NCBI GenBank assembly: GCA_944327275.1
Contig: CALVHB010000023.1
Span: 1 to 64,000, forward strand
Direction of reading: 5' to 3'
DNA length: 64,000 nucleotides
DNA from: Candidatus Gastranaerophilales bacterium
GTDB taxonomy: Bacteria; Cyanobacteriota; Vampirovibrionia; Gastranaerophilales; Gastranaerophilaceae
This document shows positions 1 to 64,000 of the stretch, piece by piece. Position 1 is the stretch's first letter; every line of letters starts with the position of its first letter. Made by a program: the position numbers and the translations under genes. The notes beneath the pieces were generated by a model. It saw only the letters and a list, made by a program, of their open reading frames with translations, made no database searches and had not been told where the DNA came from.

Positions 1-143
1 TTAGAAGACAAGCAGGCATAGGCCACTTACTTCAACACAAATCTGCTTCTAGAAAACGCAGAATTTTCAAAACAATATCAATTTCTGATTCACATTTCAA
101 ATTGATATCAAAAGAGTTACCATACAGGAAATATTCTAGATAG
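1..143 (+). CDS. rpmI: 50S ribosomal protein L35, C-terminal part (5' truncated by window edge)
   Basis: An open frame runs in from the left edge (first full codon at 3) and stops with TAG at 141-143. It encodes about 46 residues containing [16 protein letters not shown], the basic GxxHLLxxKSxxRKRR core typical of L35, and ends with a [10 protein letters not shown] tail resembling the L35 C-terminus. The start codon lies outside the window. It sits 11 bases before rplT, the usual rpmI-rplT order (infC often lies upstream). L35 is a small protein of the large ribosomal subunit. The identification rests on the motif and the neighbour. Confidence 0.9.
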
Positions 144-154
144 GAGGCAGAATA

Positions 155-505
155 ATGAGAGTAAAACGTGGAAATGTATTACGCAAAAGACATAAAAAAA
201 TATTGAAATTAGCTAAAGGCTTTATAGGTGCTAGAAGCAGAATTTTCAAAGTTGCTAACATAGCAGTTATGAAAGCTTTAAAATATGCTTACAGAGATAG
301 ACGTACTACAAAACGCAATATGCGTCGTTTATGGATTGTAAGAATTAATGCTGCAGTTAGAGAACGCGGTATGAGCTATTCAAGATTCGTAAATGCTTGT
401 AAAAAAGCTAATATTACTGTTAACAGAAAAATGCTTGCAGATTTAGCTGTAAGAGATCCTGAAGCTTTTTCAGTTGTTTTTGAAGCTGCAAAAGCTGCTA
501 AATAG
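155..505 (+). CDS. rplT: 50S ribosomal protein L20
   Basis: This 116-residue protein starts [18 protein letters not shown], the conserved basic N-terminal tail of L20, which binds 23S rRNA early in large-subunit assembly. The globular half has the expected [19 protein letters not shown] segment. Length matches the family (about 115-120). A strong Shine-Dalgarno (aggagg, 142-147) lies 7 bases before the ATG. It is probably cotranscribed with rpmI and ends at the terminator at 531-565. In other bacteria L20 can repress its own operon translationally; no such site can be judged here because the operon start is outside. Confidence 0.98.
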
Positions 506-530
506 TAGTAATAAAAAGCTAGAAATGATT

Positions 531-565
531 AAAAAAAAGATCTCAGTTTTTGAGGTCTTTTTTTT
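531..565 (+). terminator. Rho-independent terminator after rplT
   Basis: Two 15-base arms (AAAAAAAAGATCTCA and TGAGGTCTTTTTTTT) pair with one T-G wobble around a short T-rich loop and run into a T tract. It lies 26 bases past the rplT stop. Confidence 0.9.
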
Positions 566-655
566 GTTTTAATATTTCTTAACAAAAAGTAAATTTTTCA
601 TTAACGAAATACTTTATATAAATATAAAGGTTAGTTATAGTTTGGAGATTTTACT

Positions 656-1075
656 ATGATAGGTGAAAACTTTGATACTCCTATAATGTACAGGGATCTA
701 GCTAGTAGTACAGTTGGTCCGATGAGCTTCCCTTTGGGCGGAATGTACGCTCCAGGGATTTATCCCGGCTATGCAGCAGGTATTGGACGTGTTCGTTTGG
801 CATCTCAACCTGATAAAGACAAGTTTGAAACAATGAATAAAAAAGATAATGAAGGCTATAAAACAATGAAGTATGCAGCTATAGCCTTGGCTACAATATT
901 TGCTTTAGGAAGAATTGGCCCTATTAGAAAAAATATTAGAAAAGCAGGTGGTATATCTAAATATCTTTCTAACAAATGGGATAATTTTGTTGATTTTATA
1001 AAAGGTAATAAAAAACCAAAAGTTTCCTGGTGGCAAAAATTTAAAAACTTATTTCATAAACCCCCTAAACCATAA
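656..1075 (+). CDS. Hypothetical small membrane protein
   Basis: I do not recognise this 139-residue protein. The N-terminal half is rich in Gly, Pro and Tyr. One likely membrane segment follows at about residues 71-89 (MKYAAIALATIFALGRIG). The C-terminal tail is strongly basic with Trp and Pro (KVSWWQKFKNLFHKPPKP). A ggag Shine-Dalgarno at 644-647 is spaced 8 bases from the ATG, and a clean terminator follows, so it looks like an independent transcription unit. By the positive-inside rule the basic tail is probably cytoplasmic. Function unknown. Confidence 0.7.
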   Translation: MIGENFDTPIMYRDLASSTVGPMSFPLGGMYAPGIYPGYAAGIGRVRLASQPDKDKFETMNKKDNEGYKTMKYAAIALATIFALGRIGPIRKNIRKAGGISKYLSNKWDNFVDFIKGNKKPKVSWWQKFKNLFHKPPKP

Positions 1076-1103
1076 TCCCTCTTTCTAATCTTAATTTATG
1101 GTT

Positions 1104-1133
1104 AAATGCAAGATGTAAAATCTTGCATTTTTT
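1104..1133 (+). terminator. Rho-independent terminator
   Basis: A perfect 11-bp stem (AAATGCAAGAT / ATCTTGCATTT) with a 5-base loop is followed by T residues, 29 bases after the stop of the small membrane protein gene. Confidence 0.9.
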
Positions 1134-1134
1134 A

Positions 1135-1143
1135 TGTTATAAT
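1135..1143 (+). promoter_or_regulatory. Extended -10 promoter element for yajQ
   Basis: TGTTATAAT (TGn plus a perfect TATAAT) lies directly after the preceding terminator and 18 bases before the yajQ ATG, so the 5' leader is about 10 bases and carries the Shine-Dalgarno. No clear -35 is seen. Confidence 0.55.
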
Positions 1144-1161
1144 CGTAAAAAAGGAGGTTAT

Positions 1162-1662
1162 ATGGCTAAAGATTGTAGCTTTGATGTTGTTTCAGAATTT
1201 GATAAACAAGAGTTAGTTAACGCTGTTGATCAAGTAAAACGTGACGTGGCTTCCCGTTTTGATTTAAAAGATTCAGGTTCTTCGGTAGAACTTGAAGCTG
1301 ATAAGACTATAACAATTACTACAAGTGATGATATGAAATTGAGAAATATCTTTGATATTCTTCAGTCGAAGCTTGTAAAAAGAAATTTGAGTATAAGAAT
1401 CTTGGATCCACAGCCTGTAGAAAATGCTCTTGGTGGAAAAGTAAGACAAGTTTTTAAATTAAGAAAGGGATTAAATCAAGAGTTAGCTAAAAAGATTGTT
1501 GCTGATATTAAGGACTCAAAAAAGAAAGTTCAGGCTTCAATCCAAGGTGATCAGGTTAGAGTGTCTGGCAAGGATAAAGATGATTTGCAAGATATAATTA
1601 AAATGTTAAGAGCAAATGAAGATAAGTACGATTATCCTTTACAATTTACAAATTACAGATAA
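1162..1662 (+). CDS. yajQ: YajQ family nucleotide-binding protein (DUF520)
   Basis: This 166-residue cytosolic protein begins MAKDCSFDVVSEFDKQEL and has the tandem ferredoxin-like halves of the YajQ family, including the conserved IQGDQVRVSGKDKDDLQ and the C-terminal DYPLQFTNYR. YajQ proteins bind RNA and nucleotides; some bind cyclic di-GMP. The open frame extends 13 codons further upstream, but the aaggagg at 1151-1157 sits just before ATG 1162 and family alignments start here. Length matches the family (about 163). It has its own promoter and terminator. Confidence 0.93.
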   Translation: MAKDCSFDVVSEFDKQELVNAVDQVKRDVASRFDLKDSGSSVELEADKTITITTSDDMKLRNIFDILQSKLVKRNLSIRILDPQPVENALGGKVRQVFKLRKGLNQELAKKIVADIKDSKKKVQASIQGDQVRVSGKDKDDLQDIIKMLRANEDKYDYPLQFTNYR

Positions 1663-1693
1663 AAAAAAGAGCCTTTTTTAAGGCTCTTTTTTT
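1663..1693. terminator. Bidirectional terminator between yajQ and panD
   Basis: AAAAAAGAGCC and GGCTCTTTTTTT form a perfect stem around a T/A-rich loop. A-runs on one side and T-runs on the other let it serve both convergent genes. Confidence 0.88.
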
Positions 1694-2048
1694 AATGTGA
1701 TTCAATAATTTTGTTTTCATCATCAACAATTACTATTTGTGGTTTGTAATTATCCATTTCATCAGGATTGTATAGACCGTATGCTATAATTATCACTTTG
1801 TCACCAGGTTGAGCTTTTCTTGCAGCTGCGCCATTAAGACAAATCATTCCTGAATCAGGTTCTCCTTTTATTACATATGTATGAAATCTTTCTCCATTGT
1901 TAATATTTAAAATATCAACTTTTTGCCACTCTTTGATTTTTGAAGCTTTCATAAGAGTTTCATCTATTGTAATAGAGCCAACATAGTTTAAGTTAGCATC
2001 AGTAACTGTTGCTCTGTGTATTTTTGAACTAATAAATTCTTGTAGCAT
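1692..2048 (-). CDS. panD: Aspartate 1-decarboxylase, pyruvoyl-dependent
   Basis: This enzyme makes beta-alanine from aspartate for pantothenate and coenzyme A synthesis. The 118-residue proenzyme has the self-cleavage site at Gly24-Ser25 (YVGSITID), exactly where PanD is processed to generate the pyruvoyl group. Lys9 and the [12 protein letters not shown] segment are also conserved. Length is normal. It stands alone, without panB or panC nearby, converging on yajQ. Confidence 0.95.
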
Positions 2049-2158
2049 ATTTATACCTCGCTCGAATATTTTACATCAAACAATTTTAAAAATCAAAAAG
2101 AAGATGTAACTATATAAGAAAATAGTTACATCTATGTTTATTTAATGTGCCTTCTTAT

Positions 2159-3883
2159 TTATAAGTTTTGTTTGTAAATTTTATCGCAATAATTTTCGAT
2201 ATTAGGAGTGTCAATTTCAAATACATGAACTCTTGCAGGTCCTAAGTTTGCGTATAATTTATTATTTTCTGCTTTAAAAATACTTTCTTTACCGTAAGAT
2301 GGAAGCAAATTGTTAAGTTCTTGAGAATCTTTTAGAGTTGGAACTTTAATTGTACAGTCTACTGAACGATTAACATTTTTATTTGCTACGACAAGTAGAG
2401 TTTTATCTCCCAGATGTCTTGCATAAGTAATAATTTGATCGTTTTTATCTCCATCTTTGTCTAGTTCGATAAAGGTTCCTTTATTTATGACATCAGCATA
2501 CTTATCTTTTAACTCAAGTGCTTTTGTCATGAATTGACCAATTTCAGGTTGAGTGCCACCAGGTTTTCTTGAGAGGTTAAAGATGTCTAATTTGCCTCTG
2601 TGTACAGTCATTTCATGATTGTCAGTTTGAGTTACCGGATTATATTTATCTTGATAAGAGTATACATAATCATCTCCTGATTGATAGCCGTCCACGATGT
2701 AAGGATTCAACATCGGCAATGTTGCTTGTAAACCCATTGTAAGGTTACAATAATCGGCTCCACCATGGAACATTGGAGATATATCGTCGTGGGTTGCGAA
2801 TGATCCGATTAATCCTTTGCCTTTTGGAAGTTTATATGACATATCAAGTTGTTCTTTTATATAATTCATAAAAGTCTTAGCATCAGGCCATTCGTGGAAA
2901 ATATGGTATTGTCCATATATCAAATCAAAACCTGCTCTTAGAGCATCTTCAGGTCTGTCGTAAGCCATATTTGCTTGAGGAGATGCATCTTCGTAAGTAT
3001 ATGTTTCTGCTAACCAGGCGAATTCAGGATCTCTCATTCTTGAATATGGTATTATGATATCCCAAAATTCTACAGGTTTAGCTCTTGAAACGTCTGCTCT
3101 TATACCATCAATTCCCAAATCAATACACATATCTACGTATTCTTTGTGAAGTTCCAAAAGTTTTGGGTTAAGAGTTCTTTTACCTTCATCTTCCCAAGGT
3201 TGGAACATTCTTATGTCATTCCATCCTTGAGGAGTTTTAGCTAGTCCGTCTCTTTCTTTAGCCATCCATTCCGGATGTTCTAAAAACATATCGTATGATG
3301 CACAACTAGGCATATCAAGCATTACCTTGATTCCTCTTTTGTGGCATTCATCTATAAATGCTTTAAATTGTTCCTTATCGGATCTTGGATCATTTTTATC
3401 AACCAAGTTAGGGTCGATTGCGAGCATATCTTTTGGAGCATATAATGATCCTGCTGTTCCCATTGCTTTCATTTTTCCTGGAGGGTGTATTGGTAATATG
3501 TGTAAGGCGTTGAATCCTTGAGCTTTTACTTCATCAAGACGTTCAATGGCATTTAAGAATGTCCCATTTTGTTCATTCCCGTCAATATATTCGTTACCAT
3601 TTAAATCTTTTGCGTTAAAAGTTCTCATCACAATAGCTAAGATTTTTGCCTTGTTATTTCTCACCATTGTTCTATAGTCATTGTGATAGTCTACAGGTGC
3701 TGTATTTTCAACTTTTTTTACAACCGAAGCATTGATTGATGCAAGATTGTTTAGGTAAGCACTTATTAATCCTGAATTTGCAACTTTATTTTCAGTCGGG
3801 TTTGAAGTAACTGTTTTTTCAGGAGTGTTACCTAAGTTTACTTGTTGAAATTTAACGTTTAATAAATTTGTAGGACTAATCAT
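2159..3883 (-). CDS. GH13-like alpha-amylase family protein with atypical N-terminus
   Basis: The 574-residue protein has a GH13 TIM barrel: a starting strand with LPIHPPGK (about 131-138), the nucleophile region GIRADV (Asp264), the acid/base region WLAETY (Glu293) and the region IV site ATHDD (Asp366). Region I is divergent (LDMPSCA instead of DxVxNH). A C-terminal beta domain follows from about residue 450. There is no signal peptide; instead a polar 60-residue N-terminus (MISPTNLLNVKFQQVN) resembles those of lineage-specific proteins in this window. It is the last gene of a three-gene leftward operon, 1 base after the preceding stop, with Shine-Dalgarno aaggga. Substrate unknown; alpha-glucan or maltose transfer is possible. 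Confidence 0.8.
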   Translation of the reverse strand: MISPTNLLNVKFQQVNLGNTPEKTVTSNPTENKVANSGLISAYLNNLASINASVVKKVENTAPVDYHNDYRTMVRNNKAKILAIVMRTFNAKDLNGNEYIDGNEQNGTFLNAIERLDEVKAQGFNALHILPIHPPGKMKAMGTAGSLYAPKDMLAIDPNLVDKNDPRSDKEQFKAFIDECHKRGIKVMLDMPSCASYDMFLEHPEWMAKERDGLAKTPQGWNDIRMFQPWEDEGKRTLNPKLLELHKEYVDMCIDLGIDGIRADVSRAKPVEFWDIIIPYSRMRDPEFAWLAETYTYEDASPQANMAYDRPEDALRAGFDLIYGQYHIFHEWPDAKTFMNYIKEQLDMSYKLPKGKGLIGSFATHDDISPMFHGGADYCNLTMGLQATLPMLNPYIVDGYQSGDDYVYSYQDKYNPVTQTDNHEMTVHRGKLDIFNLSRKPGGTQPEIGQFMTKALELKDKYADVINKGTFIELDKDGDKNDQIITYARHLGDKTLLVVANKNVNRSVDCTIKVPTLKDSQELNNLLPSYGKESIFKAENNKLYANLGPARVHVFEIDTPNIENYCDKIYKQNL

Positions 3884-3884
3884 T

Positions 3885-6452
3885 TTATTTTCCCTTTTGT
3901 TGTGGAGATTTCATCTTTCCTAGGAAGAACTGAACAAATACTGTTAATCCTAAAAGAGCTGCTCCTGCTCCACCAAATATCTTAAGCCATTTGTTTGTAT
4001 TATATACTTGTTTTCCTGTCTTATGCAGTAATTCCAGAGGAGAAATACCTGTCAGTAGGAACTTCACATCTGATCCTGTCTGATTTTTTGCTCTTATAAG
4101 ATGACGAGGTTTTGCAAAGTAATCTTCACCACCAAGTTTTTCAAGAACAGTGTTTCTATAGTTTAGAACTTCTTGTTTGATATTAGTTTCGTTTAATATC
4201 GCCATTGTATCAGGGTGCATATCCCCTTCATACATCAATCTCATTGCGTCTTGGTAGAAATATTTATCTCCAGGAATATCTGTTCTTTCAATATTTTTAT
4301 TTAGATAATGATATACAACTTTTCCATTTTTTACTTCAACAGGTGCTTTGGTAGTGTTAGGATGTGCATTTCTTAACATGTAGAATTTAGTTGCATAATC
4401 AGAAGAGTGACCTTCTAAAGTGATAGTTTTACAAAGTTCAATTAATTCTTCTTTTACTTCGGTGTATTTACCTTGAAGTGCAGGTTGGTTATTAACATCT
4501 GTTGATATACGTCTGAACATATCCAGAGTGTTTATGATCCTATAGAAAGAACTTTTTACTCCAAGAAGTCTGTCTTTTACATAAATTTTTTGTAGATTTT
4601 TCAATGTTCCAATAACATCATTTCCGTCAACGCCAACAAGTCCTTTGGCAGTTCTTTCAAATCCTAAATCACCGTTTCGAAGTTCTTTTGCAACACTATC
4701 AAACAATCCATCAACGATGTCATCATAAGCAGTATTATTATAATCTCCGGTCATTAGCGGTGTTGAAATATCACTTGTTTTAAGTTTATCGTTAATTTCT
4801 GCAATCTTTTTCGCCATCGTTGTCATAAGTTTGTTGAAAGATTCTTTATTAGCAACGATATTGTCGACTTTCTTTCTTAAAAGAGGTGAAATAAGAGTTG
4901 TATCACTGTGTACTTTCTCAAGTTCTGAAGATGTAAATCCTAAAGATTTCAAGAGTGTTTTAGCAACATCATTCCAATAGTTTGCTATAACAGTTTCAGG
5001 AGCTGCTCCAACTTTTTTCAATGCATATTCGTCCAGAGCTTGATTTTTAGCATTAAAATCATCAAATATTTTTGCAAGTTTTTGTAACTTTGTAATTGCT
5101 TTGCTATCAAAAATATTAGATTTTGCTTTGGATAGAATAACTTTTATTGAGCTGGAATTTTTATCTGCTTTATTTTTTACTATAAGTTTTCTAACAAGTT
5201 CAATATCTTGTTGTTTATCAGGGTTGTTTTTGTTATATTCTACAGCATTTTTTTCTACTAGTTTTTTTATGGCAATTGTTATATCTCTAAATTTGGATGC
5301 GTCTATATCTTTGTTTAGTTGTTCATTGCTATTTAAAAGCTCTATAATTTGATTTTCATTTGGTATAATTGCCTGAATGAATTCTTCATCAAATGCTCTA
5401 ACCTTTTTAAACATTTTCAAAAGGTTTTCATGAATTTCTTTTATATTTTCAACTTTAACATTGTATGTATTTTGTCCATATATTTTTTCTCTTAAGTCTG
5501 CTCTAAAGTTTCGAGCGGTTAGTGGATCCATGTATTTTGTGAAAATTTCTGAAATAGATTCTTCAAGTTCTTTTGTAACAGGTTGATCTTTGTGTTTTGT
5601 TATAACTTCGTTCAAGTTGTTTGTAATAAAGTTAGTTTGATATTTTTTTGCGTATGAGTCAATATTACTCAATATCTTATCAGCTTCTTTATTTTGCCTG
5701 TTATCAAGAAACTTATTTAAATAAGGTTCAGAAAGATTGCAAATAATTCCACTCATGATAGGGGCTGCAAAACCTGCTGTAAGCATCCAAAGTGTATTAT
5801 TCTGAGTGGCAATTTTCTTCATTTTCTCTTGTATGAATTCTCTTCTGTTAGGAATATTCTTGTCTACACCCAGTCTATCACCAATTTTTTGGATTTCTTC
5901 ATCTGAGTATAAATCCCAAGGTAGGAATTGTGGGTCCTGATAGAATGGTTTTTTCCTTCCAAAACTGTCCTCATATTGTTTATGAACATTTACTCCATGA
6001 ATTAAATATGCAGGTAATTGAATTGCTATTTTAGGCCATATAGCCATTGAAGCAAGGAATGATGCCAACCCTACAAATTCCATCCCTTTAGTCATTGGAG
6101 TTTGTCTTTTTGTAAACAAATATCCGGCAATACCTAGTCCACCTAACATAAGACCTAAATCATTTAATTTGCCAAGTTCATGATCGTTAGCATTCCCTTG
6201 TATTGCATGTTTTAGAGCTTTTGCATTGTATATGCCGTTTTTGACAAGTGCTGCAGGACTGTTAAAAATGCTACCTTTTATTAGCTGCCCTTTTCCGTCA
6301 AGAGGTTTAATAAAAGTTCTATTGTTAAGTTCTTTTTGTATATCAAAATCAGGCTTAGGTTTTTTAGGTGCTTCTTGTTTTTTTTGTTGATTTAACCTAT
6401 TAGCACTTGTAGATTGATATGTTATGAAATTTTGAATTAGGTTTGAATTCAT
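3885..6452 (-). CDS. Large lineage-specific membrane protein (paralogue of the gene at 6455-7483)
   Basis: I do not recognise a named family for this 855-residue protein. It has two probable membrane segments at about 99-115 and 124-145, another at about 222-240, a long charged helical region (250-800) and a C-terminal membrane segment (about 830-850) with a basic tail. Residues 160-250 (FLPWDLY, then LG...N, then SEPYLNKFL) align with the same positions of the upstream neighbour, so the two share a domain. It lies 2 bases from each operon neighbour. It may form a complex with that neighbour; function unknown. Confidence 0.8.
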   Translation of the reverse strand: MNSNLIQNFITYQSTSANRLNQQKKQEAPKKPKPDFDIQKELNNRTFIKPLDGKGQLIKGSIFNSPAALVKNGIYNAKALKHAIQGNANDHELGKLNDLGLMLGGLGIAGYLFTKRQTPMTKGMEFVGLASFLASMAIWPKIAIQLPAYLIHGVNVHKQYEDSFGRKKPFYQDPQFLPWDLYSDEEIQKIGDRLGVDKNIPNRREFIQEKMKKIATQNNTLWMLTAGFAAPIMSGIICNLSEPYLNKFLDNRQNKEADKILSNIDSYAKKYQTNFITNNLNEVITKHKDQPVTKELEESISEIFTKYMDPLTARNFRADLREKIYGQNTYNVKVENIKEIHENLLKMFKKVRAFDEEFIQAIIPNENQIIELLNSNEQLNKDIDASKFRDITIAIKKLVEKNAVEYNKNNPDKQQDIELVRKLIVKNKADKNSSSIKVILSKAKSNIFDSKAITKLQKLAKIFDDFNAKNQALDEYALKKVGAAPETVIANYWNDVAKTLLKSLGFTSSELEKVHSDTTLISPLLRKKVDNIVANKESFNKLMTTMAKKIAEINDKLKTSDISTPLMTGDYNNTAYDDIVDGLFDSVAKELRNGDLGFERTAKGLVGVDGNDVIGTLKNLQKIYVKDRLLGVKSSFYRIINTLDMFRRISTDVNNQPALQGKYTEVKEELIELCKTITLEGHSSDYATKFYMLRNAHPNTTKAPVEVKNGKVVYHYLNKNIERTDIPGDKYFYQDAMRLMYEGDMHPDTMAILNETNIKQEVLNYRNTVLEKLGGEDYFAKPRHLIRAKNQTGSDVKFLLTGISPLELLHKTGKQVYNTNKWLKIFGGAGAALLGLTVFVQFFLGKMKSPQQKGK

Positions 6453-6454
6453 TT

Positions 6455-7483
6455 TTAACTTACCACGTAATTGTCATCTTTGTTTATAACTTTTGAAGCG
6501 TCAGTTTTTTGAGGCTTTTTACCACTTGCAACAGTATTAGCTACTCCGACCACAGAAGATAATAATGATGCTCCTAACAGAATTTTGCCGGCATGTTTAC
6601 TTACACCGCTACCTTCTCCATTGTAGAAATTTTTAGCACTTTTTACAAAACTTTCTTTTAAAATACTCATTGATTCTTTAAATTCTTTTTCTTTCCAGAA
6701 TTTAAAAGTCATATTATTAAGATATTTTTCCCAAGGTGTCTGGAATGCAAAAGCTACACCTGAAGCTGCCCATAAGTATGAAGATATTGTTTTGGCCAAG
6801 TTTGATTTAACTACTATTTCTTTTATTCTAGGTTTGACTTCTTGGTCAGAATCATTTAGGTTTTCTCCCATTCCTAATTTTTTTGCAATTTTGTCATAAC
6901 GGAAGTTTCTTTTCTGTCCTTTTGATTCATCTCCGTAAAGCAAATCCCAACGAGGGAATTCTACACTTTCAAATACTTTATGATATTCAATACTTGTGAT
7001 ATCCGTATCATTTATATGATCTGGCAGTTCATAAATTACTTTAGCGTATGGCTGTTCGGTATCTACTCCTGTTAGAGCTTTTACCGGTTTGGTTATTAGA
7101 GATTTTGAAAGACTTTTTGCCAGTCCGTAGAAGACAACCCCAAGGGCCATCTTTTTCCCGATTTTAGAAGCTTGAGTTCTGTCAAAATGGTCGTAAAATT
7201 TGTTGGCAAAATTAAATACAGCCATTAATGTAGCACTTCCTACAAGATATGGGACTGTTCCCATTGTTAAAAATTCATAAAAATTTGCGTTTTTACTTCC
7301 TTTCAATCCCTTTGCAGGATAGACAGTAAAAGCGTTTGTTAACTTATCCAGTCCTATGCGTGTATTGGTTATAAAATTGTTAGGCAAAAGAGTATCATGA
7401 TTGTATCTTAGACTCTTTTTATCTTCGTTGTTGTTCGCCCTAAAACCTATTACATTTTTATGATTGTTAATCGGTAAAATCAT
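6455..7483 (-). CDS. Lineage-specific membrane protein with N-terminal VIGFRA signature
   Basis: This 342-residue protein heads the leftward operon. The start chosen (MILPINNHK) has ggag 5 bases upstream; a GTG five codons earlier is less likely. It has probable membrane segments at about 73-93, 110-128, 232-250 and 302-320. Residues 165-256 (FPRWDLL, LG...N, PWEKYLN) match the next gene. The polar N-terminus with VIGFRAN at 11-17 resembles the xxFxG pattern of other proteins in the window. No known domain recognised. Confidence 0.78.
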   Translation of the reverse strand: MILPINNHKNVIGFRANNNEDKKSLRYNHDTLLPNNFITNTRIGLDKLTNAFTVYPAKGLKGSKNANFYEFLTMGTVPYLVGSATLMAVFNFANKFYDHFDRTQASKIGKKMALGVVFYGLAKSLSKSLITKPVKALTGVDTEQPYAKVIYELPDHINDTDITSIEYHKVFESVEFPRWDLLYGDESKGQKRNFRYDKIAKKLGMGENLNDSDQEVKPRIKEIVVKSNLAKTISSYLWAASGVAFAFQTPWEKYLNNMTFKFWKEKEFKESMSILKESFVKSAKNFYNGEGSGVSKHAGKILLGASLLSSVVGVANTVASGKKPQKTDASKVINKDDNYVVS

Positions 7484-7580
7484 TATCACTCCACGCACAT
7501 GAATATGGTGTTTAAAGACCTGTAAATATTATTTTTTGTCAGTATTTCTTTATTAATTTAACATTTTTTTACAATGTAAA

Positions 7581-8426
7581 TTATGCATAAATTCTGAAAA
7601 ATATTGCAGTCGCAATTCCTGCGATAATGCAGTAATAGCCAAATATCGCAAGTGAAAATTTAGATATAAATTTCATAAAATATTTAATGCATAAATACCC
7701 TACAACTCCTGATACAAGTGTTCCTGCAAGTATTGCCGTCCAGTTGTATTGAATTGCTTCATGTATGTCTATTTTTACTAAAGGATATACCATTGATGCT
7801 CCAAGTATTATTGGAATACTAAGTAAAAACGAATATCTTGCTGCAGTAACTCTATCTAAACCGCAAAATAGTCCTGTTGCAATTGTCCATCCGGATCTAG
7901 AAAAACCGGGCAGTGCGGCTAGCCCTTGTGCAATACCTATAAATATGGAAGTTTTTAAATCCATATTATCTTTCTTTTCTTCAATTTTTTTAGATTTATA
8001 CTCACTGTATAGTAGTGCAAAACCTGTTATAAACAGTAAAATCCCAACTATTGAAGGAGAATATACAAGTTTTTCTGCAACTTCATTTATTGGTAAAGCT
8101 AACGCAACTGTAACGACTGTACCAATCATTATGAAAAGCCCCAGTTTAGCTTCTTTATCTGACCAATTTTTTGTTTTTAAAGCTTGATACATTGCTTTTA
8201 AGATATTCATTACATCTTTTCTGAAGAATATTAATACTGCAATTAATGTCCCCAAATGAACCATGATGTCAAAAAAGACTTCTTCATTTGAGCTTTGTAC
8301 AATTTCTATACCTTTAAAAACTTTGTAAAAATTTGATGTAAAAACAAGGTGAGCTGAACTTGAAATAGGTAGAAATTCACTCAAACCTTGAACTATCCCC
8401 ATTAATATTGCCTGTATTAAATTCAT
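7581..8426 (-). CDS. uppP: Undecaprenyl-diphosphatase (UppP/BacA)
   Basis: This integral membrane enzyme dephosphorylates undecaprenyl diphosphate to recycle the lipid carrier for peptidoglycan and LPS; overproduction gives bacitracin resistance in other species. Both family signatures are present: QGLSEFLPISSSAHL (13-27, catalytic Glu17 and conserved His26) and PGFSRSGWT (173-181, Arg177). It is 281 residues with about eight hydrophobic segments, a normal size. It is last in the kdsD-kdsC-queD-uppP run, 23 bases after queD. Confidence 0.96.
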   Translation of the reverse strand: MNLIQAILMGIVQGLSEFLPISSSAHLVFTSNFYKVFKGIEIVQSSNEEVFFDIMVHLGTLIAVLIFFRKDVMNILKAMYQALKTKNWSDKEAKLGLFIMIGTVVTVALALPINEVAEKLVYSPSIVGILLFITGFALLYSEYKSKKIEEKKDNMDLKTSIFIGIAQGLAALPGFSRSGWTIATGLFCGLDRVTAARYSFLLSIPIILGASMVYPLVKIDIHEAIQYNWTAILAGTLVSGVVGYLCIKYFMKFISKFSLAIFGYYCIIAGIATAIFFRIYA

Positions 8427-8449
8427 TTTATCCCTTCCATAATTAAAAA

Positions 8450-8812
8450 CTAGTCTTCTTCAAAATAGCTGCAACAAGATGTTTGAGTTTCCCAAACTGT
8501 TACTTTGCTAAGTTGTACGACTCTTTCTTTCAATTTATTATAAATAAACATTGAAATCATTTCACTTGAAGGGCTTTCCCCTTTGAATTCAGGTAAAGCA
8601 TTCAAATCTTTGTGATCTAACATATCCAAAACTGATTTAAGTTCTTTTTTTAATACTTTGTAATCAATTAATATATTGCTTTTATCAAGGGTTTCTCCTT
8701 TTACAAAAACTTCTACCATCCAGTTATGTCCATGTTGATTTTCACATTCCCCCTCATAGTTTAGTAGGTGATGTGCAGCGGCAAAGAATGCCTGTGTTTT
8801 GATTTCAAACAT
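8450..8812 (-). CDS. queD: 6-carboxytetrahydropterin synthase QueD (PTPS family)
   Basis: QueD converts dihydroneopterin triphosphate to 6-carboxy-tetrahydropterin in queuosine/7-deazaguanine synthesis. The 120-residue protein has zinc-ligand histidines in FAAAHHL (14-15) and HGH (27-29), with Cys23 four residues ahead of HGH as in the catalytic CxxxHGH motif. VTVWET near the end supplies the conserved substrate-binding Glu. It lies 3 bases after kdsC. The other queuosine genes are not in the window, so the assignment over other PTPS-family enzymes rests on the CxxxHGH motif. Confidence 0.88.
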   Translation of the reverse strand: MFEIKTQAFFAAAHHLLNYEGECENQHGHNWMVEVFVKGETLDKSNILIDYKVLKKELKSVLDMLDHKDLNALPEFKGESPSSEMISMFIYNKLKERVVQLSKVTVWETQTSCCSYFEED

Positions 8813-8815
8813 ATT

Positions 8816-9283
8816 TTATATCCCCTTTTTTAATATATAATCACAAAATTCTCTAACAGCACCGCGTCCTCCATTTTTTGAGGAAATAAAATTTGCAACG
8901 GCTTTTACTTCATCAACTGCGTCTGCAGGGCAGCCTTTTAGGGAAACTTTTTCAAGTATACAAATGTCTGGTAAATCATCTCCCATATAAGCAATTTCAT
9001 CGAAAGAAATATCGTATTTTTTCATTATTTCTTCAAGTGTAGCTATTTTGTTTTTTGAGCCCTGATGAAGTTCTTTAATATTAAGATTTTTAGCGCGATG
9101 TTCAACAGTTCCGTTATTTCTTGCTGTAATTATTGCAGTAATTATCCCTGCATTATTTAGATTTACTATCCCTTGGCCATCTTTTGCATTAAATGTTTTA
9201 TATTCATGACCAAATTCATCGAAAGTAAGGCTTCCGTCAGTAAGTACGCCATCAACATCAAAAGCAACAAGTTTTATACTCAT
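8816..9283 (-). CDS. kdsC: Kdo 8-phosphate phosphatase KdsC (HAD family)
   Basis: KdsC hydrolyses 3-deoxy-D-manno-octulosonate 8-phosphate to Kdo, an inner-core LPS sugar. The 155-residue protein has the capless HAD signature DVDGVLTDG (9-17, nucleophile Asp9 and Asp11), ITAR as motif II and MGDDLPD as motif IV, with the KdsC-type NGGRGAVRE near the C-terminus. It directly follows kdsD with no gap. Its presence implies lipopolysaccharide and an outer membrane. Confidence 0.95.
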   Translation of the reverse strand: MSIKLVAFDVDGVLTDGSLTFDEFGHEYKTFNAKDGQGIVNLNNAGIITAIITARNNGTVEHRAKNLNIKELHQGSKNKIATLEEIMKKYDISFDEIAYMGDDLPDICILEKVSLKGCPADAVDEVKAVANFISSKNGGRGAVREFCDYILKKGI

Positions 9284-10273
9284 CTATGCAACTCCTGCTT
9301 TCAATAGGTCATGGATATGTATCACTCCTATAGGTTTGCCTGAGTTATCCAGTACCGCAAGGGCTGTAATCGAATATTTTTCCATTAAGTTAAGTGCACT
9401 TGCTCCGTAATCTGACTGCGAAATATATTTAGGATTATGAGTCATAACATCTTTTGCAAGAAGTTGGTTTATTGAACCATATTTTATTAAAGTTCTTCTA
9501 ATATCACCATCGGTAAGAACACCTGTCAATGTTCCTTCGCTGTTTACAATCATAGCCATCCCGAGTTTTTTCTCTGAAATTAGGCTGATGACATCTGAGA
9601 ATGAGTCAGTTTCTTTTGCAATAGGAAGCTTTTCTGTCTCAGTAAGCATTAAATCTGAAACTTTGTATGTAAAGCCTTTTCCAAGAGCTCCAGATGGATG
9701 GAAAATCAAGAAATCTTCTTCTGAAAAACCTCTTTTTTCTAAAAGACAAACAGCTAGAGCGTCTCCCATAGCAAGGGTGGCTGTAGTGCTTGCAGTAGGT
9801 GCCTTATTAAGTGGGCAAGCTTCTTTTTCTACAGATATATCAAGTGTAACATCAGAAGAATGAGCAAGAGTTGAATTCATTTTTCCTGTCATTCCTATCA
9901 TTGTTACTCCAAATCTTTTAATCAAAGGTAAAAGATTTAAAAGTTCTTGGGTTTCTCCACTATTTGAAATAGCAATAACCACATCATTTCTTGTAATAAT
10001 ACCTGAATCACCGTGTGTACTTTCTGCAGGATGTAAAAAATACGAAGGTGTTCCTGTAGATGTTAGAGTAGCTGCTATTTTTCTCCCGATAAGTCCAGAT
10101 TTACCCATACCTGTGACAATTACACGGCCTTTACAGTTGAAAAGGATTTCAACTGCTTTATCAAAATCTTCTCCTATACTGTTTTTTAATCTTAGTATAG
10201 AGTTTGCTTCAATATCTAATACTTCTTTTGCTAGTTCATTTATTTTACTTTGATTCATAACTGTTAATTCCAT
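9284..10273 (-). CDS. kdsD: Arabinose 5-phosphate isomerase KdsD/KpsF
   Basis: This enzyme isomerises ribulose 5-phosphate to arabinose 5-phosphate, the first step of Kdo synthesis. The 329-residue protein has an N-terminal SIS domain (GMGKSGLIGRKIAAT, STHGDSG, AISNSGET) and two C-terminal CBS domains from about residue 210 to 325. The start MELTVMNQ is supported by gggggatt about 7 bases upstream. On the minus strand a TATAAT at 10301-10296 gives a plausible operon promoter. Normal length. Confidence 0.95.
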   Translation of the reverse strand: MELTVMNQSKINELAKEVLDIEANSILRLKNSIGEDFDKAVEILFNCKGRVIVTGMGKSGLIGRKIAATLTSTGTPSYFLHPAESTHGDSGIITRNDVVIAISNSGETQELLNLLPLIKRFGVTMIGMTGKMNSTLAHSSDVTLDISVEKEACPLNKAPTASTTATLAMGDALAVCLLEKRGFSEEDFLIFHPSGALGKGFTYKVSDLMLTETEKLPIAKETDSFSDVISLISEKKLGMAMIVNSEGTLTGVLTDGDIRRTLIKYGSINQLLAKDVMTHNPKYISQSDYGASALNLMEKYSITALAVLDNSGKPIGVIHIHDLLKAGVA

Positions 10274-10376
10274 TTCTAATCCCCCATCAAACCAAATTAT
10301 ATAATAAATATCATATAAAAGTATTAAATTTGTGCTTAATATTTAATTTTTGTAAAAAATATTCGTATGTCAATTT

Positions 10377-10634
10377 ATGAAAGGTATTGAATTTAAAGTA
10401 GAAAATTTTGCGAATATTGAGAAATTTAAAAAGTTCGTTAATACGCATGACTGTCCTGAAATATCAGTTGATTTGGGTGAAATTAATATTATTGATGCAA
10501 TGAAATTTATTGTCATGTCTTCAACTTACCATTATCAAAAATATCCGAAAGGGAAATTGAAGTGTTATTCAGTATCAGAAGATATCAAGGATTATGTTTC
10601 TTCTTTTGCAACAAAGAATTTAATTATAATATAG
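10377..10634 (+). CDS. Small hypothetical protein, STAS-like
   Basis: This 85-residue soluble protein is not firmly assigned. The order of a beta strand with ISVDLG, then INIIDAMKF helix, a second strand with GKLKCYSV and a final NLIII resembles a minimal STAS-type alpha/beta fold, but that is a guess from pattern alone. No Shine-Dalgarno is seen before the ATG. It lies 43 bases before the ART-like gene, so cotranscription is possible. Confidence 0.55.
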   Translation: MKGIEFKVENFANIEKFKKFVNTHDCPEISVDLGEINIIDAMKFIVMSSTYHYQKYPKGKLKCYSVSEDIKDYVSSFATKNLIII

Positions 10635-10677
10635 AAATTTGGCTAGCAAAAAAAATTTTTAGGTGTCTTATATAAAC

Positions 10678-11673
10678 ATGCTAAGTTTGAGTAGTGTTAA
10701 TAGACAAATAATTTCGACGTCGGTTCAAAATTCAAAAAAAACAGCAGAGGATAATAAGAAAGTTGAATCTGATGTATTGAATGATAAACCAAAGTCAGAT
10801 AAGAAAAATGCGCTGGCTATGACTGGAGCAGTTGCTCTAGCTGGGATTGCTATTGCAGGTATAATAATTTCAAGAAACAGAAATGCAAAAAATGTTGTAG
10901 ATAAGACAGAAGAAGTTTTATCTGATATCGATGATGTTGTAATTGAAGCTGTTCCTAGCGAGGTCACATCTTTTAGTGAGGAGATTTTTAATAAAGCAAA
11001 AAATGCCGAAAAGAAAGTAAGAGAGCAAATTTCTAAAAAGTTTCTTGAATTCAGAGATAATGGTATTGATTCTTTAGGTTTTGCTCAAAGGATAAAAACT
11101 GTAACTGATGGGAAGCAAAGTGTAAAATCTGTGGATAAGATTTTATTAGATAAAGAAGAATTCGATGCAGCTTTTAATTTTATTGATGATTCATTGCTTA
11201 ACGCTAAGTTAAAAGCCGGAGTTGATTTGTCTGAAGATGTTATTGTTAAAAAGATGGATAATTTGATAGAAAATTCAACACCTTTAGAAAATGAAAGTTA
11301 TGTTTATTCTGGAATTAGGACTCAAAAGATTTGGGATGATTTTTTGCCTGAAGAAATTATTAGTGAAATAAAAGAAGGAAATACAATTAAGGATAAAGGT
11401 TTTGTACTAACTTCAAGGGTATATGATGATATTCTTGCGAAAGTTGACCCAATGAATTATAAAGACCATGAGTCTTGTGGATATTTGTTAAGAATATTGT
11501 TGCCAAAGGGTACAAAAGGTTTTGACGGTAGAAGATTTACCGGAAGAAATTCTGATAGAGGATACAATGCGAGGTTTATACTTGCAAGAAATTCTGAATT
11601 AAAGATTAACAGTATTGACGATAATACAAGAATTATTGATTGTGAGTATATTTTGCCTTCAAATTCAAATTGA
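10678..11673 (+). CDS. Membrane-anchored protein with degenerate ADP-ribosyltransferase-like domain
   Basis: The start ATG 10678 is preferred because aggtg lies 12 bases upstream; a GTG at 10663 is the alternative. The 331-residue protein has a polar N-terminus, one membrane segment (about 45-65), a helical region (95-200) and a C-terminal domain (about 205-326) with the order of the ADP-ribosyltransferase exoenzyme fold: VYSGIR (209-214), IKDKGFVLTSR (237-247), LLPKGTKGFD (274-283) and ARFILARNSELKI (298-310). The usual Y-R-G reads Y-S-G, STS reads LTS, and no ExE is visible before FIL. It may be inactive or very divergent. The fold call is pattern inference. Confidence 0.6.
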   Translation: MLSLSSVNRQIISTSVQNSKKTAEDNKKVESDVLNDKPKSDKKNALAMTGAVALAGIAIAGIIISRNRNAKNVVDKTEEVLSDIDDVVIEAVPSEVTSFSEEIFNKAKNAEKKVREQISKKFLEFRDNGIDSLGFAQRIKTVTDGKQSVKSVDKILLDKEEFDAAFNFIDDSLLNAKLKAGVDLSEDVIVKKMDNLIENSTPLENESYVYSGIRTQKIWDDFLPEEIISEIKEGNTIKDKGFVLTSRVYDDILAKVDPMNYKDHESCGYLLRILLPKGTKGFDGRRFTGRNSDRGYNARFILARNSELKINSIDDNTRIIDCEYILPSNSN

Positions 11674-11690
11674 TATATAAATTTGAATTT
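11661..11690. repeat. Perfect inverted repeat overlapping a stop codon
   Basis: AAATTCAAATT (11661-11671) and AATTTGAATTT (11680-11690) form an 11-bp stem with an 8-base loop spanning the TGA at 11671-11673. No T tract follows, so it is not a standard terminator. Confidence 0.6.
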
Positions 11691-11694
11691 CTTG

Positions 11695-11703
11695 TGCTAT
11701 AAT
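11695..11703 (+). promoter_or_regulatory. Extended -10 promoter element for the NhaD/ArsB-type transporter
   Basis: TGCTATAAT lies 48 bases before the ATG at 11752. No convincing -35 is visible at the expected distance. Confidence 0.5.
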
Positions 11704-11751
11704 TATCACATAATGTTTGTGGGTTAATTTAAGTAAGTGAAGGGAGGATAC

Positions 11752-13080
11752 ATGATTGAACACTTACATGCAATCGTGCAATCGCACAGTGTTGGTATTT
11801 CTGCTGCGATTTTGTTGATTGCTTACGTTTTTATTGCTTTGGAAAAAATTCCGAAGGTAACAATAGCTTTGTTGGGCGCAGCTATTACAATTTTGCTTGG
11901 GCTTGTAAGTCAAACAAAGTTAGTTGATGGAGCTATTGATGCTCACTATTTTATAAATTTCGTTGACTTTAACGTAATTTTCTTACTTGTATCAATGATG
12001 ATTATTGTAAGTATTGCAACAAGAAGCGGAATGTTTAACTGGATTGCTAACCAGTTATTGAAACTAACTAAAGGCCATCCTGTGGGTATTTTAATCGCTT
12101 TAGGTTTGTTTACAGCTGTTGCATCTGCATTTTTAGATAATGTTACTACCGTAATTTTAATTATGCCTGTAACATTTTTTATTGCTGATAAATTGGATAT
12201 TAATCCAGTTCCATATTTATTAACTGAAATTTTTGCTTCAAACATCGGTGGAACTGCAACTTTGATAGGAGACCCTCCTAATATTATTATTGGAAGTGCA
12301 GCAGGTCTTTCATTTATGGATTTTGTTTGTGATTTAACTCCTATTATTGCGATTATATTAGTTGTTGTTTTATTTGTTTTGTGGTTGTTTTTCAGAAAAG
12401 ATTTACATACAACTCCTGAAAAAATGGCAGCAGTTGCAAATCTTGATAATTCAAAAACTATTACAGACTTTCCTTTGATGTTAAGAAGTGGAATTGTTTT
12501 AGCTTTGGTAATACTTGGATTTGTTTTGCATGATGTTACTCATATTGAGACTTGTGTGACTGCGATGCTTGGAGCCAGCTTCCTATTATTATTTGAAAAA
12601 CCAAAAGATATCTTATGTGATGTTGAATGGAATACAATTTTCTTCTTTATAGGTCTATTCATAATAATTGGTGGACTTGAAGCTTCCGGTGGTATTGCTT
12701 TAATGGCGAAATGGATTTTAAATGTTACAGAAGGTTCTCAATCAGCTACTGCAATGTTAATCCTTTGGGCATCAGGATTTATAAGTGGTATAATTGATAA
12801 TATTCCTTATACTGCAACAATGACTCCTATGCTTCTTGAAATTAGAAATGTAATGGGAGCAGAATATACATTACCGCTTTGGTGGTGTTTATCTTTAGGT
12901 GCTTGCCTTGGAGGAAACATGACTATTATTGGTGCTGCTGCTAATGTTATCGTATCTGAAACATCAGCTCATCACGGTCATCCGATAGCATTTATGAGAT
13001 TCTTAAAATACGGTGTGGTTGTAATGATTACTTCGTTAGTTTTAAGTTCAGTCTACATATGGCTAAGATTTCTTCATTAA
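11752..13080 (+). CDS. NhaD/ArsB-family ion transporter (probable Na+/H+ antiporter)
   Basis: This 442-residue inner-membrane protein has about 11-12 hydrophobic segments and the ion transporter superfamily signatures DNVTTVILIMP, NIGGTATLIGDPPNIIIGS and, in the second half, DNIPYTATMTP and LGGNMTIIGAAANV, which mark the two inverted halves. The start is fixed by gggagg at 11742-11747; an upstream GTG would overlap that site. The His-rich N-terminus (EHLHAIVQSHS) is unusual. The family covers Na+/H+ antiport (NhaD), arsenite export and dicarboxylate transport; the NhaD/P-protein subgroup fits best. It ends at a strong terminator. Confidence 0.82.
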   Translation: MIEHLHAIVQSHSVGISAAILLIAYVFIALEKIPKVTIALLGAAITILLGLVSQTKLVDGAIDAHYFINFVDFNVIFLLVSMMIIVSIATRSGMFNWIANQLLKLTKGHPVGILIALGLFTAVASAFLDNVTTVILIMPVTFFIADKLDINPVPYLLTEIFASNIGGTATLIGDPPNIIIGSAAGLSFMDFVCDLTPIIAIILVVVLFVLWLFFRKDLHTTPEKMAAVANLDNSKTITDFPLMLRSGIVLALVILGFVLHDVTHIETCVTAMLGASFLLLFEKPKDILCDVEWNTIFFFIGLFIIIGGLEASGGIALMAKWILNVTEGSQSATAMLILWASGFISGIIDNIPYTATMTPMLLEIRNVMGAEYTLPLWWCLSLGACLGGNMTIIGAAANVIVSETSAHHGHPIAFMRFLKYGVVVMITSLVLSSVYIWLRFLH

Positions 13081-13084
13081 AATT

Positions 13085-13113
13085 AAAGGAGGCTTTAAAG
13101 GCCTCCTTTTTTT
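13085..13113 (+). terminator. Rho-independent terminator after the NhaD/ArsB-type transporter
   Basis: AAAGGAGGC / GCCTCCTTT, a 9-bp perfect stem with a 7-base loop followed by T residues. It abuts the end of the convergent emrB. Confidence 0.92.
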
Positions 13114-14653
13114 ATGATAATTTTTCGGCTTTTTGTTTCTTTTCTTTTATAAATAATAGTAATGGTATTACTGCAATTGATAAAAATGCCAGTAATGAAA
13201 AAGCGTCAAAAAATGATGCTAATCTCGCTTGTTGTAGCAATTCTTTGTATAAAGATCCACTCGCTTTTTTTGCTGCAAGCACTGCCGGATAATGGATTAA
13301 AAATTTTGATTTAAGCATTAATAATTTATGTTGAAATATTGGATTATGTGGAGAAAGATGTTCTACCAAATAAGTTTGTCTTACTTGTGATACTCTGGCA
13401 ATAAATGTTGCAGACATCGCGGTAGATATAGCTGTTATTATATTTTTAAATAATGCATGTAATGCTGCTCCATCAGCATTTTTAGAAGCTGATAAAGTTT
13501 GAAATGATAATGCTGTAATAGGTACAAATGCAGTTGGAACTCCAATACATAAAAGGATATTGGGTAATATTATACTTTCTATAGAAGATGTTGTATTTAG
13601 TTGAGTTAACATCAATACAGACATTCCCATAGTTAGTAGACCGACAGCCGCAAGTATTTTAGGTTTTACATATTTTGAGATTTCTCCAACTACTAGTAAT
13701 CCGATGAGGCAGACAATAGCTCTTGGAAACATTGCCAGACCGGATTTAGATGGGCTATATCCCAAAAGGCTTTGAGCAAACATAGGTACAAGTAGCAGTG
13801 TAGAATATAGCATTATGTTTATAAAAGAACTTATGAAAGTCCCACACAGAAAATTTCGATCTTTAAACACTCTTATGTCAATTACAGGGTATTTGTATTC
13901 AAGTTCCCAAACATAGAAAAATACAAATGCAAATATACTCAAACCTGTTACCCAGCAAACCCAAGTTGTATCAAACCAATTGTACTGTTGTCCTTTGTCA
14001 AGTACAACTTGCATGCATCCTAGTGCAATTACTATAGAAGTGTATCCTATAATATCAAATTTTTTGTTATACTTTTGTTTTTCAGGTTTATCGTTAGATA
14101 AAAATATTTTTACCAATATAAAGGATAACATGCACAATGGTATGTTCATTATAAAAATCCATTGCCAAGAATAATTATCTGTCAGATAACCTCCAATGAA
14201 TGGACCAGCTAGCGGAGAAAACATTGCTGCGACACCGAATAAGCCCATTGCAACTCCACGTTGTTCCGGAGGAAATACTTCAAGAAGCACTGCTTGACTT
14301 AGAGGAAGAATACATCCACTGCCTATACCTTGGACTATTCTGGCTCCTATTAATGCTTGCAGGTTAGGGGCCAGTACACATAGAAGGCATCCAAGTGCAA
14401 ATATCCATATACTGTAAAACATCAAGAGTTTTTTTCCTATGGTTCTTACAAGATAACCGGTTACGGGAAGCATCAGACCTCCCGATATTATATAACAAGT
14501 AATTACTGTATTTGCTTCATATTGAGTAGCCCCGTAGAACCCAGCTATGTGAGGTTGGCTTACGTTTGTTGCAGAAGACGCCGCCAGCGCAAGAAATGCC
14601 GGGAGCAATACAGATATTGCTACTATATAAGGGTTAACTTTCTTTTCTTCCAT
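13112..14653 (-). CDS. emrB: EmrB/QacA-type MFS drug efflux transporter (DHA2)
   Basis: This 513-residue inner-membrane protein has about 14 hydrophobic segments and DHA2 family motifs: the antiporter motif C SPLAGPFIGGYLTD, RIVQGIGSG and a motif-A-like TGYLVRTIGKK. It exports toxic compounds using proton motive force. Its start overlaps the emrA stop (TAATG), so the two are translationally coupled. Together with the adjacent MFP and the divergent TolC-like protein it should form a three-part pump across both membranes. The substrate cannot be told. Confidence 0.92.
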   Translation of the reverse strand: MEEKKVNPYIVAISVLLPAFLALAASSATNVSQPHIAGFYGATQYEANTVITCYIISGGLMLPVTGYLVRTIGKKLLMFYSIWIFALGCLLCVLAPNLQALIGARIVQGIGSGCILPLSQAVLLEVFPPEQRGVAMGLFGVAAMFSPLAGPFIGGYLTDNYSWQWIFIMNIPLCMLSFILVKIFLSNDKPEKQKYNKKFDIIGYTSIVIALGCMQVVLDKGQQYNWFDTTWVCWVTGLSIFAFVFFYVWELEYKYPVIDIRVFKDRNFLCGTFISSFINIMLYSTLLLVPMFAQSLLGYSPSKSGLAMFPRAIVCLIGLLVVGEISKYVKPKILAAVGLLTMGMSVLMLTQLNTTSSIESIILPNILLCIGVPTAFVPITALSFQTLSASKNADGAALHALFKNIITAISTAMSATFIARVSQVRQTYLVEHLSPHNPIFQHKLLMLKSKFLIHYPAVLAAKKASGSLYKELLQQARLASFFDAFSLLAFLSIAVIPLLLFIKEKKQKAEKLS

Positions 14654-15771
14654 TATTTTATTTTTACCTTCGGTACAACTGACATCCCAGGAACTATGTT
14701 ATAGTCTTTTATGTCTTCGTCAAAAAGAATTTTTACCGGAACACGTTGAACAATTTTTACATAACTACCTACTGCATTTTCAGGTGGAAATAAACTTGAT
14801 TTTGCTCCTGTTGCTCTTTGGATACTGTCAACATGTCCTTTAAATTTTTTGCCTGGATATGTATCTACTTTTATAGAAACAGGCTGTCCTTTTTTCATTC
14901 TGGTTAGCTGGTTTTCTTTAAAGTTTGCAACAACCCATACATGCTCAGGAACAATTTCCATAAGAGGTTGACCTACTTGGAGATAGTTTCCTTTTTCAAC
15001 ACTTCTTGCAGATACCATTCCTTTTTGAGGAGCGTAGATTTTTGTGTAAGAAAGGTCTAGTTTCGCTTGTTCTACTTCTGCTTCAAGTTTTTTTATTTCT
15101 GCTTGTACTGCTTCAGCTTTAGCTTTATGAGATTCTAATGCTGATTGCATTGCTTTAGATTTTTCTGTAGCAGCTTTGTGGTTAGCTTGTGCTACGGTAT
15201 AATGAGTATTACTATTATCATATTCTTGTTTTGAAACAATTCCTTCTTTATACATATCTGTATATCTTTTGTGGTCTTTTGTTGCAAAATCAAGTTTAGA
15301 TTGTGCAGAGGTTACGTCTTCGAATGATTGATTTACATTAGATCCGCTTTCTTCAATTTGTTTTTCGGTTACCCCTAATTGAGCTTTCGCCTCTGCAAGT
15401 TTTGCTTCTGCTTGATGAAGTTTTACTTCGTAATCTGCAGGGTCAATTTCAACTAACAATTGTCCTGCTTCTACTTCATCATTATCATCAACAAGTAAAT
15501 TTATAACAGGTCCTGATACTCTTGGTGCAACAGTTATTAATCGACCCTCTACAAATGCATCGTCTGTTGATTGAAAATATGTTGAATGAATTGCGGCAAA
15601 AAGTCCCAACAGTACAAGAAACGCTGCTGTTATACTGGGTACAATAACTCTTTTTTTCTTGTATTCAGGTCTTTTTTTCTTAGCTTTTTCTTTTCTTGCT
15701 TTAAGTACTTCTTTTGCTTTTTCTTCTAATTCTTCTTTGTTTATCTTCTTTTTTGGGGTTTTATCTTCCAT
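14653..15771 (-). CDS. emrA: EmrA/HlyD-type membrane fusion protein
   Basis: This 372-residue periplasmic adaptor has a very lysine-rich cytoplasmic N-terminus (1-46), a single membrane anchor (about 47-66), a biotinyl-lipoyl half motif near 85-115 (VSGPVINLLVDDNDEV), a long coiled-coil hairpin (about 120-240) and a beta-barrel part with YVKIVQRVPVKI, typical of EmrA. It bridges EmrB and the outer membrane channel. It lies 10 bases after marR and overlaps emrB. Confidence 0.93.
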   Translation of the reverse strand: MEDKTPKKKINKEELEEKAKEVLKARKEKAKKKRPEYKKKRVIVPSITAAFLVLLGLFAAIHSTYFQSTDDAFVEGRLITVAPRVSGPVINLLVDDNDEVEAGQLLVEIDPADYEVKLHQAEAKLAEAKAQLGVTEKQIEESGSNVNQSFEDVTSAQSKLDFATKDHKRYTDMYKEGIVSKQEYDNSNTHYTVAQANHKAATEKSKAMQSALESHKAKAEAVQAEIKKLEAEVEQAKLDLSYTKIYAPQKGMVSARSVEKGNYLQVGQPLMEIVPEHVWVVANFKENQLTRMKKGQPVSIKVDTYPGKKFKGHVDSIQRATGAKSSLFPPENAVGSYVKIVQRVPVKILFDEDIKDYNIVPGMSVVPKVKIK

Positions 15772-15781
15772 TATTCACCTC

Positions 15782-16240
15782 TTATATTTGCATGTTTAAT
15801 TTTTCTTCTAAGTTTGATTTAATTTTATTTAATACTCTAAGACAACTTGTTAATTCTTCGTCACTAACTTCTTTTACGGTGTTTTGCCAGTGCTCTGCAA
15901 CTGTAGGTAGGACAAGATTATATATTTCTCTGCCTTTTTCAGTAATGTTAATTTTATATATTTTTCTTTTATTAACGTCTGGGGTTTTGGTTACATAGCC
16001 CATTTTTTCAAGTATATTAATTATTCTTGTTATATTTGGTCTGTCTTTTAGTGTTAATGCACTTATTTGTCTTTGGTAAAGACCATCATGGTCTATAATT
16101 GCTGTTAGAACGGTAAATTGTTCAGGTGTTATCGGGAAATTTGCTTTTGAAAATTTTTGTATTGCAATAGCTCGTACCATCTTTCCAACACGTACAAGTT
16201 TCATCCCAATTCTACTTTTTAATAAATCTTTATTGTCCAT
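15782..16240 (-). CDS. MarR family transcriptional regulator
   Basis: This 152-residue protein has the MarR winged helix: QFTVLTAIIDHDGLYQRQISALTLKDRPNITRI for the helix-turn-helix, followed by the wing with Asp-x-Arg-like VNKRKIYKINITEKG. MarR proteins are dimeric repressors released by phenolic or lipophilic ligands. It leads the marR-emrA-emrB operon, and its start is 9 bases from a perfect palindrome shared with the divergent outer membrane gene. Autorepression and control of the whole pump are inferred from this layout. Confidence 0.93.
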   Translation of the reverse strand: MDNKDLLKSRIGMKLVRVGKMVRAIAIQKFSKANFPITPEQFTVLTAIIDHDGLYQRQISALTLKDRPNITRIINILEKMGYVTKTPDVNKRKIYKINITEKGREIYNLVLPTVAEHWQNTVKEVSDEELTSCLRVLNKIKSNLEEKLNMQI

Positions 16241-16249
16241 GATTTTTCT

Positions 16250-16271
16250 TTGTGTTATTATGATAACACAA
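16250..16271. promoter_or_regulatory. Predicted MarR operator palindrome
   Basis: TTGTGTTAT-TATG-ATAACACAA is a perfect 9-bp inverted repeat with a 4-base spacer, placed in the 48-base gap between divergent marR and the TolC-like gene. MarR proteins typically bind such palindromes of about this size between divergent promoters. Confidence 0.8.
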
Positions 16272-16288
16272 AAAAGGAAATAGCAAGC

Positions 16289-17671
16289 ATGAAAATTTTT
16301 AAAATATTACTAACCCTATTAATTTTACTGTGCAATTTATCTGTTGCGCAAGCAAAAACTAAAGATAATTCTAATTACAAGTTAGAGTACTTGAATCTTG
16401 ATTGGTGGCAAAAGTACAATGATCCTATATTGAATGATTATTTAACTACTGCGTTTGAAAATAACCAAGATTTAAAAATCGCGACTTTAAACGTTAAGCA
16501 ATCAGAACAAATTGTGAAAGAAGCTTTTGCAAGGCAATTACCTCAGTTAGGATTCCAAGGTGATGTGTTTAGAGATTTTGCTTCATCTGATATTAGATTT
16601 GGAAATGTTTTAATTAATGATTACCATCAGAGTAATTTCTTTTTGCCCCTTACAATGAGTTATGAAATTGATATTTGGGGTGAAAATTATTTAAGAACAA
16701 AATCGTATAAAAAACAAGTTGAGATGATAAAGCAAAATGAAAGAGCTTCTTATATCGCTTTGACCTCTGCTGTAGCTTCTGAATATTTTAATTTAGTAAA
16801 ATTTGATAAATTGATAAAAAATCAAGAAGAGCTCGTTAAAATTCAATCAGAGATTGTGAGACTTGAAGAAATAAAATATAAAAACGGACTTTGCCCTGTA
16901 TTAGAGTTAATGAATGAAAAACAGTTATTGACACAGTTACAGGAAGAGTTGAATGTATATGTTGATAAAAGAATAATTATCGGACGAGAACTTGGTGTAT
17001 TAACTGGTCTTAGGGAAAAAGATTTGAGTGTTATGCCTAGAAACGATTACTCAATTTTGTCCATTATTGAACTGCCTGAAAGTATTAGTGCAGAAGTTAT
17101 AAAATATAGACCGGATTATTTGAAAGCTGAAGATTATATTGAAAAAATCGGAATTGATGCTAAGGTTGCTAGAAGAGATTTTTTACCTAAGTTTGTTTTA
17201 TACGGACAGGCAGGATTTAGTGCATATAATCTGACTAATATTTTTGGGAATCACACTTTTAAATCATTTGCAGGAGTTATGCCTTCTTTTGATTTGTTCA
17301 CAGGTGGAGCAAAGATGGCTCATTTAAGATATACAAAATTAGAACTTGAAAAAGCTCAACAGATTTATGAAAAGACTATACTAACTTCTATTCAAGAAGT
17401 TAATAATTCTTTAGGTGTAGCTATTACAAGGAATTTGAACTACAAAGAAAGTGTAAAACGCTATGATTTAGAAAAAGAAAAATACGCATTGGCAGATAAA
17501 AAATATCAAATTGGTGCAAAATCTAAACTAGAAGAAATGAAGGATTATGAAAAACTTCTTGTTGCAGAAAAAGATGAAGTTAATGGAAAAATTAACTATC
17601 TTATTTCAACAGTTAATATATACAAGGCTGTTGGCGGTAAAGATTTTACAACAATTAATGACAGTTTATAA
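16289..17671 (+). CDS. TolC/NodT-family outer membrane efflux protein
   Basis: This 460-residue protein has a signal peptide (about 1-22, ending SVAQA) and the two-repeat outer membrane efflux family pattern: WWQKYNDPILNDYLTTAFENNQDLKIA at the N-terminus, a conserved RPDYLKAEDYIE in the middle and long helices for the periplasmic tunnel. The start with aagga at 16274-16278 is preferred; the frame opens 13 codons further upstream through the operator. No lipobox Cys is seen at the signal cleavage site, unlike NodT lipoproteins. It is the outer component of the EmrAB-type pump. Confidence 0.9.
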   Translation: MKIFKILLTLLILLCNLSVAQAKTKDNSNYKLEYLNLDWWQKYNDPILNDYLTTAFENNQDLKIATLNVKQSEQIVKEAFARQLPQLGFQGDVFRDFASSDIRFGNVLINDYHQSNFFLPLTMSYEIDIWGENYLRTKSYKKQVEMIKQNERASYIALTSAVASEYFNLVKFDKLIKNQEELVKIQSEIVRLEEIKYKNGLCPVLELMNEKQLLTQLQEELNVYVDKRIIIGRELGVLTGLREKDLSVMPRNDYSILSIIELPESISAEVIKYRPDYLKAEDYIEKIGIDAKVARRDFLPKFVLYGQAGFSAYNLTNIFGNHTFKSFAGVMPSFDLFTGGAKMAHLRYTKLELEKAQQIYEKTILTSIQEVNNSLGVAITRNLNYKESVKRYDLEKEKYALADKKYQIGAKSKLEEMKDYEKLLVAEKDEVNGKINYLISTVNIYKAVGGKDFTTINDSL

Positions 17672-17737
17672 CACTACTCTATTAACTAATACTTTAGTCG
17701 AATTAATTTACATAATGTAAGTGCTTAAATTTATAAT

Positions 17738-18301
17738 ATGTTAAAAAAATTATTTACAGTTCTTGCTTTATTTATTGGTTCGACTTTTTGTTGCGCGGAA
17801 GAACTTCATTTCAATAATGAGGTTTATACTTTGAAATATAGTGCCATTGCTCCAAAAACCGGAGGGTACGGAAATGAGTATTTTAAGAAATATGAAAATA
17901 TTTCTTCTTGGACAAAGATGATAGGTATTTACTATTATCCCGAGGAGAGCAGCCCTTTGAAATTTGTTGAAGATTTTGACAAAATAGTTGAAAATACTGA
18001 TAATAGCGTGCTTTTAAAAATCGTTGAAAATAAAAAATCTGATAAAGCTGTTATAAGTTTTCTTGTAAACGGAAGCGAAAATGCTAAGAAATATTTCGAA
18101 CATGATATATATAAATTTGAAAAACATCCGACAAAAGGCATGGTGGCTGTAAAGTATGCTGTGAAGCACTACTTCACTAATAATAATGAAATAAATAAAA
18201 TTGCAAATGAAGTCAAAGCAGAAAATGATAAATATCTGGAAATGCTTATATCATCATCAATTCCACCAGTTGTAGAAAGAGATATTCAACTCAATAATTA
18301 A
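17738..18301 (+). CDS. Secreted hypothetical protein
   Basis: This 187-residue protein has a clear signal peptide (MLKKLFTVLALFIGSTFCCA, cleavage near residue 20), so it should reach the periplasm. The rest looks alpha/beta and charged, with repeated Glu-Asn-Lys stretches, and has no motif I recognise. No Shine-Dalgarno is present; a TATAAT directly abuts the ATG. It may be transcribed with the pump component upstream, but the 66-base gap and promoter-like sequence suggest independence. Confidence 0.7.
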   Translation: MLKKLFTVLALFIGSTFCCAEELHFNNEVYTLKYSAIAPKTGGYGNEYFKKYENISSWTKMIGIYYYPEESSPLKFVEDFDKIVENTDNSVLLKIVENKKSDKAVISFLVNGSENAKKYFEHDIYKFEKHPTKGMVAVKYAVKHYFTNNNEINKIANEVKAENDKYLEMLISSSIPPVVERDIQLNN

Positions 18302-18314
18302 AAAGTCAGTAAAG

Positions 18315-18343
18315 TTGACATTATTGATATGTAACTCTATTAT
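18315..18343 (+). promoter_or_regulatory. Promoter for the radical SAM gene (leaderless arrangement)
   Basis: TTGACA, 17-base spacer, TATTAT, then 6 bases to the ATG at 18350. Transcription should begin at or next to the start codon, and there is no Shine-Dalgarno. Confidence 0.75.
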
Positions 18344-18349
18344 TTAATT

Positions 18350-19153
18350 ATGGTAGTTGAAGATACAACAAGAGTTAAAGATTATCTAAACAAAACAAAA
18401 TTAGAGGCATTGGATTATGTAATAAATCCATACGTAGGATGTCCTAATAAGTGTTTGTATTGCTATGCTGCTTATATGTCCAGCTTCAGTAAACATTCTG
18501 AAGAATGGGGTGAGTTTATAGATGTAAAAAGGACAAGTAAGAAAATCAATATTTTTAAAATTAAGAATAAAAAAGTTATGATAAGTACTGTTACTGATCC
18601 TTATAATTCTTATGAAGAAAAATATCGAATTACCAGAATGATTATGGAACAGTTGGTTAAGTCAGAAGCTTTTTTAAGTATAGTTACGAAATCTAAATTA
18701 GTGTTAAGAGATATTGACTTATTTAAACAAATGAAACATCTTGAAGTAGCCCTTTCTATCAGTACTTTGGATGAAAATTTGAAAACGAAGTTGGAACCAA
18801 ATTCTTCTTCTATTGCAGAAAGACTTGAAACTTTAAAAATTTTGAAGCAGAATGGTATAAAGACGGTTGCATTTATAGCTCCAATAATTCCTCAAATTAC
18901 GGATTTCAGAAGTATAATAAATGCTACCAAAGATTTTGTAGATGAGTATTGGTTTGATAATTTGAATTTAAGAAGTAGTTTTAAGACTAAGATGTTTAAA
19001 TTTATAGATGATGAATATCCGATATTCAAGGCATTATATGAAGATATTTATAACAAAAAGAATTCTGAATATTTTGAACAAACAAACAAAGAAATAGATG
19101 ATTATTGCCTATCAAATGGCATTATGTATAAAAATTTTTCTGCCGGCACATAA
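18350..19153 (+). CDS. Radical SAM protein, SPL-like family
   Basis: This 267-residue cytosolic protein has the radical SAM cluster motif GCPNKCLYCYA (Cx3Cx2C) near residue 30 and further motifs MISTVTDPYNSYEEKY and SIVTKSKLVLRDIDL typical of the SplB-like group of DNA-repair-like radical SAM enzymes of unknown substrate. It lacks the C-terminal extensions of true spore photoproduct lyase and is shorter. It stands alone under its own promoter. The exact reaction is unknown. Confidence 0.82.
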   Translation: MVVEDTTRVKDYLNKTKLEALDYVINPYVGCPNKCLYCYAAYMSSFSKHSEEWGEFIDVKRTSKKINIFKIKNKKVMISTVTDPYNSYEEKYRITRMIMEQLVKSEAFLSIVTKSKLVLRDIDLFKQMKHLEVALSISTLDENLKTKLEPNSSSIAERLETLKILKQNGIKTVAFIAPIIPQITDFRSIINATKDFVDEYWFDNLNLRSSFKTKMFKFIDDEYPIFKALYEDIYNKKNSEYFEQTNKEIDDYCLSNGIMYKNFSAGT

Positions 19154-19201
19154 ATTGCTTCTTGACCAAAATAAAAAATCTTTGCCGGCTTTTCCTAAAA
19201 T

Positions 19202-20692
19202 TTAAAGGACATTGATGAATCTTTCGAAGGCATCTTGTCCTTTTTTGTCTCTTTTGAATACTCCACAGCATTCAAGGACTTTTGCAAAGACAAGTCCTGT
19301 TTCTTCTTCTAAAATCGTCATTATATTGTTTTCATCAACATTTTTATATTTAGGTAGAAAACTATTAACCCAATCAGCATGTTTATTAGTTAAGTCGTTT
19401 TCGTACAAGTTTCCTTTTTTAAGCACTAATTTTGCTATTTCTTTAAATTCTTTTTCGAGTCTTGATGGAAGTACTGCAAGTCCCATAACCTCGATAAGTC
19501 CAATATTTTCTTTTTTTATATGATGAAGTTCTTTATGAGGATGGTAGACTCCCAAAGGATGTTCTTCCGTTGTAATATTATTTCTTAAAACTAAGTCGAG
19601 CTCATAAAATTCCCCTCTTTTTCTTGCAATAGGAGTGATAGTGTTATGAGGTTCGTTATTTGTATTTGCGTATATAAATACATTTGCATCACTGTAATTT
19701 CGCCATAAATCAAGTATGTGAGAAGCAAATTTAATAATTCTTTCTGAATTTTTACTTCTTAATCTTAATACTGACATAGGCCATTTAACTATTCCTGTTT
19801 CAATATCTTCAAAATTTTTAATTTTAAAAGTCTTTTCAACTGGAGCTTTTTCCATTGCAAATTTGTAATTTCCACCTTGAAAATGGTCGTGTGTAAGTAT
19901 TGAACCGCCAACTATAGGTAAGTCTGCGTTTGATCCTATAAAATAGTGAGGAAATAATTCGATAAAATCAAAAAGCTTTTTGAAAGTATTTTCATTTATC
20001 ACCATAGGAGTGTGATTCTCATTAAGGATTATGCAGTGTTCGTTGTAGTAAACATATGGAGAGTATTGAAAATACCAATTTTCATTATTTAGTTTTATAG
20101 GTATAATTCTGTGGTTTTGTCTTGCAGGATGGTTTATTCTGCCTGTGTAACCTTCATTTTCAGGACAAAGCATACATTTTGGATAACTACTTTGTTTTAG
20201 TTTTTTAGCTTCCGCAATTGCTTTAGGGTCTTTTTCCGGTTTGGAAAGATTTATAGACAAATCAAGGGTACCGTATTCTGTGTCAGTTTTCCATCTTATA
20301 TCTTTTTTAATTCTATATCGTCTTATGTAGTCAGTGTTTTGGCTAAATTCATAAAACCAATCCGTTGCATTTTGAGGAGAAAGAGTATATTTAGTCTTAA
20401 ATGAGTCTATAATTTCGTGAGGAAACGGAGTTAACGCTCCCATGATTTTTGTATCAAAAAGATCTTTCCTTACAATATTATCTTCTATTAATCCTTTTTG
20501 TATTGCATATTCAAGAATTTCTTGAAGAGTTAGCTCAAGGTCTATATTCTGAAAATTTTCTTCAGGTTCAATATACTCATCGAGTTGTAATATTTCTAGA
20601 ATTCTATTTATCGCATAATTTTTATCTGTAATGTTAATTAAATTTTTTTCGATTGCATATTGTACAAGTTTTTTTATGAATTTATTAATCAT
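19202..20692 (-). CDS. galT: Galactose-1-phosphate uridylyltransferase, class II (Firmicutes type)
   Basis: GalT exchanges UMP between UDP-glucose and galactose 1-phosphate in the Leloir pathway. The 496-residue length and lack of the class I HPH pattern place it in the larger class II group. The catalytic HxHxQ is THDHFQGG (His268, His270, Gln272); a CMLCPENEGYTGR segment (about 173-185) is typical. It lies 9 bases after galK, so the two are probably cotranscribed. Confidence 0.93.
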   Translation of the reverse strand: MINKFIKKLVQYAIEKNLINITDKNYAINRILEILQLDEYIEPEENFQNIDLELTLQEILEYAIQKGLIEDNIVRKDLFDTKIMGALTPFPHEIIDSFKTKYTLSPQNATDWFYEFSQNTDYIRRYRIKKDIRWKTDTEYGTLDLSINLSKPEKDPKAIAEAKKLKQSSYPKCMLCPENEGYTGRINHPARQNHRIIPIKLNNENWYFQYSPYVYYNEHCIILNENHTPMVINENTFKKLFDFIELFPHYFIGSNADLPIVGGSILTHDHFQGGNYKFAMEKAPVEKTFKIKNFEDIETGIVKWPMSVLRLRSKNSERIIKFASHILDLWRNYSDANVFIYANTNNEPHNTITPIARKRGEFYELDLVLRNNITTEEHPLGVYHPHKELHHIKKENIGLIEVMGLAVLPSRLEKEFKEIAKLVLKKGNLYENDLTNKHADWVNSFLPKYKNVDENNIMTILEEETGLVFAKVLECCGVFKRDKKGQDAFERFINVL

Positions 20693-20701
20693 ACTACCTC
20701 T

Positions 20702-21988
20702 TTATGCAATTTGTATTCCACCAATAGGTCTGATGGAAAGTATGTGACAAGAGTTTTTCCCAACTATACTTTCTATTTCTGTTTTAAATTCATCAAGCAT
20801 ATCAATCGGGACGAATGCTTGTACTGTTCCGGCAAAACCTCCGCCATGGACTCTGTATGCACCTTTATTATTTAGAAGTTCTTCACAAATACTAAGTGTA
20901 AGACCTACTGCTTGTTCTTTTTTAGAACCGCAGACACATACGTTTTGTAAGTACATGTATGAGGAGAAACCTGATTCTTTTAGTAATCCCAGAAATTTTT
21001 CAAATTCTCCTTTTGATAGTAGCTCAGCTTCTTTTTCGGCTCTTTTATTTTCGTTAAAAAAGTGAATAGCTCTTAAAACCGCTCTGTCTCCTATTGTTTT
21101 TCTAATTTGCGGAATAGATTTTAAAAATTCATTTTTATTAACTTCTCGAAGAACTTCTTTCCCAAAAGCATTTGCAACTTGTTTCATTTCTATAGGAATT
21201 GCAGCATATTCATCTGTAAGATCTGCATGATCTGCTCCTGAATCTATTATACATAGTGCGTATCCTGTTTGAGTAAAATCAAAATTAATTTTATTAATTT
21301 TAGGATTTTCTGTATTTTTAAAGTCAATTTCAATAATCCCGCCAACGGAAGATGCCATTTGATCCATAAGACCGCAAGGCTTTCCAAAATAAACATTTTC
21401 TGCAAATTGCCCTATTTTTGCTATTTCAACAGGATTAATTTCATTGTTGCAAAACAGACCGTTTATGACATTCCCTATAAGAACTTCAAACGCTGCAGAG
21501 GAAGATAGTCCTGAACCTTTTAGAACATTAGATGTTGTGTAGCAGTCAAATCCTTTTATTTTATATCCGAGAGACTTAATTTTTGCTGCTATCCCCCTAA
21601 TTAAAGATTTTGCTTGGTTAAATTCCTTTTCATCAGGTTCCATTTCATCAAGTTTAATAACATCAAGAGGATATCCCTCTGACTTTACTCTGATTTCATC
21701 GGAATTATTGATACTTGCTACTGCTATTACATCCAAATTTACACTTCCGGCTAAAACGCAGCCATGCTGGTGGTCAGTGTGATTTCCTCCAATTTCTGTC
21801 CTGCCGGGCGCTGAAAATAAAGCAACATTTTCGTAAGGGGAAAAAGTTTTTTCAAAGTCATCTATAAGACCTAAAAATCTTTTAATATAAAAATTAGTTC
21901 CGTCATCATCTGTACAGTATAATTCTTTAATTTTGCTGTTAAAAAGACCATTTAGCAAATCTTCTTTTAGTTTTTCTCTCTTAATCAT
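20702..21988 (-). CDS. galK: Galactokinase
   Basis: GalK phosphorylates galactose at C1 using ATP. The 428-residue GHMP kinase has the galactokinase signature PGRTEIGGNHTDHQHG (61-76), the ATP loop KGSGLSSSAA (about 157-166), the catalytic Asp region GLMDQMASSVGG (Asp near 210) and the C-terminal HGGGFAGTVQAF. Slightly longer than E. coli GalK (382). Precedes galT in one operon; an acyltransferase gene follows the same orientation 57 bases upstream. Confidence 0.95.
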   Translation of the reverse strand: MIKREKLKEDLLNGLFNSKIKELYCTDDDGTNFYIKRFLGLIDDFEKTFSPYENVALFSAPGRTEIGGNHTDHQHGCVLAGSVNLDVIAVASINNSDEIRVKSEGYPLDVIKLDEMEPDEKEFNQAKSLIRGIAAKIKSLGYKIKGFDCYTTSNVLKGSGLSSSAAFEVLIGNVINGLFCNNEINPVEIAKIGQFAENVYFGKPCGLMDQMASSVGGIIEIDFKNTENPKINKINFDFTQTGYALCIIDSGADHADLTDEYAAIPIEMKQVANAFGKEVLREVNKNEFLKSIPQIRKTIGDRAVLRAIHFFNENKRAEKEAELLSKGEFEKFLGLLKESGFSSYMYLQNVCVCGSKKEQAVGLTLSICEELLNNKGAYRVHGGGFAGTVQAFVPIDMLDEFKTEIESIVGKNSCHILSIRPIGGIQIA

Positions 21989-22045
21989 AAAATCTCCGTC
22001 CTATTATAATTTTATTCCATATAAGTGAGAAAATATAACAATCAA

Positions 22046-23140
22046 TTAGTTGAATTTTTTCAAAAATTTATTTCTTAATAGGTTAGAAAGATATTTTTCA
22101 CCAAATTCATAAAGAAAGATCGAAAATATACAGTTTAGAACAAATAAAATCAAACAAACTTGTATTGTTAATAAGTTTTTAAAGTTATTTATAAATACAT
22201 AATATATGTGAAAACTAAGTCCTTGTACCAGATAGAACGAAAATGAAATGTTTGAGCAATATTGTATAAATTTTGAAGAACATAATTTTGTTATTTTTTT
22301 ATCTTTAATCAGTGATGTAAAGTAAATTATTAAACCAAACATAGGCACTACTGCAATATTAAATAGAGGGAATTTTCCATTAAATCCCATTCCTGCAAGA
22401 ATTTTTACAGCTAATACAAGTCCTATAGTTGAACCGATAGTATATAGTAAACAGTAATCTTTATCTTTGTTTTTATTTTTATCATTATTTTCAATATAAA
22501 GCTTTGCAATACACATACCTATAACAAATTCCGGAATCCTAAATATTGGATTGGAATATATCATTGTAATATTTTCTCTAAATATTCCCAATATTACAGA
22601 AGGGTAAACTGCAAAAAATAACATTGTTGCTATTATGTATTTTGTTTTTATATTCATGTTTTTTACGATATGTTGGAGATATGGAAAACATAAATATAAC
22701 GCAAAGACTGTTGAAACAAACCATGTTCCAGCATTTCCAACATTGTAGTTCGCAGAAGGATAAAATGATTGTTGTAGCAAAAGTTCTCCAGGTAATAGTG
22801 CTACTTTTTTTATTAATGTTGTCTTATCTAAAATATATATTATTATTAGATATACAAAATATGATGGATAAATTCTAATAAATCTTTTTTTTATAAATTC
22901 AAATAAATTTTCTTTTTCAATTATATTTTTGTTTTGATTTGTGTAGTATAGTAAAAACCCTGAAAGCATAAAAAACAAAACCATAAATATGGCGCCGTTA
23001 ATAAAAAATTTGTTTAAGATTTTTGAATACAAGTCTAAATGACAATGTAATTTTAAATGAAAAATAAAAACTGATAAGGCTGCTACTATTCTAAGAATAT
23101 CAAGTGTGTATATTTTATTGTTAAGTCTCGTTTTTTCCAT
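22046..23140 (-). CDS. Acyltransferase 3 family membrane protein (OafA-like)
   Basis: This 364-residue integral membrane protein has about ten hydrophobic segments. It starts with the family signature YTLDILRIVAALSVFIFHLKLH, containing the conserved R and active-site His, followed by FFMLSGFLLYY and FIKKRFIRIYPSYF. The family O-acetylates surface polysaccharides, LPS or peptidoglycan. No signal for the SGNH extension found in some members. It lies upstream of galK on the same strand; a role in modifying a galactose-containing surface glycan is possible but not shown. Confidence 0.85.
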   Translation of the reverse strand: MEKTRLNNKIYTLDILRIVAALSVFIFHLKLHCHLDLYSKILNKFFINGAIFMVLFFMLSGFLLYYTNQNKNIIEKENLFEFIKKRFIRIYPSYFVYLIIIYILDKTTLIKKVALLPGELLLQQSFYPSANYNVGNAGTWFVSTVFALYLCFPYLQHIVKNMNIKTKYIIATMLFFAVYPSVILGIFRENITMIYSNPIFRIPEFVIGMCIAKLYIENNDKNKNKDKDYCLLYTIGSTIGLVLAVKILAGMGFNGKFPLFNIAVVPMFGLIIYFTSLIKDKKITKLCSSKFIQYCSNISFSFYLVQGLSFHIYYVFINNFKNLLTIQVCLILFVLNCIFSIFLYEFGEKYLSNLLRNKFLKKFN

Positions 23141-23220
23141 ATAGGTAGTATATCATAAAATTTAATTTGGCAATTTTGTAAAAATTTATATAATTTGAAT
23201 GATTAATATTTAAAAAAAAT

Positions 23221-23229
23221 TGGTATAAT
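23221..23229 (+). promoter_or_regulatory. Extended -10 promoter element for the sugar symporter
   Basis: TGGTATAAT 43 bases before the ATG at 23272; a gggaga Shine-Dalgarno follows downstream of it. Confidence 0.55.
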
Positions 23230-23271
23230 AAAAATATAGTTTTTCTGTATTGTTTTTGGGAGATTTTATTT

Positions 23272-24684
23272 ATGGAAGATTGTATTAACAATTATGATGA
23301 AATCAGGGCCAAAAAAGCAAAAAGAATGAAAGTGTTCATTTCATTCGCGGCAGGTATGGCTGGTTTGTTATTTGGGCTTGATATTGGTGTTATTTCAGGA
23401 GCACTGCCTTTTATTACAACTCATTTTGACTTATCAAGCAGATTACAAGAATGGGTTGTAAGTACGATGATGCTTGGTGCAGCTTTAGGTGCAATGTCTA
23501 CAGGATGGATTTCTTTCAAATTAGGTAGGAAAAAAAGTCTTATGGCAGGTGCAGCTCTATTTGTTTTAGGCTCTATAGGTTGTTCTTGCACTCCTAATGT
23601 TGCTACTTTATTAGTTTCTAGAGTAATGTTAGGTTTTGCGGTTGGTATTGCATCATATGTTGCTCCTCTTTATTTGTCAGAAATGTCTGAGAAAGAAGAT
23701 CGCGGTAAGTTGATTTCAATGTACCAGATGATGGTTACTATTGGTATATTGGTTGCTTTTATTTCAGATACCATATTCAGTTATGGCGGACACTGGCGAT
23801 TAATGCTTGGAGTAATCAGTATTCCGGCTATTCTTTTGATGGTTTCTGTATTTGGTTTGCCTGATAGTCCAAGGTGGTTAGCATCTAAGGGACACTTTGA
23901 AAAGGCGAAAGATATTTTGAGGATGCTTAGCACAACTGATGCTAAGGCAGATGGAGAGTTATCTGAAATTAAGGAAAGTCTTAAAGTTAAACAGGAAGGA
24001 TGGGGACTTTTCAAAGAAAATAAAAATGTTAGAAGAGCTGTTTACCTTGGTATGTTATTGCAAGCAATGCAACAGTTTACAGGTATGAATGTTATACTGT
24101 ATTATGCTCCGCAAATATTCAAACATGCTGGTTTTGCAAATACAGAACAACAAATGATTGCTACTGTTGTATGTGGACTTACAAATACTTTGGCTACTTT
24201 AATTGCTATGAGAACTGTTGATAAACAGGGTAGAAAACCTATTTTAAAAATTGGTTTTGCAGGCATGGCAATGGGTACATTTTTACTGGGTGTTTGCTTG
24301 TATATGATAAATGCCGGATTTAGTGCGCTATGGATTTCTATAGCTGCAGTTTTGATGACATTATTTACAATTACAAGCTTTGCAATGAGCGCAGGACCGG
24401 TAGTTTGGATTTTATGTTCAGAAATTCAGCCATTAAAGAGCAGAGACTTTGGTGTAGCTTGTTCAACTACAACAAACTGGATTGTTAATATGATTATTGG
24501 AGCTACATTCCTTACTTTAATTAATAGCTTCGGAATTGCAGTGACATTCTGGTTATACACTGCTTTGAACTTATCATTTGTTGTCCTTACTATTTTACTA
24601 ATTCCTGAAACTAAGGGAATTTCTCTCGAGAACATTGAAAAGAACTTAATGGATGGAAAGCCGCTTAAGGACATAGGTGTTTAA
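23272..24684 (+). CDS. MFS sugar:proton symporter, sugar porter family (GalP/XylE-like)
   Basis: This 470-residue transporter has 12 hydrophobic segments and sugar porter signatures: [13 protein letters not shown], the R-x-G-R-(K/R) loop LGRKKS, PDSPRWL after TM6, [14 protein letters not shown] in TM7, DKQGRKP and the closing PETKGISLE. The QQFxGMN motif is the hexose-binding site in GalP and XylE. Lying among galT, galK and galM it most likely imports galactose. Its last 20 bases overlap the end of convergent galM. Confidence 0.9.
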
Positions 24685-25648
24685 AAACGTATTTTATAGT
24701 TTTATCGTAGACTTCTCCCGCCTTTAAAATAGGTTGGGGGAAGTTTTTATTTGCAAAAGCATTAGGAAAATATTGGCATTCAAGACAAAAGCCTGAATGG
24801 TTAGTTATTGGTGTGTTGTTTTTCCCATTTTCTGCTCCATCTAAATAATTCCCGCTGTAAAATTGAACCCCGGGTAGGTTAGAATGGACTTCAAGTTCTA
24901 TGCCGCTTTCTAAAGAAAAGGCTCTTGCGACTTTTTTTATTGTTCCATCAAAATTGTTTACTGCCCAGTTGTTATCAAATCCTTTTGCATAAGCGATTTG
25001 ATAGTATTTATTATCAATATCTGTTGAAATTTTCTTCGGTTCTGTAAAATCTAGTGGAGTATGCTTTACAGGAATAAGTTTTCCTGTTGGTAAAGATTTA
25101 TCATCATTTTCTGTGAAATAATCTGAAAATATTTGGACAAAATGATCTAGGATATTTCCATATCCATTTAAGTTAAAGTATGAATGATTTGTTAGATTAC
25201 ATACGGTATCCTTATCTGTAGTTGCTTTATAGTTTATGCAAAGTGAATTATTCTGAAGAGTATATGTTACCTGTACATTGAGATTCCCTGGATAATTTTC
25301 TTCTCCGTCTTTTGATAGGTAAGTTAAAATTATTCCGTTTTTAATTTCAGAATATTCCCATATCTTCTTATCAAACCCCAGAATTCCACCGTGTAAGTGG
25401 TTTTCTCCATCATTACAGTTAAGTTTGTGTTGAATTCCATTAAGTTCAATAATTCCGTTTTTTATTCTGTTACAGCATCGTCCTACGGTTGCTCCAATAT
25501 ACTTGGTTTGTCTTTTATATTTTTCAATATCATCATAGCCGAGTACGACGTCAACAAAATTGTTATCTTTGTCTTTAAATTTTATTGAGACTATTGTTGC
25601 TCCAAATTCGGATATTTCTACTTCTAAATATTCATTCTTTATAATCAT
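24665..25648 (-). CDS. galM: Aldose 1-epimerase (mutarotase)
   Basis: GalM interconverts alpha and beta galactose, feeding GalK. The 327-residue beta-sandwich protein has the family motifs [11 protein letters not shown] (usually GRxANRI), NHLHGG, the catalytic His in LTNHSYFNL, and the catalytic Glu in [13 protein letters not shown]. It runs opposite to the symporter, whose 3' end it overlaps by 20 bases, so neither gene has an intergenic terminator here. It completes the Leloir pathway except galE, which is not in the window. Confidence 0.93.
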
Positions 25649-25704
25649 AATTTCATGATAACATAATATTTGTATAAGAGGTATAAGTTTTAGGAGATTT
25701 TTAT

Positions 25705-26331
25705 ATGAAAGTATTGTTGATTAATGGCAGTAGCAGAGAATATGGATGTACATATACTGCGCTTAAGGAAGTGGCTGACTCTTTAGAAAAAAATGGGATT
25801 GATACTGAAATAATTTTTATAGGGAATGAGCCAATTAGAGATTGTATTGGGTGTGGTTATTGCAAAAAGAATAAGTGCGGATGTGTATTCAAAGATGATA
25901 TTGTTAACGAAGTTATAGAAAAAGCAAAATCTGCTGATGGATTTGTGTTTGGTTCTCCTGTGTATTATGCGCATCCAAGCGGCAGGCTTTTGTCTTTTAT
26001 GGATAGATTGTTTTATGCCGGATCTGAAAATTTTGCTTTTAAACCGGCAGCAGCGGTTGTTTCTGCAAGAAGGGCAGGAACTTCTGCTTCATTAGATGCT
26101 ATAATTAAGCATTTTACTATTAACAAAATGCCTGTTATATCTTCAAATTATTGGAATATGGTACATGGAAGCTGCCCTGAAGATGTGAAAAAAGACTTGG
26201 AGGGCTTGCAGATTATGCGAGGTTTAGGTGACAATATGGCTTGGATATTAAAGTGTATAAAAGCAGGAAAAGAGGCTGGAATAGGGTGTCCAAAGACAGA
26301 AGATAAAATTTGGACAAATTTTATAAGATAA
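25705..26331 (+). CDS. Iron-sulfur flavoprotein-like NADPH-dependent FMN reductase family protein
   Basis: This 208-residue protein begins with a flavodoxin-like strand and phosphate loop, MKVLLINGSSREYGCTY, and has the compact cysteine motif Cx2Cx2Cx4C at Cys47, 50, 53 and 58, matching the 4Fe-4S motif of the Isf family, with a fifth Cys at 60. GSPVYYAHPSG binds FMN. Such proteins shuttle electrons in anaerobes. A good aggag Shine-Dalgarno precedes the ATG. Compare the related gene at 31258. Confidence 0.85.
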   Translation: MKVLLINGSSREYGCTYTALKEVADSLEKNGIDTEIIFIGNEPIRDCIGCGYCKKNKCGCVFKDDIVNEVIEKAKSADGFVFGSPVYYAHPSGRLLSFMDRLFYAGSENFAFKPAAAVVSARRAGTSASLDAIIKHFTINKMPVISSNYWNMVHGSCPEDVKKDLEGLQIMRGLGDNMAWILKCIKAGKEAGIGCPKTEDKIWTNFIR

Positions 26332-26335
26332 TATT

Positions 26336-26368
26336 AAAAAAGGATGATATATTATCATCCTTTTTTTT
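26336..26368. terminator. Bidirectional terminator
   Basis: AAAAAAGGATGATA / TATCATCCTTTTTT with a 3-base loop and T run, between convergent genes ending at 26331 and 26367. Confidence 0.92.
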
Positions 26369-27278
26369 AATTAAGTTTTTGTATTAATTCATTTTTTACA
26401 TCAGATAAAGGCCCGTTGTTAGGAGTTCTGATGTTATGATAGTATTTTTTAGCAAATGTGAATGGATATTTCGGTAACCACGTAAATTTGATAAAAATAT
26501 TAACAGTCTCTGCACCTTGAGATAGCATAAGTTCATCTATTGTTTCTTCATGTGCAGGGGATATTGATGAAAATATTTTTATAAAATAATCTGTGAATGT
26601 AACAGCGGAATATCCTGAAGCTGTTACCGGATCTTTTATAAAAGCTGTTACCATAAAGTTTTTGTCATTTTTTATATTTTGAACATCTTCTGGTGGAGTG
26701 AATTCTTCCCCTGCAACTTGTTCAATTTCGTACCATTGCCCGTTATATTGAATTCGCATAATATTAGGTTTTGGCATATAAATATCATCAAATTTGTTAT
26801 CAAGAATAATTCTACCGTTTTTGTCAGAAAGACCGTATTTATAATTTTTCTTTGTAAGGAACATTCCGCCAAATAGAGGGTCAATAGATGTGTATTCCGG
26901 TGGAATAATAATTTCCCCCTTTTCATTATATACAGCGAAATCATTTTCATTACCTATTTTTAAGTATTTCCCAAATATTCTGTCTACGTGTCTGTACTTT
27001 GGTTCAACGAGTATTTCCCCTGAATTATTCATTAGACCAAATTTATATTTTTTTTGGATAATCCAAGCAGAATCTCCTAATCTTATTAATTTTCTGTATT
27101 CGGGCTTTACAATGATGTTTCCTTCTTTATCTTTAAGCCCAAATAAATTTTTCTCACTGTAGACTACGACGTCTGAATTCGTAAGGCCTGAATTTATTGC
27201 AACTTGAGCAGTTTCTGTTGCAATAGAACATGTTCCAATAAGCATTAGTAACGCAAATATTAATAAACTCTTTCTCAT
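26367..27278 (-). CDS. WG-repeat protein, secreted
   Basis: This 303-residue protein has a signal peptide (1-20, MRKSLLIFALLMLIGTCSIA) followed by four WG-type beta repeats between about residues 45 and 155. Each has the pattern (F/Y)GLxDxxGxIIxxPEYxxI (for example KFGLMNNSGEILVEPKYRHV). WG repeats form beta-rich binding domains. The C-terminal 130 residues are alpha/beta with no motif recognised. Likely periplasmic or surface-associated; partner unknown. Confidence 0.82.
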   Translation of the reverse strand: MRKSLLIFALLMLIGTCSIATETAQVAINSGLTNSDVVVYSEKNLFGLKDKEGNIIVKPEYRKLIRLGDSAWIIQKKYKFGLMNNSGEILVEPKYRHVDRIFGKYLKIGNENDFAVYNEKGEIIIPPEYTSIDPLFGGMFLTKKNYKYGLSDKNGRIILDNKFDDIYMPKPNIMRIQYNGQWYEIEQVAGEEFTPPEDVQNIKNDKNFMVTAFIKDPVTASGYSAVTFTDYFIKIFSSISPAHEETIDELMLSQGAETVNIFIKFTWLPKYPFTFAKKYYHNIRTPNNGPLSDVKNELIQKLN

Positions 27279-27308
27279 ACCGTTATGATATCACGAAATT
27301 TTGATTTA

Positions 27309-27317
27309 TGGTATAAT
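27309..27317 (+). promoter_or_regulatory. Extended -10 promoter element for the AsmA-like gene
   Basis: TGGTATAAT 33 bases before ATG 27350, followed by gaggag. Confidence 0.55.
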
Positions 27318-27349
27318 TTTTTACAAGAGGTTATGAGGAGTATGTGAAT

Positions 27350-30136
27350 ATGTCAAAAAAATCAAAAATAATAGTTTCTTTATTTATATTAATTTTACTA
27401 ATTGTTGCGGCTCCTTTTGTTATTTATCTAAAATTGTTGCCGATGGCTGTTTCTAATGAAAGAGTGATTAGTTATGTAGAAAATCTTGTAAATAAATATT
27501 CAGGAATGAGTTTGGATGTTAAAAAACCTGTTTTGACAACTGCTTTTTCTCCTGAAATATCATTCAAAGTTGATTCCCTTGATTTTCATAATAAGGAAGG
27601 AAAATTATTGAATGTTGAAAATTTTGACATTACTCTTTCTTTTCAGGAAATAATGAAGAAAAACATTATTATTAAAAAATTAGGCGCAGATTATATTTTT
27701 GCTGACATAAATAAATTAACAACTCTTTCTGCTCCTAAAGATGATAAAAAACAGGTTAAATCAGATTGGAATTTTGATTTTTTTGATTCTTTATTATATG
27801 TAAAAAAATCTTTGTTCTTGTATAAAATTCAGCCAAAGACATATATCTCTGTGAAGGCTGATGATTTAAAAATTGATAATAGCCAAAAGATTGCAAAGTT
27901 TGTCCATTTTAATATAACAACAGATATTACAAAAGATGGTAAAAAATTGCATTTTAATATCGCAGATAGAAATAAAGTATTTATTGCGGATAAAACTCTT
28001 TATATTCAAAATTGTTACTTGATAATGAACAGGTCAAAAATCTTTTTTGATGCTGAAGCAAGTAGGAAAAAGAGTTATACTGCAAGAGTGTATACCGATA
28101 AAATTGATATAGTTGACGTACTCACACTTATAGATTCCGGTATTGTTGAGAATAACTTGGATGAAGTTTTAGTATTTTTTAACGATTTAAAAGGTAGTTT
28201 TAATTTTGATATAAAAGTAACAAAAAAAGATTTAAACGGTATTGTAAACCTTAATAAGATTTCTTGTAAGGTTGTTCCTATTTCTAATATTCCGGTATTG
28301 TTGGAAAAAGGTAAGATTGCCCTTACAAAAAACACCTTAACTTTAAAAGATTTTAAAGGATATTATAATAATCGAAAAGAAAATCAACTTGAGATGGAAG
28401 GTACTGTTGATGATTACCTTAAGTCAATAGATACAAATCTTGTTGCAAGGGGTGTCGTTACAAATGATTTTATAGCAAATTACTTTGCGAAAATGGTTGG
28501 TATTCCTGTAGAGCTAGTAGGAGGTAATACAAAGACTAGACTGGATATAAAAGCTATTAATAATAAAATTGATTTAAAATGGTTGTTTGGACTTAAATCC
28601 GGTCAGGATATCCTTTTTGATGGAGCATCATTAACTCCTGCTGATTATAGAAGAATGCTTAAGGGATTTTTACATTTTGAAAATAATTTATTGACAATAA
28701 ATTCAATAGACTATTATATTGCACCTCAGGTTGTATCCGAAGATAAAAAAGGTAAAATTCAACCTGTTGTAAAAGTATACGGTAATGTTGACTGCTCAAA
28801 ACCAATACCTGATGTTAAAAATCTTGGCTTTGAAATTCCTAGACCGCTACCAAGTGAGTTTTTAAACGTTTTAATAGGTCAAAAAATGTTTAGAAAAGGT
28901 AAAATTTTTGGTGCTATGGAATATATTAATCAACCTGAATATCCTGTTTTAAAGGGTAAATTGACAATGGATCAAGTTTCAATTCCTTCTCAACGTATTA
29001 GGTTGAAACATGGAGAGATGTCTACTGAAAATGGTTTGATAAAACTTGCAGCAGAAGGTAGATACAGAAGATCTCCATATAGTTTTAATGGTAGTATTTT
29101 GAATGAAATAAGATTTCCTGTTGTTGTAAAGAATATTAATTTAACTGTTGATAATGTTGATGTTGAAAAATTCTTGATATCAGCTAATAATCAGAGTTCA
29201 AAAGCGATAACAGAAACAAAATTTGACGTGACTCCGTCCGGAGAAGCAAAAGATGATGATGATAATACTCCTACTTTTGATATTGGTAACTTTATAGTTG
29301 AAGACTGTGTTTTACACATTTTAAACGGTGGATATAAGGATATTAAATTCTCTGATGTAAAAGCTACTTTATCATTAGATAAAAATAGTGTTTTGAATAT
29401 GTATTCTAACAGGTTTAATATTGCTGAGGGATATTCCTCTGCGAAAATTAATTGCGACTTGAAGAAACATAAGTATAACCTTGTTTTGGGAATTAAAGAC
29501 GTAAATTCTGATATTATCGCAACTACCTTGTTGGCCTTGAAAAAAGAAATTACCGGTAAGGCTAGCGGCTTAATTTCTTTGAACACTGATGATTCTTTGA
29601 AATTAAACGGTTCAATTAAGTTTATGGTAAAAGATGGTACTATTCAAAAGGTAGGTTTGGTAGAATATATTCTAAAATTTGCTGCATTGTTTAGAAATCC
29701 TCTTGCTATGATTAGTCCTTCTACATTCTCTGATCTAGTGAATGTTCCTGAAGGTAACTTTGATATGATAAATGGTTCACTGCTTCTTAAAGATAATGTT
29801 GTAGAAAGAATGATGATTAAATCATCTTCTCCTCAATTAAGTGCATTTATTGTAGGAAGATTTGACTTGGAAACAAGAGATGCTGCTTTGAGAATATATA
29901 CTAAATTTAGTAATAAAAACAAAGGTTTTGCTGGATTCTTGAGAAATATTTCTTTGAACAGCCTTGCTAACAGAATGCCGTTAAGCAGTAGAAATGATAG
30001 CAATTATTATGCTTCTGAAATTTCACAATTACCTCCTATTGATGCAGATGAAAAAGATTGTCAAATCTTTTTAACAAAAGTAGATGGAGATGTTGAACAT
30101 AATAATTTTATTTCTTCTTTGAAAAAAATTAAGTAA
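27350..30136 (+). CDS. AsmA/TamB-like inner-membrane-anchored periplasmic protein
   Basis: This 928-residue protein has one N-terminal membrane anchor (about 8-31) and a long beta-rich region. The start of the soluble part (VENLVNKYSGMSLDVKKPV, then FDITLSFQEIMKKNIIIKKL) and the C-terminal region (LNGSIKFMVKDGTIQKVGLVEY, FDMINGSLLLKDNVVERM) match the AsmA/DUF3971 type of AsmA-like proteins. These bridge the envelope and are linked to phospholipid transport to the outer membrane. ATG 27350 is chosen because gaggag (27335-27340) is 9 bases away; a GTG two codons upstream is the alternative. It fits the diderm envelope implied by kdsCD. Confidence 0.82.
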   Translation: MSKKSKIIVSLFILILLIVAAPFVIYLKLLPMAVSNERVISYVENLVNKYSGMSLDVKKPVLTTAFSPEISFKVDSLDFHNKEGKLLNVENFDITLSFQEIMKKNIIIKKLGADYIFADINKLTTLSAPKDDKKQVKSDWNFDFFDSLLYVKKSLFLYKIQPKTYISVKADDLKIDNSQKIAKFVHFNITTDITKDGKKLHFNIADRNKVFIADKTLYIQNCYLIMNRSKIFFDAEASRKKSYTARVYTDKIDIVDVLTLIDSGIVENNLDEVLVFFNDLKGSFNFDIKVTKKDLNGIVNLNKISCKVVPISNIPVLLEKGKIALTKNTLTLKDFKGYYNNRKENQLEMEGTVDDYLKSIDTNLVARGVVTNDFIANYFAKMVGIPVELVGGNTKTRLDIKAINNKIDLKWLFGLKSGQDILFDGASLTPADYRRMLKGFLHFENNLLTINSIDYYIAPQVVSEDKKGKIQPVVKVYGNVDCSKPIPDVKNLGFEIPRPLPSEFLNVLIGQKMFRKGKIFGAMEYINQPEYPVLKGKLTMDQVSIPSQRIRLKHGEMSTENGLIKLAAEGRYRRSPYSFNGSILNEIRFPVVVKNINLTVDNVDVEKFLISANNQSSKAITETKFDVTPSGEAKDDDDNTPTFDIGNFIVEDCVLHILNGGYKDIKFSDVKATLSLDKNSVLNMYSNRFNIAEGYSSAKINCDLKKHKYNLVLGIKDVNSDIIATTLLALKKEITGKASGLISLNTDDSLKLNGSIKFMVKDGTIQKVGLVEYILKFAALFRNPLAMISPSTFSDLVNVPEGNFDMINGSLLLKDNVVERMMIKSSSPQLSAFIVGRFDLETRDAALRIYTKFSNKNKGFAGFLRNISLNSLANRMPLSSRNDSNYYASEISQLPPIDADEKDCQIFLTKVDGDVEHNNFISSLKKIK

Positions 30137-30139
30137 ATA

Positions 30140-30529
30140 CTAATTAAGTACCATTATCGAGTAGTTCAGATATGCTGCGAAACTTGTCCAAAGCAGGTAT
30201 GGCACCAGTAGAATTGCTGCAATTTTTGATATTCTGAAAAATAATGTTATTGTCGTTATTATTGCGATTAGCAAAAGTATTATAATGATAAAACTGAGTT
30301 CTATGTTTTGTAACTGAAAAAATATAGGACTCCAACTAAAATTTAATATAAGTTGTACCAAAAATGCTGAAACTGCTTTCGTTTTATTAACTTCAGTTTT
30401 TGTGCTTAAAATAATAATAATTGATATAAATATAAGTGTATACATTACTCCCCAAACAGGTGCAAATATCTGTGAAGGTGGAGTGAATTTAGGTTTTATT
30501 AATGTATTGTACCAATCTAAATTCATCAT
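30140..30529 (-). CDS. TspO/MBR family tryptophan-rich sensory protein
   Basis: This 129-residue five-helix membrane protein follows the TspO pattern: WYNTLIKPKFTPPSQIFAPVWGVMY, then QLILNFSWSPIFF in helix 3, and the closing PYLLWTSFAAYLN. TspO proteins bind porphyrins and cholesterol-like ligands. It is shorter than the usual 150-160 residues: the N-terminal helix lacks the extension common in proteobacterial members. The Met at 30526 is an alternative start; neither has a clear Shine-Dalgarno. It ends 3 bases after the convergent AsmA-like gene. Confidence 0.85.
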   Translation of the reverse strand: MMNLDWYNTLIKPKFTPPSQIFAPVWGVMYTLIFISIIIILSTKTEVNKTKAVSAFLVQLILNFSWSPIFFQLQNIELSFIIIILLLIAIITTITLFFRISKIAAILLVPYLLWTSFAAYLNYSIMVLN

Positions 30530-30547
30530 ATTAGTAGTATTAATTAT

Positions 30548-31177
30548 TTAAATGGTTTTTTCATTAGATAAAGTACTTATTTTTTTTAGAATTTCTTCTG
30601 CTATTTTTTTATGATTAATTTCATCAAAATGCAGCCCATCATATATGGATACTTCAGAAATTTTGTTTATATCCAAGAAATAGCAATCATTTTTTTGTGT
30701 GATTATTTTATATATTTCTGATAGCTTTTTAGAATTTTCTATCGCATCTTCATTAAATAAAAATTTAAAATTACTGTTTAGAATTTCTCTTTTTATATGC
30801 GGAGGAGAAAGTATAAATATTTTCGCTTGAGGTTGTTTTGTTCGGATTTTCTTTATTAATAAGTCTATTTTAGTTTCAAGTTTTTCGATGTTTTTATCAT
30901 AAAACTTTTGTATATCGTTTATCCCAAATGCAAGTATTATTACAGCAAATTCTTCACCAAAGTGTTTTTCTATAGCTTTGTAACCTGTGTAGTCATTGCC
31001 GTTTATGCTGTCATTTACTCCAGTTCTGTTATTGCAGCCGTCTTCTATAACTTCGAATTTCCCTTTTAATATGTTTTTTAATATTCCAGACCATCTTATG
31101 TCAGAATTAAATCTTTTCCCGTTAAGTGGATTATATCCGTATGTATTGCTATCTCCGAAACATAGTATTTTATTCAT
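30548..31177 (-). CDS. SGNH/GDSL-type hydrolase
   Basis: About 209 residues, starting at MNKILCFGDSNTYGY, which contains the block I nucleophile Ser in FGDSNTYG. Block III is AFGINDIQ and block V is YDGLHFDEIN (catalytic Asp and His). This arrangement is close to SGNH lipase/acyl-esterases such as arylesterase-like proteins. The frame opens six codons further upstream (31195), but the family begins at the first strand. No signal peptide, so it is probably cytoplasmic. It faces away from the flavoprotein gene at 31258. Confidence 0.8.
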   Translation of the reverse strand: MNKILCFGDSNTYGYNPLNGKRFNSDIRWSGILKNILKGKFEVIEDGCNNRTGVNDSINGNDYTGYKAIEKHFGEEFAVIILAFGINDIQKFYDKNIEKLETKIDLLIKKIRTKQPQAKIFILSPPHIKREILNSNFKFLFNEDAIENSKKLSEIYKIITQKNDCYFLDINKISEVSIYDGLHFDEINHKKIAEEILKKISTLSNEKTI

Positions 31178-31257
31178 AATAGTAAAATATATCATAAAAA
31201 TATTGTTTGAATTATAGATAATATGTACTATAATTGTTGCAGTAGGAGGGAAGTTTT

Positions 31258-31800
31258 ATGTCAAAAAAAGTTTTGGTAATATCTGCAAGTCCGAGAAAAG
31301 GTGGAAATTCAGATGTTTTATGTGATGAGTTTATAAAGGGTGCTATAGATAGCGGAAATATTGCTGAAAAAGTATTTTTACGAGATAAAAAAATAAATTA
31401 TTGTACAGGATGCGGGCTTTGTAATACAAACAATTATACAGCTTGTTCTCAAAATGATGATATGGCTGAAATTCTAGATAAAATGGTTGATGCAGATGCC
31501 GTAGTATTGGCTACACCTGTCTATTTTTATACAATGAACGGCCAATTAAAAACTTTTATTGATAGATGTTGTGCCAGATATACTCATATTTCTAACAAAG
31601 ATTTCTATTTTATTGCAACCGCTGCTGATGGAAGAAAACAGGCTTTGGAAAGAACTTTTGACAGCTTAAGAGGTTTTACAGCTTGTCTTGAAAATATAAA
31701 AGAAGCAGGTTTAATCTACGGTGCAGGGGTTTGGAACAAAGGTGAGATTCAGTCTACAAAATTAATGCAAGAAGCATATAATATGGGTAAAAATGTATAA
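31258..31800 (+). CDS. Iron-sulfur flavoprotein-like NADPH-dependent FMN reductase family protein
   Basis: This 180-residue protein has the flavodoxin-like start VLVISASPRKGGNSD and a Cx2Cx2Cx7C motif at Cys49, 52, 55 and 63, as in iron-sulfur flavoproteins. ATPVYFYTMNGQLKTFIDR is the FMN-binding region. It shares the fold and cluster motif with the gene at 25705 but is shorter. A strong aggagg precedes the ATG. It is probably cotranscribed with the acetyltransferase 25 bases downstream. Confidence 0.87.
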   Translation: MSKKVLVISASPRKGGNSDVLCDEFIKGAIDSGNIAEKVFLRDKKINYCTGCGLCNTNNYTACSQNDDMAEILDKMVDADAVVLATPVYFYTMNGQLKTFIDRCCARYTHISNKDFYFIATAADGRKQALERTFDSLRGFTACLENIKEAGLIYGAGVWNKGEIQSTKLMQEAYNMGKNV

Positions 31801-31825
31801 GCTCATATAATTTCAAGGAGCATTC

Positions 31826-32377
31826 ATGAACGAAAAAGAAAAAATGATAGGAAGTCTTTGGTATGATGCTACAGATGAAGATTTAACCAAAGAAAGAACA
31901 AAGTGCAAGTCTTTATGTTTTAGTTACAATAATACTCTCCCGTCAGATATACAGACGAGAAATAGTATAATGTCGCAAATTTTAGGAAAGACTAAAAAGA
32001 ACTTTTTGATAGAGCAATCATTTGTGTGTGATTACGGCTATAATATAGAGATAGGTGAAAATTTTTATTCTAATCACAATTTAACCATACTTGATCCTGC
32101 AAAAGTTATTTTCGGGGATAATGTTTTTATTGGACCAAATTGTTCTTTCTATACTCCGGTCCACCCCTTGGATGCTGAAACGAGAAACAAAGGATTAGAA
32201 ATAGCCTATCCTATAGTTGTTGGTAATAATGTTTGGTTCGGCGGTAATGTCGTGGTTTTACCCGGAGTAAAAATAGGAGATAATTCGGTTATTGGGGCCG
32301 GAAGCGTTGTTACTAAAGATATTCCGTCAAATGTTTTAGCTTTTGGGAATCCTTGCAAAGTAATAAAGCAAATTTAA
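31826..32377 (+). CDS. Sugar O-acetyltransferase, hexapeptide family (maltose/galactoside type)
   Basis: The 183-residue protein has the Maa/LacA-type N-terminal helix (EKEKMIGSLWYDATDEDLTKER) and a left-handed beta helix of hexapeptide repeats, with the catalytic His in TPVHPLDAETR and the closing GAGSVVTKDIPSNVLAFGNPCKVI. Such enzymes transfer acetyl from acetyl-CoA to a sugar 6-hydroxyl. Shine-Dalgarno aaggag. In view of the galactose genes a galactoside substrate is possible but not shown. Confidence 0.93.
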   Translation: MNEKEKMIGSLWYDATDEDLTKERTKCKSLCFSYNNTLPSDIQTRNSIMSQILGKTKKNFLIEQSFVCDYGYNIEIGENFYSNHNLTILDPAKVIFGDNVFIGPNCSFYTPVHPLDAETRNKGLEIAYPIVVGNNVWFGGNVVVLPGVKIGDNSVIGAGSVVTKDIPSNVLAFGNPCKVIKQI

Positions 32378-32395
32378 CAATTTGCTTTATTACTT
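32358..32395. repeat. Perfect 17-bp inverted repeat overlapping a stop codon
   Basis: AAGTAATAAAGCAAATT (32358-32374) and its exact complement (32379-32395) flank a 4-base loop. The repeat begins inside the acetyltransferase 3' end and covers its TAA. No T tract follows on either strand, though it may still act as a bidirectional stop between convergent genes. Confidence 0.75.
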
Positions 32396-32413
32396 GTATA
32401 TGACTTTTATATG

Positions 32414-33568
32414 TTAATCCCATTGTTTTGAGTTTAAGTTTTCTCTCAATAAGTTGTTCGCTGCTAAATAATCAAGGATTCTGAAATTTAATAGATTTCT
32501 AAAATCTCTCATAGCTGTAGTGTAATTGGTTGTATTTCTTGGAGCTTTTTCTCTAAGTTCTGTAAGAGTTTTTTCTGAAAGCATTCCAGTACGATATCTG
32601 TTTGGAGAGTATAAAGTCCAAGTTTCTGGAGGATAATATGAGGATCTGCATTCATTAGTATTTTCATTAATTAACATTTGTTGGAATACTTCTATTGGCA
32701 TATCATGATATTCTTGAGGGATTTCCTTTTTATATGGCATTAGCCTTTCTGGAAGTTGTACTTCAGGCTCGGAAATTTCTTCATCATCATAATACATACT
32801 TTCTAAATATTCCATGCAACCTATACCATATATTCTTATAGATTTTGCAAAATCTTCCAGAATACCTTCTTCTTCTGCAAATTCTGACATGATATCTAAG
32901 AAAGAGCAAGCACCTTTTCCTGAGCTTATATAGTCTGTTATTACTACTTTTTTACCGGTTTTTTCATGAACGTGTACTATATGTGCAGGATCTGCTTGAA
33001 TTCTTTTTAAATATCTCTTGTATGCTTTTTTCTCTTCTGGAGTAGGTTCCATGGCTTTTATTTTTACTAATCCATCTGGAGTTTTTCTGTACCAATATTT
33101 AGAAAAAGCAACTCCCTTATAGTCATCAAGTCCATCTTTCATCCATAATGCAGTATTTAAAAACCATTTTGGACTTCTGCCAAGACATAATATTGGTTCA
33201 TTTTTTAGGCCTCTATACAAATCACATACATCAATAAATTGTTTCATTATTCTATCATCTTTAAGAGGCATATACCTTTTATTCGCATTGTTTAAATCTT
33301 CGGGTTTAACTTCTGTTTCAAAGTTTGCATACCTTTTTCTTAATATTTGTTTCATATTGTCTGATAGTTTATTATACTTAAAATAGTCTATATCTTCGAC
33401 TCTTCTAGGTTTATGTTTTTCCCCAAAAAATACAACATATGGCAATCCTGTTAAGGATGTTATTTGATTGTTTGCGGTACTATTTTTTGAGTTTGTTTTT
33501 AATTCTGTTGTTTGATAGTTGTTATTTTTGACAGAATTTAGACCTACACAGATAGAATTGATTCTCAT
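32414..33568 (-). CDS. Hypothetical protein with phosphoribosyltransferase-like motif
   Basis: This 384-residue protein starts at MRINSICVG (aggag 6 bases upstream); an upstream Met at 33592 is less likely. A polar N-terminus with VVFFGEKHKPRR (about 48-60) precedes the main domain. EPILCLGRSPKWFLNTAL and KKVVITDYISSGKGACSF resemble the first strand and PRPP-binding loop (hydrophobic strand, acidic residue, then TGxG-like SSGKG) of a PRTase fold. The second acidic residue of the PRPP motif is replaced by Tyr. C-terminal third is helical, function unknown. The fold suggestion is inference from two motifs. Confidence 0.6.
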   Translation of the reverse strand: MRINSICVGLNSVKNNNYQTTELKTNSKNSTANNQITSLTGLPYVVFFGEKHKPRRVEDIDYFKYNKLSDNMKQILRKRYANFETEVKPEDLNNANKRYMPLKDDRIMKQFIDVCDLYRGLKNEPILCLGRSPKWFLNTALWMKDGLDDYKGVAFSKYWYRKTPDGLVKIKAMEPTPEEKKAYKRYLKRIQADPAHIVHVHEKTGKKVVITDYISSGKGACSFLDIMSEFAEEEGILEDFAKSIRIYGIGCMEYLESMYYDDEEISEPEVQLPERLMPYKKEIPQEYHDMPIEVFQQMLINENTNECRSSYYPPETWTLYSPNRYRTGMLSEKTLTELREKAPRNTTNYTTAMRDFRNLLNFRILDYLAANNLLRENLNSKQWD

Positions 33569-33684
33569 AAAATTTCTCCTATTTTTTTGCATTAAAAATA
33601 AGACAAAATTTTTTTTGCTATTTAACTGTAAAATATGTTTAGAAAATTTAAAAATTAAATTTGTATTAATCCGCTAATTTAATA

Positions 33685-36396
33685 TTATTTATGTCCACCA
33701 TCGTCAGAATATTCGTCAAATATAAAATCTGTACTTGAAGAGTTTATTCTGTCAGGGTATCCCATTATTTTTAATCTTGGATAAATTTCCTTTCCTCGCT
33801 TAAAGAATTTTATACCTGCGCTCCCTTTAGGAGGTACAATGTGTTCTGCAGCTTCTTCAAATAAGGCAAGGACTTCAGCGCCTTTTGGGAATTTATATTT
33901 TTCGTATATTTTCTGTTTTGCTCTTGCACAAATTTTGGCAGGTTTTGTTTTTCCCTTTTCATCGCTTGCAAGAACTTCTGTATCAGATGTTATGTAGTAA
34001 TTTTCAACAAAAGTTTTTATTATATTTTTTGATTGAGGATCTTTAGGATCAAAAAACTCAAGGAAATAAGATAAACGAATATTTTCTAGTTTTTTATCTT
34101 TAACCAAATTAGTTAATTTAATTATGTATGTAATAGCCTTTTCTTCTGGAATATTTTCTTCCTGAATGATATTTATCATATCTTGAATATTTGCATTTGC
34201 TTCAGATTCTCCAAGATATATTTTTGAAGCTTTTATGTATTCTCCACCTTTTTCATAATCAATATTACCTATAGAATCTGTGGCATAATTCTCAGCTTTT
34301 TTAACAAATGGATTTTTGCTCCAAACAGCATCTTGGAAAGTTAATATTTTTTCTATTGATGTATTATCTTCAATATTGTTATTTACAATATCAATTATTG
34401 TCTTTGCTTTTTTATAATTAGAGTCTGAGTATGAGGTTGGTATATATTGAAGCATAATTTCAGAAATATTATTATTTGTTTGATTGTACAGGTTTATAAA
34501 ATCAAACATTGTATTGGTTATGTTATCCTGAGATTCTTTCATTTTTAATATGGTTTCAATTTCATTTCTTTTTATTGCATTATCTGCAGAGATGTTTCCG
34601 TTTTTAATATTTGTCAGTATTTTTATAAAGTCTATAATTGCATCTTTATTATTTTTATTGATTTCAACTTCGTATACATAATCTACTAATTCTACCAGAG
34701 GTTCGGAATTTGAAATTTCAGCACTTTGAATTAGTAAGTTTGTAAGATTATCTTTTATTATATCGGCATTATTATTTGAGTTTGTGTGCTTATTAGTAGA
34801 TGTTTCCCAGTTGATAGAGTTTTGTCTAAGAAGTTTCAAGCAGGTTGATATAGAAATTTGATATTTGTCGCAGATATCTTTGAGACTTTTTCCTGATAAT
34901 ACAAACTCTAGCAAATCTTCTTTAGGAATATTACGTGATATTTCGAGTTTTTTTTGATGTTCGGTAATAATTCCACGTCTTTTAAGAAGAGTTTCATATT
35001 GTTTTTTCGTTAGTCCCAGTTCTGTATAAACCTCTTTATGAGAGTTATTTGATTTAATCATGTTTTCGATTTGTTCTGTTGGAATTTTAGAGGTAACTTC
35101 TTTAATTTCTGATTTTGGAGTTTTAATTTTATATCCATTTAGCATTTTATAGTACATATATTGTGAAATATTGTATTGGCTACAAATTTCCTCAAGAGTT
35201 TTTTCGGAACTAATTTCCTGTTCAAGAGTTTCTTTAGACATAGGGAATTCAATACTTCTGCTTTTTCTTTTCCAAGGTGCTTCCAATTCAAATTTTTGTT
35301 CTAATTTATAAAAAGCTCCTTTACTTATTCCAAGCATTTCAATTGCTTCTTTTAAGTTTGTTGTAGAATTGATAACTTCGACAAATTGTTCTCTGGTTAT
35401 ACTGTTCATTTTTTCTCTGGAGATTTTTTGTGGACTCACAATTTTTCCCTCATCAAGTAATGCTTGAAATTGAGCTGAAGATAATTTGTATTTTTCTCTG
35501 ATTTCTGCAATGCTCATTCCTGAGTCGATATCTTTTTGAATTTCATCTTTATTGATATTAAATCTTCTTTCTCTTGCTTCAATAGCAGGGGTGGTGATGT
35601 TGTTAACACGCATTGCGTATTGTAATGTTTGTGTACTGATATTATATTCATCACAGATTTCTTTTATTGATTTTCCGGAGAGACTCAATTCTTTAAGATC
35701 TTCTGCTGATAAACTCGCCCATTCTTCATGAATATTTATTGGATCTTCTGTTATATTAAATTTATCTTTTAATCTATTGTATGTTTTAATATTGGAAGAA
35801 AGTCCTAATTTTTTTAGTACTTCATATCTACTTTTAGAACTTTTTATAGCTGAGTAGAATTCTTCCTGTGTTATATCTTTCACAGCTTCGTTGGCAATCA
35901 TTTTTTTTGATTTAATTTGATTTTTCTTAATTAATTTAAGGTATTGTTGAGATGAAATGTTGTATTTCCTTAGAATTTTATCTTTAGGAATTCCGTTTTT
36001 TACATCTTCAATAAAGTTTTCAATATTAACGTTTTTACTGTTTTGTTTTATTTTTTTTCTAGGAGTAGCAATATTAAATTCTTTAACTATTTTACAGTAG
36101 AGGCTGGAACTTATTCCCAGTTCTTTCCAAATATCTTTTGCCTCAACATTTTGTTCAAGTTTTTTATTTATTTCTTCAGCTAATTTTTTGTGATCAAAAG
36201 TTTTCTGTTTTTTAGAAATTGCAATTGACGCAAGCGCATTGGCAGTAGAAGAGTCACTTGAAATTTTTAAAGATTCTTCAACAGATTTATTGTCGTCGGA
36301 TTCTCCTTTGAAAGTTATGTCTTTTTTTATAGTAGGACTTCCGATATTTTTAGAATTTATATAAGAGTAAAAATTGTATTTTTTTAACTTGTCCAA
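33685..36396 (-). CDS. Large protein with nine tandem helix-turn-helix-like repeats
   Basis: I do not recognise a named family for this 903-residue protein. The N-terminus (1-60) is polar with DITFKGE at 26-32. Residues about 67-530 are nine tandem copies of a 50-54-residue unit with consensus I-x-x-E-x-L-x-x-x-I-x-S-G-K-S-L-K-E-I-C-x-K-Y-N-I-S-x-x-x-Y-x-x-L-L-K-x-x-x-I-x-T-P, which reads as helix, helix-turn-helix and basic linker, like a region 4 or transposase-type HTH. A Ser/Asn-rich linker (531-545) leads to a helical domain and a C-terminal segment (SDTEVLA to GYPDRINSS, about 795-890). No membrane segment. DNA binding by the array is an inference. Confidence 0.75.
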   Translation of the reverse strand: MDKLKKYNFYSYINSKNIGSPTIKKDITFKGESDDNKSVEESLKISSDSSTANALASIAISKKQKTFDHKKLAEEINKKLEQNVEAKDIWKELGISSSLYCKIVKEFNIATPRKKIKQNSKNVNIENFIEDVKNGIPKDKILRKYNISSQQYLKLIKKNQIKSKKMIANEAVKDITQEEFYSAIKSSKSRYEVLKKLGLSSNIKTYNRLKDKFNITEDPINIHEEWASLSAEDLKELSLSGKSIKEICDEYNISTQTLQYAMRVNNITTPAIEARERRFNINKDEIQKDIDSGMSIAEIREKYKLSSAQFQALLDEGKIVSPQKISREKMNSITREQFVEVINSTTNLKEAIEMLGISKGAFYKLEQKFELEAPWKRKSRSIEFPMSKETLEQEISSEKTLEEICSQYNISQYMYYKMLNGYKIKTPKSEIKEVTSKIPTEQIENMIKSNNSHKEVYTELGLTKKQYETLLKRRGIITEHQKKLEISRNIPKEDLLEFVLSGKSLKDICDKYQISISTCLKLLRQNSINWETSTNKHTNSNNNADIIKDNLTNLLIQSAEISNSEPLVELVDYVYEVEINKNNKDAIIDFIKILTNIKNGNISADNAIKRNEIETILKMKESQDNITNTMFDFINLYNQTNNNISEIMLQYIPTSYSDSNYKKAKTIIDIVNNNIEDNTSIEKILTFQDAVWSKNPFVKKAENYATDSIGNIDYEKGGEYIKASKIYLGESEANANIQDMINIIQEENIPEEKAITYIIKLTNLVKDKKLENIRLSYFLEFFDPKDPQSKNIIKTFVENYYITSDTEVLASDEKGKTKPAKICARAKQKIYEKYKFPKGAEVLALFEEAAEHIVPPKGSAGIKFFKRGKEIYPRLKIMGYPDRINSSSTDFIFDEYSDDGGHK
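34807..36198 (-). repeat. Coding region of nine HTH-like protein repeats
   Basis: Units start near residues 67, 124, 175, 229, 281, 333, 385, 438 and 490 of the 903-residue protein. Copies 4, 7 and 9 are closest (GKSIKEICDEYNIS, KTLEEICSQYNIS, GKSLKDICDKYQIS); copies 1, 6 and 8 are a second type with a (E/M)LG(I/L) core (KELGIS, EMLGIS, TELGLT). The repeats differ too much to be a recent expansion. Confidence 0.75.
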
Positions 36397-36512
36397 TTAC
36401 TTTAACCTTTATTACCTACAATGTAATAAAGTAATATGAATATAAAAAATTGCTAAAAAATCTGTTTAATTATAATAAAATCAAGTTTTTATTTTGTTTT
36501 AAATTTTAATAT

Positions 36513-38306
36513 CTATTGTGTATTTTTTGTTTCGTACAAATAGAACTTTACCAATTTGTATTTTTCTAAAACTATTAATTTACAGCGTTTTTTAAATTCC
36601 ATAATAGATTTTTTAAATTTCTGTTTAAGGATGTTTGGTAGTTGTAAATCAGAATATATTGCCTTGAAATCGATGTTGTTAACATCTTTTGAGTGTCGTA
36701 CTTTATTCATATAGAATTTATCTTGTTGGGAATGCAGTTCTGTTACTAGGTCTAGTAAATCAAAGCAAACTTCACTTTTGAGATTTATAGAATATTTTCC
36801 AAAAATATCTTTATATGTGTCTACAAAATCCAAAATTCCTTGTTCTATTGATGGATATATTTCAAGTCTGAATAAATCATCTTTTGAGGGTTTTTTATAT
36901 ATCGGTACAGTATCCTTTATTGAATCTAAAGGTAATTCAGGTGCAGTGAACAATAGTTCTAATATATTTATTTTGGGGATATCTTCATTTACAAAATTTC
37001 TATTAACAAATGTTTTGTATTTAAATTCGGTATTTTCCAAAAATGTTCCGCTGAATATTCCTAATATAACCTTATTCCCGAAAACATTTGAGAGAAACGC
37101 TTGTGAAGAAAATGATCCGGTTGTCATATCTATTGTTGCGATTCTGTTATTTTTAATTTCGAGTTGTTCTACATATTTTTGGTATTCAATATAGTGTTCT
37201 TTTGCTCGGTTTTGTATAATTTTAATATTTTTATTAAATAGATTTTTTGCTTCCTCAAATGTGTCAGGAGGATTTTTAAAATCAGTGCAAATATCTTTAT
37301 TCATTTCAAAAATATTTTTTAAGTATACAAAACTATTTCTGTAGTCAAGAAAACATTTTATATTTAATATTCTAGGAGCATAGATATAATGATTTTCGAG
37401 AGCATTTTTACCTGATAGAATATTATAAACTTTTTGTAAAATATATCCGTCTCTTGATACAAATAATAAATTGTTTATATCATTAAGTTTGCATTGTTCT
37501 ATAATATATTGAATATATCCTATCGCAAATGCTCCACCAATATTGTAGGCCAAATTATACCAATAATCATTTGATTTAGTGGATAATTTAATTGCCGACA
37601 TTGCTGTAATTATGCTAAAATCGAGAGAATATTTTTTCTCCGATAATTGAGCATATTTTTTGCCATTTTTTGTTTTGAAAAATTTGTTAATATATTTTTC
37701 AAAAAAAATTGCCTTAAATCCGCTATCTATTGCGTTAAAATAGTCACTTTGTAAGTTATCACCAATATGGATAATTTTTTGAGGTTGAGTTTTTAGCTCT
37801 TCAACAATTTCTTTGTACAAGCTTTTGGTATATTTAGTTTTTTTATATTCACTGGATACATATACCTTTGCTATATCTGTAAATCCATTTTTATATAAAA
37901 CATCCTTTAAAAATTCTTCAGGTAGATACATATCAGATGTAGCAATGATTTTTTTACCCAGAGTCTTGGCTTTATCATAAAGATGTTTTATAAAAGGATT
38001 TGGTCTTAGTATTTGTTTTTCAAGCTCTAATTCAAAAATTTTTAATTCTTTATATTCTGGACATATATTTTCATAAATATCATCAATAGTTATATCTTCG
38101 TATTGTGAAAAAGTATATCGGGCACGTTTTTCTGCTAATATGCGTTCTTTTTTAAACCCTTTGGCTTTACATAACTCTTCAATATGTTCAAAAAGATCTT
38201 CTGCTTTTATATATGGTCTGATTAAAAGTGTGTCAAATATATCAAAACTAACAAAATCAACATTCTCAACCAGATTATTAAATTTTTCAATTTCTTTTTT
38301 GTACAT
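36513..38306 (-). CDS. HAD-superfamily hydrolase with long C-terminal region
   Basis: This 597-residue protein begins with a complete HAD domain: SFDIFDTLL (nucleophile Asp22), a helical cap, IIATSDMYLP as motif II and IIHIGDNLQSD as motif IV, ending near residue 205. A second part contains NLLFVSRDGYILQKVY and IATIDMTTG, resembling another Rossmann-like or HAD-derived domain with a conserved SRDG. Proteins of this build often sit in polysaccharide gene clusters; here no glycosyltransferase is adjacent. The C-terminus is basic. Substrate unknown. Low GC and no good Shine-Dalgarno. Confidence 0.75.
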   Translation of the reverse strand: MYKKEIEKFNNLVENVDFVSFDIFDTLLIRPYIKAEDLFEHIEELCKAKGFKKERILAEKRARYTFSQYEDITIDDIYENICPEYKELKIFELELEKQILRPNPFIKHLYDKAKTLGKKIIATSDMYLPEEFLKDVLYKNGFTDIAKVYVSSEYKKTKYTKSLYKEIVEELKTQPQKIIHIGDNLQSDYFNAIDSGFKAIFFEKYINKFFKTKNGKKYAQLSEKKYSLDFSIITAMSAIKLSTKSNDYWYNLAYNIGGAFAIGYIQYIIEQCKLNDINNLLFVSRDGYILQKVYNILSGKNALENHYIYAPRILNIKCFLDYRNSFVYLKNIFEMNKDICTDFKNPPDTFEEAKNLFNKNIKIIQNRAKEHYIEYQKYVEQLEIKNNRIATIDMTTGSFSSQAFLSNVFGNKVILGIFSGTFLENTEFKYKTFVNRNFVNEDIPKINILELLFTAPELPLDSIKDTVPIYKKPSKDDLFRLEIYPSIEQGILDFVDTYKDIFGKYSINLKSEVCFDLLDLVTELHSQQDKFYMNKVRHSKDVNNIDFKAIYSDLQLPNILKQKFKKSIMEFKKRCKLIVLEKYKLVKFYLYETKNTQ

Positions 38307-38422
38307 ATTTTAATTCTCGTTAAAGATTAAAACTGTTTTACTAAAAAACTTATAGAAAACAGCAAAATACAATATGTAGTTGATTTAGATAAAAAATAAT
38401 TTCGAATCCTTATACTACAAAA

Positions 38423-38511
38423 CGGAGTAATAGGGATTTGAACCCTAGATGCAGATTGCTCCACATAACACCTTAGCAGGGTGCCGCCTTCAGCCACTCG
38501 GCCATTACTCC
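38423..38511 (-). tRNA. tRNA-Ser (GCT anticodon)
   Basis: On the minus strand the sequence folds into a cloverleaf with acceptor arms GGAGTAAT / ATTACTCC, a D-arm with GAGTGGCTGAAGG, anticodon loop CTGCTAA (anticodon GCT at 38475-38477, reading AGC/AGU), the long variable arm typical of tRNA-Ser, and a T loop with GGTTCAAATCC. Discriminator base is G. CCA is not encoded. Confidence 0.95.
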
Positions 38512-38663
38512 ATTTCTATATATACTATTGTCAATTACATGCGATATTCTTATAATAACATAAATATTTTATTTCGTAAATATTTTTTATTTTTATTTTA
38601 GCTTGACCATTACTGCTTTGTAGGTTAAAATATAGTCAAAATAGGTTTAGAAAGGTTGTTTTT

Positions 38664-39179
38664 ATGATTGAAATGAAAGTTATGGGTATTGCTTTAGATA
38701 CCAGAACAGGTTCCCCAATAGTTGTTTTGCATGATAAGGAAAATAGAAAGGCTTTGCCGATTTGGATTGGTTCTGCTGAGGCAAGTGCAATTATAAGAAA
38801 AATTGAAAATTTATCTGTTGCAAGACCTATGACTCATGATCTGATTATTAATATTATTGAAAAAACAGGTTATTCTCTTGATAGAATTGAAATAAATGAT
38901 GTTGAAAAAGATACGTATTATGCTACTTTATTCTTGTCTAACCAAAATGGCGATGTGTTGGAAATAGATTCAAGACCATCGGATGCTATTGCGGTTGCTA
39001 TTAGGGTTGATGCTCCTATTTTCGTTACGGCAAATGTTATTTCAAATGGTTCTGTGTCTACAGATTCCGCTAAAGATGAAGAAGAAGCTCAAGAATTTAA
39101 AAAATTTGTTCAAAGCATAAAACCTTCTGATTTTGAAAAATTGATGAAAGATAATGAACATCATGAAAGTGATCAGTAA
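38664..39179 (+). CDS. Bifunctional nuclease domain protein (BFN, DUF151)
   Basis: The 171-residue protein matches the BFN family: a start of MKVMGIALDTRTGSPIVVLHD, then ALPIWIGSAEASAI, RPMTHDLI and the SRPSDAIAVAIRVDAPIFV signature. Homologues are widespread in cyanobacteria and Thermotoga; plant members have nuclease activity. A UVR-like C-terminal domain of some bacterial members is absent; instead there is an acidic tail. Shine-Dalgarno aaagg. It probably forms its own transcription unit downstream of the divergent tRNA. Confidence 0.92.
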   Translation: MIEMKVMGIALDTRTGSPIVVLHDKENRKALPIWIGSAEASAIIRKIENLSVARPMTHDLIINIIEKTGYSLDRIEINDVEKDTYYATLFLSNQNGDVLEIDSRPSDAIAVAIRVDAPIFVTANVISNGSVSTDSAKDEEEAQEFKKFVQSIKPSDFEKLMKDNEHHESDQ

Positions 39180-39262
39180 GTTTATTTGTTAAGAATGTAA
39201 AAATTATATTTTTTATTGAATATATTAAATTTTTTAGTTTTTAATATAATTAAGGTAATAAT

Positions 39263-39472
39263 ATGAGTAGAATTGATTCAATACAGCCGAATAATATTTT
39301 TAGAGTGAATCCTGTAACTTTTTTGGGTGACGATTCCAAGAATAATAGGAATACCCCTTTGAGTTTTGATACAGGTTTGTTTAGGCAGCAATCTAACGAC
39401 AATTATAACTTAAATCATCCTAGAGTTATAGGAAGTGATACTCAGGCTAAGAACTTAGATATTTTAGCTTAA
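39263..39472 (+). CDS. Tiny hypothetical protein with VTFLG and YNLNHP motifs
   Basis: This 69-residue protein has a polar N-terminus, PVTFLGDD at 17-24 and a C-terminal segment YNLNHPRV...SDTQ...LDIL. The C-terminal motif recurs in the next gene (YNLNHPKMNDTQ...VLDYI), so the two are tandem paralogues of about 65 residues. An aagg Shine-Dalgarno precedes the ATG. No hydrophobic segment. Function unknown. Confidence 0.65.
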   Translation: MSRIDSIQPNNIFRVNPVTFLGDDSKNNRNTPLSFDTGLFRQQSNDNYNLNHPRVIGSDTQAKNLDILA

Positions 39473-39559
39473 TATTTGTTAATAATTAGGCTTCTTTACG
39501 CAATTTTTTACTCCAAAAATTTTTATATATAATGTAAGGAAAATTTTATTGGGGGTAAT

Positions 39560-39751
39560 ATGAGCTCAAATGCCATAAGGAGTTTAGGAAATTTTAATGT
39601 AAATCTATACAGAGCTAAGTTAAATTACAATAATAATTTCTTGCAATCTGCGGTTAAAACTGAGCAATACAACCTAAATCATCCTAAGATGAATGATACT
39701 CAAGGTATAAAAGCCTCTCCGGTTGCAAATGTATTGGATTACATTTGCTAG
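39560..39751 (+). CDS. Tiny hypothetical protein, paralogue of the preceding gene
   Basis: This 63-residue protein has Asn-rich N-terminal half (NFNVNLYRAKLNYNNN) and the shared C-terminal YNLNHPKMNDTQ plus a hydrophobic VLDYI ending in Cys. A gggggt Shine-Dalgarno at 39551-39556 and a TATAAT at 39528-39533 support a real gene. It is followed by a terminator at 39813-39847. Unknown function. Confidence 0.65.
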   Translation: MSSNAIRSLGNFNVNLYRAKLNYNNNFLQSAVKTEQYNLNHPKMNDTQGIKASPVANVLDYIC

Positions 39752-39906
39752 TGTAAAAATATATTTTGTGAGTAATTTGGCTTATAAATTAGGTTTGTAT
39801 CAGAAAATATTGGCGTGAACGAAAAGTTAGTTTGTTCACGCTTTTTTAGTGAACATAATCCTATTATTTTTTCGTCGTCTTTGAATAAGTTTTTTAAAAA
39901 TTCCAT
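39748..39906 (-). CDS. Possible 52-residue protein, antisense
   Basis: A minus-strand frame begins MEFLKNLFKDDEKIIGLCSL at 39906 with a good aaggaag Shine-Dalgarno 7 bases upstream and ends with TAG at 39748-39750. It has an amphipathic N-terminal helix and a polar tail. Against it: it overlaps a plus-strand terminator hairpin and the last bases of the tiny paralogue gene. Kept because of the ribosome binding site. Confidence 0.35.
   Translation of the reverse strand: MEFLKNLFKDDEKIIGLCSLKKREQTNFSFTPIFSDTNLIYKPNYSQNIFLH
39813..39847 (+). terminator. Rho-independent terminator
   Basis: GCGTGAAC (39813-39820) and GTTCACGC (39834-39841), an 8-bp perfect stem with a 13-base loop and six T residues, 61 bases after the tiny gene at 39560-39751. 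Confidence 0.85.
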
Positions 39907-39982
39907 ATTATACTTCCTTATATTTTTATTGTATAATATTTTTAATGACAGGTAAAATTAAGTCAATATAAGGAGAATTATT

Positions 39983-40186
39983 ATGGCTGGAAAAATTACA
40001 AAAGATATGAACATTATGGATATAGTTCAACAATGTCCTGAAAGTATTGCGGTTTTTCAAAAATATGGTCTAGGTTGCATTGGTTGTGCAGCTGCTCATT
40101 TTGAAAACTTAGAAGCCGGTGCAAAAGTTCACGGATTTGACCCGGATGCAATGGTTGCAGATATTAATGCTTTAATAGAAGATTAG
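39983..40186 (+). CDS. DUF1858 domain protein (hybrid cluster-associated redox disulfide type)
   Basis: This 67-residue protein matches the DUF1858 pattern: KDMNIMDIVQQCPESIAVFQKYGLGCIGCAAAHFENLEAGA. The CIGC motif forms a redox disulfide in the hybrid-cluster-associated family, and the short length is typical. It probably acts as a small electron or thiol carrier. Shine-Dalgarno aaggag, promoter TATAAT at 39932-39937 and terminator downstream make it a monocistronic unit. Confidence 0.92.
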   Translation: MAGKITKDMNIMDIVQQCPESIAVFQKYGLGCIGCAAAHFENLEAGAKVHGFDPDAMVADINALIED

Positions 40187-40214
40187 GTTAAATTATTCTA
40201 TAAATTGAATAAAT

Positions 40215-40250
40215 AAAAAAATACGGTATTTATCAAATACCGTATTTTTT
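40215..40250. terminator. Bidirectional terminator
   Basis: AAAAAATACGGTATTT / AAATACCGTATTTTTT with a 3-base loop and T run between convergent genes ending at 40186 and 40268. Confidence 0.92.
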
Positions 40251-40267
40251 ACTATGTATTATTAAAA

Positions 40268-42241
40268 TTATTTGCTTAAGAAACCTGCCATTGAAGGTTT
40301 GTTTGTTTGAACTTGCTTAGCGGGCCCAACAGATGCAAGCTTTGGCTGATTAGCTTTTTCTTGTTCCAATTTTTCTTCTTTTTCTTTCGCGATTGCTCGT
40401 TTTGTCATTCCTTCACAGTATCTTGCCAGCCACATCATGAATACTGGAACAAGTACAATTGTTGATGCAAAACCGAATGCACTATTATATGTTTTTGCTC
40501 TGTTTATAAATTTATTGTTGCTAGAAGAGAATACAGAGTATATGTTTTCAAGAGCATCTGAACCTTTTGCTTTTTTGAATGCTTCCTTGATTTCATCTAT
40601 TGTAGAATCTTTAAGTGATTTGCCGTTATTGAACTGTTTCAATATAGTTTCTGTATTTTCTTTTACTGATTTGTCTATTTTTAGAACTTTTTTAACGTTT
40701 CCGCCGTTTTCTTCTAAGAATTTAAAGAAACCGTTGATTCCGTCTTTGTAATCGCTTATGTTACTGTATTTAGAAACGATCTGTTCACTTGTTAGTACTT
40801 CAATACCTTGTCCTGCTGTAAAGTAATTCTTAACTTTGTGGAATATACTCTTGTCGTGGTCTTTAGGAGTGAAGTTTAACGCAAGACCTGATGTCTTGGC
40901 AAATAATCCTGAAAATCCACGGGACAAAGCTTTTGCTCCAAATAGAATCGCTACAAAGCTTGAAATATCTCTTACAAGGATTTCTTTTCTTTCTTTATCA
41001 CTTTTTGCATTTACATATCTTGGAGGTAGGCAAAATCCAAATAAAAGTGTAAGCATAGCATTTACAGGCATTGAAGCTCCGTTAAATTCAAAGTTTTTAA
41101 GTAATTTATTAAGCCCCTTACTTTTTGTTGCTGTGTCTCCAAGTTTGGCAGCTAAGCTTCCGGTAAATGCTACATCCTTTTTATCTTCTTTATTCTTTTT
41201 GTCTTTTATATCATCTGCATTCTTTTTAGATTCTTCAGGCGTATCTTGGGCACCTTCCAAACCTTTAAGACCAGGGTCATGTTTGATACCAATGTTGTAT
41301 AGTTTTGGTATTAATGTATAGAATGCAACTACAGCTCCCCACATTCCAAGATTAGAAATAATTCTTGTTCCAATTCTGTGTTTGTTGAAATTATTTATGA
41401 ATTTTTCTAAATCCTGAACATCTTTAGGGTTTTTATTTTTAATGTTCTTCAATACATCTCCAGAATAATCCGTTAAGCTTTGGGTTAATCTTCGGATGTT
41501 TGTTCCTAGATTTTTATCTTTGCCCGAAACTTTTAGTGATACTGCTAATTCTTCACTTGAAGGAGCTGCATGAGCTTTTCTAAGTTTCATGTATTCATCT
41601 ACTATAGAAGCGTAAAGTTTATTCGAACCTTTTTTGTCTTTATTGGCTCTTTTTAATTCTGCTTCTACAAGTTTGTCTGCAAACTTTTGAGCAGTTGCTT
41701 TCAGTTCTGCCCCTCTGAAACTTTCATCTGTGGAGTTTTCTAGAGCATTTTCAAAAATTTCGGTGTAGTAACCTTTTTTTAGCTCAGTATGATCTTGTAA
41801 TTTATCAAAATTTCTTTTTGCATAATCTGCAAAACTGTTTCCAAGTACTTCTATATGATTAGTATGTACATTGTTAGCAGTACCTGAAGCTTTTTTAACT
41901 ACGCTTAATATTCCAAGTGGAATTAAAAAGGCACTCGGACCGCTTAGAATTTCTCTTATACCTTCTCTTCTGGCAAATTCCCAGTTCAAAGGTCCGGTCT
42001 TTTTGCCATTTTCATCTTCTTTTCTGTTACGGTTAAGTCCTTCATAAATTCTTGGAGCAACCATGCCAATACCATCTTGAGCAATAAAAGACGCAGCAAA
42101 ACCACCTTTGTCAATTGCATCCATAAGAGTAACTACAGGGTTAAAACTCCCTGTGAAGTTTGGTTTTGCTTGATTATTTTTACTATTTAACCTATTGTGC
42201 TCATTAGCACCTAACGCTGAATTTATTGCTTTTACTGACAT
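40268..42241 (-). CDS. Lineage-specific membrane protein with N-terminal NFTGS signature
   Basis: This 657-residue protein is not a family I can name. It has a polar N-terminus with PNFTGS at 27-32, then hydrophobic segments near 113-130, 290-310, 398-415, 425-445 and 610-628, separated by charged lysine-rich loops; VAFTGSLAAKLGD occurs again inside. ARREGIREILSGPSAFLIP (about 96-114) resembles the ALREGLTEVIAIPAYW segment of the protein at 45180-45719. It is monocistronic and ends at a strong terminator. Envelope location likely, role unknown. Confidence 0.75.
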   Translation of the reverse strand: MSVKAINSALGANEHNRLNSKNNQAKPNFTGSFNPVVTLMDAIDKGGFAASFIAQDGIGMVAPRIYEGLNRNRKEDENGKKTGPLNWEFARREGIREILSGPSAFLIPLGILSVVKKASGTANNVHTNHIEVLGNSFADYAKRNFDKLQDHTELKKGYYTEIFENALENSTDESFRGAELKATAQKFADKLVEAELKRANKDKKGSNKLYASIVDEYMKLRKAHAAPSSEELAVSLKVSGKDKNLGTNIRRLTQSLTDYSGDVLKNIKNKNPKDVQDLEKFINNFNKHRIGTRIISNLGMWGAVVAFYTLIPKLYNIGIKHDPGLKGLEGAQDTPEESKKNADDIKDKKNKEDKKDVAFTGSLAAKLGDTATKSKGLNKLLKNFEFNGASMPVNAMLTLLFGFCLPPRYVNAKSDKERKEILVRDISSFVAILFGAKALSRGFSGLFAKTSGLALNFTPKDHDKSIFHKVKNYFTAGQGIEVLTSEQIVSKYSNISDYKDGINGFFKFLEENGGNVKKVLKIDKSVKENTETILKQFNNGKSLKDSTIDEIKEAFKKAKGSDALENIYSVFSSSNNKFINRAKTYNSAFGFASTIVLVPVFMMWLARYCEGMTKRAIAKEKEEKLEQEKANQPKLASVGPAKQVQTNKPSMAGFLSK

Positions 42242-42482
42242 GTCCCTACTTTAAAATTTTCATAACTACACACATATTTAAAAACTTGTACTTTACACTT
42301 ATTGCTTTTTTCTGATTGCTTTTTTAAGAAAAATTAAGAAAAGGTTATAAATGTATTAAGTGTACTTATTATACTTAATATTTTAAATTCGTGCAAGTTT
42401 TTTACTACAAATATAACAATAATTTTACAAAAAAGTAATAAACCCTATTTGTATAAAATAAATCGCCTAATTTACTATAAAA

Positions 42483-42509
42483 TTGACACTATTTTTTGTC
42501 CGCGATAAA
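42483..42509 (+). promoter_or_regulatory. Promoter for trmFO (leaderless arrangement)
   Basis: TTGACA at 42483-42488, 15-16-base spacer, GATAAA(C) at 42504-42510, then ATG at 42518. No Shine-Dalgarno is seen. An imperfect 10-bp inverted repeat (ATTAAGTGTA / TATACTTAAT, 42355-42379) further upstream could be an operator. Confidence 0.6.
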
Positions 42510-42517
42510 CTCTTCTT

Positions 42518-43819
42518 ATGGAAGTAAATGTTATCGGTGCGGGTTTAGCAGGTAGTGAAGCAGCTTTGCAGCTAGCTAAACGTGGTATAAAAGTTAATTT
42601 ATATGAAATGCGCCCAAAGAAGTCTACATGGGCGCATAAGACAGACAAGTTTGCTGAATTTGTATGTTCAAATAGTCTGGGAGCATCTGATTGTTCTAAT
42701 GCGTCTGGGCTTTTGAAAAAGGAAATGGAATTACTTGGAGGCGAACTTATTGCAATAGCAAGAGCTTGTTCAGTTCCTGCAGGTAATGCTTTAGCAATTG
42801 ATAGAGAATTGTTTTCCAGTACGGTAACTGAAAGAATTTTATCTAATGAAAATATAAATGTTATAAAAGATGAGGTATGTAAAATTCCAGATAGTTATAC
42901 AATAATTGCGTCTGGACCTTTGACTTCTGATTCATTAGCTGATTCTATAAAAGAATTTACTCAAAGTGAGCATTTACATTTTTTTGATGCGATAGCTCCT
43001 ATAGTTGAAAAAGACAGTATAAATTTTGATAAGGCCTTTTGGGCAAGCAGGTATGATAAAGGTGAGGCTTCATACATAAACTGCCCTATGAATAAAGAAG
43101 AATATGAAAAGTTTTATAATATATTAATAAATGCTCCCAAAATTGAGTTAAAAGAATTTGAAAAAAATGCAAAATTTTTTGAAAGTTGTCTCCCTATAGA
43201 AGTATTGGCTTCAAGAGGAGTTGATACTCTTAGATTTGGACCAATGAAGCCTGTTGGTTTGGTAGATAAAAGAACAGGTGTTGAAAATTATGCTGTTGTT
43301 CAATTACGTCAAGATAACTCCGCAAAAACATTGTATAATCTTGTAGGATTTCAAACTAATTTAAAATGGGGTAGTCAAAAAGAGCTTTTACAGTCTATTC
43401 CTGGATTAGAAAATGTTAACATTGTACGATATGGGGTAATGCATAGAAATACTTTCATAAATTCTCCAAAAGTATTGTATCCTTCTTTACAGACAAGAAG
43501 TAGAAAAGATTTGTTTTTTGCAGGACAAATTACAGGTACTGAAGGTTATACTGAGTCAATTGCAACCGGTATGCTTGCTGGTATTAATATGGCTCGATTA
43601 ATTGAAGGTAAGGATTTAATTATTCTTCCTAAAATTACCATGTTAGGAGCATTAACGAATTATATAAGTGATGTTGAACATGAAAAATTTCAGCCAATAA
43701 ATTCAAATTGGGGAATTGTAGAACCAGTTGATTTGCCTAAAAAGGAAAGAAAAAATAAAAAATTAAAGGCTGAATTGATTTCTAAAAGGTCATTAGAATA
43801 TATAAACGCTTGTAAATAA
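42518..43819 (+). CDS. trmFO: tRNA (uracil-54-C5)-methyltransferase, folate/FAD-dependent
   Basis: TrmFO methylates U54 in the T loop of tRNA using methylene-tetrahydrofolate and FADH2. The 433-residue protein begins with the dinucleotide-binding motif VIGAGLAGSEAA and continues with YEMRPKKSTWAHKTDKFAEFVCSNSLG, the signature with the catalytic-neighbour Cys. ASRGVDTLRFGPMKPVGL and FAGQITGTEGYTESIATG are also characteristic. Full length. It stands alone, starting without Shine-Dalgarno close to its promoter. Confidence 0.96.
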   Translation: MEVNVIGAGLAGSEAALQLAKRGIKVNLYEMRPKKSTWAHKTDKFAEFVCSNSLGASDCSNASGLLKKEMELLGGELIAIARACSVPAGNALAIDRELFSSTVTERILSNENINVIKDEVCKIPDSYTIIASGPLTSDSLADSIKEFTQSEHLHFFDAIAPIVEKDSINFDKAFWASRYDKGEASYINCPMNKEEYEKFYNILINAPKIELKEFEKNAKFFESCLPIEVLASRGVDTLRFGPMKPVGLVDKRTGVENYAVVQLRQDNSAKTLYNLVGFQTNLKWGSQKELLQSIPGLENVNIVRYGVMHRNTFINSPKVLYPSLQTRSRKDLFFAGQITGTEGYTESIATGMLAGINMARLIEGKDLIILPKITMLGALTNYISDVEHEKFQPINSNWGIVEPVDLPKKERKNKKLKAELISKRSLEYINACK

Positions 43820-43879
43820 TAGCTAAATATGTTAAAATTATTGATATATTAAGGTTGAGTTTAATTTGAGGTTATAAGT

Positions 43880-44494
43880 ATGAAAAAAGCATTCACTCTT
43901 TCAGAAGTTTTAATTACTGTTGGTATTATAGGTGTTGTCGCAGCTATGACTGTACCAACTCTAATGCAAAATTACCAAAAACAAAGCTATATTACTCAGT
44001 TAAAGAAATCATTTAGTGAATTGTCGCAAGTTGCGGAGTCTGCTATGGCAGATAGTAATTCTCCTAGGTTAATGGAAACAAAAGCAGTTCGTGCTGGAAC
44101 GGATAATTTTTTACAAACATATTTTAAGACAACTCAAATATGTGATGCTGCAAACGGAGTGGATTGTTTTGCTTCAGAATATACCACTTTGAATGGGACA
44201 GCATATCGTCTAAGGGATCTTCTTTCTGGAACATCTTCTTGTGCAGTTTTAGCAAGTGGTAGTTCTTTGTGTTTAGCAAATAGATCTAGTTTTATATCTG
44301 CAGTTGTTGATGTAAATGGAAAACAAGGTCCTAACATTTTAGGAAGAGATTTGTTCTCTTTATATATTCAGAATGATGGGACTGTAACATCTCCTACTAG
44401 CCCAAGCGCTGCTTCTGTTGAAGACTGTCAAACTGGTGATTATGGCGCTTGTTTAGGAGTTATTCTAAAAGATGGCTGGGTAATGGATTACTAA
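43880..44494 (+). CDS. Type IV pilin-like/type II secretion prepilin
   Basis: The 204-residue protein has the type III signal of prepilins: MKKA followed by FTLSEVLITVGIIGVVAAMT, giving cleavage after Ala4 and the conserved Glu5 of the mature chain. Ala at -1 rather than Gly is unusual but accepted in some systems. The rest resembles the DUF1559-like or minor pilin globular domain, with GPNILGRDLFSLYI and pairs of Cys. Shine-Dalgarno gagg. It is an orphan here: no prepilin peptidase or secretion ATPase is nearby. Confidence 0.88.
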   Translation: MKKAFTLSEVLITVGIIGVVAAMTVPTLMQNYQKQSYITQLKKSFSELSQVAESAMADSNSPRLMETKAVRAGTDNFLQTYFKTTQICDAANGVDCFASEYTTLNGTAYRLRDLLSGTSSCAVLASGSSLCLANRSSFISAVVDVNGKQGPNILGRDLFSLYIQNDGTVTSPTSPSAASVEDCQTGDYGACLGVILKDGWVMDY

Positions 44495-44506
44495 ATTATA
44501 TTTTAT

Positions 44507-44543
44507 AAAAAAAGGATTTGTTGAGAAACAAATCCTTTTTTTT
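44507..44543. terminator. Bidirectional terminator
   Basis: AAAAAAAGGATTTGTT pairs with AACAAATCCTTTTTTT across a 4-base loop; the T tract reaches the stop codon of the convergent gene at 44542. Confidence 0.9.
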
Positions 44544-45183
44544 ATGCTTTTGTATCAATTTTTTGAGCTTGATTATTTGCTTTCTTGTTTTTATCTTCGA
44601 GTCCCAAAAATCTCAGCGCAGGGTGTATAAATGCGTGACTGACTTGTGGTGCAAGAATTGCAAGACCAAGAACTGATCCAATTATGTTACTTAATTCTAC
44701 AGCACCTTTTACATATGCAAATTTTTCAGGATTTTTCTTTTTAAGTTCTTCTATCAAAGTGGCATCATACAAGTCTTTTACTTTAGAATTACTGCCTGGC
44801 AGATTTTTATTAAGAGTTGCTAATCTGTTATCAATTGACGGATTATCTGCAAGTTTTCTGTAATGCAAATATTCTTTAACATCTTTAAAATGTTCAAAAC
44901 CTTGAGTATTTTTGAAAAGTTTTTCTTTTGCCAGTTTGAATCCGCCTTTTTTAAATACAGGAACTATCAATGCCATGTATACAGCAAGACAAGTAGCCTG
45001 ATATAAAAATTCTTTTGCCGCTGCATATTGTTTAGTATCAGAGTCAATATCTTTGTCAACAAGTATAAAACCTGGTCTACCAATAGATTTAAGTGTAGTT
45101 TCTATTGCTACTGATTGAGTGGTGTTCTGTGCAATAGTTGCAAGTTGTGAACTTGTAATAAAACTTTTAATTGGTTCTATCAT
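44542..45183 (-). CDS. Lineage-specific membrane protein, paralogue of the next upstream gene
   Basis: This 213-residue protein has two or three hydrophobic segments (about 68-88, 162-183). Its KSIGRPGFILVDKDIDSDTKQY segment (about 32-53) aligns with KGICRPMFTMMDKTENPETKKY of the protein at 45180-45719, and both share the order of an RE/KE-rich helix, a membrane segment and a (G)LxxxDKK C-terminus. The start overlaps the previous stop by 4 bases (ATGA), indicating translational coupling. Function unknown. Confidence 0.7.
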   Translation of the reverse strand: MIEPIKSFITSSQLATIAQNTTQSVAIETTLKSIGRPGFILVDKDIDSDTKQYAAAKEFLYQATCLAVYMALIVPVFKKGGFKLAKEKLFKNTQGFEHFKDVKEYLHYRKLADNPSIDNRLATLNKNLPGSNSKVKDLYDATLIEELKKKNPEKFAYVKGAVELSNIIGSVLGLAILAPQVSHAFIHPALRFLGLEDKNKKANNQAQKIDTKA

Positions 45184-45719
45184 AATCCACCTACCCTTAA
45201 ACCAACTTGAGGTTTAGCTGTAAAAGTACTTAATTTTGGATATTTATTCATATTAGCTATTGAATTTAAATTTGCCGGAGTGTAAACAGGAGGTTGTTCT
45301 GTTTCCATAACTTTTTTAGGTTCTTTTTTATCAGGAGCTTTAAGTCCCATTTTATCCATTATCGGTTTAATTGCGACAGAACAAAGCCCAGGAATTACGA
45401 ATAGTGCAGCAGCACATACTCCCATAAACATAAGGTTCTTTTCTGCGCGGCTTGCAAGAGCTTTATCTTTAAATGCTTTTTTTGCAAGTCCTCCGGCTAA
45501 TTCTCCACATGCCCAATATGCAGGAATAGCTATTACTTCTGTTAACCCTTCTCTCAGGGCTGTGTATTTTTTAGTCTCAGGGTTTTCTGTTTTGTCCATC
45601 ATAGTGAACATAGGACGGCAAATCCCCTTTACTGTTGCAATTGCCATTACAACGTAGGTTGGTTTGTTATTTTCACCCAAAGATTTACATATTTTTTTTA
45701 CAAAATTATTTATTGACAT
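45180..45719 (-). CDS. Lineage-specific membrane protein
   Basis: This 179-residue protein has hydrophobic segments at about 62-80 and 98-118 and a lysine/proline-rich C-terminus ending in FTAKPQVGLRVGGL. The VKGICRPMFTMMDKTENPETKKYTALREG block is shared in pattern with the neighbour at 44542 and, more loosely, with the protein at 40268. First gene of a two-gene operon, coupled by an ATGA overlap. No named family recognised. Confidence 0.7.
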   Translation of the reverse strand: MSINNFVKKICKSLGENNKPTYVVMAIATVKGICRPMFTMMDKTENPETKKYTALREGLTEVIAIPAYWACGELAGGLAKKAFKDKALASRAEKNLMFMGVCAAALFVIPGLCSVAIKPIMDKMGLKAPDKKEPKKVMETEQPPVYTPANLNSIANMNKYPKLSTFTAKPQVGLRVGGL

Positions 45720-45774
45720 GGTTCCTTTTAATCAAAATCCCTAAATATTTTTTTTTGCTAGTGTATTCTACATT

Positions 45775-45783
45775 TGTTATAAT
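45775..45783 (+). promoter_or_regulatory. Extended -10 promoter element for the anti-sigma/sigma operon
   Basis: TGTTATAAT, 82 bases before the ATG at 45865, in the gap between divergent genes. ECF systems are often autoregulated from an additional promoter; no second one was clear. Confidence 0.4.
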
Positions 45784-45864
45784 ATATTACGAAAAAAATA
45801 TTTGCAAATAAAAAATGAACTTTTTTTATTCTTATTCGTTATATTAGTATAGAGGTTAAATTTT

Positions 45865-46209
45865 ATGGAAAATAAATGTACTAAATACGAAGCTTTATTT
45901 ACTTTTGGAAATGAAGACAGTTTGAAAGAACATCTTGCAGTTTGTGAAGATTGTCAAAAAGAACAAGAGATAATGGACAAAGTTTCTCAATTGTTGCATG
46001 AGGTTAGGCCATATTATAGAGAAAAAAGACGTAGTGTGGTAAAACTAAAAGCTGCTTGTGCAGTTTTTGCAATACTTTTAAGTAGTGTGACATTAGGCGT
46101 AGTGAATTTCAATGAGGATGTGTCTGAGACAATAAGATATGGAAATGTCTTAAGTGCTGAAGATTACGGTTTCCCTGTTGATTCATACGGCTTTTTGATG
46201 GTGGAATAG
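45865..46209 (+). CDS. Zinc-finger anti-sigma factor (membrane-anchored)
   Basis: The 114-residue protein has a ZAS-type zinc motif, Cys5 ... His23-x3-Cys27-x2-Cys30 (HLAVCEDC), in its N-terminal cytoplasmic domain, one membrane segment (about 62-81) and a short periplasmic C-terminus. Such proteins hold ECF sigma factors until an envelope signal releases them. It precedes its sigma gene by 3 bases, the reverse of the usual order. Shine-Dalgarno agagg. Confidence 0.85.
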   Translation: MENKCTKYEALFTFGNEDSLKEHLAVCEDCQKEQEIMDKVSQLLHEVRPYYREKRRSVVKLKAACAVFAILLSSVTLGVVNFNEDVSETIRYGNVLSAEDYGFPVDSYGFLMVE

Positions 46210-46212
46210 TTA

Positions 46213-46710
46213 ATGGATTTTAAAGAGCTTATAAAAAGCAATCAAAACAACGTAAGGAATATAATTAAATTAATTACTAAAGAAGTAAATGAGGATTTGG
46301 AACAAGAAGTATATTTGAAAGTATGGAAAAATGCTCACAGATATACTGAAAGAGGAGTGCTGAAAAGTTGGATTGGCACCATTGCAAAGAATGTTTCAAA
46401 AGATTACCTAAAATCTTCATATAAAAAAAATACTGATAAGTCAGTTGCAGATGATGAATTTATAAATTCCATAAGAGATAAAAAGCAATCTCCGGAGTTA
46501 AAGCTTATAAGTAACGAAAGACAAACAAAAATTATTAAAGCAATAAATTTGTTAAAACCAAAATTTAAAGAAACCATAATGTTATGTGAAATTTATGGCT
46601 ACTCTTATGAGGAAGCTGCTAAAAAATTAAACTGTCCGGTAGGGACAATAAAATCTAGATTGTATAACGCAAAGAAAGAATTGGCAATTCAATTAAAGGA
46701 TTTACTGTAA
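46213..46710 (+). CDS. ECF-type RNA polymerase sigma factor
   Basis: This 165-residue protein has sigma region 2 (EDLEQEVYLKVWKNAHRY, then LKSWIGTIAKNVSKDYLKS) and region 4 with a helix-turn-helix (ETIMLCEIYGYSYEEAAKKLNCPVGTIKSRLYNAKKELAIQL). Region 3 is absent, as in ECF sigmas. It follows its anti-sigma partner by 3 bases and is followed by a CpxP-like gene 20 bases downstream, so the three form one operon. The promoter it recognises is not known. Confidence 0.93.
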   Translation: MDFKELIKSNQNNVRNIIKLITKEVNEDLEQEVYLKVWKNAHRYTERGVLKSWIGTIAKNVSKDYLKSSYKKNTDKSVADDEFINSIRDKKQSPELKLISNERQTKIIKAINLLKPKFKETIMLCEIYGYSYEEAAKKLNCPVGTIKSRLYNAKKELAIQLKDLL

Positions 46711-46730
46711 AAAGAAAGGATTAGAAAGTT

Positions 46731-47294
46731 ATGATTATGAAAAAAACACTGTTAGTTGCTTGTGCTATGATATTTGCTGCTTCATCTGCTGTATTCGCGG
46801 CTGATGCAGTTAATCCGGAACCTGCAAAAGTTCCAGTTAAAGAACAAGAATGTAATTTGAAGACTAGACCTCACCATCCTTCTCCTGATTTCAAGAAACG
46901 TCAGGCTGATTTTGAAAATCGTTTGCAGCTAACAGAAGAGCAGAAAGCTGAAGCAGAACAAATTCGTAAAAAAGGTCATGAAGAAATGAAACCTATTATG
47001 GATCAAATAAGAGCTAAAAGACAAGAAGCAGAAGCTGTAAAACGTTCAAGAATGTCTGAAAGAATGCAAAGACAAAAGTTAGCTCAAATTGATAAAGATA
47101 TTGCAAAATTGAAAAATGAAGCAAATATGCTGCGTGTTAAAAATATGAGAGAATTTGAATCAATTTTAACAGTTAAGCAAAAACAAGAATTAAAGAAAAT
47201 GAAAGAAGAGGGTAGAAAAGAATTCCAGAAAAAACAAAAAAGAGGTGGAGGCCACTTAAGAATTAGAAGAATAAAAAATCACAGAGCTTTTTAA
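46731..47294 (+). CDS. Periplasmic LTxxQ-motif protein (CpxP/Spy-like)
   Basis: The 187-residue protein has a signal peptide (about 1-24, ending AVFAADA), an all-helical acidic/basic middle and two LTxxQ motifs (QLTEEQ, near 63, and ILTVKQ, near 151), the hallmark of CpxP and Spy chaperone-like proteins. The C-terminus is very basic. CpxP/Spy proteins bind misfolded proteins or sensors in the periplasm. Following the ECF sigma factor, it is a likely effector or sensor of the same stress response. MKK at 46737 is an alternative start. Confidence 0.85.
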   Translation: MIMKKTLLVACAMIFAASSAVFAADAVNPEPAKVPVKEQECNLKTRPHHPSPDFKKRQADFENRLQLTEEQKAEAEQIRKKGHEEMKPIMDQIRAKRQEAEAVKRSRMSERMQRQKLAQIDKDIAKLKNEANMLRVKNMREFESILTVKQKQELKKMKEEGRKEFQKKQKRGGGHLRIRRIKNHRAF

Positions 47295-47313
47295 ATAAAA
47301 TTCAAATAATGCA

Positions 47314-47342
47314 AAAGGGTTGACTAATAATCAACCCTTTTA
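47314..47342 (+). terminator. Rho-independent terminator
   Basis: AAAAGGGTTGA / TCAACCCTTTT, an 11-bp perfect stem with a 7-base loop, ending the sigma operon. The T run is only four bases. Confidence 0.8.
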
Positions 47343-47368
47343 TAATATGAACTTGAAATGGAGAGTTT

Positions 47369-48283
47369 ATGAAAATATTTGACAATGTTTTAGATTTAAT
47401 TGGGAATACGCCATTAGTTAAAATAAACAATTTAAATCAAGGTAAAGCTTTCATTGTTGCAAAATTAGAAAGTTTTAATCCTGGCGGCTCTGTTAAAGAT
47501 AGACCTGCACTTAATATGATTGAGGATGCAGAAAAAAAAGGACTTATTAACAAAGATACAGTGATAATAGAACCAACAAGCGGGAATACAGGTATTGGTT
47601 TAGCTCTTGTTTGTGCTGTAAAAGGATACAAAATGATCCTTACAATGCCTGAAACTATGAGTGTAGAAAGACGAAAATTGCTTAGTGCATACGGGGCAGA
47701 ACTTGTTTTAACATCTGGAGATAAAGGGATGCAAGGTGCTGTTGATAAGGCAGAAGAGTTGCATAGAGAAATAAAAAATTCTTTTATCCCTCAGCAGTTT
47801 AATAATCCATCAAATCCTGAAATTCATGAAAGAATAACTGCTGAAGAAATTTGGACGGACACTGATGGAAAAGTTGATGTTATTGTTGCAGGTGTTGGTA
47901 CAGGAGGTACAATATCAGGTATTGCTAAGGGTTTGAAAGCGAAGAAAAAAAGTGTTAAAGCTATTGCTGTTGAACCTTTTAATTCTCAAGTTTTGCAGGG
48001 ACGTTCACCTTCTTCTCATGCTATTCAAGGTATTGGGGCAAATTTTATCCCACAGAATTTTGAAAAAGATTTTATTGATGAAATTGTTGCAGTCAAAGAT
48101 GAAGATGCTATGGAGACAGCAAGAAATATTGCGAAAAAAGAAGGTATTTTAGCGGGAATTTCTTCAGGGGCTTCTATGTACGCAGCATTAGAACTGTCCA
48201 AAAAAGAAGAATATGCAGGAAAGACTATTGTAGTTATACTTCCTGATACCGGAGAAAGGTATTTAAGTAGTGCATTATTTTAA
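47369..48283 (+). CDS. cysK: Cysteine synthase (O-acetylserine sulfhydrylase)
   Basis: CysK makes cysteine from O-acetylserine and sulfide using PLP. The 304-residue protein has the PLP lysine in NPGGSVKDRPAL (Lys43), the substrate loop PTSGNTGIGLA, GVGTGGTISGIAKGL for the phosphate site, and the closing LPDTGERYLSSALF. Full length, type A-like. Shine-Dalgarno tggaga. Independent unit with a terminator downstream; no cysE nearby. Confidence 0.96.
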   Translation: MKIFDNVLDLIGNTPLVKINNLNQGKAFIVAKLESFNPGGSVKDRPALNMIEDAEKKGLINKDTVIIEPTSGNTGIGLALVCAVKGYKMILTMPETMSVERRKLLSAYGAELVLTSGDKGMQGAVDKAEELHREIKNSFIPQQFNNPSNPEIHERITAEEIWTDTDGKVDVIVAGVGTGGTISGIAKGLKAKKKSVKAIAVEPFNSQVLQGRSPSSHAIQGIGANFIPQNFEKDFIDEIVAVKDEDAMETARNIAKKEGILAGISSGASMYAALELSKKEEYAGKTIVVILPDTGERYLSSALF

Positions 48284-48302
48284 TTATTAAATAATATTTA
48301 TA

Positions 48303-48341
48303 AAAAAACAGATATAGATTAATTTTCTATATCTGTTTTTT
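48303..48341. terminator. Rho-independent terminator between cysK and groEL
   Basis: AAAAAACAGATATAG / CTATATCTGTTTTTT, a 15-bp perfect stem with a 9-base loop and T tract; usable in both directions between convergent genes. Confidence 0.9.
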
Positions 48342-48364
48342 ATTAGTAGTTATTTAGAAATGAA

Positions 48365-50011
<1,647 letters not shown>

Positions 50012-50028
50012 TTATTTCTCCTGTAATA

Positions 50029-50313
50029 TTATTCAATAATTGCTAATGCATCTTTTACTGATAAAATTTTGTATTCAGTACCGTCCATTTTAATGTCAGT
50101 ACCAGCATATTTAGCGTAAAGAACTGTATCTCCAACTTTTACATCCATAGGTTCTCTTTCACCCTTGTCAGTCATTTTACCTTGGCCAACAGCTACAACT
50201 TCACCTTTTTGAGGTTTTTCTTTTGCGCTGTCCGGAATAAATATTCCACCTGATGTTTGTTCAGTATCTTCAATAACTTTGATAACAATTCTGTCGCCTA
50301 ATGGTTTTAACAT
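50029..50313 (-). CDS. groES: Co-chaperonin GroES (10 kDa)
   Basis: The 94-residue protein has [42 protein letters not shown], the conserved GroES core with its mobile loop, and [19 protein letters not shown]. It caps GroEL. First gene of the operon, Shine-Dalgarno ggag. A CIRCE element (TTAGCACTC-N9-GAGTGCTAA) was looked for upstream and not seen, so HrcA control is not evident. Confidence 0.98.
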
Positions 50314-50383
50314 AATATTTCTCCTTTTCTCCTAATATCAAGTCCACTACATATTTATATAACAATTTTAAGAAATAATTAAA

Positions 50384-50395
50384 TTCCTTAAGGAA
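50384..50395. promoter_or_regulatory. Palindrome between groES and the poly-G leader ORF
   Basis: TTCCTTAAGGAA, a perfect 12-base palindrome in A/T-rich flanks that extend the symmetry imperfectly. It sits in the divergent intergenic region, 18 bases upstream of the extended -10 at 50410. Operator function is a guess. Confidence 0.4.
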
Positions 50396-50409
50396 AAATT
50401 AATTTTTTA

Positions 50410-50418
50410 TGGTATAGT
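50410..50418 (+). promoter_or_regulatory. Extended -10 promoter element for the poly-G leader ORF
   Basis: TGGTATAGT, followed about 16 bases later by aaggag (50434-50439) and ATG 50446. Confidence 0.5.
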
Positions 50419-50445
50419 TTTAACATAAAAGAAAAGGAGCAAGTT

Positions 50446-50493
50446 ATGGAAAAAGTAGTATATACAAGAACTTCGGGGGGGGGGCAGCTCTAG
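50446..50493 (+). CDS. 15-residue ORF interrupted by a ten-G tract, out of frame with the prepilin
   Basis: ATG 50446 has a strong aaggag Shine-Dalgarno 6 bases upstream and its own -10. It reads MEKVVYTRTSGGGQL and stops at 50491-50493. One added G (or two removed) in the tract at 50475-50484 would shift the frame so that it continues through GAALGFLPGFSSCKKAKILY directly into the downstream prepilin with no stop. So this may be the 5' end of a frame-switched prepilin gene, currently off. Confidence 0.5.
   Translation: MEKVVYTRTSGGGQL
50475..50484 (+). repeat. Ten-base poly-G tract
   Basis: G x 10 (cttc-GGGGGGGGGG-cagc) inside a short open reading frame, in a chromosome of about 30% GC. 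Such tracts change length by slipped-strand mispairing. Confidence 0.9.
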
Positions 50494-50515
50494 GCTTTCT
50501 ACCAGGTTTTAGCTC

Positions 50516-50543
50516 TTGTAAAAAAGCAAAAATATTGTATAAT
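50516..50543 (+). promoter_or_regulatory. Promoter for the prepilin gene (leaderless arrangement)
   Basis: TTGTAA, 16-base spacer, TATAAT, then 6 bases to ATG 50550. This would give transcription starting at the ATG, independent of the upstream ORF. Confidence 0.65.
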
Positions 50544-50549
50544 AGTGAT

Positions 50550-51287
50550 ATGGAAAATCATAAGAAAAGGTTCGGTTTTACATTAGCGGAAGTTTTAATT
50601 ACTTTGGGAGTAATTGGAGTCGTTGCAGCTTTGACTTTACCTTCAGTGATTGCTAATTATCGTAACGAGCAGACTGCTGTAAAGTTAGAACATGCATATT
50701 CGGTAGTCGGCCAGGCGCTAGTTGCTGCTCAGGCAGAGCATGGAGATATGCAATCTTGGGATTTTGGTTATACTTATGGCGCAGATATATCAACAGTTTC
50801 TCATATTACGGTATTAAATGATTTTGCAAATAAATATTTTAAACCATACGTTAAATATGCTAAAGATTATGGATACAAATCTTTTACTCAATTAGGATAT
50901 GATGGTGTATATACCCCTATAAATAAAACAAAAATGAATCAAGCTGGATATTCTATAATTTTATCTGATGGAACTTTTCTTATGATTTATCTTGGTACCG
51001 GATGTGATAACAAAGATGAATATGGAAACTGTACTCAAAGATCGTTTCGAAATATTGTATTTAGAGTAGATACTAATGGCTTTAACCCGCCAAATGTATC
51101 AGGGCGTGATTCATTTATTATGTCTATTGATTTACAGACACATAAATTTACAATGCACAATTATGGCATGGGACCAAGAAGTTACTATAAAAATTACTGC
51201 TCTAGTGATATTGATTCTCAAGTCTGCGGTTATTTAATAATGATGGATGGTTGGAAAATTAAAGATGATTATCCTTGGCGTTACTAA
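50550..51287 (+). CDS. Type IV pilin-like/type II secretion prepilin
   Basis: The 245-residue protein starts MENHKKRFG followed by FTLAEVLITLGVIGVVAALTLP: cleavage after Gly9 and mature Glu5, a standard prepilin. The C-terminal part is Tyr-rich with GTGCDNKDEYGNCTQ and further Cys pairs, as in minor pilin-like proteins. It has no Shine-Dalgarno; start depends either on the leaderless promoter or on read-through from ATG 50446 after a poly-G length change, which would give a leader of about 43 residues. Orphan: no pilus assembly genes nearby. Confidence 0.85.
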   Translation: MENHKKRFGFTLAEVLITLGVIGVVAALTLPSVIANYRNEQTAVKLEHAYSVVGQALVAAQAEHGDMQSWDFGYTYGADISTVSHITVLNDFANKYFKPYVKYAKDYGYKSFTQLGYDGVYTPINKTKMNQAGYSIILSDGTFLMIYLGTGCDNKDEYGNCTQRSFRNIVFRVDTNGFNPPNVSGRDSFIMSIDLQTHKFTMHNYGMGPRSYYKNYCSSDIDSQVCGYLIMMDGWKIKDDYPWRY

Positions 51288-51362
51288 TTACTCGTCGATA
51301 TGGTAGGTGGTATAAGTTCATCTGGCTATAAACAAAAATTTTTTTTATGTTATTCTTAAACT

Positions 51363-53204
51363 ATGAAACGGGTTATGTATGTCATCTTGGTTTTAATTTT
51401 TGTCCTTATATTTTTTAAGGCTTGTATAAAGTCTGATGTCGAGGATTCAATTAAACCTGTTTTACGTTCAAAAGATTATTTAGTTGAGAATTTTTACCCA
51501 TATAGTCAAAAAAACGTGACAATAAATGGAGTTGATTATTTACAATCACAGGCTCCTATAGGAAAATTTGGCGGAACTTTTATATCTTCAACTATAGGTG
51601 AAGGACCTAAAACTTTTAATCCATTTAATTCAAAAGATAATATTTCATCATTGATGTCTGATATAATGTACGATGGTCTACTTACTACTGATGTTGTAAC
51701 AGGAGAGCCAAGACCAAAGTTAGCAAAGGATTTTTCTGTAAATGGTAATGAGTATATCGTCCATTTACGAAGGGGAATAAAATGGTCTGATGGTATGCCT
51801 ATTACCGCAGATGATGTTGTGTTTACTTGGCAGAATATTATATTGGACGGGTTTGGGAATACTTCAATAAGAGATTCTATTGTAATAGATGGAAAGCTTC
51901 CGACTGTTCAAAAAATTGATGATTATACGGTTAAGTTTGTTACGCCAAAACCTTTTGCCCCTTTTATAAGAATGCTCTCTTCTCCGATTGCTCCAAAGCA
52001 TTTTTTTGGACCGGCTGTGAGTCGAGGTAAAGCTTATTTTGAAGGCTTTTTGTCTACTAATACTGATCCTGAAAAATTTGTAACATCTGGAGCTTTTAGA
52101 CTTAAGGAGTATGTTCCTGCTCAAAGAGTTGTCTTTGAAAGAAATCCTAATTACTACGTAATAAATAAAGATGATAAAAAATTGCCTTATTTGGATAAAT
52201 TTATTTATTTAATAGTCGGAGATGTAAATAATCAGGTTTTAAAATTTGAAGGCGGCGAATTAGATGAGATAAGCTTGCAAGGTGCTAATGTTGCAAGATT
52301 TAAAGAAATGGAAAAACATTCTGACTTTAAGGTATATAACTTGGGACCTGATACAGGAACTATGTACATTGCGATGAATATGAATAATCGTAAGGATGAT
52401 AAAGGAAAATTTTATGTTAATCCTAAAAAACAAGTTTGGTTCCAAGATAAAAATTTTAGACAGGCTGTGGACTATGCAATAGATAGAAAAAATATGGTTC
52501 TTAATATTGCAAATGGTCTTGGAGAACCTTTGTTTACTCCTGAAACTTTGAATTCAATTTTTTTAAATAAAAAAATTACCGGTCACGACAAAAATATTGA
52601 AAAATCAAAAGAATTGTTGTTAAAATCCGGATTTAATTGGGATAGGGCAGGACATCTCATTGACAGATTCGGGAACCATGTAGAATTCGATTTGTACACA
52701 AATGCCGGAAATACTGAAAGAGAAGCAATTGGTGTTATGGTAAAACAAGATTTGGAAGATCTTGGAATGAAAGTAAACTTTAAGCCGATTGAATTTAACT
52801 CTTTGGTAAATAAACTTATGGCAACAATGGATTGGGATATGGTAATTATGGGATTTACAGGGTCTCCATTAGAACCGAACGGAGGAAAAAATGTTTGGTT
52901 GTCGGATGGAACTTTACACATATTTAATCAAAGGTTAGAGAAGGATTTAAACAGTAAAAGATATCCTTTTGAAAATCGTTTAGATTATTTGTATACGCAA
53001 GGGGCTTTAGCAACCAGTTTTGAAGCCAGAAAAAAGTTTTATGACGAATATCAGGAAATTGTATATGACGAAAAGCCTTTGATTTATATTTATTCTCCAA
53101 TCAGAATTGCAGCGTTGAGAAATAAGTTTAAAAATATTTTTCCTACAAGTCTTGGAGGACTTACACACAATATTGAAGAAATTTATATTGAGGATGAAAA
53201 GTAA
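51363..53204 (+). CDS. ABC transporter substrate-binding protein, peptide/nickel family (SBP_bac_5)
   Basis: The 613-residue protein has an N-terminal hydrophobic segment ending FFKAC, a probable lipobox variant, followed by the family 5 pattern FNPFNSKDNISSLMSDIMYDGLLTTD, LRRGIKWSDGMPITADDVVFTW and NFRQAVDYAIDR. It captures oligopeptides or similar ligands outside the inner membrane. It overlaps the first permease by 1 base. No Shine-Dalgarno before the ATG. Confidence 0.9.
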   Translation: MKRVMYVILVLIFVLIFFKACIKSDVEDSIKPVLRSKDYLVENFYPYSQKNVTINGVDYLQSQAPIGKFGGTFISSTIGEGPKTFNPFNSKDNISSLMSDIMYDGLLTTDVVTGEPRPKLAKDFSVNGNEYIVHLRRGIKWSDGMPITADDVVFTWQNIILDGFGNTSIRDSIVIDGKLPTVQKIDDYTVKFVTPKPFAPFIRMLSSPIAPKHFFGPAVSRGKAYFEGFLSTNTDPEKFVTSGAFRLKEYVPAQRVVFERNPNYYVINKDDKKLPYLDKFIYLIVGDVNNQVLKFEGGELDEISLQGANVARFKEMEKHSDFKVYNLGPDTGTMYIAMNMNNRKDDKGKFYVNPKKQVWFQDKNFRQAVDYAIDRKNMVLNIANGLGEPLFTPETLNSIFLNKKITGHDKNIEKSKELLLKSGFNWDRAGHLIDRFGNHVEFDLYTNAGNTEREAIGVMVKQDLEDLGMKVNFKPIEFNSLVNKLMATMDWDMVIMGFTGSPLEPNGGKNVWLSDGTLHIFNQRLEKDLNSKRYPFENRLDYLYTQGALATSFEARKKFYDEYQEIVYDEKPLIYIYSPIRIAALRNKFKNIFPTSLGGLTHNIEEIYIEDEK

Positions 53205-54181
53205 TGCAAATACTTCTTTATATACTAAAAAGAATACTACAGACAATTCCCTTGTTAATTATAGTTTCGTTGATAAGCTTTTTTATAATAAGGTTATCAC
53301 CTGTAGATCCGTTGGCAGAATTAAGATTAAACCCTTCTGTTTCAAAAGAAACTTTACAAAAGGAAACTGAAAGATTAGGACTTGATAAACCAATTATTGT
53401 GCAGTACGGTAAGTGGGCAAAATCTTTTGTCAAAGGAGATCTTGGTGTTACTTCAAATGGGGAGCAGGTCAGTACAAAGTTAAAAGAAAGAATTCCAAAT
53501 ACTTTGTTACTTACGGTAGTTGTTATATTTTTGTCTTGGGTGGTAGGTATCCCTTTGGGAGTGCTTGCTGCAGTTAATTGGAAATCTTCATTTGACAGAA
53601 TTTTGACAGTTTTAACCAGTGTAGGGATGGCGATACCTTCCTTTTTCTTCGCAGTTTTATTGTTGATTTTTGCTGTAAAAACAGGTTGGTTCCCTGTTGG
53701 AGGGCTTACAAGTTCAAATTTCATGGAAATGTCTTTTGTTCAAAAGATCTTAGATATTACACATCATTTAATATTACCTGTGACTGTTTTATTTACGCTA
53801 TCCTTAGCAGGATTGCAGCGTCAGATGAGAGGTAATTTATTGGATGTTTTGGATAGTGATTATGTAAAATTTGCACGTGCAAAAGGGGTTAGCGAAGGTA
53901 AGGTGATATTCAAACACGCTTTGAGAAATGCGGTGAACCCGTTGATAACCCTTTTAGGGTTTGAATTTGCAGGCCTGTTAAGCGGTGCAGCTTTGACAGA
54001 ATATGTGTTTCAATATCCAGGGTTAGGTCGTTTGATTTTAGAAGCTGTATTGAGATCTGATATTAATTTGGTTATGGCCTCTCTTATGATGGGAGCCATA
54101 ATGCTTGTTGTCGGTAATTTAATTGCTGATATTCTGCTTATTATTACGGATCCGCGTATTAGGCAAGGAGTACAGGCATGA
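53204..54181 (+). CDS. Peptide ABC transporter permease, DppB/OppB-like
   Basis: The 325-residue membrane protein has six hydrophobic segments, the OppB-type N-terminus ILKRILQTIPLLIIVSLISFFIIRL, and the EAA loop DYVKFARAKGVSEGKVIFKHALRNAVNPLITLLG. FQYPGLGRLI near the end is the OppB signature. It pairs with the permease downstream, whose start overlaps its stop by 4 bases (ATGA). Confidence 0.92.
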   Translation: MQILLYILKRILQTIPLLIIVSLISFFIIRLSPVDPLAELRLNPSVSKETLQKETERLGLDKPIIVQYGKWAKSFVKGDLGVTSNGEQVSTKLKERIPNTLLLTVVVIFLSWVVGIPLGVLAAVNWKSSFDRILTVLTSVGMAIPSFFFAVLLLIFAVKTGWFPVGGLTSSNFMEMSFVQKILDITHHLILPVTVLFTLSLAGLQRQMRGNLLDVLDSDYVKFARAKGVSEGKVIFKHALRNAVNPLITLLGFEFAGLLSGAALTEYVFQYPGLGRLILEAVLRSDINLVMASLMMGAIMLVVGNLIADILLIITDPRIRQGVQA

Positions 54182-55248
54182 TTATAAGAGATTTGTTTAA
54201 ACAATTATGGAAAGATAGATATGCCAGAATTGCTCTAATTCTTTTAGGAATGATATATTTTGCATTATTTTTTGCAGACTTTATAGCACCTTATACTAAA
54301 GATTTTTCTGATAGAACAATGGCTTATGTTCCCCCTTCTAAAATTTTTACTATAGATGAACATGGTAAATTTTCAAGACCATATACTTATAATTATAAGA
54401 GAGAATTTGACCCTGTAGAATTGAGAATTGTATATTCTTTAGATAGAAGTAAAAAGCATTATATTAAGTTTTTTGCTCAAGGTCAGCCTTACAAATTTTT
54501 AGGGCTAATTCCAATGAAAAGACATTTAATCACAACTGATAAAGATGGAAGATTGTTCCTTCTTGGTACTGATATAAATGGCAGAGATGTATTCTCAAGG
54601 ATTCTTTTTGGCGGGAGAATTTCTATGACAATAGGATTTCTTGCATTATTTGTACTTTTCCCTATTGGACTTTTATATGGAGGTATTGCAGGGTATTTTG
54701 GAGGGAAAGTTGATGTGATAATGATGCGTTTTGCTGAAGCTGTTATGTCGATACCAAGTTTTTATTTACTCATAATACTTGCATCAATTCTGCCTTCTGG
54801 AATGACAAGCGTTCAGAGGTTTATGTTAATTGTTATTATTCTTGCGCTAATCGGATGGGCTGGTTTTGCAAGAGTCGTCAGAGGTATGGTTCTTTCAATA
54901 AAAAATCAGGAATATGTTCAAGCTGCAAAGTCAATTGGAGCTTCAAGATTAAGGATTATAGTAAAACATATTCTCCCTCAAACTACTAGTTTTGTTATTG
55001 TTGCTATGACATTGTCTGTTCCATCATATATTCTTTCAGAATCAGGTCTTAGCTTTTTAGGCTTAGGAATCCAACAACCAGATGCAAGCTGGGGGAATAT
55101 GTTAAAAGAAGCTCAAGAGTACACAAATATAATTTACAGACCCTGGTTGTTAACTCCCGGTTTTTTAATTTTTATTGCTGTCTTGGCATTTAATTTAATT
55201 GGTGATACAATAAGAGATGTTTTAGATCCGAAAAGTAAGGTAAGATAG
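54178..55248 (+). CDS. Peptide ABC transporter permease, DppC/OppC-like
   Basis: The 356-residue protein has an N-terminal hydrophobic segment, then a longer-than-usual extracytoplasmic stretch (about residues 45-115) before the LGTDINGRDVFSRILFGGRIS signature of OppC. The EAA loop is QEYVQAAKSIGASRLRIIVKHILPQ, and LSFLGLGIQQPDASWGNML ends the family pattern. Coupled to oppB-like by ATGA overlap. The ATPase genes (oppD/F) are not in this window. Confidence 0.92.
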   Translation: MIIRDLFKQLWKDRYARIALILLGMIYFALFFADFIAPYTKDFSDRTMAYVPPSKIFTIDEHGKFSRPYTYNYKREFDPVELRIVYSLDRSKKHYIKFFAQGQPYKFLGLIPMKRHLITTDKDGRLFLLGTDINGRDVFSRILFGGRISMTIGFLALFVLFPIGLLYGGIAGYFGGKVDVIMMRFAEAVMSIPSFYLLIILASILPSGMTSVQRFMLIVIILALIGWAGFARVVRGMVLSIKNQEYVQAAKSIGASRLRIIVKHILPQTTSFVIVAMTLSVPSYILSESGLSFLGLGIQQPDASWGNMLKEAQEYTNIIYRPWLLTPGFLIFIAVLAFNLIGDTIRDVLDPKSKVR

Positions 55249-55256
55249 TTTTGTTT

Positions 55257-55970
55257 ATGGAAAGTTTGACTGAGATTTTTGATATTTCTATTGCATTAAG
55301 AATAATTGCAGCTCTTTTATTGGGCTTTGCGATTGGTTTAGAAAGAGAAATGACCAATAAATATGCTGGTCTGAGAACAAATATTCTTGTTTGTCTTGGG
55401 GCTTGTATTTTTACTATAATTTCAATTTATGGTTTTCCTATGGTATCAGTTACAGGGTCTGAGTTTGGAACAAGGGATACTGCTCGTGTTGCTGCTCAGG
55501 TTGTTACAGGTATAGGTTTTATTGGTGGTGGTACTGTTTTAAGACATGGTGCGACGGTATTCGGCCTTACAACAGCAGCTACTTTGTGGGTATCTGCTGC
55601 TATTGGAATGGCTTGCGGTGCAGGGATGTACGGGTTAGCAATTACTTCTACAATTTTGTCTATAATTGTTCTTGTATCAGTCAGATTTTTTGAAAAAAAT
55701 GTTCTTACAACAAGTACAAAAAATACGAAAAGATTAAAAATTAATATTTCTTGTAGTAACGAAAAGTCTAATGAAATTTATGACTATGTGATAGAGAACA
55801 GTACACACCTTAGAGAAATTTCCAAAAAACTTAATAAACAGGATGAAAATCTTACGAAAATTGTTGTAATTTTGGACTTTGTTGGGAAAAAGCCTATACA
55901 AAGTTTATATAAAACATACCAAAAACTTGATGGTGTTGAATCTATATCAATACAAGAATTTAACGAGTAG
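55257..55970 (+). CDS. MgtC/SapB family membrane protein
   Basis: The 237-residue protein has four to five hydrophobic segments and the MgtC signatures LGFAIGLEREMTNKYAGLRTNILVCLGA and ARVAAQVVTGIGFIGGGTVLRHGATVFGLTTAATLWVSAAIGMACG, followed by a C-terminal ACT-like domain. MgtC members affect Mg2+ homeostasis or survival under stress. ATG 55257 is taken as start; a TTG two codons upstream is possible. It begins 8 bases after the permease stop and ends 3 bases before the convergent gene. Confidence 0.92.
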   Translation: MESLTEIFDISIALRIIAALLLGFAIGLEREMTNKYAGLRTNILVCLGACIFTIISIYGFPMVSVTGSEFGTRDTARVAAQVVTGIGFIGGGTVLRHGATVFGLTTAATLWVSAAIGMACGAGMYGLAITSTILSIIVLVSVRFFEKNVLTTSTKNTKRLKINISCSNEKSNEIYDYVIENSTHLREISKKLNKQDENLTKIVVILDFVGKKPIQSLYKTYQKLDGVESISIQEFNE

Positions 55971-55973
55971 GAA

Positions 55974-58900
55974 TTACATCTTTTTTACATTATTTAATAA
56001 GTTTGTATTATTCTTATCTTGGTCAACTTTTTTGTTACTTTCCGGAGTTGCTTCTAAATTTGCATAAAATTTTGGATCATCAAGAGATTCCATTGCTTTC
56101 ATAACTCCAAGTCTTCCTGCTTTAAGTTGTAAGTCTGCCATTATGGCCTCGACAGCATAAGTTATAGCGATAGAAAATGCTGTCCAACTTACTCCAGCTA
56201 CAGCAAGAGCTTTTGTAAGACTTGGTGTCATTAATATTGAGCCAAGTTTTTTATTTTCCACAAGTTGCATGAATTCATCCGGATGTTCTTGGAATTCTTT
56301 TATGATTCTTGTCCAAATATTGTTTAATTCTTCTTTTGGAATATTATCTAATATTTTTTCTGTTTTTGTCATAATTCCTAAGAATATTTGTTTGTTCATA
56401 GAAGCCATATTGAGCTTATCTAGTGCAAATTCTTCAAAATCACTATCGCTCATTTTTTCAATTTCTTTTTTCAAGCTTGAGATAACAGTTTTAGGATTTG
56501 AATATTTTTCAGGAATGAGGTTAAAAACATCTTTGATTTTAGCGGTTTTTACTCTATCGTTTAACGCATATAATAATTTTTTTGCATCTTCAATTTCTAT
56601 TTCTACCAATGTTGGAATATCTTGAGGTTTCGCAAGAGTACTTGTTGCTTTTGGATTGATAAATTGGTTAACACTATTTAACGAGTTTTCACTTAGGCAT
56701 TTTTCAAATCCATCTTTTCCAAGAACCTTTTGCATTATTTCTATTTGTTTTTTGTTAAGAGGGAATAAGCTATCATCATTTTTTATAAATTTGTTAATTA
56801 ATTTGTACAGTTCTTCTTTAGCTTTGGCAAAATCTTCACTGTTTATAAAGTTTTTAATATCATCTACTTTTGGACCAAAATGTCTAATTGTACCTGCAAA
56901 TTTTTCTCCGGTTGCAGCTTCAATAATATCTAGTGCATTTTCAAATCTTTTTGTATCATGAATAATATTTTCAGGCTTTGTAAATATGTCAATAACGTCG
57001 TTTCTAATCGCAGCTGGTATTGGGATATGTCTATTACTGTTTGTATTCTCAGCCCCATATATTAAGGCATTGAAAAACTTATTTACCTTTTCAATAGCTT
57101 TGTTATTCTCTGTTGTAATTTCCATTTGTTTGATAAAATTAATAATTTTAATTTTTGCACTGAATAAAGCATCGATTTGTTCTTCCTCAGAAAGAGCTTT
57201 GAATTTTTGAGAACCAATTTTACTATTTTTTAATAACTTACTAGCTATATTTATGATAGGATCATTTACAAAATCGATATCTTTTAGTAGTGCATTAAGT
57301 GGTCTATATGTAACACTTTTACCGTTTATATATGTGTTTGGAAGGCTTACATTATTTACATTTCTGCTAACATTTTTTTCGACATCTGATAAATATTTTT
57401 TAAACCATTTCTTTTGCATTAAGTTTGATCGATTACTGAAGAATGTTGCAATTTTGTCTAATAATTTAGCAGGAGATATTTTCCCTCTAGCAGCTTGAAT
57501 TCCTGTTACAATAAGAGGAGATGCTGCAAGAGTGAGTCCACCATACCATACAAATGGCTGAGCTATTTCTGTTGCTGCTTCCATTGATTCTGAGTAAATT
57601 TGAGAATTATCATCAACTTTTTCGAATGTATTGAATATTTTACGTTGTAGATTTTTAGCATCTCGAATTTGTTCTTCAGATATGTCTTGTTTTTTCAATA
57701 TTTCTCTTAGTGCTTGTTTTTCTTTATATTCATGTTTTTTGTACTTGTTATATGCATAATATTGTTTTAGTACATTTGGAATAAATAGAAGATATTCTTT
57801 GACTTTATTTGGTGTTTTCTTAGTACTTTTAATATCTTTTACTTCATTGTATTCTTCTTGTGTATATCCTATAAAGTTTTCTGGATTCTTTTCTAAGTCA
57901 CGTTTTGCATTAAAACGACCGGCTCTTGCTGCAGATTTTTGAAGCTTAAGCCCTAATATCATACCAGCAAAGCCTGCAACTATACCACCGAATGCGCTTA
58001 AAATTTTGGTTTTACCTGATTTGTGACTAAAACCAATTGCAAATAATTTCTTGCCAAGTTCATTTAAGTTGTTCTTTTTCGGTTTAAATTTCGTATTTAT
58101 ATCAGTTTTGTTCAAAGAAGTTTTCTTCATTAATGAACCGGCAAATTCTTGCCACTGTCTAAAATATGCAAGGCCTGTTTTTTTACTGTTTTTTAGTTCT
58201 TTATATAGCTCTTTAATTTCTTCAGAGTCAAGTTTTTCAATATATTTATTAACAACTCTGTCAATTACGCCTGTTTTATTCAGAATCCATCCGGCTCCGG
58301 CACCAATTGTTGCTCCGAGTATTGGAGTTGAACCCATTATTACATTTGCAGCAACTTCCATGTTTTCAGAGTTCTTTTCTGCTTCATTGTTAATTACTCG
58401 TACAACTCTTTGTATTACGTCTTTGTCTTTTTCCGCTTGTTTTATTTCTTCAGGGGTTAATTCTCTTGTTACTTTTTGAGAATTGTCAGTTCTAGCAGAT
58501 TTATCTTTTAGATATGCACGTCTGTCTTTTATAATGTTATATATTGATTTGAACATTCCTGATTTTAATTTTGTTTTCTTTTCTTTTTTTAATAGTTCAG
58601 GATGTTCTTTTAGTTCTTTTTTTGCAGCTTCTATTTGTTCTGAAGTGTAAGTTACCAAAGTTCTAGGATCTTCTAGTTCTTTTCTTGCTTGATATCGTGC
58701 GATTTTAGAACTGTCTGTTTGTAATTTTGCTTCGAAAATTGTTGATAGAATGAATACTCCTATTGAGCCTAGAGTTACAAGTCCATGATTTCTTAGCATT
58801 TTCTTTAATATTTTAGAAGTTTCTTTTGAGATTTTGCTTTGATAGTTAAGAAGTTCTCTTTTTAGTTCAGGATCTTTTACTTTTTTTATATCAGATTTAT

Positions 58901-59336
58901 TTAATATTGATTCAAATCTATATTTGTGACTTGATTTGTTATAGTAGTCTCTTAATTTTTTTTGAAGTAGCTTTCCTTCTTCACTTTCAATCGCATTGTC
59001 GCGTATTGATAATATTTTGTTATAGAGTTTATACGTACTTTTTTTCGCTAAAATAATATTGCCGCCAAAAAATGCAGTCATAGTAGCTAGAGATGATAAA
59101 GGATCAATCGCTGTTTCTACATTTTCTGCAACATTTTCAGAATGATTATCCATTATATCAACTGCATCAATTATTGTTTGACCGTATTTTGCAGCTTTTT
59201 CTAATTCCGCAGGGGTATACTGACGCCTTTTGGCTAGTTCCTCCCTTTTGGCATCTTCATCTTTTTGGTTATTTTCCCATTTTTTAAAGTTTTTTTGGTT
59301 TTTTGCGACTTGAGAAAGTGAATTAAAAAAATCCAT
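55974..59336 (-). CDS. Large threefold-repeat membrane protein of unknown function
   Basis: I recognise no named family in this 1120-residue protein. Three copies of one module can be read: each begins with (Y/L)TPEE(I/L)-like helix plus KxxxxIxxxVxxIDDNSENxxxxVE (about 40-75, 291-330, 550-590), has a first membrane segment (about 79-97, 334-352, 593-613), a variable charged loop, a second membrane segment (about 183-203, 445-463, 1060-1080) followed by KLQxxxxxxARxxAxKxLExP and a YT-containing end. The third copy has a large insertion (about 620-1050). No signal peptide. Preceded by a weak Shine-Dalgarno aaaagga. Confidence 0.75.
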   Translation of the reverse strand: MDFFNSLSQVAKNQKNFKKWENNQKDEDAKREELAKRRQYTPAELEKAAKYGQTIIDAVDIMDNHSENVAENVETAIDPLSSLATMTAFFGGNIILAKKSTYKLYNKILSIRDNAIESEEGKLLQKKLRDYYNKSSHKYRFESILNKSDIKKVKDPELKRELLNYQSKISKETSKILKKMLRNHGLVTLGSIGVFILSTIFEAKLQTDSSKIARYQARKELEDPRTLVTYTSEQIEAAKKELKEHPELLKKEKKTKLKSGMFKSIYNIIKDRRAYLKDKSARTDNSQKVTRELTPEEIKQAEKDKDVIQRVVRVINNEAEKNSENMEVAANVIMGSTPILGATIGAGAGWILNKTGVIDRVVNKYIEKLDSEEIKELYKELKNSKKTGLAYFRQWQEFAGSLMKKTSLNKTDINTKFKPKKNNLNELGKKLFAIGFSHKSGKTKILSAFGGIVAGFAGMILGLKLQKSAARAGRFNAKRDLEKNPENFIGYTQEEYNEVKDIKSTKKTPNKVKEYLLFIPNVLKQYYAYNKYKKHEYKEKQALREILKKQDISEEQIRDAKNLQRKIFNTFEKVDDNSQIYSESMEAATEIAQPFVWYGGLTLAASPLIVTGIQAARGKISPAKLLDKIATFFSNRSNLMQKKWFKKYLSDVEKNVSRNVNNVSLPNTYINGKSVTYRPLNALLKDIDFVNDPIINIASKLLKNSKIGSQKFKALSEEEQIDALFSAKIKIINFIKQMEITTENNKAIEKVNKFFNALIYGAENTNSNRHIPIPAAIRNDVIDIFTKPENIIHDTKRFENALDIIEAATGEKFAGTIRHFGPKVDDIKNFINSEDFAKAKEELYKLINKFIKNDDSLFPLNKKQIEIMQKVLGKDGFEKCLSENSLNSVNQFINPKATSTLAKPQDIPTLVEIEIEDAKKLLYALNDRVKTAKIKDVFNLIPEKYSNPKTVISSLKKEIEKMSDSDFEEFALDKLNMASMNKQIFLGIMTKTEKILDNIPKEELNNIWTRIIKEFQEHPDEFMQLVENKKLGSILMTPSLTKALAVAGVSWTAFSIAITYAVEAIMADLQLKAGRLGVMKAMESLDDPKFYANLEATPESNKKVDQDKNNTNLLNNVKKM

Positions 59337-59402
59337 TTTATTCCTTTTTATTTTCCCCTATATAGATAAAAAGGATATAAAATTTTTATAATTGCTAATT
59401 TG

Positions 59403-60068
59403 TTAAATTTTGTGAATAGGTATGGATATCTCAAATTCGGTTATTTTTTTATTTGATTTTGTTAGTTGTAATGTAGCATTTTGAGCTTTAAGATTTGTTT
59501 GACAAATATGTAGACCGAGTCCGGAACCTGTTTTTTTGGTCGTAAATCCTTCTGAAAATATCTCTTTTTGTTTGTCTTCAGATATTGGGGTACCGTTATT
59601 AGCTATTTTTATGCTTGCAATATTTTTGTTGATTTTTATTTTTATATTGATTTCACCTTTTTTTTCTATTGCTTCAATTGCATTTTTAATTATATTTACT
59701 ATACAAGCAAGAAATTTGTTTTCATCAACGTATACTTCTGCTGTATCTTTTGCTTCGTATTTTATTTTTATATCTTTATCATAGATGTATACATTTGATA
59801 ATTTTATACCTTCTTCAATTAAATTTTTAATATCACAATTTTTGAATGTATAGTTGTTTAGTGATTTTAAATCCAAAAGGGAGTTTCCTATTATTTTAAT
59901 AGACTTACTTATGCAGTTTATTGCGTTGTCAATTGATTTATTTTGAATTCCTTCTTGTTCAAGATTTTTTCTAATAATTTGTGTGTACAATTCACATATT
60001 GATAGATGATTCCGTATTTCATGAGCTATACATCTTGATTGAGCATAAACTATTTCTGAATTATCCAT
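59403..60068 (-). CDS. Small histidine kinase without sensor domain
   Basis: The 221-residue protein has a histidine phosphoacceptor region CIAHEIRNHLSI (His16) right at its N-terminus, an HATPase domain with N box NIIKNAIEAI, G1 IANNGTPIS and G2 GSGLGLHI. No input domain, membrane segment or PAS is present. It probably receives its signal from a partner protein. It lies downstream of the response regulator gene on the same strand, with an inverted repeat between. The pair is likely a two-component system, inferred from proximity. Confidence 0.85.
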   Translation of the reverse strand: MDNSEIVYAQSRCIAHEIRNHLSICELYTQIIRKNLEQEGIQNKSIDNAINCISKSIKIIGNSLLDLKSLNNYTFKNCDIKNLIEEGIKLSNVYIYDKDIKIKYEAKDTAEVYVDENKFLACIVNIIKNAIEAIEKKGEINIKIKINKNIASIKIANNGTPISEDKQKEIFSEGFTTKKTGSGLGLHICQTNLKAQNATLQLTKSNKKITEFEISIPIHKI

Positions 60069-60090
60069 TTAGTCCCCTTTTTCTAAACCT

Positions 60091-60121
60091 AAAAGGGCTC
60101 AGCTTTTGGCTGAACCCTTTT
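60091..60121 (-). terminator. Inverted repeat, possible attenuator between response regulator and kinase genes
   Basis: AAAAGGGCTCAGC and GCTGAACCCTTTT (one G-T wobble) pair with a 5-base loop. On the minus strand only four T residues follow, so termination is probably partial and some read-through into the kinase is expected. Confidence 0.7.
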
Positions 60122-60154
60122 CAAATTGATAAAATTAAGCCTCAAAACTTTTTG

Positions 60155-60853
60155 TTATACTGCTATTTTTGTACGTCTTTTATTTCCAAAACCGTTGTTT
60201 AATGCGTATAAAACAGCTTGAGTTCTGTCATTAACTTGAAGTTTTTGGAATATATTGTTTACGTGAGTTTTAACAGTAGTTTCTGATATAAATAATTTCC
60301 CTGCAATACCTTTGTAGTTATTACCTTGTGTAAGTAGTTCCAAAACTTCTTCTTCTCTTGCTGTAAGGTATGTAAGAAGGTTTTCTTCGGAAGTTGATGA
60401 TGCTTCTTCTTTGAAAGAGTTTTGGAAATATTCGAAAAATCTTGAAGTAAGTGCAGTTGGAAGATAAATTTTTCCTGCTGCAACTTCATCCATTGCATAA
60501 ATTAGTTGAGCAGATGCCATAGTTTTTAAAATGTAGCCTTTTGCACCGATCTTCATTGCTCTGAAGATTAAATCAGAATCATCATATCCGCTAAGTGCAA
60601 TTACTTTTATTCCTAAATTAAGTTTTTCAATTTCTTGTATAGCTTGAAGCCCATCTTTTTCAGGCATATTGATGTCCATAAGGATAATGTCAGGACGATA
60701 TTTTTTTGCAAGATTAATTCCAATATTCGCGCTTGTTGTTGTTCCTACTACATCATAGCTGCTTTCAAGTGTAATTAATTCTTTAACACCTCTTAAGTGA
60801 TCTGCGTTATCGTCAATTAACAATACTCTGAATTTCCTTTTGAACTCTCTCAT
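60155..60853 (-). CDS. NarL/LuxR-type response regulator
   Basis: The 232-residue protein has a receiver domain (VLLIDDNADHLRG, acidic pair 14-15, phosphoacceptor Asp60 in ILMDINMPEKDG, Lys near 108) and a C-terminal LuxR helix-turn-helix (TAREEEVLELLTQGNNYKGIA ... ISETTVKTHVNNIFQKLQV). It is a two-component DNA-binding regulator. The kinase gene follows downstream. C-terminal NNGFGNKRRTKIAV is basic. Target genes unknown. Confidence 0.93.
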   Translation of the reverse strand: MREFKRKFRVLLIDDNADHLRGVKELITLESSYDVVGTTTSANIGINLAKKYRPDIILMDINMPEKDGLQAIQEIEKLNLGIKVIALSGYDDSDLIFRAMKIGAKGYILKTMASAQLIYAMDEVAAGKIYLPTALTSRFFEYFQNSFKEEASSTSEENLLTYLTAREEEVLELLTQGNNYKGIAGKLFISETTVKTHVNNIFQKLQVNDRTQAVLYALNNGFGNKRRTKIAV

Positions 60854-60901
60854 TTTATATCTCCCTATATTTAAGTAAACTTCCTTCTACACTATAAATA
60901 C

Positions 60902-61054
60902 TACAACTTTTAGAGGGTATCTTTCATCCATGCCCTGATTGATATTCTTATCTTTTAGGTTTGAGAGTTTGTCTTACATCTTTGGATTGATAAAATACCT
61001 CAACCATGCTCTAGATCATGCTTTTCAGTATCGTATCCGCATGGTTGATTTTTT
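60902..61054 (+). ncRNA. Possible structured small RNA or long leader with terminator
   Basis: A TATAAA near 60891 could start a transcript near 60902. AGGGTAT/ATGCCCT forms a first hairpin (about 60913-60935); TCAACCATGC (61000-61009) pairs with GCATGGTTGA (61039-61048) followed by six T residues. No ORF of note. The region lies between the divergent response regulator and rmuC. A 6S-like or regulatory RNA is possible; nothing proves expression. Confidence 0.35.
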
Positions 61055-61086
61055 AATTTGCTCATATTTTTGGTCTAATATTGTTG

Positions 61087-61095
61087 TGGTATAAT
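61087..61095 (+). promoter_or_regulatory. Extended -10 promoter element for rmuC
   Basis: TGGTATAAT lies 24 bases before the ATG at 61119 and just after the small-RNA terminator. Confidence 0.55.
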
Positions 61096-61118
61096 AATTC
61101 AGAAAAGAGGATTAGTGG

Positions 61119-62189
61119 ATGGAAATTTTAATATTTTTAGTTGGTTTTTTTATTGGAGCTTTGTGCGTATTTATTCCTTTTAGAATAATTAATAAGAATA
61201 ATAAGTTATCACAGGATATTCTTTTAGAGCAGATGAAGTTATATTTTGAAAATACTGCTAATAAGATTTTTAAAGAAAATTCTTCAGAGTTTTCAAGTCA
61301 AAATGCAGAAAGGTTAGATGAATTTTTCAAACGTTTCAGAGAGCGAATTGAAGATTTTGAAAAACGTGCTGAAGAAAACTTTAAACTAGAGACAGAAAAT
61401 TTTACAAAGTTTGATATGAATATTAAAAGCTTTCTTGAGGCAGGTAATAAAATTTCCCACGATGCTAACTCTCTTGTGAATGTAATGCGTTCTGATAACA
61501 GGTCTTCAGGTCGTTGGGGAGAAATTGTTCTTGAAAGAGTCCTTGAGGCTTCGGGATTGAGAAAAGATGAAGAGTATAAAGTTCAGATGGGAACAGCTGA
61601 GGGACGACCTGACGCAACAGTTTTTCTCCCGGAGGGAAGATGTGTATATATAGATAGCAAAACTTCATTCGCAGCTTGGGATGGGTATGTTAATTCTCAG
61701 GATGAAAATGAAAAACAAATTCATTTAAGACAATTTGTAGATTCAACAAAGGCTCATATTCAAGGTCTATCAAAGCGAGATTATTCAATAGAAGACGTAT
61801 CTCCGGACTATGTCTTAATGTTTATTCCTATTGAAAGCTGTTATTCGCTAATGTTTTGCGATGATTCAAGTTTATGGGATTACGCGTGGAAAAATAAAGT
61901 TATGCCTGTTTCTCCGTCAACTTTGCTTGCAGCATTGAAAATTATAAATTCTTTTCACGTAGTAGATAGGCAAAACAAAAATGTACTTGCGATGGCAAGA
62001 CTTTGTACAAGTGTTCATGATAAGTTTGCTTCGTTACTTACAGAACTATTGAAAATAAGAGATAACTTGAATACTTCTTTAAAAAAATTAAACGGTACCG
62101 GAAATATAATAAATCAGATAGAGAAGTTAGAAAAGTTGGGATGTCAATATAATAAAGAAATACCTGAAATTCCTGAATCGTTGGAATAA
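61119..62189 (+). CDS. rmuC: DNA recombination protein RmuC
   Basis: The 356-residue protein has an N-terminal membrane segment (about 1-22), a coiled-coil region (about 25-115) and the RmuC nuclease-like core: GRWGEIVLERVLEASGLRKDEEY, GRPDATVFLPEGRCVYIDSKTSFAAW, VLMFIPIESCYSLM and SPSTLLAALKII. RmuC limits inverted-repeat recombination; the fold is restriction-endonuclease-like. Shorter than E. coli RmuC (475) mainly in the coiled coil. Likely single gene with its own promoter. Confidence 0.94.
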   Translation: MEILIFLVGFFIGALCVFIPFRIINKNNKLSQDILLEQMKLYFENTANKIFKENSSEFSSQNAERLDEFFKRFRERIEDFEKRAEENFKLETENFTKFDMNIKSFLEAGNKISHDANSLVNVMRSDNRSSGRWGEIVLERVLEASGLRKDEEYKVQMGTAEGRPDATVFLPEGRCVYIDSKTSFAAWDGYVNSQDENEKQIHLRQFVDSTKAHIQGLSKRDYSIEDVSPDYVLMFIPIESCYSLMFCDDSSLWDYAWKNKVMPVSPSTLLAALKIINSFHVVDRQNKNVLAMARLCTSVHDKFASLLTELLKIRDNLNTSLKKLNGTGNIINQIEKLEKLGCQYNKEIPEIPESLE

Positions 62190-62237
62190 CATAGGTTATC
62201 TTCTTGTAAAAATAGTATTGAAATTTATCTCTAATAC

Positions 62238-62266
62238 TTGATTTTATTTTCGTGTAGTGATAAAAT
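62238..62266 (+). promoter_or_regulatory. Promoter for pyrF (leaderless arrangement)
   Basis: TTGATT, 17-base spacer, TAAAAT, then 9 bases to ATG 62276. No Shine-Dalgarno is present. Confidence 0.65.
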
Positions 62267-62275
62267 TTTTTTACT

Positions 62276-63034
62276 ATGATAGAGAAACCTGTAGAGCCTA
62301 AAGATCGTGTTATTTTAGCTTTGGATGTTGATACTTTAAAGGAAGCTGAAGAGCTTGTTAAAGAGCTTAAAGATTATGTTGGTTATTTTAAAATCGGTTT
62401 GCCTTTAATTGTAAATTATGGTTTTGAAGCTTTTAGATTGCTGGAAGAACATGGTGCCAGATGTTATTATGATTGTAAATTTCATGATATTCCGCATTCT
62501 GTACAAAAAGCTTGTATAAGCCTTGTAAAAAATAATATTGACTTTTTTAATGTACATATTCAAGGTGGTTCAAAAATGACTTCTTCCGTTGTAAGGGCTT
62601 CCAGAGCTGCAGCGAAGTCTATGGGGGTTGAACCTCCGACCATTCTTGGTGTAACTTTATTATCAAGTTTTGGCCAAAAGACTTTAACTACAGAGTTATG
62701 CGTAGATAGGAATATTGAAGATTTTGTTTTACAGCTTGCAAAAGTTGCAAAAGAATCAGGTTTGGATGGTGTTGTAGCGAGTGCTGAAGAAACAAGAAGA
62801 ATTAGAAGTGAAATAGGTGATGATTTTATAATATTATGTCCTGCAACCCGTCCTACTTGGTCTTCTGTTAATGATCAGGTCCGTGTTGATACTCCAAGAG
62901 ATGCTATTATGGCTGGGGTTGATTTTATGGTAGTGGGAAGACCTATTACTACTGCGGATGATAGAGTTGGGGCTGCAAAACTTATTATTGATGAAATTGA
63001 AACTGCGTTAGAAGACAGAAAAGTATATTGCTAA
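62276..63034 (+). CDS. pyrF: Orotidine 5'-phosphate decarboxylase
   Basis: PyrF makes UMP from orotidine 5'-phosphate, the last step of pyrimidine synthesis. The 252-residue TIM barrel has ILALDVDTLKEAEELV, the catalytic DxKxxD in YYDCKFHDIPHSV (Asp66, Lys68, Asp71) and the phosphate-binding VVGRPIT near the end. Length and motifs fit group 1 enzymes. Single gene with promoter-close start, converging on comEC with no gap. Confidence 0.97.
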   Translation: MIEKPVEPKDRVILALDVDTLKEAEELVKELKDYVGYFKIGLPLIVNYGFEAFRLLEEHGARCYYDCKFHDIPHSVQKACISLVKNNIDFFNVHIQGGSKMTSSVVRASRAAAKSMGVEPPTILGVTLLSSFGQKTLTTELCVDRNIEDFVLQLAKVAKESGLDGVVASAEETRRIRSEIGDDFIILCPATRPTWSSVNDQVRVDTPRDAIMAGVDFMVVGRPITTADDRVGAAKLIIDEIETALEDRKVYC

Positions 63035-64000
63035 CTATTTTTTCGTTTTGTATGTTTTGTTGCAAGTGTATTTTCTTTTTTCTATATCGTATGTGTATAG
63101 TTTGTAATTTATTCCATCAGTTTCAATTTTTATTGAATTGTGTATGTCAGTTCTAAAAATATCAGTATTTCTCAGTGTATCTAATGTCCCTTTGTTGGGA
63201 TGGGAGTACATATTTGTTCCTGTTGATATTATAGATGTTTTTGTTCCAAGATAATCCAGCATATTTTTGCTTACAACATCTTTTCCACCGTGATGTCCAA
63301 CTTTTAGTACTTCAATATTTTTTGGTATATCTTTTTTTAATGTGTTAAAAGCATCAATTCCGGCATCTCCCATGAATAAAATATCAAAATCTTTGAAGCT
63401 CAAAAGGGTTATTATAGATTGTTCATTTTCTTTTTTGATTTTTGAAATAAATGTTTTAAGTTTTAAATTATTTTCTTTATATATGATTGAATTATTTATC
63501 GGAATTTCGGATTTAACATTTAGTTTTTCTTTTATTTCATAAATATTTTTTGCGCTTTTTGAGTTGTCATTTAATGAGTTAACGTATAGTTTTTTTACTT
63601 TTAATTTTTTCATAATATCAACTGCGCCACCTGAATGATCATTATCAAAATGTGTTATGATAAGTCCTTCTATGTTTCTAATTCCCCTATCTTGAAGATA
63701 TTTTATAATTATAGAATTTGCTTGTGCTTTGCCTTGTTTGTAACCAGCTCTGCCTGTGTCAATTATAAAATATTTGTTTTCAGGAGTTTTAATAAGAAAA
63801 CAATCCGCATTTTGTACGTCAAAAGTAATTATTTCAAGATTTTTAGATGGTATGTATATTGTTGATAATAATAAAATTATTCCTAATGTAGTACATAGGT
63901 AAATTAATTTTTTAGAAAATTTATTTTTTATTCCAAAGGTTACTAGAAGAATAAGTGAGTAATAAATAATTATTTGAAAAATGCTTGGATGTGTTGTTGA
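63035..64000 (-). CDS. comEC: ComEC/Rec2-like DNA uptake protein, C-terminal part (5' truncated by window edge)
   Basis: The minus-strand frame stays open from the stop at 63035 to the right edge, so the Met at 63613 is internal and not a start. Reading inward from the edge, hydrophobic segments are followed by a metallo-beta-lactamase-like domain: IITFDVQNADCFLI, IIDTG, the metal motif LIITHFDNDHSGG (HxxxDH form), then FDILFMGDAG and KVGHHGGKDV. This order (membrane competence domain then MBL domain) is ComEC. ComEC forms the inner-membrane channel for DNA uptake; the ComEA/pilus parts are not in view. Confidence 0.88.
   Translation of the reverse strand, partial: STTHPSIFQIIIYYSLILLVTFGIKNKFSKKLIYLCTTLGIILLLSTIYIPSKNLEIITFDVQNADCFLIKTPENKYFIIDTGRAGYKQGKAQANSIIIKYLQDRGIRNIEGLIITHFDNDHSGGAVDIMKKLKVKKLYVNSLNDNSKSAKNIYEIKEKLNVKSEIPINNSIIYKENNLKLKTFISKIKKENEQSIITLLSFKDFDILFMGDAGIDAFNTLKKDIPKNIEVLKVGHHGGKDVVSKNMLDYLGTKTSIISTGTNMYSHPNKGTLDTLRNTDIFRTDIHNSIKIETDGINYKLYTYDIEKRKYTCNKTYKTKK

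What the first reader, a model, noticed from the sequence alone, without database searches (positions are those of the whole stretch)
33685..36396. Nine tandem helix-turn-helix-like repeats in one protein
Seen: the 903-residue protein contains nine 50-54-residue units, each with a helix, an SGKSLKEICxKYNIS-type helix-turn-helix and a basic, often Thr-Pro-containing linker. Known: most DNA-binding HTH proteins carry one or two; long tandem arrays are rare (TALE, MTERF and PPR-like arrays are other folds). Inference: an array of this kind could read an extended DNA or RNA sequence, one unit per site, with unit differences setting specificity. Two subtypes, (E/D)ICxxY(N/Q)IS and (E/M)LG(I/L), appear. 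The N-terminal DITFKGE signature suggests the protein may be targeted elsewhere than the cytoplasm.
Basis: partly seen in the sequence, partly recalled or inferred. Interest (0 to 1): 0.8.

Follow-up and report, generated by a model that had tools for sequence, protein, structure and literature searches.

The report
Nine-unit helix-turn-helix array protein
A gut bacterium related to cyanobacteria (Gastranaerophilales) makes a protein with nine DNA-binding-type units in a row, each apparently kept different on purpose; it belongs to an undescribed, patchily distributed family whose members nearly all share an N-terminal tag and in many cases a matching promoter, so it may be a new natural way to read a long stretch of DNA.

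Summary
The ORF encodes nine diverged 41-47-residue helix-turn-helix (HTH) units (spacing 47-57) at residues 73-530. A unit model trained without this protein still finds all nine; 500 shuffles give none above 10 bits. Pfam HTH_28/HTH_23 match, and AlphaFold2 predicts four helices per unit. It belongs to a patchy family confined, in our searches, almost wholly to Ca. Gastranaerophilaceae: mostly stand-alone 5-11-unit arrays, with no relatives in phages, plasmids or viral contigs. Here and in two relatives the array is fused to a ~365-residue C-terminal module that also occurs behind a non-HTH front half; its fold and function are unknown. In two of three ortholog sets, exposed recognition-helix residues differ between units but are kept unit by unit, as expected for an ordered DNA reader. 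The N-terminal 'FxG' tag occurs in 32/33 array proteins. A ~30-nt upstream element precedes many array genes and other tagged orphan genes, an apparently undescribed regulon, though this gene has only a partial copy. Where the protein acts is unknown. Closest functional parallels: archaeal Cbp1 (three HTHs along a CRISPR repeat) and multi-HTH TnsD; it is a member of neither.

The parts
33685..36396 (-). whole gene, 903 aa, TTG start
   Evidence: homologs in other genera
36301..36321 (-). N-terminal FxG-type tag DITFKGE (residues 26-32)
   Evidence: equivalent motif in 32 of 33 array proteins and all 13 'class B' proteins looked at
36058..36180 (-). HTH unit 1 (residues 73-113)
35902..36039 (-). 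HTH unit 2 (120-165)
35743..35883 (-). HTH unit 3 (172-218)
35584..35721 (-). HTH unit 4 (226-271)
35428..35559 (-). HTH unit 5 (280-323)
35272..35409 (-). HTH unit 6 (330-375)
35113..35238 (-). HTH unit 7 (387-428)
34957..35094 (-). HTH unit 8 (435-480)
34807..34938 (-). HTH unit 9 (487-530)
33688..34776 (-). C-terminal module (~residues 541-903), helical then a small alpha/beta domain; shared with proteins that have no HTH array
   Evidence: AlphaFold2 pLDDT 88, pTM 0.75; no known fold or family found
33691..33987 (-). C-terminal alpha/beta subdomain (residues 804-902) with invariant K827, E847, K863, K876, R883 and nearly invariant D882, D894, H902
   Evidence: alignment A5 of 18 proteins
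36397..36460 (-). upstream region with a partial copy (TAGCAATTTTTTATA, about 60 nt before the start) of the element found before other array genes; full-model score is background (0.4)

Best explanation
It is a modular, probably sequence-specific, double-stranded-DNA-binding protein. Nine compact HTH units, joined by short basic linkers (predicted to form a fourth helix), lie along DNA and each inserts its third helix into the major groove at its own short sub-site. The array as a whole would recognise one extended site: if each unit covers about as much as an HTH of Cbp1 (roughly 8 bp), a fully engaged array would span some 60-80 bp. The C-terminal module is a separate functional part that the array brings to that site; the same module is brought elsewhere by a different front half in sister proteins. 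The N-terminal tag marks the protein as part of a larger set of lineage-specific tagged proteins. Shown: the units, their HTH nature by profile and predicted fold, the family, the module swapping, the unit-by-unit conservation and the tag. Inferred: DNA binding, groove reading, one extended site. Unknown: target, location in or outside the cell, activity of the C-terminal module.
For: Pfam HTH_28/23/7 above gathering cut-offs. Four predicted helices per unit; single units superpose on DNA-binding HTHs (ParB/Spo0J, IdeR, ToxT, FasR; Z 4-5, 2.2-2.7 A over 41-47 residues) and on the CRISPR-repeat binder 2lvs. The profile of the array matches 2lvs by sequence at E=1e-4, and relatives match the Cbp1 family at E 8e-22 to 4e-23. 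Helix 3 is net basic (+1.5 per unit) and helices 1 and 2 slightly acidic; linkers average +1.2. Exposed helix-3 residues: identity 0.57 between orthologous units versus 0.15 between units of one protein, compared with 0.42/0.27 for helices 1-2 (C1 set, p=0.0025); same trend for this protein and its ortholog L063 (0.46/0.13 versus 0.35/0.24, p=0.022). L063, in another genus, keeps all nine units in the same order (diagonal 104.9 versus 37.9) and lacks the C-terminal module.
Against: No binding experiment. The C2 ortholog set shows no significant helix-3 excess (p=0.23), and positions within a helix are not independent, so the p-values are nominal. Net charge of the array is only +15 over 466 residues. 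Foldseek gives no match at E<=0.001; pTM 0.28 leaves the inter-unit geometry open. Z of 4-5 is within the range of chance for helical bundles.
Confidence: 0.58

Rival explanations
1. Protein-binding or scaffold array: the HTH-like trihelical units have been recruited as an alpha-helical repeat scaffold and no longer read DNA.
For: A repeat protein built from the same SGKT-xx-EI-xx-LG-S type helix-turn-helix (PDB 8vd6, 'CAP repeat', which looks designed) is the best sequence match in the PDB (E=2.8e-15), so such units can stack as a repeat protein. Modest net charge.
Against: Recognition-helix residues are the most unit-specific and ortholog-conserved exposed positions in two of three sets; helix 3 and linkers are basic.
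Confidence: 0.17
2. General DNA coating or bridging without much specificity, in the manner of a nucleoid protein.
For: PHROGs match of relatives to a 'D5-like transcriptional regulator' family and other phage DNA-binding proteins; many weak sites could give strong non-specific binding.
Against: Per-unit recognition helices are conserved between genera while differing between units, which a non-specific coater does not need; the gene is patchy (only 1 of 33 genomes of the genus has a long array), unlike a nucleoid protein.
Confidence: 0.1
3. Exported effector: the tag is an export signal and the array reads DNA of a host or neighbouring microbe, a functional analogue of TALE proteins.
For: FxG tag in 32/33 array proteins; tag and upstream element co-occur on otherwise unrelated orphan proteins; genes are patchy, solitary and here lie in a variable locus.
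Against: No export route identified; the tagged set also includes a hexapeptide-repeat protein and a membrane protein; no Sec-type signal; the tag could be any sorting or docking signal.
Confidence: 0.1
4. RNA-binding array (e.g. of an mRNA or structured RNA).
For: HTH/winged-helix arrays can bind RNA (SelB appears among the weak fold matches).
Against: Sequence affinity is to DNA-binding HTHs (HTH_28/23/7, Cbp1, TnsD, transposases).
Confidence: 0.05

Closest known systems
Cbp1 (NCBIfam NF040595), CRISPR-repeat-binding protein of Sulfolobales
   Same: Tandem HTH domains from duplication, short linkers; the three HTHs align along one CRISPR repeat in order (PMC10883916). Array relatives match the model at E 8e-22 to 4e-23 and the NMR structure 2lvs.
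   Different: Three domains in ~135 residues versus nine (5-11 in relatives); archaeal; no tag, no C-terminal module; this protein scores 28 bits against a cut-off of 140.
TnsD/TniQ target selectors of Tn7-like transposons
   Same: C-terminal region folds into multiple HTH domains and selects a specific target (PMC10293859); weak Pfam TnsD matches in relatives.
   Different: No TniQ core or zinc finger, no transposon genes around; no TnsD match in this protein.
TALE, STAR, MOON, pTERF and other DNA-binding tandem-repeat proteins (PMC11417379)
   Same: Ordered tandem repeats with variable positions in a constant frame.
   Different: Other repeat folds and lengths; the main text of that paper contains no mention of HTH.
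PDB 8vd6 'CAP repeat'
   Same: Tandem units with a closely similar helix-turn-helix sequence.
   Different: Five near-identical 33-residue units, apparently designed, no known DNA role.
HTH-bearing serine recombinases/transposases (HTH_7, HTH_23, HTH_28)
   Same: Same unit-level HTH fold.
   Different: One or two units, with a catalytic domain.

Membership tests
Pfam HTH_28 / HTH_23 domain class | score above the curated gathering cut-off | tested here: met
   55.1 (25) and 37.9 (24.6) bits
Cbp1 (NF040595) | score above equivalog cut-off of 140 bits | tested here: not met
   28 bits; relatives 77.6-81.9
Cbp1 (NF040595) | several HTH domains in tandem with short linkers | tested here: met
   nine units
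Cbp1 (NF040595) | binds CRISPR repeats | not tested
   no binding data; CRISPR loci not examined
TnsD (PF15978) | profile match above cut-off 32.4 | tested here: not met
   no match in this protein; 30.7 and 25.5 bits in relatives
TALE-like repeats | 33-35-residue two-helix repeats; TAL profile match | tested here: not met
   units 41-47 residues, spacing 47-57, four helices; no TAL profile among Pfam matches up to E=1
mTERF / PPR / pTERF solenoids | profile match | tested here: not met
   not among Pfam matches up to E=1
MADS mad1 (NF047737 / PDLC04133) | score above NCBIfam cut-off of 80 and MADS gene neighbours | tested here: not met
   not listed for this protein in NCBIfam up to E=0.1; 33.8 bits in PADLOC, to a short stretch of the array only; no defence genes seen beside it
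Known fold for the C-terminal module | significant structural match | tested here: inconclusive
   no Foldseek hit at E<=0.001 in PDB or BFVD; VIA-align only helical bundles, Z<=7.6
Sequence-specific DNA-binding protein | binds a defined DNA sequence | not testable with these tools
   needs experiment

The most novel reading that the evidence does not exclude
A natural, modular, programmable DNA reader built from HTH units (not TALE, zinc finger or PPR), carried as exported or specially sorted effectors by a lineage of gut bacteria and expressed through a dedicated promoter, with interchangeable C-terminal modules.
Probability: 0.1. Interest if true: 0.92.

Novelty: new variant of a known kind. 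Interest (0 to 1): 0.66.

Why it matters
Most characterised HTH proteins use one or two units, and the best-studied tandem case (Cbp1) has three; here up to 11 ordered, individually conserved units form arrays in a widespread but largely uncultured gut lineage. If each unit reads its own sub-site, the family offers many natural arrays from which an HTH recognition code could be learned, and a further kind of programmable DNA binder. The shared tag and upstream element also point to an undescribed regulon of tagged orphan proteins in Gastranaerophilales whose sorting or export is testable.

Tried and rejected
Direct relatives in genome contigs by single-protein patterns: none; an alignment of closer members worked. 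Phages, plasmids and IMG/VR viral contigs: no relatives, so a phage or plasmid origin has no support. Conserved gene neighbourhood or operon partner: none across groups. The adjacent 392-aa gene has relatives in 30 of 191 genomes and overlaps genomes with array or C-module relatives 11 times (about 6 expected), so it was not taken as a partner. CdiA-type tRNase for the C-terminal domain: two weak hints (PF18664 at E=0.12 in one member; 5i4q at rank 22) did not recur when the subdomain was scanned alone, so not claimed. P0001/L063 upstream conservation as an autoregulatory site: similarity is not exceptional (rank 3 among 393 other upstream regions). Unit-by-unit relation of this array to the C1/C2 arrays: no common register. 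In the structure second looks, families that do not appear are not excluded.

Full report
WHAT IS THERE. The ORF at 33685-36396 (minus strand) encodes 903 residues from a TTG codon that directly follows an in-frame stop. The GC content of the gene is 0.281, against 0.312 for the window. Pfam finds HTH_28, HTH_23 and HTH_7 above their cut-offs. A unit model gives nine units at residues 73-530 with spacings 47, 52, 54, 54, 50, 57, 48, 52. To avoid circularity a model was rebuilt from eight other proteins only: it still finds all nine units at 14.7-38.9 bits, while 500 shuffles of the protein never exceed 6.6 bits. The units are old: mean identity between them is 27% and blastp of the protein against itself sees no repeat.

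FOLD. An AlphaFold2 model of residues 50-537 with 13 aligned sequences has mean pLDDT 79 and four helices per unit, a trihelical HTH plus a linker helix; pTM is 0.28, so the arrangement of units is not determined. Foldseek finds nothing at E<=0.001 for the whole array. The second look superposes single units on HTH domains (8vd6, Spo0J/ParB, IdeR, ToxT, FasR) and two units on 2lvs, the CRISPR-repeat-binding protein, at Z 4-5; such Z values alone would be weak. By sequence the array profile matches 8vd6 (an HTH-like repeat, E=2.8e-15) and 2lvs (E=1e-4) in the PDB.

FAMILY. In the window's genus only this genome of 33 has a long array. Among 191 genomes of the family, 40 have a relative of some part; among 286 of the order, 32 have an array match at E<=1e-10, all in the window's own family. 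In class- and phylum-wide samples all matches but one weak one lie in the same family. Record titles of matching contigs (Ca. Melainabacteria; Ca. Gastranaerophilus phascolarctosicola Zag_221) place the family in Ca. Gastranaerophilales; some records carry other labels (Fusobacterium sp., Muribaculaceae), which look like mislabelled MAGs. Relatives were not found in phages, plasmids or IMG/VR. Three architectures occur: (A) array plus C-terminal module (this protein; L026, 987 aa, ten units; L025, 11 units, contig end); (B) the C-terminal module behind a non-HTH front half, about 770-860 aa; (C) stand-alone arrays of 5-9 units, plus more distant 2-6-unit proteins. L063, in another genus, has the same nine units as this protein in the same order but no C-terminal module. 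Module swapping is thus real: array with and without module, module with and without array.

UNIT-BY-UNIT CONSERVATION. If the units read different sub-sites, exposed recognition-helix residues should differ between units and be kept at the same unit in orthologs. In the C1 set (five proteins, nine units) exposed helix-3 positions are 57% identical between orthologous units and 15% between units of one protein, versus 42% and 27% for exposed positions of helices 1-2 (Mann-Whitney on the difference, p=0.0025). For this protein and L063 the values are 46/13 versus 35/24 (p=0.022); for a seven-unit set p=0.035 (it shares one protein with C1); for the C2 set there is no significant excess (p=0.23). 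The exposed positions were chosen from the consensus, not from a solved structure, and positions are not independent, so the p-values are nominal. Over 194 units, helix 3 is net basic (+1.5), helices 1 and 2 slightly acidic, linkers +1.2. This supports, but does not prove, DNA reading.

C-TERMINAL MODULE. A model of 369 residues with 19 aligned sequences has pLDDT 88 and pTM 0.75: a helical part, then an alpha/beta domain. No Pfam, NCBIfam, PDB-sequence, Foldseek-PDB or BFVD match is significant; the second look gives only helical bundles. The last ~100 residues hold invariant K827, E847, K863, K876, R883 and nearly invariant D882, D894, H902, the pattern of a functional, possibly catalytic, site. 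This is inference.

TAG AND UPSTREAM ELEMENT. The DITFKGE motif is one case of a polar leader ending in hydrophobic-x-F-x-(G/A/S), present in 32 of 33 array proteins (control ORFs 116/330 with the same loose pattern; p=8e-13) and in all 13 class B proteins examined. With a stricter pattern it is rare elsewhere. Comparing upstream regions of array genes exposed a conserved element, TAGCAAAAATTTTTTTTAGAGGTTTTTAAT, often about 35 nt before the start codon. A model trained on nine C1/C2 array genes only was tested on all other ORFs: 22 of 44 tagged versus 57 of 823 untagged ORFs score 8 or more (odds ratio 13, p=3e-13; the 44 include other array genes), and several high-scoring 'untagged' ones carry recognisable tag variants. 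Searching the window's own genome with a DNA pattern alone gave 11 sites (1 for the reversed pattern); seven or eight are followed within 28-68 nt by ORFs that begin with such a tag, for example SFTS, SFQG, NFKA, SFGS, AFKG (judged by eye). Tag and element therefore seem to define a common set of genes. This gene has only a partial copy of the element (TAGCAATTTTTTATA) and scores at background; L026 and L063 also score at background. Most non-HTH tagged proteins tested have no Pfam family. What the tag does is unknown; the literature held here gave nothing on it.

LOCUS. The interval between the flavoprotein gene (31258) and the bifunctional-nuclease gene (38664) has quite different contents in sister genomes: serine recombinases, a transposase-like gene, repressors, and in G028 and G011 further tagged orphan genes. 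So the gene lies in a variable locus. Neighbours of arrays in other genomes are unrelated genes, many of them housekeeping, and arrays look monocistronic.

WHAT IT WORKS LIKE. Cbp1 has three HTHs arranged in order along a CRISPR repeat (PMC10883916); TnsD-like proteins use multiple HTHs for target choice (PMC10293859). The present family works most plausibly in the same way with three times the units, but fails the Cbp1 and TnsD profile cut-offs. A systematic survey of DNA-binding tandem-repeat proteins does not mention HTH arrays in its main text (PMC11417379). The figure of about 8 bp per unit, hence 60-80 bp, is my inference from the ~24-bp length of Sulfolobales repeats (own knowledge).

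VERDICT. Real, lineage-specific, undescribed in the sources searched; a modular DNA reader is the best reading (0.58), with target, site of action and C-terminal activity unknown.

Noticed in passing
upstream of L027:5836, L028:5941, L029 array (6359-7786), L061:5337-5804, L038:1510-3120, window 32414-33592, window 10663-11673 and window 45180-45719; 11 sites in the own genome (L141-L151): A ~30-nt upstream element (TAGCAAA...GG.TTTTAAT, ~35 nt before the start, some transcripts possibly leaderless) shared by array genes and other orphan genes with an N-terminal FxG-type tag: an apparent undescribed regulon.
   Followed up: partly
L138:1133-6892 and L137:1-2234: Runs of consecutive orphan genes whose products carry the FxG-type leader, near the bifunctional-nuclease gene in sister genomes; a variable locus that holds serine recombinases in others.
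   Followed up: partly
window 32414-33592: 392-aa protein next to the array gene on the same strand, with a strong copy of the upstream element and a possible tag (VVFFGEK); a VVITDYISSGKGA stretch recalls the PRPP loop of phosphoribosyltransferases, but with only weak profile support. Found in 30 of 191 family genomes.
   Followed up: partly
L034:6270-7715 and L088:2152-3627: In two genomes the stand-alone array gene sits at a similar place inside a fatty-acid synthesis (fab) cluster, on the opposite strand.
   Followed up: no
window 36513-38306: Protein with a HAD-type N-terminal part and an unknown C-terminal part (597 aa), unusually AT-rich (GC 0.259), in the same variable interval.
   Followed up: no
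L079, L082 record titles: Contigs labelled Fusobacterium sp. and Muribaculaceae carry Gastranaerophilales-type arrays; likely mislabelled or mixed MAGs.
   Followed up: no
L032:992-2086, L035:6621-7640: Array ORFs in G040 and G148 appear broken near their N-terminus (matches with stop codons inside), perhaps decaying copies.
   Followed up: no
L069, L070, L071, L073 and similar loci: Shorter tagged proteins with 2-6 degenerate HTH units occur in other genomes of the family, suggesting a continuum from short to long arrays.
   Followed up: partly
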